This document shows, piece by piece, positions 1 through 64,000 of a DNA stretch of 64,000 nucleotides. A program made the translations under genes and the position numbers. Numbering within the stretch: the stretch's first letter is position 1; each line of letters opens with the position of its first letter. Origin of the DNA: an uncultured Flavobacteriaceae bacterium (GTDB taxonomy: Bacteria; Bacteroidota; Bacteroidia; Flavobacteriales; Flavobacteriaceae); contig CALTAJ010000002.1 in the NCBI GenBank assembly GCA_943842245.1, positions 1,065,700-1,129,699 of the forward strand, given 5' to 3'. Below the pieces are notes generated by a model. It saw nothing but the letters and a program-made list of their open reading frames with translations. It was not told the DNA's origin and made no database searches.

Positions 1-1200
1 TAGAGCCTTTTGGATTCCTGCAATAAAACGATCAATTTCCTCAAAGGTATTGTAAAAAGAAAAGGAGGCTCTAACAGTGCCGGGAATCTCAAAAAAATCC
101 ATAACAGGTTGAGCACAATGATGCCCAGTTCTAACAGCGATTCCTAATTGATCTAATATACTTCCTAAATCGTAAGGATGAATTTCTCCAACATTAAAAG
201 AAATAACTGCAGTTTTATCAGGAGCCTCTCCATAAATTTTGATTCCGTCAATCTTTTTGAGAGCATCGGTACAATAAGTTAACAGCTCATTTTCATATTT
301 TGCTATAGTGTCAAACCCAATAGAATTCATGTAGTCCAAAGCTGCACCAAAGGCTATTCCACCTGATATATTTGGGGTTCCTGCTTCAAATTTATGGGGA
401 AGATCTGCATAAGTTGTTTTTTCAAAAGTAACGGTAGCAATCATTTCTCCTCCCCCTTGATAAGGAGGTAGTTCTTTTAATAATTCTGCTTTACCATAGA
501 GCATCCCTACTCCTGTAGGGCCGCAAAGTTTATGTGCTGAAGTCACATAAAAATCAACATCTAAGGCTTGAAGATCAGGTTTGATATGTGGACAAGCTTG
601 TGCTCCGTCAATCAAAACAAGTGCTTCATATCCATGGGCTTTATTTATGATTTCCTTAATTGGGTTTACTGTACCTAAGGCGTTAGAAACATGGTTAACA
701 AAAACTAATTTTGTTTTTGAATTTAATAACTTATCAAAAGCTTCCATATTTAATGTACCATCCAATTTCATTGGAATCACCTTGAGATGAGCGCCAGTTT
801 TTTCACAAAGCATTTGCCAAGGAACAATATTGGAGTGATGCTCCATGGCAGAGATCATCAATTCATCTTTTGGATTCAAAAATTTGGTATAGCCCGAGGC
901 AATTAGATTAATACTCTCAGTTGTTCCTGCAGTAAGAATGATCTCGTAGGGCTCGGCTGCATTAAAATGTTTTTGAATTTTAATACGAGCTGTTTCATAA
1001 GCATCTGTAGCTTCCTGACTCAGTTTGTGAACTCCCCTGTGAATATTTGAATTCAATCTGCTATAATAGTCAACAATCACTTCAATGACTTGATTGGGGG
1101 TTTGTGAGGTGGCCGCATTATCAAAATACACAAGGTCTTGACCATTTACTTTCCTGGAAAGTATAGGAAAGTCTGCACGGATTTTATTTACGTCTATCAT
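1..1200 (-). CDS. sufS: SufS-type cysteine desulfurase (C-terminal end at or beyond window edge)
   Basis: Reverse-strand reading from ATG at 1200 gives a class V aminotransferase-like protein (MIDVNKIRADFPILSRKVNGQDLVYFDNAATSQTPNQVIEVI...); follows sufD. Absent from ORF track because it runs off the edge. Confidence 0.9.
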   Translation of the reverse strand, partial: MIDVNKIRADFPILSRKVNGQDLVYFDNAATSQTPNQVIEVIVDYYSRLNSNIHRGVHKLSQEATDAYETARIKIQKHFNAAEPYEIILTAGTTESINLIASGYTKFLNPKDELMISAMEHHSNIVPWQMLCEKTGAHLKVIPMKLDGTLNMEAFDKLLNSKTKLVFVNHVSNALGTVNPIKEIINKAHGYEALVLIDGAQACPHIKPDLQALDVDFYVTSAHKLCGPTGVGMLYGKAELLKELPPYQGGGEMIATVTFEKTTYADLPHKFEAGTPNISGGIAFGAALDYMNSIGFDTIAKYENELLTYCTDALKKIDGIKIYGEAPDKTAVISFNVGEIHPYDLGSILDQLGIAVRTGHHCAQPVMDFFEIPGTVRASFSFYNTFEEIDRFIAGIQKAL

Positions 1201-2516
1201 TACAGCTCAAATCCAAGATTTACCCCCAGTTTTCTCGCAATCTGACCATTGATTCTCTTTTTCAAGGAAGGTAACTGAACACTTTCAAGAACATTATTTG
1301 CGAAAGCATAAGTCATTAATGCTTTGGCTTCTTTTTTAGGGATGCCTCTTGAGCGCAGATAAAATAGTGCTTCTTCATTCATTTGGCCTATAGTACATCC
1401 ATGAGAACATTTTACATCATCGGCAAAAATCTCAAGTTGTGGCTTACTATTTACTGTAGCCTTATCGTCTAAAAGCACATTATTATTTTGTTGAAAAGCA
1501 TTGGTTTTTTGTGCAATTTTATCCACTAAGATTTGTCCATTGAATACTCCTTCAGAACGTTCAGAAAAAATTCCTTTATAATCCTGATGACTTTCACAAT
1601 TAGGCTGAGAATGGTGTACCATAGTAGAGTGATCAACATGTTGTTTTCCTTCTAAAATGGTTACCCCTTTTAGGGTAGAAAGTATGTGTTCACCTTTATG
1701 AAAATATCTTAGATTATTTCGAATTAATTTTCCACCCAAAGAAAAAGTGTGCACACTTGCATGACTGTTTTTTTCTTGCTGGATGTAGGTATTGTCAATT
1801 AATGAAGCTGTCGTTAAATCATTTTGTAATTTATAATAATCAACAAAAGCTTCTTCATGAACATAAATTTCTGTAACACTATTGGTTACAACAGAATGCT
1901 GCTTTAAACTTTGGTGACGTTCAATGATTTGTACCTGTGAATTTTTATCAATGACAATCAAATTACGAGGTTGAAGCCAAAGTGAATCCTGTTCCCCAGA
2001 AGAAAAATGAATAATCTCAATAGGCTTTTCAGCAACAGTTTTTTTAGGTATATAAATAAATGCACCCTCTTTAGCATAAGATGTATTTAATGCAGTTAAA
2101 CTTTCGTCAAATGGAGCAATTTTATTAAAGTATGAGTTGATTATGTCTCTATACTTGGGTTTGGATAATGCAGCAGACATCAAACAAACATCTAAGCCGT
2201 CGTGGGTTGTATTAGATAAAAAAGGATTGTAAACACCATCGATAAAAATAACTTTGTAGGTGTCTGTATCATAAAGGAAGTATTTTTTAACATCCTTAAG
2301 TTCAATGGAAGCCTCTGACTTTGGAAAAAGCGAATAGTCTTTATGAATCAATGCGTCTAGTGAGGTATATTTCCATAACTCATCTTTTTTTGATGGGAAT
2401 CCTTTTTCTTCAAAAATCTTAAGAGCGTGAGCACGAGTATCATGTACACTATCTGTAAGATCTAAATCTTCTTCAAATGCTAAATATGAGGATATTAATT
2501 TCTCTTTAAATTCCAT
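1200..2516 (-). CDS. sufD: Fe-S cluster assembly protein SufD
   Basis: 438 aa; SufD-like C-terminus (CSHGCTIGQMNEEALFYLRSRGI), operon context. Confidence 0.95.
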   Translation of the reverse strand: MEFKEKLISSYLAFEEDLDLTDSVHDTRAHALKIFEEKGFPSKKDELWKYTSLDALIHKDYSLFPKSEASIELKDVKKYFLYDTDTYKVIFIDGVYNPFLSNTTHDGLDVCLMSAALSKPKYRDIINSYFNKIAPFDESLTALNTSYAKEGAFIYIPKKTVAEKPIEIIHFSSGEQDSLWLQPRNLIVIDKNSQVQIIERHQSLKQHSVVTNSVTEIYVHEEAFVDYYKLQNDLTTASLIDNTYIQQEKNSHASVHTFSLGGKLIRNNLRYFHKGEHILSTLKGVTILEGKQHVDHSTMVHHSQPNCESHQDYKGIFSERSEGVFNGQILVDKIAQKTNAFQQNNNVLLDDKATVNSKPQLEIFADDVKCSHGCTIGQMNEEALFYLRSRGIPKKEAKALMTYAFANNVLESVQLPSLKKRINGQIARKLGVNLGFEL

Positions 2517-3263
2517 TTATGCTAATTCTTTTATCCAGTCGTAGCCCTTAGCTTCTAACTCATGAGCTAATTCTTTAGTTCCAGATTTAACAATTTTTCC
2601 ATCAAATAATACGTGTACAAAGTCAGGAACTATATAATCTAACAATCGCTGGTAATGAGTAATTACTACTACTGCATTGTCTTTTCCTTTTAACTTATTT
2701 ACGCCGTTTGCAACTATTTTTAAAGCATCTATATCAAGTCCTGAGTCTGTTTCGTCTAAAATTGCAAAAGCAGGCTCAAGCATCGCCATTTGGAAAATTT
2801 CGTTTCTCTTTTTCTCACCTCCAGAAAATCCTTCATTCAAAGAACGAGATAAGAATTTAGAATCTATATCCAAAAGTTTTGCCTTCTCGCGTATTTTTTT
2901 TAGTAACTCGCTCGCTGGCATATCTTTAAGGCCTTGAGCTTTTCTATTAGCATTAATTGCTGTCTTAATAAAGTTTGTTACAGATACTCCCGGTATTTCA
3001 ACTGGATATTGAAAAGAGAGAAAAATGCCTAAATGAGCTCTAGACTCTGCGTCTAAATCGGCCAAGTCATTACCTTTTAAAAGAATCTTCCCCTTGATAA
3101 CTTTATAATCTTCATTTCCAGCTACAACAGAGGCTAAAGTACTTTTACCGGAGCCATTAGGCCCCATGATGGCGTGAACTTCTCCAGCTTTTACATCAAG
3201 GTCAATACCTTTTAAAATCGTTTTCCCTTCTACTTGGGCATGTAAATTTTCAATCGTTAACAT
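2517..3263 (-). CDS. sufC: Fe-S cluster assembly ATPase SufC
   Basis: ABC ATPase with GPNGSGKST Walker A and SGGEKKRNEI signature; between sufB and sufD. Confidence 0.96.
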   Translation of the reverse strand: MLTIENLHAQVEGKTILKGIDLDVKAGEVHAIMGPNGSGKSTLASVVAGNEDYKVIKGKILLKGNDLADLDAESRAHLGIFLSFQYPVEIPGVSVTNFIKTAINANRKAQGLKDMPASELLKKIREKAKLLDIDSKFLSRSLNEGFSGGEKKRNEIFQMAMLEPAFAILDETDSGLDIDALKIVANGVNKLKGKDNAVVVITHYQRLLDYIVPDFVHVLFDGKIVKSGTKELAHELEAKGYDWIKELA

Positions 3264-3275
3264 TAGTTGCTTTTT

Positions 3276-4727
3276 TTATCCCACTGATCCTTCAAGGGAA
3301 ATTTCTAACAATTTTTGTGCTTCTACAGCAAATTCCATGGGAAGCTTGTTTAATACTTCTTTACTGAAACCATTTACAATTAAAGCAATAGCCTTTTCAG
3401 TATCAATTCCTCTTTGATTGCAATAAAAAATTTGATCTTCCCCTATTTTACTCGTTGTAGCCTCGTGTTCAATATGAGCTGTGTTACTTTTAGCCTCTAT
3501 ATAAGGAAAAGTATGGGCACCACAATCATTTCCCATTAATAGTGAATCACATTGTGAAAAGTTTCGAGCATTTTTTGTTCTTGAACCAACTTTGACTAAA
3601 CCACGATAGCTATTTTGTGAATTCCCTGCTGAGATTCCCTTAGAGATAATAGTACTTCGAGTATTATTTCCTAAATGGATCATTTTAGTTCCGGTGTCAG
3701 CTTGTTGGAAATTGTTAGTAACTGCTATGGAGTAAAATTCTCCGATGGAGTAGTCGCCTTTCAAGATACATGAGGGATATTTCCAAGTCACAGCAGACCC
3801 AGTTTCTACTTGAGTCCATGAAATTTTAGAACGAGTATTACAAAGCCCTCTTTTAGTTACAAAATTATAAACCCCACCTTTTCCTTCTTTATCTCCTGGA
3901 TACCAGTTTTGAACAGTAGAATATTTAATCTCTGCATCATCCATTGCGATAAGTTCAACCACAGCTGCGTGTAATTGATTTTCGTCTCTTGAGGGGGCTG
4001 TACATCCTTCTAAATAGCTAACATAGCTTGACTCGTCTGCGATGACTAATGTTCTTTCAAACTGGCCTGTACCAGCTTGATTAATTCTAAAATAGGTTGA
4101 TAATTCCATTGGACATCTTACCCCTTTCGGGATATAGCAAAAAGAGCCATCTGTAAAAACAGCACTATTTAGCGCTGCGTAATAATTATCCTTAGGGGGA
4201 ATAACAGTACCGATATATTTTTTAACTAATTCAGGATGGTCTTTTATAGCTTCAGAAATTGAGCAGAAAATTATACCTTTTTCTGCTAGAGTTTCTCTAA
4301 AAGTTGTTGCTACAGATACTGAATCTACAACGATGTCGACTGCTACTCCAGAAAGTTTTTTCTGCTCTTCGATAGAAATTCCCAACTTATTGAAGGTTTC
4401 CAACAATTCTGGATCAACTTGATCTAAGTTTTCGTATTTAGGTTTTTTTTTCGGAGCTGAGTAATAAGAAATTGATTGTAAATCAGGTTTTTTATAATGA
4501 ACATTTGCCCACTCAGGCTCAGTCATCTCCTTCCAATTATAATATGCTTTCAATCGCCAATCAGTCATCCATTCAGGTTCACCTTTTTTATCTGAAATTT
4601 TACGAATTATTTCCTCATTAAGTCCAACAGGAAAAGTATCTGATTCAATGTCAGTATAGAATCCATATTCGTACTCTTTGGTTTCTAATTCCTTTTTTAA
4701 TTCTTCTTCAGTATATGCCATTTTCAA
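3276..4727 (-). CDS. sufB: Fe-S cluster assembly protein SufB
   Basis: 483 aa, SufB hallmarks ([37 protein letters not shown]). Confidence 0.96.
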
Positions 4728-4730
4728 TTT

Positions 4731-5060
4731 TTATAGAGAGAAGCTTTCACCACATCCACAAGTTCGCTGTGCGTTAGGATTATTAAAAACAAAGCCTTTT
4801 CCATTAAGACCCCCTGAATATTCAAGAGTTGTCCCCACTAGGTAGAGCAAGCTTTTTTTATCAACTAATATTTTTACCTGATTATCCTCGAAAAGTTTAT
4901 CTTCATCTTGAAACTCATGATCGAATTTTAGATCATAGGAAAGTCCCGAGCAGCCTCCACTTTTTACTCCCACTCGAACATAATCGTTGAAAGGATCAAA
5001 GCCTTCCTCCCTCATCAGGATAGAGACTTTCTTTTTAGCTGTTTCTGCAACTTTAATCAT
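4731..5060 (-). CDS. HesB/IscA/SufA-type iron-sulfur carrier
   Basis: 109 aa with conserved Cys (GGCSG...CGCGESF). Confidence 0.93.
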   Translation of the reverse strand: MIKVAETAKKKVSILMREEGFDPFNDYVRVGVKSGGCSGLSYDLKFDHEFQDEDKLFEDNQVKILVDKKSLLYLVGTTLEYSGGLNGKGFVFNNPNAQRTCGCGESFSL

Positions 5061-5087
5061 TTTTTAAAAATTAACCTAAATGATCAA

Positions 5088-5095
5088 CAAATATA
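5088..5095 (-). promoter_or_regulatory. Bacteroidota -7 element TATATTTG upstream of SUF operon
   Basis: Exact TAnnTTTG on minus strand, 28 nt upstream of the sufA-like ATG. Confidence 0.5.
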
Positions 5096-5157
5096 GGTTA
5101 TTTCTGTTGATTTTGATCGAATTGTAATCGATTTAAGCTATAAGTCAATTGTTGATT

Positions 5158-6498
5158 TTAATGCCAAAAAGCAATGAAAATATCTTTTTCACCTTTAGAA
5201 TCTTTAAAGTTTCCTGAGCTGCTTTCACTACTTCCAACTACAATAACTTCCCCTTTTTGAGTCAACACTAAATCGTTAGCTTGATCTAAGCCTGAACCAC
5301 TAAGATTAGTATTTTGAATCAAGCTGCCGTTGGGTAAAGTAAAATATAGGCTAACATCATTATTAATGGTCTGTTCACCTACACTAATGTTTGAGCTATT
5401 TCTTTGTCCTACAAAAACTAAAGTTCCATCTGGGCGCTCAATTAATGCTTTTGCAGAATCAAATCCTGAACCGCCTAAAGTTTTCAATCCCTGAAAACTA
5501 CCAGAGGGTGAAAGTCTTGCAAGTAGGATATCGGAAGATCCTGCATTACTTAAAATATCGCCATCACTGCTGAAGGTGTATCCTAAAACTAAATATTCCC
5601 CAGCATTTGTTTCAATAATAGCATTCCCTTTATCATATTCAGAACCTCCAATGGACCGTTCCCAAAGCAAATTACCACTAGAATCGATTTTTATTACCCA
5701 AACATCGTAGCTCCCACGAGGATTTCTTATATCGACATCTTGGCTTTCTGAAGCTCCAACAATAACATAAGCATCATCCTTACTTTGAATGGCATCATAA
5801 GAGCGATCATTTCTTGTTCCTCCGAAATATCTACGCCACTCTATATTCCCTTCTAAATCTATTTTATGAACCCAAAACTCTCCAACTCCGTGGCGAGCAG
5901 AAAAATGTGCCTCTTTTTTATTCTGACCTAGTCCATTAGACGCAGTAACATCTAAAAAGCCATTGAAAAATAAACCACCATCAGAGGTTGCTATAATATT
6001 GTATGCGTGATCATGTCCCAAAAATCCAAAACTTTTCTCCCAAAGAAGATTACCTTTTGAATCTGTCCTAAGAACCCAGTTATCGTGCTGTCCTTTATTG
6101 ATAGATGCGTCTCCGTCACTACTTTTACTATATCCAATTAGAGCAAAACCTTTGTCAGATAGCTCGACAAGGCCATGTCCTCTGTCATCACCTGCCCCCC
6201 CATAGGTCTTTATCCATTGAAGTTTTGCTTCATCATTAAATTTCATTAAAAAAATATCACTTCCAGTGCGAACTTTATTTGAAAAATCTCCGTCATTGCT
6301 CTGTGTATTTCCAACTATAGCAAAACCGCCATCATTAGTAATAATTACTGCATTTGCAACATCTTCTTTGCTGCCTCCAAAGGTTTGAATAGATTTCCAG
6401 GTATTTGAAACTGATGGCAAGAAGGGCCAGTTCGTCTCAGTTACGGGAGTACAGCTGAGAAAAATGAAAAGTAAAAAAAGATTTTGGCAGTTATTCAT
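5158..6498 (-). CDS. Repeat-containing (propeller-like) secreted/lipoprotein
   Basis: 446 aa; N-terminal lipobox-like LFIFLSC; about seven repeats of the form GGsxxDxaxxxxxTxDGGFxxxGxxxSxDGD. Confidence 0.75.
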   Translation of the reverse strand: MNNCQNLFLLFIFLSCTPVTETNWPFLPSVSNTWKSIQTFGGSKEDVANAVIITNDGGFAIVGNTQSNDGDFSNKVRTGSDIFLMKFNDEAKLQWIKTYGGAGDDRGHGLVELSDKGFALIGYSKSSDGDASINKGQHDNWVLRTDSKGNLLWEKSFGFLGHDHAYNIIATSDGGLFFNGFLDVTASNGLGQNKKEAHFSARHGVGEFWVHKIDLEGNIEWRRYFGGTRNDRSYDAIQSKDDAYVIVGASESQDVDIRNPRGSYDVWVIKIDSSGNLLWERSIGGSEYDKGNAIIETNAGEYLVLGYTFSSDGDILSNAGSSDILLARLSPSGSFQGLKTLGGSGFDSAKALIERPDGTLVFVGQRNSSNISVGEQTINNDVSLYFTLPNGSLIQNTNLSGSGLDQANDLVLTQKGEVIVVGSSESSSGNFKDSKGEKDIFIAFWH

Positions 6499-7744
6499 CT
6501 GAAGCTTTAACTAAAAATAAGCCTGAATCTATATCGTTAATCGCTATAACCCCACTCTCGAAAAAGGGATAAATACTCCAAGCCCCATTAAACTTTGGAT
6601 TATTATTAGAAGGATACGTATCAAAGAAACCAATTTCTATAACACTTTTATTTTGAACCTGACTAATATCCAACACTCTAAGTCCAGCGGTATAACTCGC
6701 AAGATAAAATTTATTCCCTTTAACATAACCATTATGGTCTATTGCGTTTACTCCTCCAAAATAATTTACATGAAGGGTGGGATTGGAAAGACTAGTTAAG
6801 TCAAAAATACGTGTTTGAGTAGGAGCTCCATATTGGAGCTCATCTAACTCATCTCCAAGAAAAAAATATTGATGATCTTCCGATAAGAATCCTTGATGGG
6901 AATATCCCCCGTTAGTATAGGTGATAGAATTAATACTAATTGGATTTGACTTATCAGTTACATCTATAATAATTATTTGATTATTTTTTCCTCCATCACT
7001 ATTACTCCCAAAAAGAAGTTCTCGTCCTTCATATTGAGTATCTGGACCATCGTAAATGACAATTTGAGCGTCATGAGTATATGAGTCATCAGCATAACCT
7101 CCTACAATTGTCGGATTTTTAGGATTACTAATATCTATAAAAACAGGTCCTCCTTGATATAATTTAGAGCCAAAAACATAAGCATAACCACTTTCCTGAT
7201 TGATCCATATATTATGAGCATTTCCAAAAGCAGTCAAACTAGCATCTGAGGTTAAGATTTGAAACTCGTCAAGCAATCTTAATCTAGTTAAATCAAATAC
7301 TTGTAAGCCATGCTCAGGTGCTTCACTCACAATAAATGCATGATTTTCATAAACTTTGATGTCACGCCAGGGACTAACTGTTGTTGCAGTGGGAAGTTTT
7401 CCCAAAAAAATTGGGTTTTTAGGATCACTTATATCGATAAAAGCTGTTCCATCATCAAGACCACAAAGCACATACTCCTTTCCAGATTCAAGATCCACCC
7501 AGCCCCAATTATCATTTGCGGCTTCACTCCCAAAAGTTTCCAAAGAAATTTTTGCAAATAAATCATAACCTAAGCAGGGATAGATTCCAGCCATACCATT
7601 GTCACAAGGAGTCCCTGATAAATCTAAAACTGATTGAATAGGGTTTGGTTCTAGTGGAATATCATCAATAATTTGAGGAAGTTCAGGAAGCTCTTTAGCA
7701 CATGCAAAAACAAGAACAGATATAATTAGAAAACTTTTTTTCAT
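6491..7744 (-). CDS. Choice-of-anchor B / LVIVD-repeat lipoprotein
   Basis: Lipoprotein signal MKKSFLIISVLVFACAKE (ATG at 7744 preferred over 7780); repeated FDISDPKNP / VFIDISNPKNPT motifs. Confidence 0.8.
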   Translation of the reverse strand: MKKSFLIISVLVFACAKELPELPQIIDDIPLEPNPIQSVLDLSGTPCDNGMAGIYPCLGYDLFAKISLETFGSEAANDNWGWVDLESGKEYVLCGLDDGTAFIDISDPKNPIFLGKLPTATTVSPWRDIKVYENHAFIVSEAPEHGLQVFDLTRLRLLDEFQILTSDASLTAFGNAHNIWINQESGYAYVFGSKLYQGGPVFIDISNPKNPTIVGGYADDSYTHDAQIVIYDGPDTQYEGRELLFGSNSDGGKNNQIIIIDVTDKSNPISINSITYTNGGYSHQGFLSEDHQYFFLGDELDELQYGAPTQTRIFDLTSLSNPTLHVNYFGGVNAIDHNGYVKGNKFYLASYTAGLRVLDISQVQNKSVIEIGFFDTYPSNNNPKFNGAWSIYPFFESGVIAINDIDSGLFLVKASDE

Positions 7745-7804
7745 GTGTTTAAAATTAAACAATTTAATAAAGATTAGCATGGTTTGACATTTCTAATCTA
7801 TGCT

Positions 7805-7812
7805 TACTTTTG
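7805..7812 (+). promoter_or_regulatory. Bacteroidota promoter -7 TACTTTTG with -33 TTTG at 7783-7786
   Basis: TTTG-N18-TACTTTTG; lies inside the extended ORF 7784..8860 and just before ATG 7817. Confidence 0.6.
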
Positions 7813-7816
7813 TAAT

Positions 7817-8860
7817 ATGTTAGAAAATAAAAACTCTTCAAAAACATCCTTAAGTGATCTTGGTGAATTTGCCCTTATTGATCATTTAACAAAAAAATTT
7901 GGTCTTGAAAACAAATCAAGCCACATGGGTATTGGTGATGATGCTGCGATATTACAACACGGCAATAAACCCACCTTAATCAGTACGGATCTTTTAATTG
8001 AAGGTGTTCATTTTGACTTAAGTTATATGCCTCTTAAGCATTTAGGATATAAAGCAGTTATGGTTAATATTTCAGATATCTATGCTATGAATTCTATTCC
8101 ACAGCAAATAACGGTCTCTATAGCAGTTTCCAATCGTTTTACTTTAGAGGCTGTGGAAGAACTTTATCAAGGAATTAATTTAGCTTGCAAGAACTATAAA
8201 GTTGATCTCATCGGGGGTGATACTTCGAGTAGTACAAAAGGATTAATCCTTTCCGTGTCAGTTTTGGGTTGTGCTTCTGAAAAGAAAATTGTAAAGCGAG
8301 ATGGAGCTAAAGAAAATGATTTGCTTGTCGTAAGTGGAGATCTTGGAGGCGCTTATGCAGGACTTCAAGTCCTTGAACGAGAAAAAGCTGTTTTTAAAGT
8401 AAATCCAAATACACAACCCGACTTAAGTAATTATGCCTACAGTATTGAGCGACAACTCAAGCCAGAAGCAAGGAAAGACGTTATTGAATTACTGGATGAA
8501 CTCAATATTGTACCGACCTCTATGATTGACGTGAGTGATGGTTTATCCTCTGAAATTCTTCATCTTTCAAAGGCATCTAAAGTTGGTTTTCATCTTTTTG
8601 AAGAAAAAATACCAATTGATCCAGAGATAAGTCTAATCTGTCAAGAATTTAAATTAAACTCTACTACAGCTGCTCTTAATGGTGGAGAAGATTACGAATT
8701 ACTTTTCACAATTGATCAAAAAGACTTTGATAAAATCAAAAATCATCCCTTACTGACTGTAATTGGTCATGCCTGTGATAATAAGGCTGGATGTCAATTG
8801 ATCACTGGACTAGGACACCAAATAGAAATATCTGCACAAGGGTGGCAATCATTCTCTTAA
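7817..8860 (+). CDS. thiL: Thiamine-phosphate kinase
   Basis: ThiL motifs (GIGDDAAIL, STDLLIEGVHFD, GGDTSSS, IDVSDGLSSEI, GGEDYELLFT). Start placed at 7817 rather than 7784 because of promoter. Confidence 0.93.
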   Translation: MLENKNSSKTSLSDLGEFALIDHLTKKFGLENKSSHMGIGDDAAILQHGNKPTLISTDLLIEGVHFDLSYMPLKHLGYKAVMVNISDIYAMNSIPQQITVSIAVSNRFTLEAVEELYQGINLACKNYKVDLIGGDTSSSTKGLILSVSVLGCASEKKIVKRDGAKENDLLVVSGDLGGAYAGLQVLEREKAVFKVNPNTQPDLSNYAYSIERQLKPEARKDVIELLDELNIVPTSMIDVSDGLSSEILHLSKASKVGFHLFEEKIPIDPEISLICQEFKLNSTTAALNGGEDYELLFTIDQKDFDKIKNHPLLTVIGHACDNKAGCQLITGLGHQIEISAQGWQSFS

Positions 8861-8862
8861 AA

Positions 8863-9678
8863 TTAACCTAAGGCAACATCTAAGCTCATCATTACTATAA
8901 AGCCTCCAATGAAACCTAAGGTGGCAATGTCTGTATAACGATCTTGTTGGGTTTCAGGAATAACTTCTTCTACAACTACGAAAATCATAGCTCCAGCAGC
9001 AAATGCAAGAGCATAGGGAAGTATAGGGGTAAAAAAGGTTACTGCTAATGCTCCAATCACAGCAGCAATTGGCTCAACAATTGCAGAAAGTTGACCATAC
9101 CAAAAACTTTTAAATCGCGAGACTCCTTGTCTTCTCATTGGCATTGATACTGCAATTCCTTCTGGAAAATTTTGAATTCCGATTCCAATAGCCAATGCGA
9201 CTGCTCCTGCGATAGAAGCTTCAGGAATCCCTGCAGCAACTCCTCCAAATAAAACTCCTACAGCCAATCCTTCTGGTATGTTATGCAATGTAATTGCCAA
9301 AACCAACAAAGTTGTTTTATGCCAAGGGGTTTTTATACCCTCTGATTCCTTGAAATTAATATGAATATGAGGTAAAACTTTATCCAAACTAAAGATAAAA
9401 AGAGCTCCCAAACCAAAGCCTATAGATGCAGGAATTACTTTAATGAAACCTTCGCCAGGACTCATCTCAATGCCAGGAGCTAATAAACTCCAAAAACTCG
9501 CAGCTACCATAACTCCTCCCGTAAATCCCAAAAGCCCATCCAGAAGAGCTCGATTCATCTCTTTGACAAAAAAAACTAACGATGCTCCAAGGGCAGTGAG
9601 TCCCCAGGTAAATAGAGTCGCATAAAAAGCTCCAAGAACCGGGTCTGTCTTTCTGAAAAATTCAAGTATGGTGTCCAA
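8863..9678 (-). CDS. ZIP family metal transporter
   Basis: 271 aa, HNIPEGLAVGV and NFPEGIAVS motifs. Confidence 0.93.
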   Translation of the reverse strand: MDTILEFFRKTDPVLGAFYATLFTWGLTALGASLVFFVKEMNRALLDGLLGFTGGVMVAASFWSLLAPGIEMSPGEGFIKVIPASIGFGLGALFIFSLDKVLPHIHINFKESEGIKTPWHKTTLLVLAITLHNIPEGLAVGVLFGGVAAGIPEASIAGAVALAIGIGIQNFPEGIAVSMPMRRQGVSRFKSFWYGQLSAIVEPIAAVIGALAVTFFTPILPYALAFAAGAMIFVVVEEVIPETQQDRYTDIATLGFIGGFIVMMSLDVALG

Positions 9679-9761
9679 CTAAAATATTTTTTGCAAAAGT
9701 AAACAGTTTATATGAGTTTTTGAACATCTAAGCGACTTTTAGTTACTTTTACAGCTCGACT

Positions 9762-10916
9762 ATGAAACAAAATTATTTCGATTTTATTATTTGTGGAGCA
9801 GGAGCTTCGGGCTTGTTATTATTAAAGGCAATAAGGGAAGATTCCTTTTTTAATGAGAAATCTATTTTAATAATAGAAAAAGAAATCAAAAATGTTAATG
9901 ATCGCACTTGGAGCTATTGGGAATCTCCAAATGGATCATTTGACTCTATTTTATCAAAAAAATGGAGTAAAGCCAATTTTTGCTCTGAAGATTTTGATTC
10001 AGATTTTGATTTGAATCCATATCAATACAAAATGCTTCGTTCTGCTGCTTTTTATCAAAGTATCAGAAATAAATATAGCAAACTAAAAAACACTATTTTT
10101 TTAAATGCGGAAGTGAAGAATATTGATTCGAAAAACATAATGACAGAAGTTATTACTTCAGAGGAAAAATATCAATCTAAAAAAGTATTTAATAGTCTTT
10201 TCGATCCAAAACCAATGATAAACCAAAAAAAATATCCTGTATTACAACAGCATTTTGTTGGGTGGTTTATCAAAACCAAAAAACCCTCTTTTGATTCGAG
10301 AAAAGTTTTTTTTATGGATTTTAATATTCCACAAGTTCAAGAAACACGTTTTATTTATGTTTTGCCTATTGATAGACACAATGCCTTGGTAGAATACACT
10401 CTTTTTTCTGAAAACCTTCTTCACTTCGATGATTATGAGACTGGAATAAAAGCTTATTTAGATTCAAAAGGAATTACAGAATTCGAAATAGAAGAAAAAG
10501 AACAGGGTAATATTCCAATGACCTGCTTTCCTTTTGAAAAATTAAATTATAGAAGTTTACTTCATATTGGAACTGCCGGGGGCTGGACAAAAGCAAGTAC
10601 AGGTTATACATTTATGAATACCAGACGAAACATAGAGCGTTTGATCCCTTTTTTAAAAACGGATGCGGGTTTAAACACTTTTACAATAAAAAGTCGTTTT
10701 CGCTTTTACGATTTACTATTTTTAGACGTTCTGAATCGATATAATGCTCATGGAAGTAGACTTTTTACTAGAATGTTTAAGAAAAATCCACCAGTAAAAA
10801 TATTTAGGTTTTTAGATGAGAAAACTAATTTTATTGAAGAACTCAAAATTATGGCTTCCTTTTCTTTAACTCAAAAAATATGGTTCTTAAAGGCACTTTT
10901 TAAGAGAATATTTTAA
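9762..10916 (+). CDS. crtY: Lycopene cyclase family protein (CrtY-like)
   Basis: 384 aa; FAD-binding N-term DFIICGAGASGLLLL, DRTWSYWE, GTAGGWTKASTGYTF. Confidence 0.88.
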   Translation: MKQNYFDFIICGAGASGLLLLKAIREDSFFNEKSILIIEKEIKNVNDRTWSYWESPNGSFDSILSKKWSKANFCSEDFDSDFDLNPYQYKMLRSAAFYQSIRNKYSKLKNTIFLNAEVKNIDSKNIMTEVITSEEKYQSKKVFNSLFDPKPMINQKKYPVLQQHFVGWFIKTKKPSFDSRKVFFMDFNIPQVQETRFIYVLPIDRHNALVEYTLFSENLLHFDDYETGIKAYLDSKGITEFEIEEKEQGNIPMTCFPFEKLNYRSLLHIGTAGGWTKASTGYTFMNTRRNIERLIPFLKTDAGLNTFTIKSRFRFYDLLFLDVLNRYNAHGSRLFTRMFKKNPPVKIFRFLDEKTNFIEELKIMASFSLTQKIWFLKALFKRIF

Positions 10917-11893
10917 AATTTTCTTTCCATTAAATTGGTGCCAAAAGTTTTAAAAATAATTTTATTATTGTCAGATATATCTAGTATGTCTAATTTTTCG
11001 AAAGCAGCCTGAGTATATTTAATGACTAATGCTTTGCTGGCATCTGAAGCACCTGTCTTATCAAAAAGCGATTTTACAGCATTGATTTTTTTTGATACAT
11101 TCTTTTCTTTTACTTCAGTCGAAAACCAATTCCTTAGGGTTGTTTTTTCTTTAGAAGACCCATTTTCCATTGCTTGATGATAAAGTATTGTTTTTTTATT
11201 TTCAATTATATCACCTGACAGTTGTTTTCCAAAAGATTCTGAATTTGCATATGCGTCTAGATAATCATCTTGAATCTGAAAGGCAATTCCTAACAGGACT
11301 CCAAAATCATATAAATTTTTTGAATCAGCTTGATTGGCTCCTCCAATCAAAGCTCCCATTTTTAACGAACAACCAATAAGAACAGCTGTCTTTAATCGTA
11401 CCATTTCCAAATAATCACCTTGAGTGACCTCTAGTTGAGTCTCAAAATCTAAATCATATTGTTGACCCTTACAAACTTCTATTGCTGTTTTACTAAATAA
11501 ACTATTTAATTTCCTGAAAAGAGGATCCTTATAGCTTTCTAATGCCTGATAAGCTAGAATCATCATTGCGTCACCAGAAAGTATTGCTGTATTAGTATTC
11601 CATTTATTATGTACTGTGGCTGATCCTCTTCTTAATGGTGCAGAATCCATAATATCATCATGCATTAAGGTGAAATTGTGAAAAATCTCAACTGCTAAGG
11701 CAGCATCAATAGCCTTTCGATGATTATTGCCAAAAATATCTGCTGCCATAAGTGTAAGGATTGGACGAAGGCGTTTTCCTCCAAGATTTAGTAAGTAATA
11801 AATAGGTTGATATAGTGCCGCAGGAGGCGATGTTGAACAACTATTTTCTAAAGCTATTTCAAAAAATTGCTTATAATCTGTAAGCGAAGTCAT
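10913..11893 (-). CDS. Polyprenyl synthetase (GGPP/FPP synthase type)
   Basis: Two Asp-rich motifs DDIMD and DDYLD; GGKRLRP. Confidence 0.94.
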   Translation of the reverse strand: MTSLTDYKQFFEIALENSCSTSPPAALYQPIYYLLNLGGKRLRPILTLMAADIFGNNHRKAIDAALAVEIFHNFTLMHDDIMDSAPLRRGSATVHNKWNTNTAILSGDAMMILAYQALESYKDPLFRKLNSLFSKTAIEVCKGQQYDLDFETQLEVTQGDYLEMVRLKTAVLIGCSLKMGALIGGANQADSKNLYDFGVLLGIAFQIQDDYLDAYANSESFGKQLSGDIIENKKTILYHQAMENGSSKEKTTLRNWFSTEVKEKNVSKKINAVKSLFDKTGASDASKALVIKYTQAAFEKLDILDISDNNKIIFKTFGTNLMERKF

Positions 11894-12009
11894 ACATTTT
11901 TTTACAAAAGTAGGATTTTATAACTAAGAGTCATAAAAGAAACTTTGGAAACTTTTTTTGTATTTAAAGTTTCTTTTGTTATTTTTACAATCACAAAGAA
12001 CGGTTTTCT

Positions 12010-14445
12010 ATGAATAGAAAAATAAAATTATTGTTAAAAATTTTAGTTGGTTTCTTAATCATAATAACTTGTTGTGGAATATTAGTCGGATGGTACCTAA
12101 ACTCTAATCTACTTTCTTTTGAAAGTCGCAACACAAACATTTTACATAAAGAGATCGAAATTAATGGCTATACATTTTTAGACAGAAATGGAAATGGAAA
12201 GTTAGATCCCTATGAAGATCAAAGAAATTCAATCCAAGATCGTGCAGAGGATATTCTAAGTAAAATGACTTTAGATGAGAAAATTCATCTATTAAAAGGA
12301 TCTGGAATGGGTTCTGCTATTGGAGCATATTCAGATGGTATTCCAGGAGCTGTCGGAACCATTGTGTCTACACCAAGGTTGGGCTTACCTGAAATATATT
12401 TATCTGATGGCCCTGCTGGACTTAGAATAATGTCAAAAAGAGATGATGAAGACAAAAGATATTATAGTACTGCATTTCCAATTGGAACATTATTAGCATC
12501 GACTTGGAATACTGAATTAGTTAAAAATGTTGGGGTCTCTATTGGAAGTGAAGCTAAAAGCTATGGCATTGATGTTGTATTAGGTCCCGGAGTCAATCTT
12601 CATAGACATCCACTTTGTGGAAGAAATTTTGAATATTATTCCGAAGACCCTTTTTTAACTGGCCATATAGGTTCAGCTATGATTAACGGGATTGAATCCA
12701 ATGGAATTGGCACCTCACCGAAACATTTTGCTGTAAACAACCAAGAAACTTCAAGAAATTGGAATGATGCTATTGTTTCTGAAAGGGCTCTTCGTGAACT
12801 TTATTTGAAAAGTTTTGAGATTATTGTAAAAGAATCACAGCCATGGGCAATAATGACTTCTTATAATAAAATAAATGGCACTTATGCAGCGGAAAACAAA
12901 AGGCTTCTTACCAATGTTTTAAGAAAAGAATGGAGCTTTGAAGGACTAGTAATGACAGACTGGTATGGAGGAAGAAACAGCACTAACATAATAAAAGCAG
13001 GTAATGATTTAATTGAGCCAGGTACAAAGAATGACTGGGATGATCTTAAAGAATCTGCTATAGACGGTAGCTTACCCATATTAGATATTGACACTTCGGT
13101 GAAACGGATTTTAGAGCTTGTCTTAAAGTCTAAAAAGATGCAAAACTATAATTTTGATAATAACCCTAAGTTAAAAAAGCATGCTTTAGTGGCTAGAAAG
13201 GCTGGATCTGAAGGAATAATTTTGCTTAAAAATAATAACACCCTTCCTATAAATAACATAAATAATATTGCCCTTATTGGATCGGCATCCTATGAATTTA
13301 TTACTGGTGGGACTGGGTCTGGAGACGTTGATGAAGCTTATTCTGTGTCATTAGATGAAGCCCTGAAAAATAATGGCTATAAACTAAATAAAGTGGCATT
13401 TGAAGAATATCTTAAACAAAATTTAAAAACCACACAAAAGAAAGAAGAAGAAGAAGAAGAAGATCTTGGGCCATTTGATTTTTTAATGAGAATGGTAAAC
13501 CCCCCTAAACCATTAGATATTAATTATTCCCCTGAATTAATTAACAAAACAAGTGAAACGGCAGATATTGCAATTATAACTATTGGAAGAAATAGTGGAG
13601 AAACAGCTGACAGAAAAGTTAAGGATGATTTTCTGCTTTCTAAAAGTGAAATAACAATGATCGAAAATACATGTAAAATTTATCACTCAAAAGGAAAGAA
13701 AGTAATAGTCGTTTTAAATATCGGTGGCGTCATTGAAACTAAATCATGGAAGAATTTACCTGATGCTATCTTATTAGCATGGCAAGGCGGACAGGAAGCT
13801 GGGAATTCAGTGGCCGATATTATTACAGGAAAAATAAATCCAAGTGGAAAATTACCAATGACTTTCCCTAACGATATATATGATCATAAATCTTCATTGA
13901 ATTTCCCAATGGGAGGTGAACAAATGGGTATAAACGACATTATTTACGGTATTCAGAAAAAAGAAAAATCTGAGGATAAAAAAATTAAAAATAAGGACTA
14001 TACTCTTTATGAAGAGGGAGTCTATGTTGGTTACCGACATTTTGACAAAGACAAATTAGACGTATCCTATCCTTTTGGATATGGATTATCATATACTAAA
14101 TTTGAATTAAATGATTTAAAGGCAATAAGAAGTAAAGATATTATTAACATAGAGATAAAAGTTTCTAATATTGGAACTACTCCTGGTAAAGAGGTGATTC
14201 AGGTTTATTCTTCAAAGCCCGATTCTGATGTTGATCGGCCAATTAAAGAACTAAGAGCATTTATAAAAACATCCTTATTAAATCCTGGTGAATCAACCAG
14301 ACTGAAAATGCAAATACCTCAATCAGAATTGAGTTATTGGTCAGAAGACGAGTCTCAATGGGTTTTAGAAAATGGTACCTACTCTTTTAATTTGGGTAAC
14401 TCCTCAAGAACACTCCCATTGAATATTGATGTTGAAATAAAATAA
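12010..14445 (+). CDS. Glycoside hydrolase family 3 beta-glucosidase-like protein, N-terminal TM/signal anchor
   Basis: 811 aa; GH3 motifs (KHFAVNNQE, GLVMTDWYG, fibronectin III-like C-terminus); EF-hand-like DRNGNGKLDPYED near N-terminus. Confidence 0.92.
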   Translation: MNRKIKLLLKILVGFLIIITCCGILVGWYLNSNLLSFESRNTNILHKEIEINGYTFLDRNGNGKLDPYEDQRNSIQDRAEDILSKMTLDEKIHLLKGSGMGSAIGAYSDGIPGAVGTIVSTPRLGLPEIYLSDGPAGLRIMSKRDDEDKRYYSTAFPIGTLLASTWNTELVKNVGVSIGSEAKSYGIDVVLGPGVNLHRHPLCGRNFEYYSEDPFLTGHIGSAMINGIESNGIGTSPKHFAVNNQETSRNWNDAIVSERALRELYLKSFEIIVKESQPWAIMTSYNKINGTYAAENKRLLTNVLRKEWSFEGLVMTDWYGGRNSTNIIKAGNDLIEPGTKNDWDDLKESAIDGSLPILDIDTSVKRILELVLKSKKMQNYNFDNNPKLKKHALVARKAGSEGIILLKNNNTLPINNINNIALIGSASYEFITGGTGSGDVDEAYSVSLDEALKNNGYKLNKVAFEEYLKQNLKTTQKKEEEEEEDLGPFDFLMRMVNPPKPLDINYSPELINKTSETADIAIITIGRNSGETADRKVKDDFLLSKSEITMIENTCKIYHSKGKKVIVVLNIGGVIETKSWKNLPDAILLAWQGGQEAGNSVADIITGKINPSGKLPMTFPNDIYDHKSSLNFPMGGEQMGINDIIYGIQKKEKSEDKKIKNKDYTLYEEGVYVGYRHFDKDKLDVSYPFGYGLSYTKFELNDLKAIRSKDIINIEIKVSNIGTTPGKEVIQVYSSKPDSDVDRPIKELRAFIKTSLLNPGESTRLKMQIPQSELSYWSEDESQWVLENGTYSFNLGNSSRTLPLNIDVEIK

Positions 14446-14519
14446 TTATCAAGAAATTATAATTAGAAAATTATATGTGTTTTTTATAAATACATCGAAT
14501 AATTATTAAAGCAAGAAAA

Positions 14520-15125
14520 ATGAAACAGAATATAATAAATGAAGCAGTTCCTCTATTTATACAGTATGGTTTCAAAAGTATAACAATAGACGACATTGCA
14601 ATAAAGATGGGAGTCTCCAAAAAAACAATTTATGCTCATTTTCCAAAAAAAGAAACTCTTGTAGAGACATGTGTATTTATACATTTTAATACTGTTTTTG
14701 AAAAAATTCTTAATATTTCTAAACATTCAAAAGACCCTATAATAGGACTGTATCAAATTAAAAAGGAAGCTTTAAAGCACCTCTCAAATGAGAAGAATTC
14801 ACCTATCTATCAGCTTCAGAAATACTATAGCAGTATATATAATAAGCTACAACAAATGGAATTTAATACACTTGAAGGAATGTTTTCCGAGAGTTTAAAA
14901 AAGGGAATAGAAATGGGTCTATTCCGGTCAGAAATTAATATTAATTTTGTGACTCGAATTTTTTTTAATGGGATTAGAGGAATTACTGATGTTGAACTAT
15001 TTCCTATAGAAGAATATAGAATTGATCAGTTGCTAATAAACTTTTCTGAATATCACTTACGTGCAATTAGCACAAAAGCAGGTGTAGAAAAATTAAATAT
15101 CTACAAAAAAGAACTTGATATATGA
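14520..15125 (+). CDS. TetR/AcrR family transcriptional regulator
   Basis: N-terminal HTH: FKSITIDDIAIKMGVSKKTIYAHFPKKETLV. Confidence 0.93.
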   Translation: MKQNIINEAVPLFIQYGFKSITIDDIAIKMGVSKKTIYAHFPKKETLVETCVFIHFNTVFEKILNISKHSKDPIIGLYQIKKEALKHLSNEKNSPIYQLQKYYSSIYNKLQQMEFNTLEGMFSESLKKGIEMGLFRSEININFVTRIFFNGIRGITDVELFPIEEYRIDQLLINFSEYHLRAISTKAGVEKLNIYKKELDI

Positions 15126-16465
15126 CCTCGAAATTTAATTTCATTTTCTTCATGGTTTTTGGATGGCAATTTACTTTTGCCCAAACACTTCCGAAAACAG
15201 TTTCTTTAGAAGAAGCACTAGTCTATGGAGAACAAAACAACAGAAATGTCCAAAAGGCAAGTATGGAAATCCAAAAAGCCTATAAAGATAAGTGGAGTAC
15301 TATTGCCATTGGTCTTCCACAAATTAGTGCAAGCGCCAATTATCAAAATTTTATTGAATTACCCACTTCATTAATCCCTGCTCAATTTTTTGGAGGAAAT
15401 GAAGGTGAATTTGCCGAAGTACAATTTGGAACTCCACAAACTATGGCCGCAGGAATCACTGTTGAGCAGTTGATTTTTGATGGATCCTATATTGTTGGTT
15501 TGGAAGCCTCAAAGATTTTTTTACTGATCTCTGAAAATATATTTGAAAAAACCTTACTCGAAATAAGAAAGAATATTGTTAACACCTATTCTTCTGTTTT
15601 ATTGGCTGGTGAGAATATTCAATTTTTAGAAAAAAACAAAGAAAACCTCAGTAAAAATCTAAAAGAATTGACTCAGTTATTTAGAAATGGATTTGAAGAA
15701 GAAGAGAGTGTAGAACAACTTCGACTGACGTTGTCAAGCGTAGAAATACAATTACGATATGTTAAAAACTTAGAGCAAATTACTTTAAAAATGCTTAAAC
15801 TATTAATGGGTTTTCCAACTGATTCTCCATTGCTTTTATCGGATACTTTAGAGAAATTAACTAATGAAAGTCTGTTTAAAATAGAAGTCTTAAAAGATCT
15901 GAATCTAAGTAATAATATAGATGTTAAAATTGCAAAAAATAACTTGTTAGCTGAAACATTATTGTACAGGTATGAACGCTCTAAGGGACTTCCAAGATTG
16001 TCTGCTTTTTTGAATGGTAATTATACAGGAAACAGTGAAACATTTTCATTCACACAATCAGGACAAAATTGGTTTGGAGCTGCTTTATTTGGAATTAATC
16101 TTAAAATACCTGTTTTCAGTTCCCTACGCCGAAGTGCACTTTCTCAAAAAGCAAAAATCACCGTCTCACAAGCGGAAACAGATTTAACAGAAACTCAAGA
16201 ACGTGTTTTTGTTGAGGTTCAAGCGGCAAAAAATGAATATCAATTAGCCGTGGAAAACTACTTTACCAACAAAGAGAATTTAGCCTTGGCAGGTAGAATT
16301 GAACAAAAAAATCAAACAAAATATTTTGAAGGGATTGCCAGTTCATTCGAGCTTAGAGAAGCTCAATTACAACTTTACAGTGCCCAAAACAACTATCTAA
16401 GATCCATTCAAGATGTTATACAGAAAAAATTATATCTGGAAACACTTTTAAATACTGCTCAATGA
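15122..16465 (+). CDS. TolC family outer membrane efflux protein
   Basis: 447 aa, signal peptide, OEP architecture; overlaps TetR and adaptor genes by 4 nt. Confidence 0.92.
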   Translation: MTSKFNFIFFMVFGWQFTFAQTLPKTVSLEEALVYGEQNNRNVQKASMEIQKAYKDKWSTIAIGLPQISASANYQNFIELPTSLIPAQFFGGNEGEFAEVQFGTPQTMAAGITVEQLIFDGSYIVGLEASKIFLLISENIFEKTLLEIRKNIVNTYSSVLLAGENIQFLEKNKENLSKNLKELTQLFRNGFEEEESVEQLRLTLSSVEIQLRYVKNLEQITLKMLKLLMGFPTDSPLLLSDTLEKLTNESLFKIEVLKDLNLSNNIDVKIAKNNLLAETLLYRYERSKGLPRLSAFLNGNYTGNSETFSFTQSGQNWFGAALFGINLKIPVFSSLRRSALSQKAKITVSQAETDLTETQERVFVEVQAAKNEYQLAVENYFTNKENLALAGRIEQKNQTKYFEGIASSFELREAQLQLYSAQNNYLRSIQDVIQKKLYLETLLNTAQ

Positions 16466-17634
16466 AAAAAATAATTTATACACTAGGAATAAGCTTCTTA
16501 TTAATTAACTGCTCTCAAGAAATGGTAGATACTTCAAATACGAATGGAGTTGAAGGTATTAACTTGGAAGATCTCAATATTCAAAAAGCTAATTATACTC
16601 AACAAATAAATGACTTAAAACTTGAATTAGAAAAAATAAATAGTGCCATTGATGCATTAGGGAGTTCTGAAAAGAGAACTTTAATAACTGCTTTTATTAC
16701 TGAAACACAATCATTTGAACATCAAATCGAAATTCAAGCGAATATAAAGACACGTCAAAATGTTCTCATATATCCAGAATTTGCAGGCCGTTTAATAACA
16801 TTGAAAGTAGTGGAAGGTCAAAATGTAAAAAAGGGCAATCTATTAGCTTTAATTGATGATGCTGGCATAACGGATCAGCTTGATCAAATGATATTACAAC
16901 TAAACTTAGCAAAAACTACTTTTGAAAGAACCCAAAGGCTCTGGGATCAAAAAATTGGTTCTGAGATGATGTATTTAGAAGCTAAAACCAGATATAAAGC
17001 TGCCCAAAAACAAGTATCACAAATTAAGCAACAACTGGCAAAAACTAAAATTTATGCTCCATTTAATGGTGTTATTGATGAAATCCAAGCACGGCTAGGC
17101 AGTAATCTTATCCCTGGTATAACTCCTGTATTAAGGATTGTAAACCTCAACACCATGTTTGCAGAATCTGATGTACCAGAAAACTATCTGTCTAACATAA
17201 CTAAAGGAAGTAAAGCCAAAGTGAGTATTCCTGCATTAAATCAAATTCAAAACACAGAGATTCACCAAACAGGTAACTTTATTACACCAAGCAACAGGAC
17301 ATTTCGTGTAGAAGCAAGATTAGAAAATCCAAAAGGATTAATTAAGCCTAATCTCAACGCACGTCTAAGTATTATGGATTACTTTAATCCTGAGGCCATC
17401 ATGATTCCCCTTCGAGTTGTTAGAGAAGATGCTAAAAATCAGCCCTATGTTTTTGTTTTATCTAAGCCTGAAAAAGATAATGGTTTTACGACTGAACAAC
17501 GAATGGTAACCTTAGGTAAAACTAAAGAAGAAATGGTAGAAATCATAGACGGTTTGACCACAGGTGAACTTGTTGTAGAAGAAGGAGTGAGCCTTTTAGT
17601 TACCAATCAAAAAGTTAAAAGAATTTTAGAATAA
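16462..17634 (+). CDS. RND efflux periplasmic adaptor (HlyD/AcrA-like)
   Basis: 390 aa lipoprotein with coiled coil and IYAPFNGVIDE lipoyl-type motif. Confidence 0.93.
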   Translation: MKKIIYTLGISFLLINCSQEMVDTSNTNGVEGINLEDLNIQKANYTQQINDLKLELEKINSAIDALGSSEKRTLITAFITETQSFEHQIEIQANIKTRQNVLIYPEFAGRLITLKVVEGQNVKKGNLLALIDDAGITDQLDQMILQLNLAKTTFERTQRLWDQKIGSEMMYLEAKTRYKAAQKQVSQIKQQLAKTKIYAPFNGVIDEIQARLGSNLIPGITPVLRIVNLNTMFAESDVPENYLSNITKGSKAKVSIPALNQIQNTEIHQTGNFITPSNRTFRVEARLENPKGLIKPNLNARLSIMDYFNPEAIMIPLRVVREDAKNQPYVFVLSKPEKDNGFTTEQRMVTLGKTKEEMVEIIDGLTTGELVVEEGVSLLVTNQKVKRILE

Positions 17635-20600
17635 TGATTGAACAAAAAAATACTCCCAAAATCAAAGAATTTTTATTCTCTTCCTGGGCTATTGAACACA
17701 AAACAGTCATATATGTTATTATGACCCTGTTTTTCATTTTAGGAATTTCTTCATATTTCACTATGCCAAGAGAAGCTTTCCCTGAAATTAATGACACTAA
17801 AGTTTTTGTAAGTGTTGTATATCCAGGCAATACTGCCGAAGATATTGAACGAATAATTACTGACCCTTTAGAAGAGGCTCTAAAGGGGGTTCCAAATTTG
17901 GTTGAAATTCGTTCAACATCCTCAGAGGATTTTTCTGTAATTGATATAGAATTAGATGAAAATATTACAATTGACGACGCTAAGCAAAAGGTGAAGGAGT
18001 TGGTAGATGGAGTTACTTCAGGTCCAGATTGGCCAGTCTTCAATAATGCCAAAGTAGAACCCAACGTCTTTGAGTTGGATTTTTCAGAATTACAACCGAT
18101 TTTGAACATTAGTTTAATTGGAAATTATCCTATTAAACAACTCAAAGTTTATGCAGAACGTTTGGAGAATCGTATCGAACAATTACCTCAAATCAAAGAG
18201 GTCAACATTCGTGGAATACAAATATTTGAAGTAGAAGTAGCCGTTGATATTTACAAAATGACTGCTGCAAAGGTTTCATTTAATGATATTTTGGGTGCAA
18301 TCTCACAAGAAAACTCAACCATCTCAAGTGGAAATATTGTTATGGGCGGTCAAAGACGAAATATACGTTTGACAGGGGAAATTGAAAACCCTCAGCAACT
18401 CAGAAATTTTGTAGTTAAAACAGATGGAGGTCCTGTTTATTTAGGTGATCTCGCTGAAATTAGTTTTAAAGAAAAAGAAGCTACTTCCTTTGCGCGTTCT
18501 TTTGGCGAAAAAGCTGTTTTACTTGACGTTGTAAAAAGAGGTGGTAAAAATCTTATCCTAGCTTCCCAAGATATTAGAAGAATTGTCGAGCAAAGTCAAG
18601 AAATTGGACTACCCTCTGATCTAGAAATCACTATTTCTAATGACCAATCCAATTTGACCCTAAACCAAGTTAGTGAACTAGTGAACAGTATAATTTTTGG
18701 TATTTTACTTGTAGTAACTGTATTGATGTTCTTTTTAGGTTTTCGCAATGCTTTATTCGTAGGATTTGCAATACCTATGTCGATGTTTATGTCATTTATG
18801 ATTCTTTCTGCACTAGGTTATACCATGAATACGATGGTCCTTTTCGGACTTGTTATGGGGCTAGGGATGTTGGTAGACAACGGGATTGTCGTGGTTGAAA
18901 ATGTATACCGTTTGATGGAAAAAGAAGGGATGTCTCGAATTGCAGCAGCCAAAGCTGGAATTGGCGAAATAGCATTTCCAATTATTGTTTCAACAGCTAC
19001 CACTATTGCTGCCTTTATACCTCTTGGAGCTTGGCCAGGATTAATGGGAGAGTTCATGATTTACTTTCCGATAACCCTTTCAGTCGTTTTAGGCTCTTCG
19101 CTTATCGTTGCTGTCTTTTTTAACTCCATGCTTGTCTCTCAATTTATGGAAATTAAAGATCGTGAAATTAGTACCAAATCTCTTTGGAGACTTACAATAA
19201 TAATGGGAGGTCTCGGAATTGTCTTGTTATTTGGCAGTCCTGGTGTTCGTGTTTTTGGAAATTTAATGGTTTTAACCCCTCTTCTATTTTGGATGTATAA
19301 ACTATTTATCAAAAATTTGGCTCATGCTTTCCAAAATTCATTTTTAGTTCGTCTTGAAAATAATTATCAAAAGTTTTTAGCCTTTGCTTTAAGTGGATAT
19401 AAGCCTGGTCTATTTTTAGGAGGAACATTTTTTTTGCTTTTTACCTCATTTGCTTTGATGGGAATTTTCCCTCCAAGTGTAGAATTTTTCCCAGAAAATC
19501 AACCTCAACAAATCCTTGTATTTATTGAATACCCGGATGGTACATCTATTAAAAAAACCAACATTACAACCCGCCGAATAGAATCTGAAATCTTTGATGT
19601 AATTTCTAGACAAAAATACAATCAAGGAAACTTTAATTTTTTGGTAGAGTCTGGGGTTGCCCAAGTTGGAGAAGGAGCTGGAAATCCATTTATTGATAAT
19701 GGCAATACAAACGAGCTTCCTCACAAGGGAAAAATTACCTTGACTATGAGAGAATTCAAATTACGAGGAGGAATATCTAGTGAAGATTTAAGAAAGGAAA
19801 TCCAAGAACAATTAGACGGAAAATTCCCTGGAGTCGCTATCTCCGTAGAAAAGGATGCTAACGGTCCTCCAGCTGGTTATCCTATAACAATAGAAATCAC
19901 TGGTGAAAATTACTTGGGACTAATTCAAACTGCCGAAAAAATGAAAGACTACCTTAATCGGGTAAATATACCAGGGGTAGAAGAACTAAAAATTGATGTA
20001 AACAAAAACAAGCCAGGTGTTCAACTGAATATCGATCGTGAAAAAGCTGGGGAACTCGGAGTGTCTACATCTCAAGTAGGACAGTTATTAAGAACTTCTC
20101 TGTTTGGAGCAAAAGCTGGAGTTTATAAAAAAGATGGGGACGATTACGAAATAAATGTCCGTTTTAATAAAGCTAATCGCTACGATAATAATGCATTATA
20201 TAATCAAAATATCATTTTTAGAGATCCTTCAAATGGACAGATTAAGGAAATCCCTGTAACAGCATTAATAGAACGCAAAAATACAACCAGTTTTAATGCT
20301 ATCAAGCATCGACAACTTAATCGGGTTGTAACTCTTTATTCTCCTGTATTAGCTGATTTCAACGCAAATGCTGTAGTTGACCAGGTTAAAAATGCATTGG
20401 TTAGTTATAAACTACCTAAAGACGTGCAGTTCAAATTTTCTGGAGAAATTGAAGAACAAGAAAAAAACATGGATTTCCTTTCAAATGCTTTATTATCAGC
20501 ACTAGGTTTAATTTTGTTACTCTTGGTATTCCAATTTAATTCCATTTCCAAACCACTTATTATTTTACTTTCTATTTTCTTAAGTTTTACAGGAGTTTTT

Positions 20601-21080
20601 TTAGGATTGATTGCATTTCAAATGCCATTTGTAATATTAATGACTATGATGGGAATTATTGCTCTAGCAGGAATTGTTGTTAATAACGGGGTTGTACTTT
20701 TAGACTATACTCAATTGTTAATAGATAGAAAAAGTTTAGAACTTGAACTGCCTGAAGGTTCTCTTTTAGAAAAAAAAGAAGTAACTCTCGCTATTATTGA
20801 AGGAGGTACCGCTCGTCTTCGCCCAGTAATACTTACAGCTATAACCACAGTTTTGGGATTAATCCCATTAGCTATTGGACTCAATATTGACTTTTTTGCA
20901 CTATTCTCCGAATGGGATCCTAAGATTTATATTGGTGGTGACAATGTTATTTTTTGGGGTCCCCTTGCCTGGACAGTCATCTTTGGGTTAACTTTTGCTA
21001 CCTTTTTAACATTAGTAATTGTTCCAGCTACCTTCTCAATCGTATATTCTATTAAAATTTGGATTAAGAAGTTTTTATAA
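17634..21080 (+). CDS. RND (AcrB/HAE1-like) efflux permease
   Basis: 1148 aa; multiple TM helices; LVMGLGMLVDNGIVVVENVYR, MMGIIALAGIVVNNGVVLLDY. Confidence 0.96.
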   Translation: MIEQKNTPKIKEFLFSSWAIEHKTVIYVIMTLFFILGISSYFTMPREAFPEINDTKVFVSVVYPGNTAEDIERIITDPLEEALKGVPNLVEIRSTSSEDFSVIDIELDENITIDDAKQKVKELVDGVTSGPDWPVFNNAKVEPNVFELDFSELQPILNISLIGNYPIKQLKVYAERLENRIEQLPQIKEVNIRGIQIFEVEVAVDIYKMTAAKVSFNDILGAISQENSTISSGNIVMGGQRRNIRLTGEIENPQQLRNFVVKTDGGPVYLGDLAEISFKEKEATSFARSFGEKAVLLDVVKRGGKNLILASQDIRRIVEQSQEIGLPSDLEITISNDQSNLTLNQVSELVNSIIFGILLVVTVLMFFLGFRNALFVGFAIPMSMFMSFMILSALGYTMNTMVLFGLVMGLGMLVDNGIVVVENVYRLMEKEGMSRIAAAKAGIGEIAFPIIVSTATTIAAFIPLGAWPGLMGEFMIYFPITLSVVLGSSLIVAVFFNSMLVSQFMEIKDREISTKSLWRLTIIMGGLGIVLLFGSPGVRVFGNLMVLTPLLFWMYKLFIKNLAHAFQNSFLVRLENNYQKFLAFALSGYKPGLFLGGTFFLLFTSFALMGIFPPSVEFFPENQPQQILVFIEYPDGTSIKKTNITTRRIESEIFDVISRQKYNQGNFNFLVESGVAQVGEGAGNPFIDNGNTNELPHKGKITLTMREFKLRGGISSEDLRKEIQEQLDGKFPGVAISVEKDANGPPAGYPITIEITGENYLGLIQTAEKMKDYLNRVNIPGVEELKIDVNKNKPGVQLNIDREKAGELGVSTSQVGQLLRTSLFGAKAGVYKKDGDDYEINVRFNKANRYDNNALYNQNIIFRDPSNGQIKEIPVTALIERKNTTSFNAIKHRQLNRVVTLYSPVLADFNANAVVDQVKNALVSYKLPKDVQFKFSGEIEEQEKNMDFLSNALLSALGLILLLLVFQFNSISKPLIILLSIFLSFTGVFLGLIAFQMPFVILMTMMGIIALAGIVVNNGVVLLDYTQLLIDRKSLELELPEGSLLEKKEVTLAIIEGGTARLRPVILTAITTVLGLIPLAIGLNIDFFALFSEWDPKIYIGGDNVIFWGPLAWTVIFGLTFATFLTLVIVPATFSIVYSIKIWIKKFL

Positions 21081-21143
21081 AGAATACTAAATCCTGTGGT
21101 TTGCGCTTCAGGATTTTTTATTTTTACAATAATTAAAGAACTT

Positions 21144-22898
21144 ATGTATAGATCACACGACTGCGGCTCACTGAGATTCGAAAACATAAATCAAAATGTT
21201 ACTTTATCAGGATGGGTTCATAAAAGTAGAAATAAAGGTTTTATCATTTGGGTTGATCTAAGAGACCGTTATGGAATTACTCAATTAATTTTTGATGAGA
21301 AACGCAGTCCCAAAAATGTTTTTGAAAAAGTACAAAATATTGGCCGTGAATTTGTAATACAAATTAAAGGAGTGGTTATTGAACGAGAATCTAAAAATTC
21401 CAATATAAAATCTGGAGCTGTTGAAGTTTTAGTAAACGAACTCAATATACTTAATAAGTCAAAAACACCGCCTTTCACCCTTGAAGACACTACCGACGGA
21501 GGGGAGGAACTAAGAATGCAATATCGCTATTTGGATATTCGTAGAAATCCTATAAAAGATAAATTGATCTTTCGATCTAAAGTATCCAATACAGTTCGAA
21601 ATTATTTAACATCTGAAGGATTTATTGACATAGAAACTCCCTATTTGATAAAATCTACTCCTGAGGGAGCGCGTGACTTCGTGGTACCCTCAAGAATGAA
21701 TTCGGGTCAGTTTTATGCTCTTCCTCAGTCGCCTCAAACTTTTAAACAATTATTGATGATTGGTGGTTTGGATAAGTATTTTCAAATTGTAAAATGCTTT
21801 AGAGACGAGGATTTACGAGCTGATCGCCAGCCAGAATTTACGCAGATTGATTGCGAGATGACGTTTGTCGAGCAAGAAGATATTCTTAATCAATTTGAAG
21901 GACTTACGCGTCATCTAATTAAAGAAATTAGAGGTATTGAAATTGAATCCTTCCCAAGAATATCCTATGAAAAGGCAATGAAAACTTATGGAAATGATAA
22001 ACCAGATATTCGATTTGGAATGAAATTTATAGAACTTAACGATTTGACTCAAGGTAAAGGATTTGATGTCTTTGATAGTCAAGAGTTAGTTGTAGGAATT
22101 GCTGTACCAGGTGCAGCTTCATATTCAAGAAAAGAAATCGATGCTCTGGTCGATTGGGTCAAACGTCCTCAAATTGGCGCTAAAGGACTAGTTTGGATAA
22201 AATGTAATGATGATGGAAAATATAAATCTTCAGTTGATAAGTTTTTCACTGAATCTCAAATAGCCACTTGGGCTGAACGCTCTGGGGCAATAACTGGAGA
22301 TTTAATATTAATTCTTTCAGGAGAAGTCAAAACTACTCGCACTCAACTTAGTGCACTTCGAATGGAATTAGCAGAACGCATGGGTTTAAGAGATCCTAAA
22401 GTCTTCGCACCAATTTGGGTTACAGACTTTCCACTTTTAGAATGGGATAAGGAAACTAATCGCTTTCACGCCATGCACCACCCGTTTACTGCCCCTAAAC
22501 CTGAACATTTAGATTTATTGAAGACAGACCCTGGTAATGTAAATGCGAATGCTTATGATTTGGTATTGAACGGAAATGAAATTGGAGGAGGATCCATTAG
22601 GATACACGATCAAAAACTACAATCTCAAATGTTTGAATTACTTGGTTTTTCTAAACAAGAGGCTAAAGCACAGTTTGGCTTCTTAATGAATGCTTTTAGT
22701 TACGGTGCTCCCCCTCATGGAGGAATTGCTTTTGGTTTAGACAGATTAGTAGCTATTTTAGGAGGGGAAGAAACCATTAGAGACTTTATAGCGTTTCCAA
22801 AAAACAATAGTGGCCGTGACGTGATGATAGATGCTCCTGCATTTATAAATGATACTCAACTTAAAGAGCTTTTTTTAAAAACACTTCCTAAAGAATAA
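21144..22898 (+). CDS. aspS: Aspartyl-tRNA synthetase
   Basis: [15 protein letters not shown]...; class II aaRS motifs ([38 protein letters not shown]). Confidence 0.97.
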
Positions 22899-22901
22899 AG
22901 A

Positions 22902-23141
22902 ATGAAAAAAATTTTGTGGTTTTTATTTATCTTAATTCTAGTTGCATTGGGCTGTGGTATTTATATTAAAAATTACATAAATTTTGTCACTGGAGAACGC
23001 ATAATAGGTTTCACTGTTCTTACTGGAGCTTTTTTGTACTTGCCTCTTTTTCTATATTACCGGTGGAAAGATAAACGCCTTCAAGACTATACTCTTAGTG
23101 AAGAAAATCTTAAAAAAATTAAAGATGTTAGCCACAAATAA
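22902..23141 (+). CDS. Small hypothetical membrane protein (two TM segments)
   Basis: 79 aa, two hydrophobic segments, 4 nt downstream of aspS. Confidence 0.65.
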   Translation: MKKILWFLFILILVALGCGIYIKNYINFVTGERIIGFTVLTGAFLYLPLFLYYRWKDKRLQDYTLSEENLKKIKDVSHK

Positions 23142-23251
23142 ATTTATCTCAAAATAGTTATCACTTAGAAAATTCTTTTGAAAATAATTGACAATCAATA
23201 GCTTTCAAAATAAAAATGTATTAAAATGAATGCCGACCCAAATATTAACCC

Positions 23252-23259
23252 TAAATTTG
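23252..23259 (+). promoter_or_regulatory. -7 element TAAATTTG upstream of csp
   Basis: Exact TAnnTTTG 26 nt upstream of ATG. Confidence 0.45.
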
Positions 23260-23284
23260 CAAAAATAATTTATTAAATAATAAC

Positions 23285-23476
23285 ATGACTGGTACAGTAA
23301 AATTTTTTAACGAAGCTAAAGGATTTGGTTTCATTACAAACGATGAGTCTGGAGAAGATGTATTCGTTCACATTTCAGCCCTAAACGGCGTGACCCTAAG
23401 AGAAGGGGCTAAAGTAGAGTATGTAGAAGAAGAAGGTAAAAAAGGGAAGCAAGCTTCCAATATTACTTTATTATAA
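23285..23476 (+). CDS. Cold-shock protein (CspA family)
   Basis: 63 aa: MTGTVKFFNEAKGFGFITNDESGEDVFVHISAL (RNP1/RNP2). Confidence 0.96.
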   Translation: MTGTVKFFNEAKGFGFITNDESGEDVFVHISALNGVTLREGAKVEYVEEEGKKGKQASNITLL

Positions 23477-23498
23477 TATTACATTATTACTAGAATAT

Positions 23499-23528
23499 AA
23501 GCATCTTGGCAACAAGATGCTTTTTTAT
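23499..23528. terminator. Rho-independent terminator between csp and tadA
   Basis: AAGCATCTTG-GCAA-CAAGATGCTT followed by TTTTT; 10-bp perfect stem with GNRA loop. Confidence 0.85.
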
Positions 23529-23962
23529 TTTCTTTTTTTCAGAAAAAAGTCTTGAAGCATTTTCTTAGAATCAGCTTCCATTACTCCACTAGTTATTTTT
23601 GTCTTTGGGTGAAGCTTTATAGCTGCCTGTTGAAATCCTCGTTTAGAATCTTTACAAGCATATACCAGCCGGTCTAACTGACTCCAGATTAATGCGCCAG
23701 CACACATTACGCAGGGCTCCAGGGTAACATAAAGGGTGCATCCTACAAGATACTTTCCATTTAAGAAATTAGCTGCTGAAGTAATAGCTTGCATCTCAGC
23801 ATGGGCAGTAACATCATTTAGCTTCTCGGTCAAGTTATGAGCGCGAGCTATTACCCTTTGATCAACAACAACTATAGCCCCTACTGGAACTTCATCTTGA
23901 ATTTCAGCCTTTTCAGCCTCTTTTAAGGCAAGCTTCATAAAATAAGTGTCATCTAATTTCAT
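23525..23962 (-). CDS. tadA: tRNA-adenosine/nucleoside deaminase (TadA-like)
   Basis: HAEMQAI and PCVMCAGA zinc motifs. Confidence 0.92.
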   Translation of the reverse strand: MKLDDTYFMKLALKEAEKAEIQDEVPVGAIVVVDQRVIARAHNLTEKLNDVTAHAEMQAITSAANFLNGKYLVGCTLYVTLEPCVMCAGALIWSQLDRLVYACKDSKRGFQQAAIKLHPKTKITSGVMEADSKKMLQDFFLKKRK

Positions 23963-24024
23963 GGCCTAAAAATACACATTCTAATACGTTCTTTTCTCAT
24001 AATGTTTTGCATTACCTTTACATA

Positions 24025-25803
24025 ATGGCTTCCGACCAATTTAAGCATATTCAAAAACCCGAAGATCTTCGTAAACTGTTGCCAGAAGATCTTAAAGTTT
24101 TTGCAGTAGAACTTCGCCAAGAAATCATAAATATCATAGCTAAAGGTGAAGGACATTTGGGTTCAAGCCTTGGCACTGTTGAGCTCACTATTGCGTTACA
24201 TTATTGCTTTAATACTCCTAAAGATTTGATAATTTGGGATGTTGGTCATCAAGCTTATGGACATAAAATGATTACTGGGAGACGAAAGGCCTTTCAGAAG
24301 TTAAGACAGCGAAATGGAATTAGTGGTTTTCCGAAACGAGATGAAAGCCCCTATGATACTTTTGGAACAGGACATGCAGGTACCGCTATATCGGCAGCAC
24401 TAGGCATGGCGCTAAGTGCTAAAACAGAAGATCAAAACAGATTGCATATTGCAGTGGTTGGAGATGCTTCAATTGCAAATGGTATGGCTTTTGAAGCTTT
24501 AAATCATTTAGGTACAACTCAAGCTAATGTCCTAGTAATATTAAATGATAATAGTATGGGCATTGATCCCAGTGTAGGCGCTTTAAAAAAATTTTTTAAT
24601 ACTGTAAAAAAAGAAACGCCTTCAACACTTAATTTTTTCCAATCTTTAAATCTTTCCTATCAAGGACCTATAAATGGTCATAATATTGAAATTCTATTGT
24701 CAACCTTAGAAAATCAAAAAAAACAAAAAGGCCCTAGAATTCTTCACGTTGTTACTACTAAAGGAAAAGGACTCCCTTTGGCAGAAGAAAAACAAATTAT
24801 ATATCATGCTCCCGGTAAATTTGATCCTTTAACAGGAAAATTAAACCCTTCAAAAGGAAATAAAAAATTGAAATTTCAAACCATTTTTGGAGAAACTCTG
24901 TTAAAGCTCGCATTAATAAATAAAAGTATAGTTGCAATCACACCCGCTATGCCAACGGGGAGTGGATTGGTAAAGATGCTAGAAACCCTGCCAAAACAAT
25001 GTATAGATGTAGGTATTGCTGAACAACACGCAGTCACTCTAGCTGCAGGAATGGCAAGTCAAGGTATGCTCCCATTTTGCGTTATATACTCTACTTTTTT
25101 ACAGCGTGCCTATGATCAAATCATTCATGATGTAGCGATACAAAAACTACCAATAATTTTCTGTATTGATCGAGCAGGAATTGTGGGTCACGATGGACCC
25201 ACGCATCATGGCCTTTTTGACATTTCATTTTTAAGATGTATCCCTAATATTCAGATTGTTGCACCAAGAGATTCGCAAGAGCTTCAAAACATCGTTTATA
25301 CCGCTCAATTGGGGATTAATTTACCATTAGCTATTCGCTACCCTAGAGGCTACAGCGAAAAAAAATCTCTCTCTTTTGATTTTAAAAAAATTCCTTGGGG
25401 TAAAGGGACCCTTTTAAAAAATGGAAGCCATATTGCTATTTTATCCCTAGGAACTATATCAAAAAATATTGAAAAAGCTCTCAGCCATGTTAATTATCCT
25501 GAAGCTTTTGCACATTTTGACTTGTGTTTTGCAAAGCCCTTGGATGAAGAATTACTTCACAAAGTATTTAATAAATTTAAAACAGTTGTTGTATTTGAAG
25601 AAGGAGTAAAACAAGGTGGAGTTGGAAGTGCTGTGCTAGAGTTTGCTTCACAAAAATTGTATCAAGTTCCCATCCATTTAGAGGGTGTATCAGATATCTT
25701 TGTTCCTCACGGAGATACTGATGAACTTTTTCAAGAAATAGGACTAGATGTAAGTGGAATAACAAAAAAACTTCAGTTGTTATTAAATAAAGTGTTGGGA
25801 TGA
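24025..25803 (+). CDS. dxs: 1-deoxy-D-xylulose-5-phosphate synthase
   Basis: GEGHLGSSLG, WDVGHQAYGHKMITGR, GIAEQHAVTLAAG, RAGIVGHDGPTHHG. Confidence 0.96.
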   Translation: MASDQFKHIQKPEDLRKLLPEDLKVFAVELRQEIINIIAKGEGHLGSSLGTVELTIALHYCFNTPKDLIIWDVGHQAYGHKMITGRRKAFQKLRQRNGISGFPKRDESPYDTFGTGHAGTAISAALGMALSAKTEDQNRLHIAVVGDASIANGMAFEALNHLGTTQANVLVILNDNSMGIDPSVGALKKFFNTVKKETPSTLNFFQSLNLSYQGPINGHNIEILLSTLENQKKQKGPRILHVVTTKGKGLPLAEEKQIIYHAPGKFDPLTGKLNPSKGNKKLKFQTIFGETLLKLALINKSIVAITPAMPTGSGLVKMLETLPKQCIDVGIAEQHAVTLAAGMASQGMLPFCVIYSTFLQRAYDQIIHDVAIQKLPIIFCIDRAGIVGHDGPTHHGLFDISFLRCIPNIQIVAPRDSQELQNIVYTAQLGINLPLAIRYPRGYSEKKSLSFDFKKIPWGKGTLLKNGSHIAILSLGTISKNIEKALSHVNYPEAFAHFDLCFAKPLDEELLHKVFNKFKTVVVFEEGVKQGGVGSAVLEFASQKLYQVPIHLEGVSDIFVPHGDTDELFQEIGLDVSGITKKLQLLLNKVLG

Positions 25804-25847
25804 GTTACGGAGAATTTTAGTTTTTTAATTTTAACCTAAATGTATCT

Positions 25848-28676
25848 ATGAGTGCTCAAAAACGTCTTTTTTTACTTGATGCCTTTGCCTTAATTTTTAG
25901 AGGCTACTATGCTTTTATAAAAAATCCCAGAATTAATTCTAAGGGGATGAACACCTCTGCAATTTTGGGTTTTACAAATTCATTGCTAGATGTTATTAAA
26001 AGAGAACGCCCCGACTATCTTGCTGTATGTTTTGATAAAGGTGGATCTAAGAGCAGAACTGATCTTTTCACTGAATATAAATCTAATCGAGATGAAACTC
26101 CAGAGGCCATTAGTTTAGCAATACCTTATATTCAAAAAATTTTAGATGCAATGCACATTCCTGTAGTAGTCAAAGAAGGTTATGAAGCAGATGATATCAT
26201 AGGAACACTATCTAAACAAGCGGAAAAAGAAGGTTATCAAGTTTTCATGGTCACACCCGATAAAGACTTTGCTCAATTAGTTTCTGAAAATATTTTTATG
26301 TATCGTCCCTCTCGCATGGGAAATGGAATAGAAATTTGGGGAGTTCCAGAAGTACAAAAAAAGTTTGAAGTAGAGCGTCCAGAACAAGTCATTGATTACT
26401 TAGGTATGATGGGTGATGCCGTTGATAATATACCTGGACTACCTGGAGTAGGAGATAAAACTGCTAAAAAATTATTAAAAACATATGGCAGTATGGAGGC
26501 TTTATTAGAGAATGCACACGAGGTCAAAGGAAAACTAGGTGAAAAAATTAATGCTAATAAAGACCAAGGAATCTTATCCAAGGAGTTGGCGACAATTCTT
26601 TTGGATGTACCTGTAACTTTCGATGCTGAAAAGTATGCCTTAAGAGACCCCAATCAATCAAAAGTCAGTGTACTTTTTCAAGAATTAGAGTTTCGGAGAA
26701 TGGCTGAAAACTTTAACAAGATTTTTGCCTCAAAAGAAGAGCCTGTAATTTCTGATGATAAAATAAATACATCAAATCAAAAAGTTCTTCAAGAGGGTCA
26801 ACAGTTCGACTTATTTTCTTCTCCTGGAAGCGGAAGTTCAACCCAAAATGATTCCTTAAACAGGAAAGATTTATCCACAAAAGAACACTGGTATCAAACC
26901 GTTAATAGTAAAAAAGCACGTGAATTATTGTTAAAAAAACTGTTACGTGAAAAACAGATTTGTTTTCATATAGAGTCGACCTCTGCAGATGCTTTGGAGG
27001 CTGATCTATTAGGAATTTCATTTTGTTGGAGTCCTGGTAAAGGCTATTACTTGGCCTTACCAAATGACAGAAAACAGATGATTCAAATTTTACAATACTT
27101 TAAACCCTTTTTTGAACATCCTGAAATAGAAAAAATTGGTCATAATTTAAAGTATGACTTAAAAATATTGAGAAATTATAATATTCAAGTTCAATCACCC
27201 TTCTTTGATACAATGGTTGCGCATTATTTAGTAAATCCTGATATGCGTCACAATATAGATGTTTTAGCTGAGACATATTTAAATTATAATCCTCAACCCA
27301 TAACTGATCTTATTGGCAAGAAAGGTAAAAATCAAATAAGCTTGAAAGACATAGCTTTAGATCAACAAACTGAATATGCAGTTGAAGATGCTGATATTAC
27401 CCTTCAACTGAAGCAGTATTTTGAAAAAGAAATGGAAGCTGCAAATACCTTGTCATTATATAAGCAGGTCGAACTTCCCCTAGTAGAAGTACTTTCAGAA
27501 ATGGAGTGTGAAGGAATTAATCTAGATACCGCATTTTTAAAAGAACTTTCTAAAGGACTGTCAAGTGATATCGAGATCTTGGAAAAAACTATTTTTGAAG
27601 ATGCTGGTGAAACCTTTAACTTGGGGTCTCCTAAGCAATTAGGTCCAATTTTATTTGAAAAATTAAATCTTGTAGAAAAGCCAAAAAAAACAAAAACAGG
27701 TCAGTATTCTACTGCTGAGGAGGTTCTTTCTGCGTTAGCTAAAGATCATCCTATAATTTCAAACATATTAGAGTGGAGGTCACTCAAGAAACTTCAAAAC
27801 ACATATGTAGACGCTCTTCCAAAGGAAATCAATCTAAAAACTAATCGTGTTCATACAATTTATAATCAAGCTGTTGCTTCTACAGGCCGTTTAAGCAGTA
27901 ATAATCCTAACCTCCAAAATATTCCGATAAGAACCCCTCGTGGGCAACAAGTTCGTAAAGCATTTATCCCACGCGATAAAGAACATGTTCTTGTTGCTGC
28001 AGATTATTCTCAAATTGAATTACGTATCATAGCAGCATTAAGCAAAGATTTAAGTATGATAGATGCATTTCAAAATAATGAAGATATTCATTCAGCTACT
28101 GCTGCTAAAGTATTTGGGGTTTCACTGGAAAATGTTACAAAAGAACAACGCAGTAACGCTAAGACGGTAAACTTTGGTATAATTTATGGAGTCTCTGCAT
28201 TTGGTTTGAGTCAGCAAACTAGTTTAACTAGGACCGAATCTAAGGAATTGATAGAGACTTATTATGCAACATATCCTAAACTGAGGAATTACATTCAAGA
28301 TCAAATAGATTTTGCCAGAGACAACGGTTATGTCTCGACTGTATTAGGTAGAAGACGCTATCTAAAAGATATTAATTCTCAAAATGCGATTGTTCGTGGT
28401 GCGGCAGAACGTAATGCGGTAAACGCTCCTATTCAAGGAAGCGCTGCAGATATTATTAAATTAGCCATGATTTCTATTCAAAAAGAATTACGAAATAAAA
28501 ACTGGAAGTCAAAAATGTTACTTCAAGTACATGATGAATTAGTTTTTGATGTCCCAAAAACAGAATTAACAGCTCTAAAAACAATGGTCAAAACCAAAAT
28601 GGAAAATGCATTTAAAATCGATGTCCCATTATTAGTAGACATAGGTGTTGGAGCGAATTGGTTAGAAGCCCACTAG
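25848..28676 (+). CDS. polA: DNA polymerase I
   Basis: 942 aa; 5' nuclease, 3'-5' exonuclease-like and polymerase domains (DYSQIELRIIAAL, KTVNFGIIYGVSAFGL, LLQVHDELVFD). Confidence 0.97.
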   Translation: MSAQKRLFLLDAFALIFRGYYAFIKNPRINSKGMNTSAILGFTNSLLDVIKRERPDYLAVCFDKGGSKSRTDLFTEYKSNRDETPEAISLAIPYIQKILDAMHIPVVVKEGYEADDIIGTLSKQAEKEGYQVFMVTPDKDFAQLVSENIFMYRPSRMGNGIEIWGVPEVQKKFEVERPEQVIDYLGMMGDAVDNIPGLPGVGDKTAKKLLKTYGSMEALLENAHEVKGKLGEKINANKDQGILSKELATILLDVPVTFDAEKYALRDPNQSKVSVLFQELEFRRMAENFNKIFASKEEPVISDDKINTSNQKVLQEGQQFDLFSSPGSGSSTQNDSLNRKDLSTKEHWYQTVNSKKARELLLKKLLREKQICFHIESTSADALEADLLGISFCWSPGKGYYLALPNDRKQMIQILQYFKPFFEHPEIEKIGHNLKYDLKILRNYNIQVQSPFFDTMVAHYLVNPDMRHNIDVLAETYLNYNPQPITDLIGKKGKNQISLKDIALDQQTEYAVEDADITLQLKQYFEKEMEAANTLSLYKQVELPLVEVLSEMECEGINLDTAFLKELSKGLSSDIEILEKTIFEDAGETFNLGSPKQLGPILFEKLNLVEKPKKTKTGQYSTAEEVLSALAKDHPIISNILEWRSLKKLQNTYVDALPKEINLKTNRVHTIYNQAVASTGRLSSNNPNLQNIPIRTPRGQQVRKAFIPRDKEHVLVAADYSQIELRIIAALSKDLSMIDAFQNNEDIHSATAAKVFGVSLENVTKEQRSNAKTVNFGIIYGVSAFGLSQQTSLTRTESKELIETYYATYPKLRNYIQDQIDFARDNGYVSTVLGRRRYLKDINSQNAIVRGAAERNAVNAPIQGSAADIIKLAMISIQKELRNKNWKSKMLLQVHDELVFDVPKTELTALKTMVKTKMENAFKIDVPLLVDIGVGANWLEAH

Positions 28677-28746
28677 CTAATTTAGCTTAGTCAATAAGGC
28701 TCCAATAAATTTCAGGAAAAAATTTTTCAAAAGTAATTTATAATTG

Positions 28747-28754
28747 TACATTTG
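28747..28754 (+). promoter_or_regulatory. -7 element TACATTTG upstream of rplM-rpsI
   Basis: Exact TAnnTTTG match in rplM upstream region. Confidence 0.5.
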
Positions 28755-28795
28755 CAGCCCGTTGAAGCAATTTCAGACGGTTAAAATAAATAATT

Positions 28796-29251
28796 GTGAA
28801 TACATTAAGTTACAAAACTATATCTGCAAATGCGAGCACTGTTAATAAAGAATGGATCGTATTAGATGTAAAGAATCTTCCTTTAGGAAGAGTTTCAACA
28901 GCAATTGCAAATTTTTTACGTGGTAAATATAAAACTAATTATACACCCCACGTAGATTGTGGTGATAATGTAATTGTAATTAACGCTTCTACAGTTACTC
29001 TAAGTGGAAACAAATGGGAGCAAAAAGAATACATCCGACATACAGGATATCCTGGAGGACAACGTTCTTTAAACGCTCTTCAACTTCACAACAAAAAAGA
29101 TACACGTTTAGTAGAAAATGCTGTGCGTGGAATGTTACCTAAAAACAAATTAGGTGCCGAGCTTTTCAGAAATTTACGAGTTTTTGGAGGTGCTGACCAC
29201 AAACAAGACGCTCAAAACCCAAAAATGATTAACATTAACGATTACTTATAA
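28796..29251 (+). CDS. rplM: 50S ribosomal protein L13 (GTG start)
   Basis: WIVLDVKNLPLGRVSTAIANFLRGKYKTNYTPHVDCGD. Confidence 0.97.
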   Translation: MNTLSYKTISANASTVNKEWIVLDVKNLPLGRVSTAIANFLRGKYKTNYTPHVDCGDNVIVINASTVTLSGNKWEQKEYIRHTGYPGGQRSLNALQLHNKKDTRLVENAVRGMLPKNKLGAELFRNLRVFGGADHKQDAQNPKMININDYL

Positions 29252-29637
29252 TGGACACAGTTCACACTATTGGCCGTCGCAAAACCTCAATTGCCCGAAT
29301 ATTTATTAGTAAAGGGAAAGGAGCAATAACGGTAAACAAAAAAAATTATACAGATTACTTTCCAACACCCACTCTACAATATAAAATCCAACAACCTTTC
29401 ATGTTAACCAGCACAGAAGGAAATTATGATTTAAATATTACAGTAAAAGGTGGAGGAACCAATGGTCAAGCTGAAGCTGTTCGTTTAGGAATATCTAGAG
29501 CTTTATGTAAAATTAATGAAGAGTTTAGATCTGAATTGAAGCCTGAAGGATTGTTAACTAGAGATCCACGTATGGTGGAGCGAAAAAAGTTTGGCCAAAA
29601 GAAAGCAAGAAAAAAATTCCAATTCTCAAAACGTTAA
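29251..29637 (+). CDS. rpsI: 30S ribosomal protein S9
   Basis: IGRRKTSIARIFISKGKG ... C-terminal FQFSKR. Confidence 0.97.
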   Translation: MDTVHTIGRRKTSIARIFISKGKGAITVNKKNYTDYFPTPTLQYKIQQPFMLTSTEGNYDLNITVKGGGTNGQAEAVRLGISRALCKINEEFRSELKPEGLLTRDPRMVERKKFGQKKARKKFQFSKR

Positions 29638-29782
29638 TTGGTATCGTTTTGTTTCGACAAAACAAAGTTCATTCATTTATTAATTAAACCTGTTGCTTAA
29701 ACCGCTAGTGCGGAAATTAGTTTAGCATCTAAACATGTTTAAATACTTGTTGCTAATCAAAAGGAACGTAAACTAAAACAAA

Positions 29783-30664
29783 ATGGCAAAACCAGAAGTA
29801 AATGACCTGCTTAATGCAGGTGTCCACTTTGGACACTTAACCCGAAAGTGGAACCCTAATATGGCTCCCTATATATATATGGAGCGTAATGGAATCCATA
29901 TTATCAACCTTTACAAGACTGCTGCAAAAATCGAAGAGACTAACTCAGCTCTAAAAAAGATTGCCGCCTCTGGAAGGAAAATTCTATTTGTAGCTACTAA
30001 AAAACAAGCCAAAGATATTGTAGCTGAAAAAGCAAATGCTGTAAACATGCCTTATATAACTGAGCGTTGGCCAGGAGGAATGTTAACAAACTTTATTACT
30101 ATTAGAAAAGCGGTAAAGAAAATGGCTGCTATAGATCGTATGAAAAAAGATGGAACTTTTGAAACACTTTCCAAAAAAGAGCGTCTTCAAGTAGACCGTC
30201 AACGTGCTAAACTTGAAAAGAATTTAGGTTCAATAACTGATATGACACGCTTACCAGGTGCAATTTTTATAGTAGATACTACTCGTGAACACATTGCTGT
30301 TAAGGAAGCGCAAAAATTAAAGATTCCAATCTTTGCTATGGTAGACACTAATTCAGATCCAAGGGATGTTGATTTTGTAATCCCTTCAAACGATGATGCT
30401 TCTAAATCTATAGATAAGATATTAGATCTTGTTACATCTGCAGTGGCTGAAGGCCTTAGTGAGCGTAAAAGCGAAAAAGAAGCCACTGAGGCTAGTGATG
30501 CTTCTAAAATGGAAGCTGCTGCAAAAGAAGATGAGGCCAAGTCTAAAGTCGAAACTGTTGAGGAAAAGAAACAAGAAACTTCTAAAAACGATCAGCAAAA
30601 TGAAAAAGCTTCCTCAAAACAAGCTCCTTCTGATAAGGAAGTAAAGAAAGAAAAAGACGCATAA
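29783..30664 (+). CDS. rpsB: 30S ribosomal protein S2 with charged C-terminal extension
   Basis: GVHFGHLTRKWNPNMAPYIY; long E/K/A/S-rich tail. Confidence 0.97.
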   Translation: MAKPEVNDLLNAGVHFGHLTRKWNPNMAPYIYMERNGIHIINLYKTAAKIEETNSALKKIAASGRKILFVATKKQAKDIVAEKANAVNMPYITERWPGGMLTNFITIRKAVKKMAAIDRMKKDGTFETLSKKERLQVDRQRAKLEKNLGSITDMTRLPGAIFIVDTTREHIAVKEAQKLKIPIFAMVDTNSDPRDVDFVIPSNDDASKSIDKILDLVTSAVAEGLSERKSEKEATEASDASKMEAAAKEDEAKSKVETVEEKKQETSKNDQQNEKASSKQAPSDKEVKKEKDA

Positions 30665-30684
30665 CTAACTAAAATTATATAACT

Positions 30685-31503
30685 GTGAAAATTACTGCAT
30701 CTGAAGTAAATAAACTCCGCCAAGCTACTGGAGCGGGAATGATGGACTGCAAAAAAGCTCTTGTCGAAGCAGAAGGTGACTTTGAAAAGGCTGTAGAAAA
30801 TCTTCGTAAAAAAGGACAAAAAGTTGCTGCTAATAGGGCGGATCGAGACTCATCCGAGGGAGCGGTGCTTGCTAAAGTGAATCAAGATAATACTTCAGGA
30901 GTAATAGTTTCAATAAACTGTGAAACTGATTTTGTTGCAAAAAATGAATCTTACCTTTCCTTAGCTAAAGAACTTACCGATACTGCATTGGGTCATGAAA
31001 CACTAGAAAGCTTCTTAGCAGCCGATTTCAAGGGCATGAGTGTTGCTGAAAAACTTACGGAACAGACTGGAGTGATAGGTGAAAAAATAGAAATTGGTGA
31101 TTTTAAAACTTTAAAAGCACCTTATATAGGTTTATATATTCATGCGGGAAATAAGATTGCTACCCTTGTAGGCCTTTCTGCTAAGGTGGAAGATGCTGCC
31201 GAAGTATCAAAAAATGTTGCAATGCAAGCTGCTGCAATGAATCCTATTGCACTCAATGAGGAAGGTGTAGATGCTTCTATTATTGAAAAAGAAATTGAGA
31301 TTGCCAAAGATCAACTTCGCCAAGAAGGTAAACCTGAAGAAATGTTAGATAAAATTGCTCAAGGAAAAATCAAACGTTTCTTTAAGGACAACACTCTAAT
31401 AAATCAAGACTTTATTAAAGACAGTAAAATTTCGGTAGGTAAATATGTTAAGTCTGTTGGAGATATTGAAGTTACAGGCTTTGCTCGAGTAGCTCTTGTC
31501 TGA
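30685..31503 (+). CDS. tsf: Elongation factor Ts
   Basis: VNKLRQATGAGMMDCKKALVEAEGDFEKAVENLRKKG; GTG start. Confidence 0.97.
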   Translation: MKITASEVNKLRQATGAGMMDCKKALVEAEGDFEKAVENLRKKGQKVAANRADRDSSEGAVLAKVNQDNTSGVIVSINCETDFVAKNESYLSLAKELTDTALGHETLESFLAADFKGMSVAEKLTEQTGVIGEKIEIGDFKTLKAPYIGLYIHAGNKIATLVGLSAKVEDAAEVSKNVAMQAAAMNPIALNEEGVDASIIEKEIEIAKDQLRQEGKPEEMLDKIAQGKIKRFFKDNTLINQDFIKDSKISVGKYVKSVGDIEVTGFARVALV

Positions 31504-31525
31504 TTTATTTTATCTTAAATAAATT

Positions 31526-31556
31526 AAACACACCTTATTAATAAGGTGTGTTTTTT
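31526..31556 (+). terminator. Rho-independent terminator after rpsB-tsf
   Basis: AACACACCTTATTAATAAGGTGTGTT followed by TTTT; perfect inverted repeat. Confidence 0.88.
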
Positions 31557-31567
31557 ACTTTTATTTT

Positions 31568-32170
31568 ATGAGTAAAATTCGATGTGATTGGTGCTTAGGT
31601 GATAAGCTTTATGAAAATTATCATGATAAAGAATGGGGTGTTCCAGTTTTTGATGATAGATTATTATTCGAATCCCTAACATTGGAGACTTTTCAAGCAG
31701 GACTCAGTTGGATTACAGTTTTACGTAAACGAGAACATTTTAAGAAAGCGTTTGATAATTTTGACTACAGAAAAATAGCTTCATATAATATTCAAAAAAA
31801 GGATGAACTCATGTCCAATCCTAGTATAATTCGAAACCGTCAAAAAATAGAGTCAACAATAAAAAATGCTAAATCTTTTATGAAAATTCAAAAATCAAAA
31901 GGAAGTTTTTCGAATTATATATGGGAATTTGTTTCGGGTAATCCAATTTTAAATGATTACAAAAAATCAAATGAAATTCCAACTTATACTTCCCTTTCTA
32001 AATCTATTAGTAAGGATTTAAAGCAAAATGGTTTTAAGTTTATTGGACCCACTTTAGTTTACTCCTATATGCAAGCTATAGGGATAGTAAATGATCACCT
32101 TATAGATTGTTTTCGTTATTCAAAAGTCCAGTTTAAACTTAAAAAGGTAGGTCATCATCTACTTCTTTAG
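31568..32170 (+). CDS. tag: DNA-3-methyladenine glycosylase I
   Basis: RCDWCLGDKLYENYHDKEWGVPVFDDRLLFESLTLETFQAGLSW. Confidence 0.94.
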   Translation: MSKIRCDWCLGDKLYENYHDKEWGVPVFDDRLLFESLTLETFQAGLSWITVLRKREHFKKAFDNFDYRKIASYNIQKKDELMSNPSIIRNRQKIESTIKNAKSFMKIQKSKGSFSNYIWEFVSGNPILNDYKKSNEIPTYTSLSKSISKDLKQNGFKFIGPTLVYSYMQAIGIVNDHLIDCFRYSKVQFKLKKVGHHLLL

Positions 32171-32513
32171 GTTCTCCTTCTGCAGGCTCAAAAGCAGATG
32201 GTGGGGGCATAGGTGGCATCTCAGATACTACTGAACCCTCTGTTGCTTCAATTTTCCAACCTTGAATAGAATTAAAGTATTTCGTTTGTCCTTCTGGATT
32301 AACCCATTCACGTCCACGTAAGTTTATTCCTATTTTTACATCTTGTCCAACTTGGTATGTGTTGAGTAAATCGCACTTATCTTGTATAAATTCTATTAAA
32401 ATATGTTGGGGGTATTGCTCTTCAGTGGTAATTACAACTTCCCTTTTTCTAAACCCGTTACTTCCATAAGTTTTAGTTTCGTCAATCCATTTAATTTTTC
32501 CAGATAGTTCCAT
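32139..32513 (-). CDS. DUF3127 family protein
   Basis: 124 aa MELSGKIKWIDETKTYGSNGFRKREVVITTEEQYPQHILIEFIQDK. Confidence 0.85.
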   Translation of the reverse strand: MELSGKIKWIDETKTYGSNGFRKREVVITTEEQYPQHILIEFIQDKCDLLNTYQVGQDVKIGINLRGREWVNPEGQTKYFNSIQGWKIEATEGSVVSEMPPMPPPSAFEPAEGEPKEVDDDLPF

Positions 32514-32586
32514 ATTTTTTAATGCTTAATACAAAAATAGTAAAAGTTTTCAGCGGTCAACTAGGCTTTGAGTCTATTTTGTTAAA

Positions 32587-33801
32587 TTGAGTTATCTTCG
32601 TTTTGAACAACTTGTTATGAAACTGCTTAGCAACTTGAAAAATCAACTAAAAAACAGCTGGCTGTTTTTTGCTTTCGCTCTAGTAATTTTGATTTTATGG
32701 AACACCAATTTACTCTTTGAAAGTTTAAGTCTTCAAGAACGTAATAAGATGGAGCTATGGGGAATGGCTCAAAAAGAGTACATACAAAACCCTAGCTCAA
32801 GTAATCTGACTTTTGAGATACTTCAACGTTCAGGAGTTAACCCTATGATTCAAGTAAATGAATTTGGCCGTATTATTGAATTCCGGAATATTGAGTGGAA
32901 TATTAAAAAACAAGACTCTACCAAGCTATACTCAATTTTAGAAAAAATAAAAAAAGAGAATGATCCTATACTAATTCAATTCCGAAACGGGATAGGAGAC
33001 TTAGTCGTGAACCAAGCGCTTTATTATGGAAATTCCTCTACACTAAAAAAACTACAATATTATCCTTTAGCTTTATTGCTTATTATTTTTCTTTTTGGAG
33101 CAATGCTATATTTCTTCTTTAAAACTTCTCGAATTGCAGAGCAAAATAGACTTTGGGCAGCTATGGCAAAGGAAACCGCACATCAAATAGGAACTCCTTT
33201 AACCTCTATGGTGGGCTGGATTACACTTTTGAAAGAAAAACAAAAAAAATCAATTCCACTAATTGAAATTGAAAAAGATATAGCCCGATTAAACCTTATT
33301 ACTGATCGATTTTCTAAAGTAGGTTCTATTCCTAAACTTGTAGCTTCAGATCTGACTTCCGTGATTAAAGAAACTGTAAATTATCTTCAAAAAAGAAGCT
33401 CTGAACATATTAAATTTAAAATTCAGCTTCCCAATAAAAAAATTATAATTCCCTTAAATTCCCAACTTATAAGTTGGACGCTTGAGAATTTGATTAAAAA
33501 TGGGATTGATGCAATGAATGGTAAGGGAAACCTTAATATTAGATTGTTAGAAAAAGCATCAGAGATAGAAATTTTGATTTCTGATACTGGTTCTGGAATG
33601 AAAAAAGAGGTTGCAAATAAGATTTTTAAGCCTGGTTTTACAACTAAAACTAGGGGCTGGGGTCTTGGACTTTCATTAGCTAAAAGGATAATTGTTGATT
33701 TTCATAAAGGAAAAATAAGTGTCTTAAAAACAGTTCTTGGAAAAGGAACAAGTTTTCAAGTACTATTAAAAAAAGCTCCTTTTAAGAATTCTAAAGAATA
33801 A
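32587..33801 (+). CDS. Membrane histidine kinase
   Basis: Two TMs, ETAHQIGTPLTSM H-box, N/G1/G2 ATPase motifs. True start may be 32617. Confidence 0.9.
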   Translation: MSYLRFEQLVMKLLSNLKNQLKNSWLFFAFALVILILWNTNLLFESLSLQERNKMELWGMAQKEYIQNPSSSNLTFEILQRSGVNPMIQVNEFGRIIEFRNIEWNIKKQDSTKLYSILEKIKKENDPILIQFRNGIGDLVVNQALYYGNSSTLKKLQYYPLALLLIIFLFGAMLYFFFKTSRIAEQNRLWAAMAKETAHQIGTPLTSMVGWITLLKEKQKKSIPLIEIEKDIARLNLITDRFSKVGSIPKLVASDLTSVIKETVNYLQKRSSEHIKFKIQLPNKKIIIPLNSQLISWTLENLIKNGIDAMNGKGNLNIRLLEKASEIEILISDTGSGMKKEVANKIFKPGFTTKTRGWGLGLSLAKRIIVDFHKGKISVLKTVLGKGTSFQVLLKKAPFKNSKE

Positions 33802-34186
33802 GAAAAGAAGTGATCGATTCAGCAGTTTTTTTCATTTCATCTGAACTAAGCTCAACTTTCTTCTGAAATCGAATATCATCCATAACTTCTAAAGGAATGA
33901 GATGAATATGAGCATGGGGAACATCCAAACCAACTACTGTCATTCCTATTCGCTTACATGGAATTGCTTGCCGAATTGCTAATGCTACTTTACGGGAGAA
34001 ATGCATCAATCGGCTATAATCCACCTCGTTTAAGTCAAAAAGTTTATCTACAGGTTTTTTAGGAACACATAAAACGTGACCTTTAGAATTGGGGTTAATG
34101 TCCAAAAAAGCAAAACAGGATTTGTTTTCACCAACTTTATAGCTTGGAATCTCTCCAGAAATTATTTTACTAAAAAGCGTTTCCAT
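33791..34186 (-). CDS. HIT family protein
   Basis: 131 aa, histidine triad HAHIHLIP. Confidence 0.93.
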   Translation of the reverse strand: METLFSKIISGEIPSYKVGENKSCFAFLDINPNSKGHVLCVPKKPVDKLFDLNEVDYSRLMHFSRKVALAIRQAIPCKRIGMTVVGLDVPHAHIHLIPLEVMDDIRFQKKVELSSDEMKKTAESITSFLIL

Positions 34187-34662
34187 TAGTCACGAGATAT
34201 AGAAATAATTTCAAGTTGAATACTGCCGTTAGGAACATTTATATCGGTAACATCCCCTACTTCTTTCCCTAGTAGCCCTTTTCCAATTGGAGATTCTACA
34301 GAAATTTTGCCAGTTTTTAAGTCTGCCTCACTTTGTGCTACAAGTTTATATTTCATTACTGCAGAATTAGCCTTGTTTTTAACCTCGACATTAGACAGAA
34401 CAAGAACCTTAGAATTATCTAATTCAGATTCATTAATAATTCTTGCATTTGCTAATGTGTTTTCAAGTTTTGCAATTTGCATTTCAAGCATTCCTTGAGC
34501 TTCTTTTGCAGCATCATATTCTGCATTTTCACTGAGATCACCCTTATCTCTTGCTTCGGCAATAGCCTGAGATGCTTTTGGGCGTTCGATATCTTTGAGT
34601 TTATTTAACTCTTCTCGAAGCTTTTTCAAGCCTTCTTCGGTGTAATAAGATACTTTACTCAT
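34186..34662 (-). CDS. greA: Transcription elongation factor GreA
   Basis: 158 aa; coiled coil with DLSENAEYDAAKEAQ. Confidence 0.95.
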   Translation of the reverse strand: MSKVSYYTEEGLKKLREELNKLKDIERPKASQAIAEARDKGDLSENAEYDAAKEAQGMLEMQIAKLENTLANARIINESELDNSKVLVLSNVEVKNKANSAVMKYKLVAQSEADLKTGKISVESPIGKGLLGKEVGDVTDINVPNGSIQLEIISISRD

Positions 34663-34725
34663 GATTTATACGTTTAATATAAACAAAAAATCCTCCCTAA
34701 AGGTGGATTCTACAAAGATACGCAA

Positions 34726-35184
34726 TTGAAACAAGGCATTAAAATATTTCAAAATTTCTACTTATTGATTCTATTAAGTTCACTTGTTCTTGTGGGTTGT
34801 AGCAAGAGAACACTAGAACGAAATCCTTACCTAGTTGATGTACGCTTTCAAAGAGAAATAAACCTATCACTTCCATTATACAACAGCCTTAATTTTGTTG
34901 GTGGAAGTCTTTTAATTCCAGATATAGGAATAAATGGAGTTCTGGTCTTTAATCTCAATGGAAGTACATATCTCGCTTGGGAAGCCACTTGCCCAAATCA
35001 TATTCCTGAAATTTGTTCTACTTTATCCATAAGTGGTGTTTTGGCTGAATGCCATTGTGAAGATTTTCAATACAGTCTTGCTACTGGACAACTACTTAAT
35101 CCTAGCGAAGATTTAAATCCTCCTCAAGGATTGTTATTCTATCAGGTTCAAAATTTTAATGGTACATTAAGAATATCAAATTAA
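34726..35184 (+). CDS. Rieske-like lipoprotein
   Basis: Lipobox LVGC; CPNH and CHCEDF resembling Rieske CxH...CxxC/H arrangement. Confidence 0.55.
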   Translation: MKQGIKIFQNFYLLILLSSLVLVGCSKRTLERNPYLVDVRFQREINLSLPLYNSLNFVGGSLLIPDIGINGVLVFNLNGSTYLAWEATCPNHIPEICSTLSISGVLAECHCEDFQYSLATGQLLNPSEDLNPPQGLLFYQVQNFNGTLRISN

Positions 35185-35195
35185 TAATATACCCT

Positions 35196-35969
35196 ATGAA
35201 ATTAAACGCTAAAAGCGCATTAAAATATTCCATTTTTCTGGTAGTATTTTTACTTCAAGGCACTTTTTGTCATGCTCAACTTCTAGAGTTAGATTATACC
35301 AAAGACAAACGAGAGGAAAGTAGTTTTCGAGCTCAATTAATCCGGACAGGAATTATAGGGGTTAGTAGTTTAAAGCATATTGATGTTACAGTAGAAGGAT
35401 TAAAACTTCGTTTTGATAGTAAAAAAAGAACTCATTTATCACTTACCATATATGGCACAAGAACTATATGGAGAGGAAATCGAATTGATGAACTTAATAC
35501 TTTTGACTTTTTAATGAATCCGATAGGAGGAACTGTAAATGGTAGTTTTTTTACGAGCTACTCAATTAATAAAAATAAGCTAAAAAATACAAAATTAGCG
35601 CTGAGTTTCGGAAAGAAATGGATTCAGGGTCCCCCACTACCAAATTTTAAAAATTCTTCTTTTTTTGATAATTATGGACGTTTGGGGTGGATTTATCAAA
35701 GAACTCTGGCAGAAGATGCTTTGACTAATAGCGCCTTATATTTTTGGGCTTTCCCCAGTATGATTATTCATCAGGCATCCAAAGAAAATAGAATAAAATT
35801 TTTTAATAATCAATTAGACCCTTTTTCTTATGGTTATGCCCTAGAATTTGGCTTGGAATACAATACAAAACTGAAAGTTACCCTAATCGGACAACAAATT
35901 CTCAATACTGATCCTAGTGGAGATTTTGATAATTTTGTGGCCCGTTTGATCTTTGGGTATAGATTCTAA
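35196..35969 (+). CDS. Hypothetical exported protein, possibly outer-membrane barrel
   Basis: Signal peptide, alternating hydrophobic strands, terminal aromatic residue (LIFGYRF). Confidence 0.6.
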   Translation: MKLNAKSALKYSIFLVVFLLQGTFCHAQLLELDYTKDKREESSFRAQLIRTGIIGVSSLKHIDVTVEGLKLRFDSKKRTHLSLTIYGTRTIWRGNRIDELNTFDFLMNPIGGTVNGSFFTSYSINKNKLKNTKLALSFGKKWIQGPPLPNFKNSSFFDNYGRLGWIYQRTLAEDALTNSALYFWAFPSMIIHQASKENRIKFFNNQLDPFSYGYALEFGLEYNTKLKVTLIGQQILNTDPSGDFDNFVARLIFGYRF

Positions 35970-38209
35970 AAACGAAGCTTTAGCCCAGTTAAGAAATTAA
36001 TTCCTGCTTGTGGGTAATAACCTGAACCTTCGATAGTTTTAACCTGTCCTACAACTGAAAAGTCATCGTCATAAGTGAAAAAATATCCGTTAGATTCATA
36101 TTTAGCATTGAAAATATTGTTAATTAAAAATGACCACTGAATTTCTGAAACCCATTTGTTAGGTTTCCATATAAATACTGCATTCAGATCATTTACAAAA
36201 TAAGCCTCTAAAGTCGAGTTTTCTGAATCAATATTTCCCATATACTGCTTACCTACATACTTAGATAAGAGGCCTATTTGAAATTTAGTTGAAGGAACAT
36301 ACATAATTGCGCTCCCACCCACAAGGTTTGGAGAGTATGCTAGTTGTGTTTTTCCTAAATTCTCTAAAACCCCATCGCGTTTAAAGTAAAAATCTAAATT
36401 TTGATTACTACTTAAAGCAATGTTTGGCTGCCACAGCCAATTGGAACTTAAATTCATTTTGAGTTCTAGCTCAATCCCAAGACGTCTACTTTTACCTACA
36501 TTTTGACGGATGGGTGAGCCAACTGCGTCGATAGCTCCTGTTAAAACTAATTGGTCTTTATACTCCATCCAATAAATATTAGTTTGAGCTTGAATTTTTG
36601 ACGTTTTAATTCGCCATCCCAATTCAAAGTCATCTAGTTTTTCTGGCTTTGGAGTGCCATTTTCATAATCCGTTCGATTGGGTTCACGTTGTGCTTTAGC
36701 ATAAGAAAAATAAATCTTTTGCCCCGAGGCAACTTGATATGTAAGTCCTGCTTTTGGATTAAAGAATAAAAAATTATCATCTACTGAAAAAAAATCGGGT
36801 CCAGCAATCTGACCGGAAACTTCATATTCTATTGAACGAATCTGTAAATCAACAAAGGTTGTAAGGCCTTCAAAAATAGAATATGTTGCCTTAGCAAAAA
36901 AACTACCTTCTGTTTTGATTCCTTGATTTTCATAAAATCGATGGTTGGGAAGTAACTCACCTAGATTTTGACCCCATATCAGGTCCCCAAAATGATCACC
37001 AACATATCGGCTATACAATCCTCCAAAGTTTAGACTCGTAGCATTTGTGTTGTAATTCAACCCTAAAGTCATAACATAGTAATCATTATCTAACCATTTT
37101 TGACTTATATTTTCACTATTTATGATGGTTGTATCACCCAAAGAGAAGGGTTTTAATTGTAAATAATCAAAAGATGTTGTCCCGGAAAAACCTACATTTT
37201 GATCATACCATAGGTCGTTGTACTCCTCGTAGAAACCACTTCCGTGAGTATAATTTAATCCTAATGCAAAATTCCAATTGGAGTTGAGTCGCTCATTCCA
37301 ATGAAATTGATAATGTTCTTGAGAATAATTATCCACTTGATTTTCATAAAATGCAACTCTATTACCCCTCTGGTCATAAATCTCTCCTGCAGGATTAAAT
37401 GTTCTGTTTGACTCAAGTGTTATTGGATCTAAACCATACCAAGATTGATAAGTGATTTCTTGTCCTCCGAACACTAGTGCTTTAATAAGGGTATTTTCAT
37501 CTTTAAACGTGCCTTGAAAAAAATACGAATTTAAATTAGAAGAGGCTCGATCTACGTAGCCATCTGAATTTATTTGTGACAGACGCCCAGAAAGTGTAAA
37601 CCCCTTATTCAGTGTTCCTGAAGAAAACTGAAGCGTATTTTTTAGTGAGTTAAAACTTCCTAAACTAGTCGCAATAGAAGCAAATGCTTCTTCTTGTAAC
37701 GCCTCTGTTTTCAAATTTAAACTAGCGCCAAAAGCCGCCGATCCATTTGTAGAAGTTCCTACCCCTCGTTGGAGTTGAATCGTTTCTACCGAAGAAGCAA
37801 AATCAGGAAGGTTGACCCAAAAAGTCCCTTGAGATTCTGCATCATTGTATGGGATCCCATTTATGGTGACATTAACTCTTGTTGCATCGCTCCCCCGTAC
37901 ACGAATTCCTGTATAACCAATACCTGCTCCTGCATCACTGGTGGTTACTACTCCGGGAAGGTAATTAAGTAGAATTGGGATGTCTTGTCCTAAGTTTCTA
38001 GCGTTAATCTCTTTGCGTGTAACGTTTGTAAATGTTACTGGGCTGTCCTCATTAGCTCGAATTCCATTTAATAATACTTCTTCTAAACTAATTGTTTTAA
38101 TGGAATCTTTTAATTTTTCATTATTTGGTGACTGTGAAAAAAGTAGTATTATATTAATAAAAAATAAAAAGTTTAATCGTATTTGTCTCATTTGAATGTA
38201 TTTATTCAA
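35966..38209 (-). CDS. TonB-dependent outer-membrane receptor, probably for thiamine or a derivative
   Basis: Plug domain (NLGQDIPILLNYLPGVVTTSDAGAGIGYTGIRVRGSDATRVNVTINGIPYND), C-terminal LKLRF; TPP riboswitch directly upstream. Confidence 0.9.
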   Translation of the reverse strand: MNKYIQMRQIRLNFLFFINIILLFSQSPNNEKLKDSIKTISLEEVLLNGIRANEDSPVTFTNVTRKEINARNLGQDIPILLNYLPGVVTTSDAGAGIGYTGIRVRGSDATRVNVTINGIPYNDAESQGTFWVNLPDFASSVETIQLQRGVGTSTNGSAAFGASLNLKTEALQEEAFASIATSLGSFNSLKNTLQFSSGTLNKGFTLSGRLSQINSDGYVDRASSNLNSYFFQGTFKDENTLIKALVFGGQEITYQSWYGLDPITLESNRTFNPAGEIYDQRGNRVAFYENQVDNYSQEHYQFHWNERLNSNWNFALGLNYTHGSGFYEEYNDLWYDQNVGFSGTTSFDYLQLKPFSLGDTTIINSENISQKWLDNDYYVMTLGLNYNTNATSLNFGGLYSRYVGDHFGDLIWGQNLGELLPNHRFYENQGIKTEGSFFAKATYSIFEGLTTFVDLQIRSIEYEVSGQIAGPDFFSVDDNFLFFNPKAGLTYQVASGQKIYFSYAKAQREPNRTDYENGTPKPEKLDDFELGWRIKTSKIQAQTNIYWMEYKDQLVLTGAIDAVGSPIRQNVGKSRRLGIELELKMNLSSNWLWQPNIALSSNQNLDFYFKRDGVLENLGKTQLAYSPNLVGGSAIMYVPSTKFQIGLLSKYVGKQYMGNIDSENSTLEAYFVNDLNAVFIWKPNKWVSEIQWSFLINNIFNAKYESNGYFFTYDDDFSVVGQVKTIEGSGYYPQAGINFLTGLKLRF

Positions 38210-38247
38210 ATAAAAGGGATAATTATTTGCTGTTAATAATTATTCTT

Positions 38248-38330
38248 GAATTGTTCCCTTGGCAGCATTATCTGCCCAGGTTCAATGGGTATGATCTCAG
38301 CCGAATTTTCGGCACCCCTTTGAGATTGAA
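38248..38330 (-). promoter_or_regulatory. TPP (thi-box) riboswitch
   Basis: Minus strand: GGGGTGCCGAAAATTCGGCTGAGATCATACCCATTGAACCTGGGCAGATAATGCTGCCAAGGGA matches thi-box core (GGGGTGC...CTGAGA...ACCC..TGAACCTG..GATAATGC..GC..GGGA). Confidence 0.96.
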
Positions 38331-38351
38331 TGTAAAGTTAATCAAAAAATT

Positions 38352-39857
38352 TTAGCGGATTAAATCCATTATTGATTTTACAGGATTAAAAGTTTCAGGT
38401 GGAAGTTCTATGAAAATTGTATTCCATTCTGCCATTCCTCCGTTCCATAAACCTGGCCACTCAAGTATAGTTATGGATTTATTTTTATTAGTTTTTTCAC
38501 TAATCATCGAACGTTTTTCATCTCTAAAATCATGTAATGAAAATTTTTCTCCATGGTGATCTGTAATACCACAAACCATAATTACCGGATTAAAATGAGT
38601 GCTGTTTGAAATTGCTTTTGCATGCTCACTAACTGAAGTATCTAATTCTACACCTTCAATAATTTGTAAGCTTTGACCTCTCAATTCCTTTTTCCAAAAA
38701 GGACCTCCTCCTACTGCTCCAGAATTAGGTATCATTCCACAGATTCGAATTGGCCTGTGCAAGTAGTCATAAAGTGCCTCATGAGAAAGTTTATTTTGCG
38801 CTTCTAGTTTGAATTCTGGATCAAAGTTTTTCTGAATTAACTCGTTGATGGGGTTAAGATCTGTATTCTCTTTATATTGTTCCAAAGCCATTAAATGTTT
38901 AAAGATAACTTCTTGAATAGAGAGTATTTTCCCAGCAAGAATTTTCATCCACAGCTCTCCAATTTGATTAGCTTTACCTGACAAAATATTATCAATATTT
39001 TTAATCCAAATACAATCTGCATCTAGTTGATTAATATTTTCAAGTAAGGATCCGTGACCTCCTTTTCTAAAGGCAATTTCACCTTTATCGTCACGAACCA
39101 ATTCTTTATTTTCATCAATAAAAGGAGTGTCTGTCAAACGGTGTTGGTAAGAATATTGTACATCAAAAGAAATTTCATCTTTCATTCCCATTTTTTTTTG
39201 AAAGCCAGCAAGGGTTTGATCAAATAATTCGCGATGGTTTTTATCAATCGTTAGATGAATTGGAACCATCCCCTTTTTTTGACCCAATTGAATCGCCTCG
39301 ATTAATTGGGCTTCAAAAGCTGTCCATTTTTGATTTTTTTCATCAACAAAAAAGGGGATTAGGCCTTTTGGATAGTTCTCAAATTGAGATAAAATAAAAC
39401 CAGCGAAATTTTGAAAATAACCTTCATCAGTATCAATTATTTTTTGGCCGGTTTTAGACATTTTTTCTTCAATAATGCCAAAAAAAGGAAGATTTTTTAG
39501 CTTTTTTTTCAGTTCTCTTAATAAGTTCCCCTCTGATGATTGCAAATAAGTAGAAAGATTAAAATCTACTTCTTTAATGGCTTCTTTAAAAGCATGAAGT
39601 GGAGAAAACATCCTACTGGCAGCACCAGAAGCTGGGACAAACTTTATCCAGCGCCGCTTATTAGAATGAATATAAAAAGCCTCTAAGGCTTTCTCTTTAT
39701 CTTGGTCAGTTAAACTGAAAATACCGTCTCCTGTTGTTGCTGGTCGTATTTCAGAAACTAGAGTTTTTTTACCCGTTAAATATTCATATTGTCTCTGAAG
39801 GAGCTCCGTGGACCTACCATTAGTATGGAGTTTTTTATAATCTTCTTCTGATATCAT
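38352..39857 (-). CDS. DUF4301 family protein
   Basis: 501 aa; FVPASGAASRMFSPLHAFKEA, GGHGSLLENINQLDADCIWIKNIDNI. Confidence 0.85.
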   Translation of the reverse strand: MISEEDYKKLHTNGRSTELLQRQYEYLTGKKTLVSEIRPATTGDGIFSLTDQDKEKALEAFYIHSNKRRWIKFVPASGAASRMFSPLHAFKEAIKEVDFNLSTYLQSSEGNLLRELKKKLKNLPFFGIIEEKMSKTGQKIIDTDEGYFQNFAGFILSQFENYPKGLIPFFVDEKNQKWTAFEAQLIEAIQLGQKKGMVPIHLTIDKNHRELFDQTLAGFQKKMGMKDEISFDVQYSYQHRLTDTPFIDENKELVRDDKGEIAFRKGGHGSLLENINQLDADCIWIKNIDNILSGKANQIGELWMKILAGKILSIQEVIFKHLMALEQYKENTDLNPINELIQKNFDPEFKLEAQNKLSHEALYDYLHRPIRICGMIPNSGAVGGGPFWKKELRGQSLQIIEGVELDTSVSEHAKAISNSTHFNPVIMVCGITDHHGEKFSLHDFRDEKRSMISEKTNKNKSITILEWPGLWNGGMAEWNTIFIELPPETFNPVKSIMDLIR

Positions 39858-40416
39858 TTTTTTTTAATGTTTCTAGAATTACTTTGGCTTTTTCTAAACG
39901 CAAATTTAGATTTCCTTTTAAAAGAGTGTAAGATTCTTTTTTATTTTTTAATATATTTTCAAAATAATCAAGCATCTGCTTTCTGTTATTTGGACGATCT
40001 CTTAAATCGTCTGCTTGCCAAGGGACATCAATATCAGTCAAAAAATAATGATCATATTTAAAAGTATCAACCCAATATTGAATCTCTGGAGCACAGTACC
40101 CATTAAAATGTGTTTCCGACCAAGCTTTTGTAATTAAAACATTCGTATCACAAAAGAGAAATTTGTTCGCATCTTCAATAAGATAATTTTCATGATTTAT
40201 TTGACCCTTGGCTATAATTATCAAATCCTCTAAAGAGCAAACTTCTTTTTTTTGATCCCATTTTTCTTGAAGGTAATTTCTTGCAAATTCGGGTACCCAA
40301 GTCGTTTGGAATTGTTTAGCCAAAGCTTTGGCTAAAGTTGTTTTTCCACTAGACTCCGGACCATATAAAACGATCCTTAAACAATCACTTTTTTGCTGTT
40401 GTAGATTTGTTTCCAT
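39835..40416 (-). CDS. P-loop kinase of NadR/ribosylnicotinamide-kinase-like type
   Basis: GPESSGKTTLAKALAKQFQTTWVPEFARNYL; DTNVLITKAW. Confidence 0.8.
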   Translation of the reverse strand: METNLQQQKSDCLRIVLYGPESSGKTTLAKALAKQFQTTWVPEFARNYLQEKWDQKKEVCSLEDLIIIAKGQINHENYLIEDANKFLFCDTNVLITKAWSETHFNGYCAPEIQYWVDTFKYDHYFLTDIDVPWQADDLRDRPNNRKQMLDYFENILKNKKESYTLLKGNLNLRLEKAKVILETLKKNDIRRRL

Positions 40417-41009
40417 CGAATGTATCCAAAGATAGCAATTAGGGTAAAAATAAAATACTGAATACTGGTTAGTGCTAATCCCTTGAATAAATAAAGTGGA
40501 ATCGAGATAATATCACCTACAATCCAAAATATCCAATGTTCTAATCTTTTTCTAGCCATAAACCACATACCAATAAAAAATAATCCTGTTGTAAAACAAT
40601 CAATGGGAGCTGACCAATTATTCCATTTATCAAATAATATATAGATCCCTGCAATTAAAAAAAGTATTATAATAAAAAAAATGAACCACCATTTTTTTTC
40701 CAAGGGATCCATTACAGAAATTGGATTTTCTGTCTTTTTCTCTTTTTTGTGTGACCAAAAATACCACCCATAAATACTAACCAAAAAGAAGTAAGCATTT
40801 ATAACCATATCGCCTAAGAGGTTTGCTTTAAATAATATATAGACAAAAATTATAGTAGAGAGCATTCCTGTGGGATATACCGCAATTTGATCCCGTTTGG
40901 CAAAATAAACACTCAGGAGTCCCAATATTACTGCAATTGCCTCTAAAACAACATCAATAATTGCATAATTTTGATAAGGTTCAATTAAAAAATTAAAAAT
41001 CTGGTTCAT
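40377..41009 (-). CDS. PnuC-family vitamin transporter (PnuC or PnuT)
   Basis: 210 aa, PnuC-like helices: GLLSVYFAKRDQIAVYPTGMLSTIIFVYILFKANLLGDMVINAYFFLVSIYGWYFW. Confidence 0.88.
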   Translation of the reverse strand: MNQIFNFLIEPYQNYAIIDVVLEAIAVILGLLSVYFAKRDQIAVYPTGMLSTIIFVYILFKANLLGDMVINAYFFLVSIYGWYFWSHKKEKKTENPISVMDPLEKKWWFIFFIIILFLIAGIYILFDKWNNWSAPIDCFTTGLFFIGMWFMARKRLEHWIFWIVGDIISIPLYLFKGLALTSIQYFIFTLIAIFGYIRWKQIYNSKKVIV

Positions 41010-41253
41010 ACTGGCTTCGGTCGCCTTTGACCATTTTTAAATGTAACATAATTGCTTCCTCATCCTTAAAAGTATTTTTAATAAGCGGCACTAGACTTTG
41101 CATTACCGAATCAAAGTCACCATAAATTTGAGTGCTTAAAGGATTTTCTTTTACCATAAAACCTAAGGACCTCAACTGAAGAATAAAGGATTTAATTGTG
41201 GGTATAAAATCTTTTTTTAGAGGAGTTAAAGTCAATTCTATGGAAAGTTTCAT
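40993..41253 (-). CDS. YkoF/MTH1187-like thiamine-binding protein
   Basis: 86 aa MKLSIELTLTPLKKDFIPTIKSFILQLRSLGFMVKENPLSTQIYGDFDSVMQSL; context. Confidence 0.6.
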   Translation of the reverse strand: MKLSIELTLTPLKKDFIPTIKSFILQLRSLGFMVKENPLSTQIYGDFDSVMQSLVPLIKNTFKDEEAIMLHLKMVKGDRSQYEPDF

Positions 41254-41888
41254 ACATCATTTTTTTTAGTTATTGCAAGGCTTAAACAAAAGTTGTCAAA
41301 GTATCTAAAATGAAGTTTATACTTTTTTATTCTGTTTTTGTAAAAAACAGAGCCAATACCTTCTTTTGAATTAGCCTCAATCGGGTCTATTAATAGTTGT
41401 GTTTTAAAATTTATTCCTGGTTTACGATTAACTTTATATAATGCTTCTTTCGCAGTCCAAATTTGTGAGAGATAATGAATATTTTTATTCATATTAAGAT
41501 CTAAAGATTCTTTTAGATGTAAAAATCGAGGTGCAATTCTTATAATTTTTTCTTGATAGTATTCCAAATCAATCCCTACAGGTTGAGAGGAAATTGTAAT
41601 GGCAGCTAAATCCTTGGTGTGACTTATTGAAAGATGTCTGCCATCTGTAAGATAAGGGGCCCCATTTTTATCGTATTTATGAGCTAAAGGATCAATATCA
41701 TGGTTTTTGAGAAGTTTTCTAATTGCCAAATACCCTTTCCTGTGTATTATACTTCTGCGCTGAGATAATCTAGTTAAAGCTTCTTTAGAAAGTTCCAAAC
41801 CCCTAGCAAGCTCACTTTCCGACTCATTAATTTTCCAAACTGCAATATGAGTATCAAGATTTATAAGTTCCTTAAAGCATTCTGGCAT
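41250..41888 (-). CDS. 4'-phosphopantetheinyl transferase (Sfp-like)
   Basis: LSISHTKDLAAI, VGIDLEYY, WTAKEALYK motifs. Confidence 0.88.
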   Translation of the reverse strand: MPECFKELINLDTHIAVWKINESESELARGLELSKEALTRLSQRRSIIHRKGYLAIRKLLKNHDIDPLAHKYDKNGAPYLTDGRHLSISHTKDLAAITISSQPVGIDLEYYQEKIIRIAPRFLHLKESLDLNMNKNIHYLSQIWTAKEALYKVNRKPGINFKTQLLIDPIEANSKEGIGSVFYKNRIKKYKLHFRYFDNFCLSLAITKKNDV

Positions 41889-41918
41889 TTGAAATCATTT
41901 AGAAAGGTTGTATTTTTG
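41888..41918 (+). promoter_or_regulatory. Exact Bacteroidota promoter TTTG-N19-TATTTTTG upstream of ahcY
   Basis: TTTG at 41888-41891, TATTTTTG at 41911-41918, 19-bp spacer. Confidence 0.7.
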
Positions 41919-41944
41919 CAATTGTAAAAAGCAAATGTACAATT

Positions 41945-43264
41945 ATGGAATCGAAAACTTCACAGCGTTTACCCTATAAAGTAAAAGATATAAACCTTGC
42001 AGAATGGGGCCGTAAAGAAATTTTACTAGCCGAAAAGGAAATGCCCGGTTTAATGGCATTAAGAAAAGAATTCGGCAAAGAACAACCCTTAAAGGGAGCG
42101 CGAATTGCTGGATGTCTTCATATGACAATACAAACTGCAGTCCTTATCGAAACTTTAGTTGCTCTAGGTGCTGATGTAACCTGGAGTTCTTGTAACATTT
42201 TTTCTACTCAAGACCATGCTGCATCTGCTATCGCTGCTGCTGGTATTCCTGTTTTCGCCTGGAAAGGTATGAACGAAGAGGAATTTGATTGGTGTATAGA
42301 ACAAACTCTTCATTTTGGAGATGATCAAAAGCCTTTAAATATGATTTTGGATGACGGAGGTGATCTTACCAATATGGTATTAGATCAATTTCCAGAGCTA
42401 ATAAATGATATTCTTGGGCTTTCAGAAGAAACTACAACAGGTGTTCACCGTTTATATGAAAGGGTTAAAAATGGAACTTTACCAATGCCGGCTATTAATG
42501 TGAACGATTCTGTTACTAAATCTAAATTTGACAACAAATACGGCTGTAAAGAAAGTGCCGTAGACGCAGTTCGAAGGGCTACTGATGTCATGCTTGCTGG
42601 TAAACGAGTCGTAGTTTGTGGATATGGAGATGTAGGGAAAGGAACTGCAGCCTCTTTTCAAGGAGCTGGAGCAATTGTAACTATTACAGAGATTGATCCG
42701 ATTTGTGCACTTCAAGCTGCTATGGATGGTTTTGAAGTAAAAAAATTATCTAGTGTTATTTCAAATGCAGACATTGTATGTACAGCAACTGGAAATAAAG
42801 ATATCTTAAAGAAAGAATATTTTTTAGCAATGAAAGACAAGGCTATTGTTTGCAACATTGGTCACTTTGACAATGAAATTGATATGGCTTGGTTAAACAA
42901 AAATTACGGTCATACTAAGTCGGAAATCAAACCACAAGTTGACCTTTATACATTAGAAAATGATAATCAAATCATTGTATTGGCAGAAGGAAGATTAGTG
43001 AATTTAGGTTGTGCTACCGGTCACCCAAGTTTTGTGATGAGTAACTCATTCACTAATCAAACTTTAGCTCAAATAGAATTATGGCAACGTTCAGATCAAT
43101 ACGAAAATAAAGTTTATATGCTCCCTAAGCATTTAGACGAAAAAGTAGCTGCCCTTCATTTAGATCACCTAGGCGTTGAGCTAGAGGCTCTTTCTTCTGA
43201 ACAAGCTGAATATATAGGCGTAAAGGTTAAGGGTCCTTATAAACCAGAATACTATAGATATTAA
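41945..43264 (+). CDS. ahcY: Adenosylhomocysteinase
   Basis: 439 aa; [33 protein letters not shown]-terminal YKPEYYRY. Confidence 0.97.
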
Positions 43265-43304
43265 GGCTTATTTGTTTGTTAAACTCGTTAAATAATGGAG
43301 CATA

Positions 43305-43334
43305 AAAAAACCCACTTCTAGAAGTGGGTTTTTT
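43305..43334. terminator. Bidirectional terminator between ahcY and rpmA
   Basis: AAAAAACCCACTTCTAGAAGTGGGTTTTTT perfect palindrome with A/T tails. Confidence 0.9.
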
Positions 43335-43356
43335 CATTTGTTTTAAAGAATTGTTA

Positions 43357-43617
43357 CTATGCTTCGAAAGGAACAACAGACACAAAAGATTTATTGTCTT
43401 TCTTCTTAGTAAATTTAACAACTCCATCGACTCTTGCGTGAAGTGTATGATCTTTACCTAAATAAACATTTTCTCCTGGGTTATGTGCAGTTCCACGTTG
43501 TCTGATAATAATATTTCCAGCTCTAGCTGCTTGTCCTCCAAAAATCTTAACTCCAAGTCGTTTCGACTCGGATTCTCTTCCGTTTTTAGAACTACCTACT
43601 CCTTTTTTATGTGCCAT
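43357..43617 (-). CDS. rpmA: 50S ribosomal protein L27
   Basis: [29 protein letters not shown]. Confidence 0.97.
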
Positions 43618-43636
43618 GACAATTAGTTTTTAGTGG

Positions 43637-44200
43637 TTATTTTGATACAGCAGCAACTAAGTCTGCTTTTTTCATCGAAGAAATTCCTTCAACTCCTTTG
43701 GCTTTTGCTTCTGCTTTAAGCTGTGCAACAGTCATACTTGTGTACTCTTTTTTCTCTGCTTTAGGTGCTACTTTTTTGGTGACGGTCTTTTTAGGTACTT
43801 CTTTTTTCGCTGCAGGAGCCACTTTTGCCGCTGCCTTAGTTTCCTTTTTTGGCGCACTAGACTCAGCTACTTTTTTAGATTTTGAACCCGTGGCTTGTAT
43901 TTTTTCAATTACCAATTCAGTAAGGGCTTGACGGTGTCCATTTTTAACACGGTATCCTTTGCGTCGTTTTTTCTTAAAAACGATCACTTTGTCACCCTTA
44001 AGGTGACTGACTACTTTTGCTTCTACAGAAGCTCCGGTGATAGCCGGGGCGCCAATGGAAACTTTTTTACCGTCGTCTAACAAAAATACTTTGTCAAAGG
44101 ATACTTTTGAACCCTCCTTATCTGTTAAACGATGTACAAAAAGTTTTTGGTCTTGCACAACTTTAAATTGTTGCCCTGCTATTTCTACAATTGCGTACAT
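43637..44200 (-). CDS. rplU: 50S ribosomal protein L21 with C-terminal extension
   Basis: [14 protein letters not shown] (start 44200 preferred over 44251); Ala/Lys-rich linker and SAP/HeH-like tail [29 protein letters not shown]. Confidence 0.95.
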
Positions 44201-44265
44201 TTTTATTCTTTTAATGGTCGGCAAATATAGTGCTTTTTGGGAACAAAGCAATTTTCTTTTTACCC

Positions 44266-44640
44266 TTATTCTTTGTCAACAGAGTATTTACCAGGGCCAA
44301 TAAAATAGATAACAATAAAAGCAATTAAATACATTAACGATTTTTCTTTTCTAGAAAAAGGATCACCATCATGTGCAATTGCAAAAGCCACTAGCATTGT
44401 AGATGCAGGGAAAATACTAAATAATCGCGTTTTCCATCCAATAATTATAAAAATAGGCGCTATAAATTCCCCAAAAGAAGCTAAAATTAATGATGGAGCA
44501 ACACCTATTCCAATTGGATCACCAAACTTAAAATTTCCAGTAATTACTTTTAAAAACTTTCCATATCCATGAGTCATTAATGCTATTGAAAATCCAAAAC
44601 GTAAAATAAGTAATCCTAGGTTTAGCTTTAATTTACTCAT
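44266..44640 (-). CDS. DoxX family protein
   Basis: 124 aa, four hydrophobic helices, [21 protein letters not shown]. Confidence 0.85.
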
Positions 44641-44641
44641 A

Positions 44642-45649
<1,008 letters not shown>

Positions 45650-45650
<1 letters not shown>

Positions 45651-46503
45651 CTTTTTAAACTTTGTATGCATTTTTTCAATGACTTTCTTGCCACGTTGGA
45701 ATTGCAAAGATAATTGATTTTCTATTCGTTTGTGTCCAAGATACTGTATTTAGGGCGTTTGCTAGACGTTGGATAGGCTGCTGTTGGAAGGGTTCCTTGC
45801 ACATGGACTTTTAATCTAATCATTACAATGCTTCTGGCAAATTCTTTCCAGTAGTGCACACTCCATTGGCATAATGTAAAATTGGAATCAAGTATAATTG
45901 GTTGTTGATATAGTTCTTAAAACGGTTCTTGCCAAATCAATTCCATAGGTGGGTCTTCCCCACTGATCATCAACCACTTTAATGCTGTTTTTTCTTTTGC
46001 TAATTCGAGCAATCGTCTTAACAAAGTTTTTTCCAAAAGGGCTAAACAGCCATGATGTTCTGATAGTTACAATCTTGAGGCAGCTGCTTTTTGTAAGGCG
46101 ACTTCTCTCCTTGCAATTTTGATTTCCATAGACCCGTTGATTGGGATTACATTCTTTCTTGATAGGGTTCAGAAGACGTCCATCAAAAACATAATCTGTA
46201 GAAAAATGAATGATTGAAAGCTTTTTCTTCAGCAAAGTCAATTAGATTTTGTAGTCCTTCAGTGTTGATTTTAAAGGTGCTCTCTTGATTCTTCTTCTGC
46301 CTGATCAACATTGTGTAAGCGGCGCAATTGATAATGCCATCAAAAGGGTTTTTGTTATAAAAATTTGCAAGGGTTTCCGGACGCGTAATGTCTACTTCAT
46401 TTCTAGAAGCAAAAAATAAATGTGTCTCGGGGAATTCTTTGGCAACCGTATGAAAACATTGTCCCAATTGACCTGCTCCGCCTGTTACTAAATAACTAGG
46501 CAT
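45650..46503 (-). pseudogene. rfbD: dTDP-4-dehydrorhamnose reductase, frame-disrupted (end approximate)
   Basis: MPSYLVTGGAGQLGQ..., FSTDYVFDG, RTSWLFSPFGKNFVKTI in different frames. Confidence 0.82.
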
Positions 46504-46540
46504 AAGAGTTGTCCTTATAATCAAATAAGGGGGCCTCCTG

Positions 46541-47071
46541 CTAAGTTAGGGATGCTTTTTGATCTTTCTCAGATTGAATCCATTCTGACTTTGGATATCT
46601 GCCAATCTATCCCTAAAGCAGGATCATCTGGTGCAATACTTCCTTCACTCTTAATTATAAGTATTGATCTACTTTGTAGATAAAAATAGAAGTCTCACTT
46701 AAGGTAATATATCCATGAGCAAACCCTCTGGGAATAAAAAGTTGTAGTTGATTTTCTGCGCTTAATTCTTAACTAAAATACTGCCCAAAGGTGGGCGATC
46801 CTTTTCTTATGTCCACAACCACATCCAATACGTTCCTTGTATCACTTGAACTAATTTCGTTTGACTAAAGGGAGGTAATTGATAATGTAATCCCCGTAAA
46901 ACTCCTTTTTTGGAATGCGTAAGATTATCTTGACAAAACATTGATTTTTCTCCCTAAAGCTTTTTCAACTTCTTGCATTAAAACTGTTCCATAAAAGAAC
47001 CCCGTTCATCTATGATGAACGTTAGGCTTTAAAATAAAAACCTCCTTGAAAGGAGTAGTTTTGATATTCAT
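46541..47071 (-). pseudogene. rfbC: dTDP-4-dehydrorhamnose 3,5-epimerase, frame-disrupted
   Basis: Manual translation: MNIKTTPFKEVFILKPNV / ERGSFME / GVLRGLHYQLPPFSQTKLVQVIQG / VLDVVVDIRKGSPTFGQYFS / ELSAENQLQLFIPRGFAHGY, with indels and one in-frame TAA. Confidence 0.82.
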
Positions 47072-47104
47072 AATGGATCGATTTAATTGAAGTTAAAGTT
47101 ATAT

Positions 47105-47986
47105 TTATTGCTGTATTTTATTAACTAAATAGCTCCGTATCGAAGTTTCGTTCATTTTATGTAGCGCCTTCCAAGAAGTTTTGTCTCTTTGTGAATAATC
47201 CTTTTTCAAACGCTATTTCTTCTAAACAGCCTACTTTAAGCCCTTGCCGTTTTTCAATGGTTTCGAATAAATTGGCCTGCTTCCAATAAGGATTCGTGTG
47301 TTCCCGTGTCCAGCCAAGCAAAACCTCTTCCCAAGGCTTCTACTTGAAGTTTCCTTGCTTAAATACTGTTCGTTTACAGCGGTAATTTCCAATTCCCCTC
47401 GCTCTGAAGGTTGTATTTCTTTTGCTAATTTCAATTACGAGTTAGGATAAAAATACAAGCCTACCACTGCTTGATTACTTTTTGGATTTTCAGGTTTTTC
47501 TTCAATAGAAAGTCGCTTTCCCTGATTATCATATTCAATAACTCCATAACGCTTGGGGATCATTAACTGTATATCCAAAAATAGTAGCTTTTTGACCTAG
47601 ATTGTTCTTTGTTTGACCACGCTTCAAGCTGTTCTGAAAAATCTAATGCCGTAAAAAATATTGTCCCCTAAAATTAGACAAACTGGGTCTTCCCCGATAA
47701 AGTCTTCTCCCAAAACAAACGCTTCTGCCAACCTTTCGGTTGTGGCTGAATTTTATATTGAAGCTTTATCCCCATTGGCTTCCATCGCCCAACAAACGTT
47801 CGATATTGACTATGTCTTCAGGAGTACTGATAAGCAATACCTCACGAATTCCTGCCAACATCAACACCGACAAGGGATAATAAACCATAGGTTTATCATA
47901 AACTGGTAAGAAGTTGTTTGGAAACTCCTAAAGTCACCGGGAAAAGTCGGGATCCATGTACCGCCAGCAAGGAGGAGGGCTTTCAT
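47105..47986 (-). pseudogene. rfbA: Glucose-1-phosphate thymidylyltransferase, frame-disrupted
   Basis: Manual translation: LLAGG / PVTLGVSKQ / [32 protein letters not shown] / [10 protein letters not shown] / [10 protein letters not shown] in shifting frames. Confidence 0.82.
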
Positions 47987-47999
47987 CAACGATTATTTT

Positions 48000-49205
48000 T
48001 TTTAAAGATATCACAGAATCATTCAAATCTATTTTTCAAAGAAGTTCTTAAATAATTCTTTTTTCTTTTAATGAAGAAAAATCTTTGAGGTATAAGCTTC
48101 TTTACAATTTTTTTTCATTCTTTGATATGAGTCTTGATACGAGACATTATGAATCAAATATTTTAGCTAATCAGTCTTTATTCCCTGCATTACAACAGAA
48201 CCCAAATTATTTTCTTTAATTATTGAATTGGCTCTCCAGATTAAAGCCAATAATTGGTATGCCATCGCATAAATAGGTTTGAAGTTTCGCTGGAACTGTT
48301 TTAGAAATAAAGGAGCTCTTTTAATGAAAGAAATAAATAATCAGACTCTTTGAAAAAATGTAATAATTTTAGATGAATCTACATGCATCAAAAAATTTGT
48401 ATTTTCTATTTAATTTTGTGATTAACTAGTTTTTAAGATTTTCTTTATTTCTTCCATCCCATATTAATCTCATTTCGTATTTTATTTTTTGATATTTTAA
48501 TCGCTTCAACTAAACTTTCAAAGATCTTGTGCCTCTCCAATATTCCCTGCGTAAGAAATTATCAATTTTTTCTGTTTTGTAGAGCTTATATTTCATGCTT
48601 TAATTTTCAAAAACTGGAGTCTGCCCAATTAGGGAAATAACTGACTTTTCAGATTTACTCTTTTTTGAGCAAATTCCTTAAAACTTTCTGATCCTAAGAG
48701 AATATGATCAAATTGATTATAAAACCATTTAAATAAGCTTCTAGAATATTGAGTAGCCTTTTAGATTTTATAATTCCAACAGAGCTTAAGTGTTTGAGGC
48801 CACATATCTAAATCCCATAATATAACTTTTGATTCCTTTATCTTTTTGTAGATAAGAGCAGGTAAAAAAAGTAATGGGGGCGAGGTATGGTGAATGATTA
48901 AGAGTATCGTATTTCTTATGGAAAATATAGCCAAAAGTTGAAAAGAAATAAAGAAAAAAAATAGGATAAGATAGTTAAGTAATGATAAGCTTATTACCTG
49001 CCTTCCCTCTTGGAATAACTGGAAGTCTATAAACGGTATGCCCTTTTGATGCGTTTTTTTACTTCCAAAAATGCTGAATCCTTTCAAAATTTTACCTTTC
49101 GGATAGTTTGGGTTAGAGTAACTACTGAAGTAGTAATATTTTCTGCAGAACCAATCTACAACATCATTTATTTTGAAAGTATTCAGGGTAGAAGTGATTC
49201 GTAAA
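48000..49205 (-). pseudogene. Glycosyltransferase family 4 (WbuB-like), frame-disrupted (limits approximate)
   Basis: Only one sizeable fragment in the ORF track (48761..49087); position after fnlC supports a WbuB-like GT. Confidence 0.45.
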
Positions 49206-49207
49206 AA

Positions 49208-50353
49208 TTAAGACTCTTTTTTCCACACATTTTGATTTACATAATCAGTGTAAGAAAGGATAATTTTTTCAATCTTCTCAGAAACATTATCTGGTCTATA
49301 ATCTAAAACAGAAATTTCATTTGTTTTTGAAAGAGAAGTGTTTTCCAAAAGAGTAACTGCCCTTAAAATTCTCTGCTTATTTAAATCGGTAAACATTACT
49401 GCGGCTTCCTCCATTGCTTCTGGTCTCTCGTGAGAGGATCTGATGTTTATAGCTTTAAAATTTAGTATAGAAGCCTCCTCTGAAATTGTACCACTATCTG
49501 ATAGTACTACAAATGAGTTTAACTGAAGTGCGTTATAATCTATAAAACCTAGTGGATCTAATAAACTGAATTTTATCAGAAGGACTTACTCTAACTTTCT
49601 CTAATTGTTTTCTGGTTCTTGGGTGGGTAGAAAATATAATTGGGTAATTATACTTTTCTGACAAGACTATTTAAAGTTGAAATAAGTTCTTCAAGCTTTT
49701 TTGGATTATCTACATTTTCTTCTCTATGAGAAGAGACCACAAAATAAGCTCCTTTTTTAAGTCTAAGTGATTTAAGAATCGAAGATTGCTTTATTTTATC
49801 TAAATAAAATTGTAATACTTCATTCATAGGAGAGCCTGTCTTTAATAATTCTATCAGCACTAATTCCTTCTTTTAAAAGGTACTCTCTTGCTATTGATGA
49901 ATAAGGCAAATTAATATCTGCTATATGATCTACAATTTTCCGGTTGGTTTCTTCTGGAACATTTTGATCAAAACATCTGTTTCCAGCCTCCATATGAAAT
50001 ATTGGAATTTTATATCTTTTTTGCAACTAGTGCAGAAAGACAGCTATTGGTATCCCCTAAAACTAGCAGTGCATCTGGATTTAGTTTTTTAAGACAGGCT
50101 CAGTTTTAATTATAATATTACCAATTGTTTCAGCAGCTGTGCTTCCTGCAGCCTCCAAAAAAATATCTGGCTTTTTTATTCCTAATTCTTCAAAAAAAAC
50201 TTGATTTAAGTTGTAATCATAATTTTGTCCCGTATGAATTAGTGTGTGTTTGATAGACTTAGATTCATTAAGCCTGGAGATGACTCTAGATAGTCTTATA
50301 ATCTCTGGTCTAGTACCAACAATAGTTACAACATTTAAAAGTTCTTGTCCCAT
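49208..50353 (-). pseudogene. UDP-N-acetylglucosamine 2-epimerase family (FnlC/WbjD/WecB-like), frame-disrupted
   Basis: Fragments: NVVTIVGTRPEIIRLSRVISRL...HTGQNYDYNLNQVFFEELGI; FHMEAGNRCFDQNVPEETNRKIVDHIADINLPYSSIAREYLLKEGI; YFVVSSHREENVDN; C-term EEAAVMFTDLNKQRI. Confidence 0.85.
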
Positions 50354-50362
50354 TTAACTAAA

Positions 50363-51468
50363 TTAAACAATTTCAGGGTAGGTGTCAGGATCATTTTGAT
50401 CATAAGGCTCATTTATCCAGAAAAACGTGAGTAATTCTTCGTCTCCAATATTAGTAATATTATGGGTATACCAAATGGGCATATCCACATAGCTTGGTGA
50501 ATTTCCATCGAGCTCAAAAGAAATTATTTCGTCTGTTAAATATTTTCTAAGCTCAATTTTAGCTTTTCCTTTAATTACAGAAAAACGCTCAATCTTTCTG
50601 GTGTGGAAATGATTACCTCTAGTTATCCCGCTATTGGTAGTTGAATAAGAGGATTGCCCCATAGAAAGGGCTTTGGAGAGTTCTATAAAACTTCCTCTTT
50701 CATCTGAATGTAATTTATACTCTCTTGGGAAAAATTCTTTATGATTAATATAGCTCCTAAAAGTATTAAAGAGCTCTTTGTCAAATTTTGATTCAAGATT
50801 TGGAATTTTATTCTCTTGAATATATTGTTCATTAAAAATAAATTCAATTTTTCTAATACCTCAGAAACTTTAATTTCGGTTAGAAAATCAAAGTTTATGC
50901 TTCTATTTTTCCTTTCAAAAGCTCTAAAAGTGAGCTTATGTAATCATCAATATAAATTAGTTTTACTGTATTGTCAGTAATAATTGTAGGGTTTGATTGT
51001 TTAATAATTGATGTGAAAAAGTAGCTATAAATGAATTGTAAAAGGGTTTACAAAAAGGGCCAAAAACGTTTGGGGTTAGAGAGGAGTAAAAAGTAAATCC
51101 TAATTTTTTAGAAAGCCTATCAAAATCTTCTCTAGCCTTTTTTTTAGCTTTCCCATAAAGGGAATCTGAATCTTCTTGGAGTGAAGATGAAAAATATAAT
51201 TTCCCTTTAAAATTTATTTTTTCTAAATGTTTTAGTAGCGAACTATTAATTTCAATATTGGACTGTAAACTTCTTGATCGGTTTCAGCTCTATTGACCCC
51301 AGCTAAATGATAAATAAAATCTTCTTTTTGAATTTTATTATTAAAATTCTCTGAACGGAAATCTTCTTTATTTAATAGTATAAGATTATGATTTGGAAAG
51401 TGAAGATTTAAATTTCTGAGTAGATGTCCTCCAACAAATCCGGTATGTCCTGAAATTACAATTCTCAC
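50363..51468 (-). pseudogene. FnlB/WbjC-like reductase with cupin C-terminal part, frame-disrupted
   Basis: N-term MRIVISGHTGFVGGHLLRNL...DFIYHLAGVNRA; C-term GITRGNHFHTRKIERFSVIKGKAKIELR. Confidence 0.8.
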
Positions 51469-51477
51469 ATTAGTATA

Positions 51478-52486
51478 TTAAAGACCTAAATCTTGTCGAA
51501 TTTCGGGAAGCTTAAGTAACAATTCTTTCATTTGAGTCAACATCCAATCTATTTGTGTTGTCGGAGTTATATTCTTCTTTAATCGTTGAATTATCTCCCT
51601 TTTGAAAAGTATTTATCGTAATTAAGGTCTCTGTTATCTGCTGATACTCTATAATAATCTCCAAGATCTTCACTTTTGGCCATCTCTTCTTTGGTTACCA
51701 GAGTCTCGTACATTTTCTCCCCATGACGAATACCAATATTTTGTATCTCAGATTTGGAATTATATAAAGAAATCAGTGCTTCAGCTAAAGTCTGAATCGT
51801 TGCAGCAGGTGATTTTTGTATAAATAGATCTCCGTTATTTCCCTTTTCAAATGCAAATTGAACCAAATCAACTGCATCATCTAAGGTCATCATAAACCGG
51901 GTCATTTGGGGTTAGTGATGGTAAGTGGTTTATTATTTTTTATCTGCTCAATAAATAAGGGTATTACTGAACCTCTTGAGGCCATTACATTTCCATAACG
52001 AGTCCCACAAAAAACAGATTTTTTTGGATCTAAGTTTCTTGCAGCTGCCATCATCGTTTTTTCCATTAATGCCTTTGTCATTCCCATGGCATTTATTGGG
52101 TAAGCTGCTTTATCTGTACTTAATACCACAGCCTTTTTTAACTACCAAACTCTTCAGCTGCTGAGAGTACATTATTAGTTCCTAAAATATTTGTTTTTAC
52201 AGCCTCTATTGGGAAAGAATTCACATGATGGCACTTGTTTAAGTGCTGCAGCATGAAAGATATAATCAACTCCCTTAACTACTTTTGAAACTGATTCTTT
52301 GTCTCTTACATCTCCAATATAGAATTTAACTTTATCTGAATTTAACTTCTTTCTTAGGTCATCCTGTTTTTTTTCATCCCTGAGAAAAATTCTTATTTCA
52401 GAATAAAATCTATTTTGAACTGCTCCTTTTAAAAAAGCGTTTCCAAAGGACCCTGTTCCACCTGTTATTAATAGAATATTATTCAT
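51478..52486 (-). pseudogene. FnlA/WbjB-like UDP-GlcNAc 4,6-dehydratase/epimerase, frame-disrupted
   Basis: NNILLITGGTGSFGNAFLKG; VLSTDKAAYPINAMGMTKALMEKTMMAAAR; MTRFMMTLDDAVDLVQFAFEKG in separate frames. Confidence 0.85.
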
Positions 52487-53606
52487 TTGTTATTTCGTTT
52501 TTTATTAATTCTGATAGTGACTTAAGTCCTTTTTCTGAACTAAAATACTTCTTTGCTACTTTATATGCCATTTTTGGATAATTTTAATTTTAAATTCTTA
52601 TCCAAAATTAATTTTTCCATTGCTGTTCTTAACTCTTCAGTACTTTTAGGGTTTATTAATAAGGCGCTGTGATTATCTTTTAAATAATTTGGAATCATCC
52701 CAACATTAGTTGTTATCGAAGCTAAACCGCAAGAAAGAGCTTCTATTAAAGCATTAGGCATTCCTTCTGACCAAGAAGGCAAAACAAATACATCAGCGGA
52801 TTTATAATATTCATTTAGTTGGTTATTTGGTTTCCAACCTTCAAATTTAATGAAGTCTTCAAGTTTATTTTTAGAAATAAAATCTTTTGCTGATTTCATT
52901 AATTTTCCATTTCCAATAAAAGTGAAAAATAAAGAATGCTTTTTATCTTTGAGTATTTTAATGGAATTAAGTATCTCTAAACACCTTTTTCTTTTTCAAG
53001 CCACCCAACAAATAGAAAAGAAACAACATCAGATTGACTTTCATTTTTTCTGTTTTCTCCAATTAAAAGTAATTTTTCAGTTGCAGTCCAATTGTGTAAT
53101 ACCTTTATCCTTTTTTCGGATATATCTAGTTTTTGTGATGCAAAAAGCTTCCAATTTTCTCCTTGTGCTAGAAATATTGCTTCAGCAAATAAATATTTTA
53201 TAATTCTTTTAAAAAATGGAAACTTTTCTATTTGATAAATTAAATTTCCTGCTCTTGGAAAAATTAAGGGTTGTGCGCCAGAAATTTTTGATATCAAAAC
53301 CATTATACCTTTTTCCAAAGCACTTAATCCATCCGAACAAAAGATAAGAGTTACTTTAGGCTTATGTGTAAAAATTTTAAATACAAATCGAATAAGTCTA
53401 AAAAAGGCTAAAAAAAAACGAATTATAAAAGTTGGTGGAGGATTTGATATTTGAGAAGAATCAAATTGAATCAGTTTTATATTCGAAAAAAAATGAGAAT
53501 TAATAATCAGCTCGCAGGACTGCTGAATCCCACCAAAAATAAGCTTCTTTGGAAAAGAACCTACTATAAGTAAAGATTGGTTTTTGTTTGAAATTAATGA
53601 TTTCAT
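52479..53606 (-). pseudogene. Glycosyltransferase family 4, two frame breaks
   Basis: ORFs 52977..53606 and 52561..52899 join if one T is restored near 52978 (GVLEILNSIKILKDKKHSLFFTFIGNGKLMKSA); C-terminus joins if one base is removed near 52571. Confidence 0.82.
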
Positions 53607-54850
53607 TAGCTTCTTGCCGTTTCTTTAAAAACTTTTTTGATTTCTCTTTCAGTTACTTTTACATCGTGATTTTTTAACCAATAAGAATATGATAGTTTGC
53701 GTAGTTGATCTCTGTAGGTATTGTCAAAATGAATTTTTTTAAAATATTCGAAAAGATCATTAGATGTAAAATTTAGGGGTAAAAGTGTTTTACAATATTT
53801 CCCTATTGTTTTATTTCCGCCTACGTTGGTCACAATAGTTGGAATTGCATAACTTATTGCCTCAATAAGTGCCATAGGTGTCCCCTCCGAAGAACTTACA
53901 TTAAGAAAAACATCAATCGGTTTATTTTCAAAGAAAGCTTTTAAATCATTATCATCTAGACCTCCAAGAAACTTAATTTTAAATCTGTCAAACCTCAGCT
54001 GTTTTGTATATTCTTTTAGATCATCTAGTTCTTCACCATTTCCAATGTGGAAATATTGAATTTCAAAATCCGAATAATCTTCAAGTTCTTTTAATGCATT
54101 TAAAAGATAATCTATTCTTTTTACTGGATCTGTTCTAGAAAGGGTAAGAGCTCTAAAAATCCCATCATTTGAAGGTTTTGACTTTTTGGACTTTTGTATT
54201 ACTCCTGAATTTAGATGGGAAACTTTATGTTTAAATACAGGATATTTATTTTTTAAATATTGTGCTCCTTCTCGAGAATCTGGAATTATATGATCTATTA
54301 ATTCCATTGCTTTATTTCTGAATGGTATTATTTTTTCAGGACGTCGTTCAAAATATAAGTCATGGCCATGCGCACCAGTAATTACTTTAGAAGTTGGATA
54401 TCTCAATTTAAAGAATAAAGCTCCTAAGGTATAATCATCAAACCAAAAAGAATAAATAAAAACTTCAGAGGGGAGAATTCCTTTGTTTTTTAAATTGTAT
54501 TCTAAGAAGACCATCAGATAGATGCCTTTTAAATAGGCATATATTGACTTTTTTAATTTATATAATCTTTTATTTTTATTTATACTCCTAACTTCGTCAA
54601 ATAAAAAACTAATGTATTTTAAAAAATAAATCAAAAACTGAAAAAGAATAACCCCTTTTGGATTTCTTAAATTAAAAAAGATTTTGTCTTTCGGGTAGGG
54701 ATAGTCATACTGAAACTTTAAACGTCCTGTTGGTAATAAAAATATGTTTTTAAAACTCCTTTTAAGATTATTTAATTGGACGTTTAAAAGATTGTACTCG
54801 GCATTTCCCTTTAAAATTGGATAGTTAGTGCAAACGACAACTAGATTCAT
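53606..54850 (-). CDS. Glycosyltransferase family 4
   Basis: 414 aa; GT-B with SSEGTPMALIEAISYAIPTIVTNVGG. Confidence 0.9.
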   Translation of the reverse strand: MNLVVVCTNYPILKGNAEYNLLNVQLNNLKRSFKNIFLLPTGRLKFQYDYPYPKDKIFFNLRNPKGVILFQFLIYFLKYISFLFDEVRSINKNKRLYKLKKSIYAYLKGIYLMVFLEYNLKNKGILPSEVFIYSFWFDDYTLGALFFKLRYPTSKVITGAHGHDLYFERRPEKIIPFRNKAMELIDHIIPDSREGAQYLKNKYPVFKHKVSHLNSGVIQKSKKSKPSNDGIFRALTLSRTDPVKRIDYLLNALKELEDYSDFEIQYFHIGNGEELDDLKEYTKQLRFDRFKIKFLGGLDDNDLKAFFENKPIDVFLNVSSSEGTPMALIEAISYAIPTIVTNVGGNKTIGKYCKTLLPLNFTSNDLFEYFKKIHFDNTYRDQLRKLSYSYWLKNHDVKVTEREIKKVFKETARS

Positions 54851-54926
54851 TTTGTAAAATAAAATTGATTGAGTTCGCTAGAAAGATACGAACCTACAAA
54901 TGCATTAGCTCTTGAAATAAGAATTC

Positions 54927-55640
54927 TCATTGCTCGTTTATAAATTTATGTTTTTTAAAGATATCTGTTGCCTTCATATAATCATCAGGACGTCCAATAT
55001 CTAACCAAAATCCTTTATGCTCAATCAGTTTAACCTGACACTTTTTTTCGATAAGCCTTATCATAAGGGAGTCAAATCCAAAAAAAGTATTAAATGGAAT
55101 TTGTTTTACGGCTTCTTTATTAACCATATAAACCCCCATACTAACTTCAAAATTAAATTGCGGTTTTTCTTGGAAACCTGTTAAATAATTTTTGGTTGAT
55201 TTCTCTAAAACTCCAAAATCAACAAGTTGTTGCCTCTTGAAAGATGAAATCGAAAATATAGTATTTGATTTATTGTGTTGTTCAAAAAATGCACCAAAAT
55301 CTAAATCTGTTAATGTATCGCCATTCATTACAAGAAAACTCTCATCTAGATCATCAATTAAAGTTAATGGCCCCATAGTTCCCAGAGGCTTCTGTTCCAA
55401 AACATAATCTATTTTAATACCCCATTTATCACCTTTACCAAAAAAAGCTTTGAAAATTTCAGCTTGATGATTTACAGCCAAAGTAATACGATTAAAGCCA
55501 TATGATTTTAATTGACGAATAATAACTTCAATAATTGGATAGTCTCCAATAGGCATAAGAGGCTTTGGTAATGCAATTGTATAGGGCTTTAGTCGAGTAC
55601 CTTTTCCTCCACAAAGAATAATAGCTCTTTTATCATTCAT
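54927..55640 (-). CDS. Sugar-1-phosphate nucleotidyltransferase
   Basis: 237 aa; GGKGTRLKPYTIALPKPLMPIGDYPIIEV; VMNGDTLTDLDF. Confidence 0.88.
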   Translation of the reverse strand: MNDKRAIILCGGKGTRLKPYTIALPKPLMPIGDYPIIEVIIRQLKSYGFNRITLAVNHQAEIFKAFFGKGDKWGIKIDYVLEQKPLGTMGPLTLIDDLDESFLVMNGDTLTDLDFGAFFEQHNKSNTIFSISSFKRQQLVDFGVLEKSTKNYLTGFQEKPQFNFEVSMGVYMVNKEAVKQIPFNTFFGFDSLMIRLIEKKCQVKLIEHKGFWLDIGRPDDYMKATDIFKKHKFINEQ

Positions 55641-55645
55641 AAGTT

Positions 55646-56644
55646 TTATTGATTATATCTGCTTGGTTTGTAGTTTTTCCTATTTACTGTTATCGAAAAC
55701 CAATCAATTGTTTTTTTCAATCCTAATTTAAACCCTTCTTCTCCTTTAAATTTTGGTGACCACTTAAGAATTTTTTCAGCTAACGAATTATCCGAAAACA
55801 ACCGGTTTACTTCACTCTCTTGTGGTCTAATCCTTTGTTTATCAGTAACAATATTAAGCTCTTTACCCATCAAGCTAGAAATCATTTGTGCTGTTTTTAA
55901 GATTGAAATTTCAAAACCAGCTCCAAGATTAACTACTTTTCCAATATTTTCAGTGGAATTAATACCTGCAATAATCCCATCAACAGTGTCAAGAACGTAT
56001 GAAAAGTCTCTTGTAGCTTCAATATTCCCAAGTTTAATTTCATTTTTGCCATCCAGTATTTGAGTAATTATAGTCGGTATGACCGCTCTATTAGATTGTC
56101 TTGGCCCAAAAGTATTGAACGGTCTTATTATACCTACTGGGAGTTCGTATGACTTATTAAACGAAATAGCCAATTGATCAGCAGCAATTTTAGAAGCAGA
56201 ATATGGCGATTGTCCTACATTAGGGTGTTTTTCATCTATAGGTACATATTGTGCTGAGCCATATATTTCACTTGTTGAAATATGAATTATTTTTTTGCAC
56301 TCATATTTTTTTGAAGCTTCAAGGATATTTAGAGTTCCGTTAATATTTGTATCCACATAAGAGTTCGGTGATTGATAGGAATAGGGAATTGCAATAAGAG
56401 CGGCTAAATGAAGAACACAATCACACCCTTTTACAATTGCATCAACTCCAAAAGGATCACGTATGTCTCCGCTTACAACTTCAATTTTGAATTTGACTTC
56501 TTGATCTAGTGTATCTAACCAACCCCATGAATTAAATGAGTTGTACATAACCAAAGCACGAACTTCATAACCCAAGCTTATTAATCTTTCAACCAAATGT
56601 GATCCAATAAATCCATCTGCGCCTGTTACAAGAATTTTATTCAT
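55646..56644 (-). CDS. SDR family 4,6-dehydratase, LegB-like
   Basis: 332 aa; GADGFIGSHLVERL...VMYNSFNSWGWLDTL...GDIRDPFGV...HLAALIAIPYSYQSPNSYVDTN...QSPYSASKIAADQLA; recognised as resembling the LegB family. Confidence 0.75.
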   Translation of the reverse strand: MNKILVTGADGFIGSHLVERLISLGYEVRALVMYNSFNSWGWLDTLDQEVKFKIEVVSGDIRDPFGVDAIVKGCDCVLHLAALIAIPYSYQSPNSYVDTNINGTLNILEASKKYECKKIIHISTSEIYGSAQYVPIDEKHPNVGQSPYSASKIAADQLAISFNKSYELPVGIIRPFNTFGPRQSNRAVIPTIITQILDGKNEIKLGNIEATRDFSYVLDTVDGIIAGINSTENIGKVVNLGAGFEISILKTAQMISSLMGKELNIVTDKQRIRPQESEVNRLFSDNSLAEKILKWSPKFKGEEGFKLGLKKTIDWFSITVNRKNYKPSRYNQ

Positions 56645-56860
56645 TGAAATTTAATCTTAAATTTTGCATTTATAAAATTATTTAAATTAGATTTAAATTT
56701 TTTACAAGTTCCTATATACTGTTTCATGAATGTTTATTTTATAAATAGATTCCACTTTTTGTCTTTAGATTCATTTCATTATTTTTTAATATTCAAAACT
56801 GGGTTTTTTGACAAAATTTGAATAAATGATTTGCAGTAAAACGGCTTGAGAGTCTTTCAT

Positions 56861-57721
56861 TTAAGATAAATTTTTTATGTGATTAGCTAGTTGATCTCTT
56901 GGATCCCATTTAAGCAAGTCTAGTAAATTATCGTTTTTCCTTAATGTTTTCTTATAATTGCCTGGCTGGTCAGGAATTAAAACTGATTTTGAATTAAATC
57001 TAAGTCTAAACATTTCAAACAATTCATTGATACTGTAATTATTTCCTGTGCCAAGTTCCCAGCCATCATCCTGAACTATATCTGAAAAACCTATTTTAAT
57101 TAATCCATCAACAATGTCACTAACATGAGTAAAATCTCTTCTCTGCATTCCGTCCCCAACTATTGGCAAGGGCTCTCCTTTAATTGCCTTAGTAGTCCAT
57201 ATTCCTATCACATTTCCAAATTTTTCATTTCTATTCTCCCTAGGTCCATAAACATTATAAAATCTGGCAATTTCAACTTTAAGGTCATAACTTTTTTTGT
57301 AGAGTTTACAAACTTGTTCACCAAGATATTTATACATTGCGTATGGAGAGTCTTCAGGACTAAAATGTTTTGACGAAGAACCAGCATATACAACTTTAAC
57401 GTCATTTTTTTTTGCCCATTCCATAACTTTCATTGTCCCTTTTACATTTACTCTAAAGTAATCTACTGGATCATCAAAAGAAGGTTGTACTCTTGCCTTT
57501 GCTGCCAAATGATAGCACACATCAATAGACTCGTCAACATCAGATATTTTTTCTATATCATTCTTAATGTATTTTACATTATCATGTTCATTTTCTTTTT
57601 TACCAAATGAATAATCATCAATTGAAACTACGTTATGACCATTTTTCGAAAGTGTTTCTGCAAGATTAGAACCTATAAATCCTGCTCCTCCTGTAATCAA
57701 TATGTTTTTCTTTTTTATCAT
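56861..57721 (-). CDS. NAD-dependent epimerase/dehydratase
   Basis: 286 aa; [38 protein letters not shown]. Confidence 0.87.
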   Translation of the reverse strand: MIKKKNILITGGAGFIGSNLAETLSKNGHNVVSIDDYSFGKKENEHDNVKYIKNDIEKISDVDESIDVCYHLAAKARVQPSFDDPVDYFRVNVKGTMKVMEWAKKNDVKVVYAGSSSKHFSPEDSPYAMYKYLGEQVCKLYKKSYDLKVEIARFYNVYGPRENRNEKFGNVIGIWTTKAIKGEPLPIVGDGMQRRDFTHVSDIVDGLIKIGFSDIVQDDGWELGTGNNYSINELFEMFRLRFNSKSVLIPDQPGNYKKTLRKNDNLLDLLKWDPRDQLANHIKNLS

Positions 57722-57945
57722 AAATCAAATATAAAATTTCTTGATTTCTTAATCATTATTTAAACAATTTTTAAATATTAATCAAGTTTCATTTACTTTA
57801 ATTGAGAAAATTATTTATTTTGATATACGTATTTCAAAACTATACAAAAATTCCAATGTTGTATTGTTCTAAAATATTATGGAAATAGATAATAAATATT
57901 TTCTGTAATGCATTTCAATAGATTTTGACATTCGATAAATTATAC

Positions 57946-58587
57946 TCACACAATTCCCTTCCAAGTTGCACCATTTTTTGTCCAAAAGTGATATGCAACC
58001 TGATTAGGATCGTATAGATATGAATATCCTTTATCAATAATTTCTTTTGCCCAAAACCTATCCTCTTTTCCAGAATATTCTTCAGGCATTGGGGATTCCA
58101 ATAAACCCTCTTTTTTATAAAAGCAAAATGCATTATGCAAGAAATATCTATTCTCAATCTCAGAAAATTTATTTGCCTCTACTTTATCTGAGAAGTTTGA
58201 CCAGATGTAAGATGGTGTAATTTTTTTACCCCTAAAAACAGGGATTTGTTTTCCAAAAATAGCTTTATATGTTTCTAATTGATCTTTTATTTTTTGGAAA
58301 TTTAGATTAATTATTTGAGTATGCCCTGACATTACGAGTACATAATCATTTGAACTAAGTTGCACCCCAGCATTTATAGATTTACCTGGTCTATAGTTGT
58401 CAATATTCTTAGTTATAATACTAGTTCTGTTATTAAAGTTTTGAACAACATCCATTGAATCATCCCTTGAATTATTGTTTAATACAATAATCTCTGGATT
58501 ATCAAAAAATTCAATACATGATTGAATAGCAAACCCTATATATTCAGCTTCATTTTTATTTCTAATGATGATACTTATATTATCCAT
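57946..58587 (-). CDS. Glycosyltransferase family 2
   Basis: 213 aa; SIIIRNKNEAEYIGFAIQS...IIVLNNNSRDDSMDVV; EDRFWAKEIIDKGY. Confidence 0.85.
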   Translation of the reverse strand: MDNISIIIRNKNEAEYIGFAIQSCIEFFDNPEIIVLNNNSRDDSMDVVQNFNNRTSIITKNIDNYRPGKSINAGVQLSSNDYVLVMSGHTQIINLNFQKIKDQLETYKAIFGKQIPVFRGKKITPSYIWSNFSDKVEANKFSEIENRYFLHNAFCFYKKEGLLESPMPEEYSGKEDRFWAKEIIDKGYSYLYDPNQVAYHFWTKNGATWKGIV

Positions 58588-59380
58588 TAAATCTTCCCGT
58601 ATAATTTATCCTTGAATCATTCTCTTTTTCATTATAACCTAATCCCAAATCATTAAACATCATTTTCCTTTTTTTTATGAAATCTGTCAAGTCTTTAAGT
58701 TGTTCAGGTAAAATCGCAAATTTATTATCTCTGCCTGGTAAATTTTTGTCAATGGTAAAATGTTTTTCAATTATAACAGCCCCTTCTCCAACAGCAATTT
58801 TAGAAGATTCCACACCTTCTATATGATCACTTAGCCCTACCTTATCACATATTGTCATTAATTTTTTCATTTTTGGCAAATTAGCTTGAGAAAAATCTTG
58901 AGGATAAATTGAGACACAATGCATCAAATATAAATCTGCGTTTTGAATCTTTTTTACACTTTCACTTATTTCACCAAATGTAGATGTACCAGATGACATT
59001 ATTAATGTTTTAAAATTATTATCACAAAAGCTAATTAATTCATGATTTCTTGATTCAAAACTTGGTATTTTAACGATATCACAGCCCAGATCCAACAAAA
59101 CTTTAGCATCAGGTATACTAAAAACACTAGATAAAAAAGAAATATTGTTTTCTTCACAATATTTTATTAATGTTTTGTGATCTTGAATTGAAAGTTCAGC
59201 TTTTTCGTAAATTTCTTTTCTACCATCGTGATCCCAGGCGCCTTTTTTTAGTCTTGATGTTGACCAAGTCTGAAATTTTGCATAGTTGGCCCCATTATCT
59301 TTTGCAGATTTAATAAACTTCTTTGCAAGCTCTATATCTCCACAATGATTCCAACCAATCTCCGCTATAATTTTTATCAT
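58580..59380 (-). CDS. NeuB/SpsE-like nonulosonate synthase family protein lacking a SAF domain
   Basis: 266 aa; AEIGWNHCGDIELAKKFIKSAKDNGANYAKFQTW; VKIPSFES; MSSGTSTFGEI; GLSDHIEG; EKHFTIDKNLPGRDNKFAI. Confidence 0.85.
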   Translation of the reverse strand: MIKIIAEIGWNHCGDIELAKKFIKSAKDNGANYAKFQTWSTSRLKKGAWDHDGRKEIYEKAELSIQDHKTLIKYCEENNISFLSSVFSIPDAKVLLDLGCDIVKIPSFESRNHELISFCDNNFKTLIMSSGTSTFGEISESVKKIQNADLYLMHCVSIYPQDFSQANLPKMKKLMTICDKVGLSDHIEGVESSKIAVGEGAVIIEKHFTIDKNLPGRDNKFAILPEQLKDLTDFIKKRKMMFNDLGLGYNEKENDSRINYTGRFNG

Positions 59381-59392
59381 TTTTAAATTTAT

Positions 59393-60349
59393 TTAATTAA
59401 GTTCCAGTAATTTAAATTTGGATCCAAATATAGACGCATATTTTGATAGAGATGTTTTGTATCCAATAATTTTTTTTCTTTCAAACAGCATTTCCAATTC
59501 AATATTAGTGTCATTTGAACAAATTACTATGTCATTTGAATCTATCTCGTCAAAGACTTTCCTAATTTCATTATCAATATTTTTGGATGAAGTAAATGAT
59601 GGGTGTAATTTTATTACTCCTTCCCCTTTCATTTCTTCAATTAACTGCTTAAACATTGTTTTCCAATATTCCCTTTTTATCCTTCTTGATGCACATGTAA
59701 GTCCAATTTTAGTTATTCCAAATAGTTTTGGCTTATAATCTTTTTTTAATGGTATAAAATCATTTAGAAGAATAATCTTTTTTTTTGGAACTCTTGGAAA
59801 AACATCTTTATTAATTCCTATATAACATTTAGAATCATTTCTAAAATAAAAGCCAATTTCGTCAACTTTATTAAACCTATTTCTCCAATTTCTTAAAAAT
59901 TTATCTTCCCATGACAATTGGTTCGGATTAAACTCTGGGATTTGCATATACGAATGCTGACCTTCTTCAATATAAATATGACCTTTACAACGATCTTCTT
60001 CAATAATCTTTTCAGCATTTAAATAAGCCCATGACGTATATAAAATAAAGTTTGAGCCTCTTGAATTAATTTGAGCTTTAATCAAACTTGCCGTGGGATA
60101 ATAAAAGAAAATTCTTTCTAAATATCTGTAATATTTTCCAATATTAATTTTGGTTACAGAATAATCAATCAAAGATGTATCTGTATCTCTAAATGAAAAT
60201 ATTTTTATGTTTTTTGATTTTATTTTATACTTATTTATTATCATTTTTGTTAATAAAACCGTAATAGGGTTAACTACAAAAAAAATATGGGTCCAGTTTC
60301 TGTCTAAAGCCTGTTTAACTATCTCTGGAATTTGTTTGTTTTTAACCAT
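59393..60349 (-). CDS. Hypothetical protein; candidate sialyltransferase-like GT-B enzyme
   Basis: 318 aa; IYIEEGQHSY ([DE][DE]G-type motif) and IKLHPSF (HP motif); adjacent to NeuB-like gene. Confidence 0.5.
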   Translation of the reverse strand: MVKNKQIPEIVKQALDRNWTHIFFVVNPITVLLTKMIINKYKIKSKNIKIFSFRDTDTSLIDYSVTKINIGKYYRYLERIFFYYPTASLIKAQINSRGSNFILYTSWAYLNAEKIIEEDRCKGHIYIEEGQHSYMQIPEFNPNQLSWEDKFLRNWRNRFNKVDEIGFYFRNDSKCYIGINKDVFPRVPKKKIILLNDFIPLKKDYKPKLFGITKIGLTCASRRIKREYWKTMFKQLIEEMKGEGVIKLHPSFTSSKNIDNEIRKVFDEIDSNDIVICSNDTNIELEMLFERKKIIGYKTSLSKYASIFGSKFKLLELN

Positions 60350-61117
60350 TTAGAATTTTAAAAAGCTTTTAATTGTGTATTTAAAATTATACTTTATCCA
60401 AAACTGAGTGGAGTAAATTTTGTCGAAGAAATTTAATCTTCTTTTATTAAGATTAATATTGTTAAACCCTATGATTTGATTTTTTCTTGATTTATACTTT
60501 AAAAATAATTCCAGATTTCTTAATTCATTTTTTGTAATAGTATCTGGATGAAGACATATTGTCCATGTTCCAAAAAATTTATTTTTAAAATCCCATAGTT
60601 GTTGGGGTATATAATTAAATCCATTTTCAAAAAAACTTGAATATGCAATTCCGTCACTTATAACTCTTATGTCTGTAACTTGCTCTAATGCCTTGAGTGT
60701 TTTCAGATCAAAAGTGTGGCTAGGTGCAACCCATAGCTTGGGTTTTATTCCATTTGAAATAAATATGTCATTTGCCTTTTTTATTTTTTCAATTTGTTCT
60801 TTTAAACTTAAACCCCCAAATTCACTTCTATTATAGAATGGGAATTTTAATTTAAATCTTTGACAATTGTGATAAACATGACTATAACCATGCATTGCAA
60901 TAGTCCAATTCAATTTTTGCCATTTATGAACCTTTTCCCAAAATTTTTCATTATATGCAGAGTATTGGATATTCTTATCCATATTATTAGGAGTAACTGC
61001 TACTATAGGTTTTACATTATATTTTATTAGAATCTTTTCAATTATGTTCCACTTGTTATTGTCTAAATAATGACTTGCATCATCAAGTCTAATTAGATAT
61101 TTTGGTGAAAAAATCAT
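60350..61117 (-). CDS. Polysaccharide deacetylase-like (DUF2334-type)
   Basis: 255 aa; IRLDDASHYLD, MHGYSHVYH, WVAPSHTFD. Confidence 0.75.
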   Translation of the reverse strand: MIFSPKYLIRLDDASHYLDNNKWNIIEKILIKYNVKPIVAVTPNNMDKNIQYSAYNEKFWEKVHKWQKLNWTIAMHGYSHVYHNCQRFKLKFPFYNRSEFGGLSLKEQIEKIKKANDIFISNGIKPKLWVAPSHTFDLKTLKALEQVTDIRVISDGIAYSSFFENGFNYIPQQLWDFKNKFFGTWTICLHPDTITKNELRNLELFLKYKSRKNQIIGFNNINLNKRRLNFFDKIYSTQFWIKYNFKYTIKSFLKF

Positions 61118-61118
61118 T

Positions 61119-62888
61119 TTATTTTTTTGAAATTAACCATTCCCCAAGAAGTAGGTGATCTAAACCACATCTTGTAAAAGTATCAATTGCATCTTCTGGC
61201 GAGCCAACAATTGATTCCCCGTGAATATTGAAAGATGTATTCATTAATGCTCCTACTCCTGTTAAGTCTTGGAAGGCTTTAATAAGGTTATAATATTTTA
61301 GATTATCCTTTTTTCTTACTATTTGAGGTCTAGCTGTTCTGTCAAATGGATGAAGTCCAGCAGTTAAGTGCTCCTCTGCCAAGTTGGTCGAATCAAACCC
61401 AACTGCCATAAACCGTGCATCGATTTTTTTTGGGTTTACTATGTAATCATGTTCTCTATCTTCTATAATACTAGGAGCAAAAGGCATCCAGAAATCTCTC
61501 ATTTTAACAACCTTATTAATTCTATGAATTACATCTGGTCTTCTTGGATCTGCAAGAATAGATCTATTCCCAAGAGCTCTTGCACCAAATTCCATTTTAT
61601 CATTACTAAATCTTGCGATAACCTCTCCTTTTGCTAATATTTTTGCACAATCTTTATTATTTGCTTTAGTACAAATAAATTCCTTTGATAATTTATCTTT
61701 AATAACTTTATTTATATACTCTTCAGAAAAACTGGGTCCAAGATATCCAGATATTTGTTCAAGACTTTTGACTTTATTAGTTCTTGAGATATATTCAAGA
61801 AATGCAGCTCCTATAGAGATGGATTCATCTCCAGGGCCTGGAGGTATAAATATATTATTCAGATCTTTTAACTCTGCTATTAACTTGTTTGCTTTAATAT
61901 TTTGAGCAACACCGCCACTCATTACAATATTTTTAATTCCAGTTTCTTTTATACCATTGTGAATCCATTCTGTTAATATTTCTTCTGATCTCTTTTGAAT
62001 TCCATAAGCTATTGCATCAAATCTTTGTCCTTCAAGCTTTTCTTGAAAATAAAAAAAATGATCTTTAATTTTAGTCTTGTATTTAAAAGACAGGCCATCA
62101 ACCTGAAGTGTCTCAGCATACACATTATATGCCTCTTTTCCATATTTGTGAGTATTGTAGGCGGCGAGTCCCATTAATTTATACTCATGCTCAGCTGGTC
62201 TCATTCCGAGCAGAAGAGTAGCATATCTATACATTCTTCCAATGTTACAATTTGCTGACCTTGATATTTCTTTCAATTTTTTACCAGGAGAGCCAATAGA
62301 TACAGTTCCGTTTGCACCATCTCCAAAACCATCCATTGTATAGACTAATTGATCTTCATTTCTATATGGACTAGCTATGTATCCATAATAAGCATGACAT
62401 TTATGGTGATCATGATGAATTATTTTTGACTTATCAATGCCAATATACCCCGATACATGATTTACTCTTGCATCCCACATTCCCAGATTATCTGATTCAT
62501 CCTTAATATACTTTTTGTCATAATGAAAGTTAGATTCATCTATACAATGTGATAATATGTCAAGATATTTTGGGTTTTTATTTTCATAAAGTTTTGGATA
62601 CCAATATTCTTTTTGTTCTTTCCAATAATCTTGAATTGTTAGCTTCGAATTTCTTTGTGTGTAGAAATAAGCTGGAGTCAAATGCTTTGATGACATAGCT
62701 ACAAAATCAATATCATCAAATTTAGATTTCCCATAGCTTCAAGACACAATCAATAGCCTTAAATGGAAAACCATAATGATTTTTTTGTCTAGATAACCTT
62801 TCTTCGGCTATTGAACAAATCAGCTTTCCGTCTTTTAATAATGCTCGCACTAGCATTATGTCCGTCATGTATTCCTAGTATAATCATG
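61119..62888 (-). pseudogene. NodU/CmcH-type carbamoyltransferase with two N-terminal frame breaks
   Basis: ORF 61119..62696 (HHDHHKCHAYYGY, GDGANGT, GGVAQNIKANK, NTSFNIHGESIV); N-term MIILGIHDGHNASA / ALLKDGKLICSIAEERLSRQKNHYGFPFKAIDCVLKLWE / SKFDDIDFVAMSSKHLTPAYFY recovered by removing one base near 62847 and one near 62743. Confidence 0.85.
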
Positions 62889-63588
62889 TTTTTGTGTTTT
62901 GCCATTTCTCAGTTAGATAAATGACTGTTTCTGAATCATTTGTTAAGTTATTTTTTCTAATCTTTGTGTCTATCCAAGTACTTCTTCTTAAGTCCTCTTC
63001 GTCATCAATTACAAGTCTGGCAGCAATGTTTTTTTTTGAAAAAGCAAACTCCATGTTCAAAATAGTAAATTGACTAGGATTTTTGTAATAATATCTTGTC
63101 ACATGTTCCTTATCTTCATTGTTTAAAGGCATCGAATACATTTTTTTTAATGATTTTGTTGAAATTACCTCTCCGGTTAGTCCTGGTGGAACTGTTCTGG
63201 GAAAAATATTAGTTGTTAAATCATTTTGGTTTTTTAAATGAGTACTAATCATAATATCATATATATTATGATCTAAAAAAGGTCTATCGCCACAGATTCT
63301 AATAAAATGATCGTATTTAAAATGTTCTGCTGTATCTATTGCTCTTCCTGCAACATCCGTTAGACTTCCTCTATACACATCTATTCCTTTTAATCTTCCG
63401 AAAGAAGCTATAACATCATCTTCCTCTTTTACTGATGTAGCTATACATAGATGGTCAATTTTCGAAATAAGCTTTGATCTATTTATAACTCTTTCTAATA
63501 AGCTAACCCCATTAATTGGAATCATTGCTTTACCCGGAAGCCTTGTCGAGCTCATCCTGCTAAAAATAATTCCACCAGTTTTAATCAT
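62884..63588 (-). CDS. SpsF-like cytidylyltransferase family protein
   Basis: 234 aa; IIFSRMSSTRLPGKAMIPINGVSLLERVINR; ICGDRPFLDHNIYD. Confidence 0.83.
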   Translation of the reverse strand: MIKTGGIIFSRMSSTRLPGKAMIPINGVSLLERVINRSKLISKIDHLCIATSVKEEDDVIASFGRLKGIDVYRGSLTDVAGRAIDTAEHFKYDHFIRICGDRPFLDHNIYDIMISTHLKNQNDLTTNIFPRTVPPGLTGEVISTKSLKKMYSMPLNNEDKEHVTRYYYKNPSQFTILNMEFAFSKKNIAARLVIDDEEDLRRSTWIDTKIRKNNLTNDSETVIYLTEKWQNTKT

Positions 63589-64000
63589 TTTTTAATTTTT
63601 GAAGTTAAAGTTTCTTTCAGTAAATTATAAATTCCCTGAAGCTGAAGATTATTAAAATCGTCACCAATAAAATTTTCACTAACAAAATTTTTAAACCTTA
63701 ACTCAGTTGTTGAGTTATGATTACCTAATACGCTTTCATTTTCTAGCTTAAGTTTTATGAAGTCAATAATTTCATTTTTATCTGACAGCTTTTTATTGAT
63801 AAGAGATGTGAACTCTAAGTTTTCAGTCCATGTTACTGTATTTGGACAACCTTTATACCAGCAATCTCCAAAAATTAAAGCTTGTTTTCCTATTACAGCT
63901 GATTCAAACCCAACAGTTCCGCTGATTGTTGCTGTAAACATACTGGCTCTAATTAATTCTAATGATTTATGTTCATTACCTAATATTTTAACATACATAA
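63585..64000 (-). CDS. Capsular polysaccharide biosynthesis-like protein, N-terminus beyond window
   Basis: ATISGTVGFESAVIGKQALIFGDCWYKGCPNTV resembles KpsS/capsule GT-B proteins; runs to window edge. Confidence 0.5.
   Translation of the reverse strand, partial: MYVKILGNEHKSLELIRASMFTATISGTVGFESAVIGKQALIFGDCWYKGCPNTVTWTENLEFTSLINKKLSDKNEIIDFIKLKLENESVLGNHNSTTELRFKNFVSENFIGDDFNNLQLQGIYNLLKETLTSKIKK

Follow-up and report, generated by a model that had tools for sequence, protein, structure and literature searches.

A likely CMP-ulosonate transferase related to PF07388, encoded beside a SAF-less NeuB in an uncultured Flavobacteriaceae bacterium

The polysialyltransferases of family GT38 (PF07388) are the closest described counterparts of the enzyme considered here. 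In one of them, MhPST, E153 of an EEG motif is the proposed catalytic base, H291 of an HP motif and the pair S339/T340 bind the phosphate, and E323 binds the ribose (PMC5517516). In NmB-polyST the substitutions E153A and G154A and the double mutation H278A/P279A each abolish the activity (PMC2169525), and in the known enzymes the mutation of EEG or HP abolishes or cripples the activity (PMC2169525, PMC5517516). The LOS sialyltransferases of GT52 (PF07922) and the GT80 enzymes also contain the D/E-D/E-G and HP motifs, and their donor site is similar (PMC2169525, PMC5517516). These motifs are insufficient by themselves, since SpsB from Bacillus contains both and yet is dispensable for the transfer of legionaminic acid (PMC7439481). 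In most environmental bacteria the CMP-nonulosonate transferases are still unidentified.

The synthases NeuB, PseI and SpsE (PF03102) share a synthase domain that carries the PEP, metal and substrate residues. In the Neisseria NeuB, Arg314 of the SAF domain is needed to place ManNAc and contacts its N-acetyl group (PMC6795526). The sps cluster of Bacillus subtilis (legionaminic acid) combines a NeuB-type synthase, SpsE, with an SpsF-type cytidylyltransferase, as does the locus described here. The two loci differ in that SpsE is longer (PDB 1vli, 385 aa) and SpsB is TagB-type; the legionaminic acid transferase of the Bacillus cluster is not known.

The window, a stretch of 64,000 nucleotides, forms the terminal part of a 1.13-Mb contig from an uncultured Flavobacteriaceae bacterium (genome of 2.08 Mb, roughly 90% complete), whose kinship in the searches points to a marine organism. 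The contig ends at window base 64000 and consequently the gene cluster is cut there and the sugar pathway is incomplete. The genes concerned are all on the minus strand. The most upstream is a partial ORF of 137 aa at the contig end (63585..63998), with a weak Capsule_synth-like C-terminus (PF05159, E=0.18, not significant). It is followed by an SpsF-like cytidylyltransferase, a predicted CMP-ulosonate synthetase (62884..63588; PF02348, E=1.8e-28), by a NodU/NolO-type carbamoyltransferase with a frameshifted N-terminus (61119..62696; PF16861/PF02543) and by a DUF2334 polysaccharide-deacetylase-like protein (60350..61117; PF10096, E=2.3e-45). Then come the 318-aa protein under study (59393..60349), a 266-aa NeuB-type ulosonate synthase (58580..59380; PF03102, E=3.2e-57) and a GT2 (GT-A) glycosyltransferase (57946..58587; PF00535, E=3.1e-15). 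The 318-aa ORF is intact within this co-directional cluster; 12 bp separate it from the NeuB gene, whose end is overlapped by 8 bp by the GT2 gene. An earlier note on this DNA had described the two central ORFs as adjacent and co-directional, the first with no obvious family and with an EEG upstream of an HP, the second ending before the SAF domain, and all of this was found in the window. The N-terminal residues of the carbamoyltransferase are present in other frames at 62.70-62.88 kb. At 44600-52700 and 62700-62880, frameshifts that are probably indel errors of the assembly interrupt many genes of the nucleotidyltransferase, dTDP-sugar, epimerase and carbamoyltransferase types.

The 318-aa protein is likely to be a divergent CMP-ulosonate transferase related to PF07388, with its fold, donor and acceptor being predictions. 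It would be a GT-B-type, inverting enzyme from a deep branch related to PF07388/GT38. Together with the SAF-less NeuB it probably makes a sialic-acid-like sugar and attaches it to the cell surface. In this scheme the NeuB would form the C-C bond of the donor from PEP and an aldose, and the SpsF-like cytidylyltransferase would activate the NeuB product as a CMP-ulosonic acid, the most likely donor, which the 318-aa enzyme would transfer to a surface polysaccharide.

Direct searches with the protein were nearly silent. In Pfam it matches no family at E<=1, and none at E<=5, PF07388 included. Nothing significant was found in PHROGs and the PDB, and single-sequence searches yielded no relative in plasmids, phages, viral contigs or GTDB contigs. 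The protein is absent from the 56 relatives searched, and in about 388-389 genomes of the class the sole match is a fragment with 28% identity (E=0.004). The first homologue was reached by comparing the single sequence, with hhalign, against clusters of ORFs located around NeuB loci. The best match, at P=0.0015, was a protein of Rufibacter (L092:12074-13120). Given the many tests this match is not significant alone, and it was confirmed by the family members found later. The Rufibacter protein led to L155/L167, and the alignment of the three sequences led to L168, L169 and L170. The five homologues reached in this stepwise manner are all from Bacteroidota and, with the window member, form a family of six proteins. 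The closest is L170:9398-10324 (BLASTP, 150 bits over 311 residues).

Circularity was checked with a profile built from the four more distant homologues (L167, L168, L169 and L092), from which the window protein and L170 were left out. This profile finds the window protein at E=1.6e-17, with an alignment over residues 21-311, whereas the first unrelated ORF appears at E=0.046; the profile of L167-L169 alone recovers it at E=6.6e-12. In the profile-profile comparison, the pair formed by the window protein and L170 matches the other four members with a probability of 98.6% (E=1.4e-15). Alignment-based scans of viral contigs with the family found no member, and searches of the PDB gave no match.

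The link to the polysialyltransferases passes through the intermediate members. Two of them score above the PF07388 Pfam cut-off of 23.3 bits, L167 with 43 bits (over 2-306 of 316) and L168 with 32 bits, and none of the six matches any other Pfam family at E<=5. The best hhalign partner of the family is L172, a full-length PF07388 protein (68.6% probability over 275 columns), against 8% for the highest-scoring of 114 control families. Compared directly with a mixed PF07388 set, the pair of the window protein and L170 gives no signal. On sequence grounds, the 318-aa protein is thus homologous to the PF07388 polysialyltransferases via intermediates, its own score being below membership. The earlier note had seen in its motifs the order and spacing style of GT38/GT52/GT80-like sialyltransferases. 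The relation to GT38 stands through the intermediates and the conserved EEG and HP motifs; no family member matches PF07922 or GT80 in Pfam. A search for GT52 in 99 Bacteroidota genomes returned no match, but the controls of that search were equally silent. The two AlphaFold2 models of the protein have mean pLDDT values of 36 and 38, both of low confidence, and the GT-B-type fold is a prediction from homology.

The motifs that drew attention to the protein are IYIEEGQHSY and IKLHPSF, with 118 residues from EEG (residues 128-130; 59960..59968) to HP (residues 249-250; 59600..59605). The pair can arise by chance: the pattern of [DE][DE]G and HP separated by 80-160 residues occurs in 0.25% of composition-shuffled copies, and 19 of the 1387 ORFs of comparable size from the fetched loci (~1.4%) contain it. 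It is therefore weak evidence alone, and together with the lack of a direct Pfam match it would suit a coincidence in a protein unrelated to sialyltransferases. Chance is excluded by the conservation in the homologues, on which the earlier note had made its reading depend. The EEG is invariant in the six members, and the HP is kept in four, the window protein included, and replaced by RP in the other two. Considering also the full-length profile homology to PF07388 members, a coincidence is highly improbable and already largely refuted.

The complete predicted donor site is arranged as in MhPST and NmB-polyST, in both the order and the spacing of the D/E-D/E-G, the HP, the ribose-binding Glu and the S/T pair. 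An invariant Glu lies 31-35 residues after the H/R in all six members (32 in MhPST), and a TS, SS or TA pair lies 15-16 residues after it, again in all six (16 in MhPST). From this spacing and conservation, Glu284 (59498..59500) and Thr299-Ser300 (59450..59455) are assigned as the counterparts of E323 and S339/T340, just as E129 and H249 would correspond to E153 and H291. In the proposed mechanism, E129 would take the proton from the acceptor hydroxyl, H249 and T299/S300 would bind the phosphate and also stabilise CMP as it leaves, and E284 would bind the ribose. The window protein differs from the GT38 enzymes in lying below PF07388 detection and in being encoded in a general locus for surface polysaccharides that also contains other ulosonate genes. 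The acceptor and the linkage are also predictions, and nothing in the evidence points to polymerisation or to an alpha-2,8 linkage. The high divergence (18-25% identity) and the absence from the 56 relatives might suggest a descendant of the transferase family that has switched to a non-CMP donor or lost its activity. This is very unlikely, as every predicted donor-site residue is kept and the ORF is intact in a co-directional cluster.

A CMP-activated donor is also suggested by the gene neighbourhood. All six members are near a CTP_transf_3 or NeuA-like (cytidylyltransferase) gene. In the window the SpsF-like gene lies 2.5 kb upstream of the transferase gene. Its product shares 32% identity with the SpsF half of an SpsF-aminotransferase fusion (L170:10370-12415) that is encoded immediately upstream of the closest homologue. 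In L167, L168 and L169 the cytidylyltransferase is within about 3 kb of the transferase, and in L092 the transferase adjoins a NeuB of a different subgroup and a NeuA-HAD fusion, the fusion being called by eye. Since the window and L092 were first noticed through NeuB, only the other four loci are independent for this association. The family is a small and testable one in Bacteroidota, with a conserved predicted donor site and, in the window, NeuB and SpsF next door.

With the same fold and the same CMP-dependence, the enzyme could instead use an ulosonic acid that is not a nine-carbon nonulosonic one, such as a Kdo-like acid with eight carbons. The HP motif also occurs in beta-Kdo transferases (PMC5517516), the neighbours of L169 include a HAD phosphatase and a cytidylyltransferase with a strong resemblance to KdsB (PF02348, 3.4e-44), and the window NeuB lacks Arg314, the contact to the N-acetyl group of ManNAc (PMC6795526). 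On the other hand, the window NeuB matches the NeuB/PseI profiles and nonulosonate loci typically have SpsF-type genes nearby (PMC7439481), which makes a Kdo-like or other donor of this kind unlikely. L167-L169 have no NeuB and contain a cassette of a DRE-TIM-type aldolase of ~513 aa (called by eye), CTP_transf_3, a HAD phosphatase and the PF07388-like transferase, which might provide another way of making a CMP-ulosonic acid. As these three relatives have the aldolase and not NeuB, the donors may differ within the family.

The NeuB beside the transferase covers positions 2-233 of the 241 of PF03102 and ends ahead of any SAF domain. With the GT2 gene overlapping its end, the NeuB gene is followed by no SAF-like sequence in any frame; a frameshift therefore does not explain the short length, and truncation of the NeuB was likewise rejected. 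The NeuB matches in the genus-mates of the host have open frames of 324-354 aa. The alignment of catalytic residues suggested in the earlier note showed that the PEP, metal and substrate residues are conserved across the 80 subfamily members compared. Relative to the Neisseria NeuB, E25, N29, K53, Q55, K129, E134, S154, Y186, S213, H215, E234, H236 and D247 are kept in 80/80 members and S132 in 79/80, whereas N184 is a Ser in 78/80, the window NeuB included. In window numbering, H186, H207, K35, K104, E7 and S184 are invariant (80/80). Judged from its residues, the window NeuB is shortened yet apparently intact, a true SAF-less form.

In contrast to canonical NeuB/PseI, the window NeuB has no equivalent of the partner-subunit Arg314. 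The SAF domain is replaced by a conserved C-terminal tail (...SR.NYTGRF.G, 58583..58636, from the 80-member comparison). This YxGR[F/W] tail lies at or near the C-terminus, with Arg263 kept in 79/80 members, F/W264 in 79/80 and Tyr260 in 76/80; it is a guess that Arg263 stands in for Arg314. The scores against the NeuB/PseI profiles are below the equivalog cut-offs (197 bits versus 399.65 and 170 versus 340.25). The best PDB match, 6ncs (290 aa, E=8.1e-34), likewise lacks the length for a SAF domain, but only about 240 residues align and the marine subfamily differs from it in tail and gene partners. The loss of the SAF domain is neither damage nor a one-off, as SAF-less NeuBs were already known (6ncs) and the window form belongs to a large marine and phage subfamily.

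This YxGR[F/W] subfamily was found at about 92 loci (L100-L154, L020-L056), mostly from uncultivated marine phages, SAR11, Prochlorococcus, SAR86 and marine Bacteroidetes. Of the 92 loci, 85 have a PseF-like cytidylyltransferase within the fetched flanks, 80 have a 2-hydroxyacid dehydrogenase and 80 an epimerase, and in 69 the NeuB is directly followed by a GT2 homologue, the commonest immediate neighbour. At the other loci of the subfamily, no relative of the 318-aa protein was detected. As the GT2 is the conserved partner of NeuB elsewhere, the use of the adjacent NeuB's product by the 318-aa enzyme, which is inferred from the gene order, is less sure. The adjacent GT2 could be the main partner of the SAF-less NeuB and is itself a candidate GT-A ulosonate transferase. 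It would then transfer the NeuB product, and the 318-aa enzyme would use a different CMP- or otherwise activated sugar. This division of labour is fairly unlikely. Known GT2 enzymes use UDP, GDP or dTDP sugars as donors, and no characterised CMP-ulosonate transferase is known to belong to GT2. In addition, the L092 family member adjoins a NeuB, of a different subgroup, and the NeuA fusion. Transfer by the 318-aa enzyme is the preferred reading. The earlier note's view of a nonulosonic-acid-like sugar made and transferred by divergent enzymes is strengthened by the PF07388 homology and the cytidylyltransferase neighbours, and weakened by GT2 being the conserved adjacent transferase of this NeuB subfamily.

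In the maximum-likelihood tree, the window NeuB and that of a Bacteroidetes single-cell genome form a pair (97/86), which belongs to a mostly viral clade (99/93) that includes 24 viral sequences. Most of the closest relatives of the window NeuB come from contigs of uncultivated marine phages, although some IMG/VR contigs may be misclassified. A NeuB relative occurs at 55 viral loci, nearly all of the SAF-less subfamily and some with endolysin-like genes nearby, and 50,697 phage records contain only two NeuB matches, both weak (31% identity or less). No description of the SAF-less NeuB/GT2 cassette was found in the literature, which is weak evidence of absence. A broader proposal, tentative and rather doubtful, is that the YxGR[F/W] NeuB makes a new ulosonic acid without SAF-borne N-acetyl recognition, on a cassette of NeuB, GT2, PseF-like cytidylyltransferase, 2-hydroxyacid dehydrogenase and epimerase common to abundant marine bacteria and phages. 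The transfer would be conducted by the GT-A GT2 in most lineages and by the new PF07388-like family here. The cassette suggests a sialic-acid-like surface chemistry common to SAR11, Prochlorococcus, SAR86, marine Bacteroidetes and many uncultivated phages. Such a shared chemistry might play a part in the adsorption of phages or in superinfection exclusion.

Other proteins were noticed during the searches. Candidates selected by the motifs only (cluster 47) resemble FkbM-type methyltransferases and were rejected. A further 318-aa protein, L166:1222-2178, has HP and SS motifs and adjoins a NeuA-like gene. It is not counted as a family member because its profile match is weak and it has no EEG; it is possibly another CMP-ulosonate transferase. 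A second group of short NeuB proteins, with ~289-300 aa and a QRxKLKYR-type tail, occurs in Bacteroidota such as Runella and Rufibacter (L073, L078, L083-L092, L095-L099), and in 19 of 20 of them E134 of the Neisseria NeuB is replaced by Cys.
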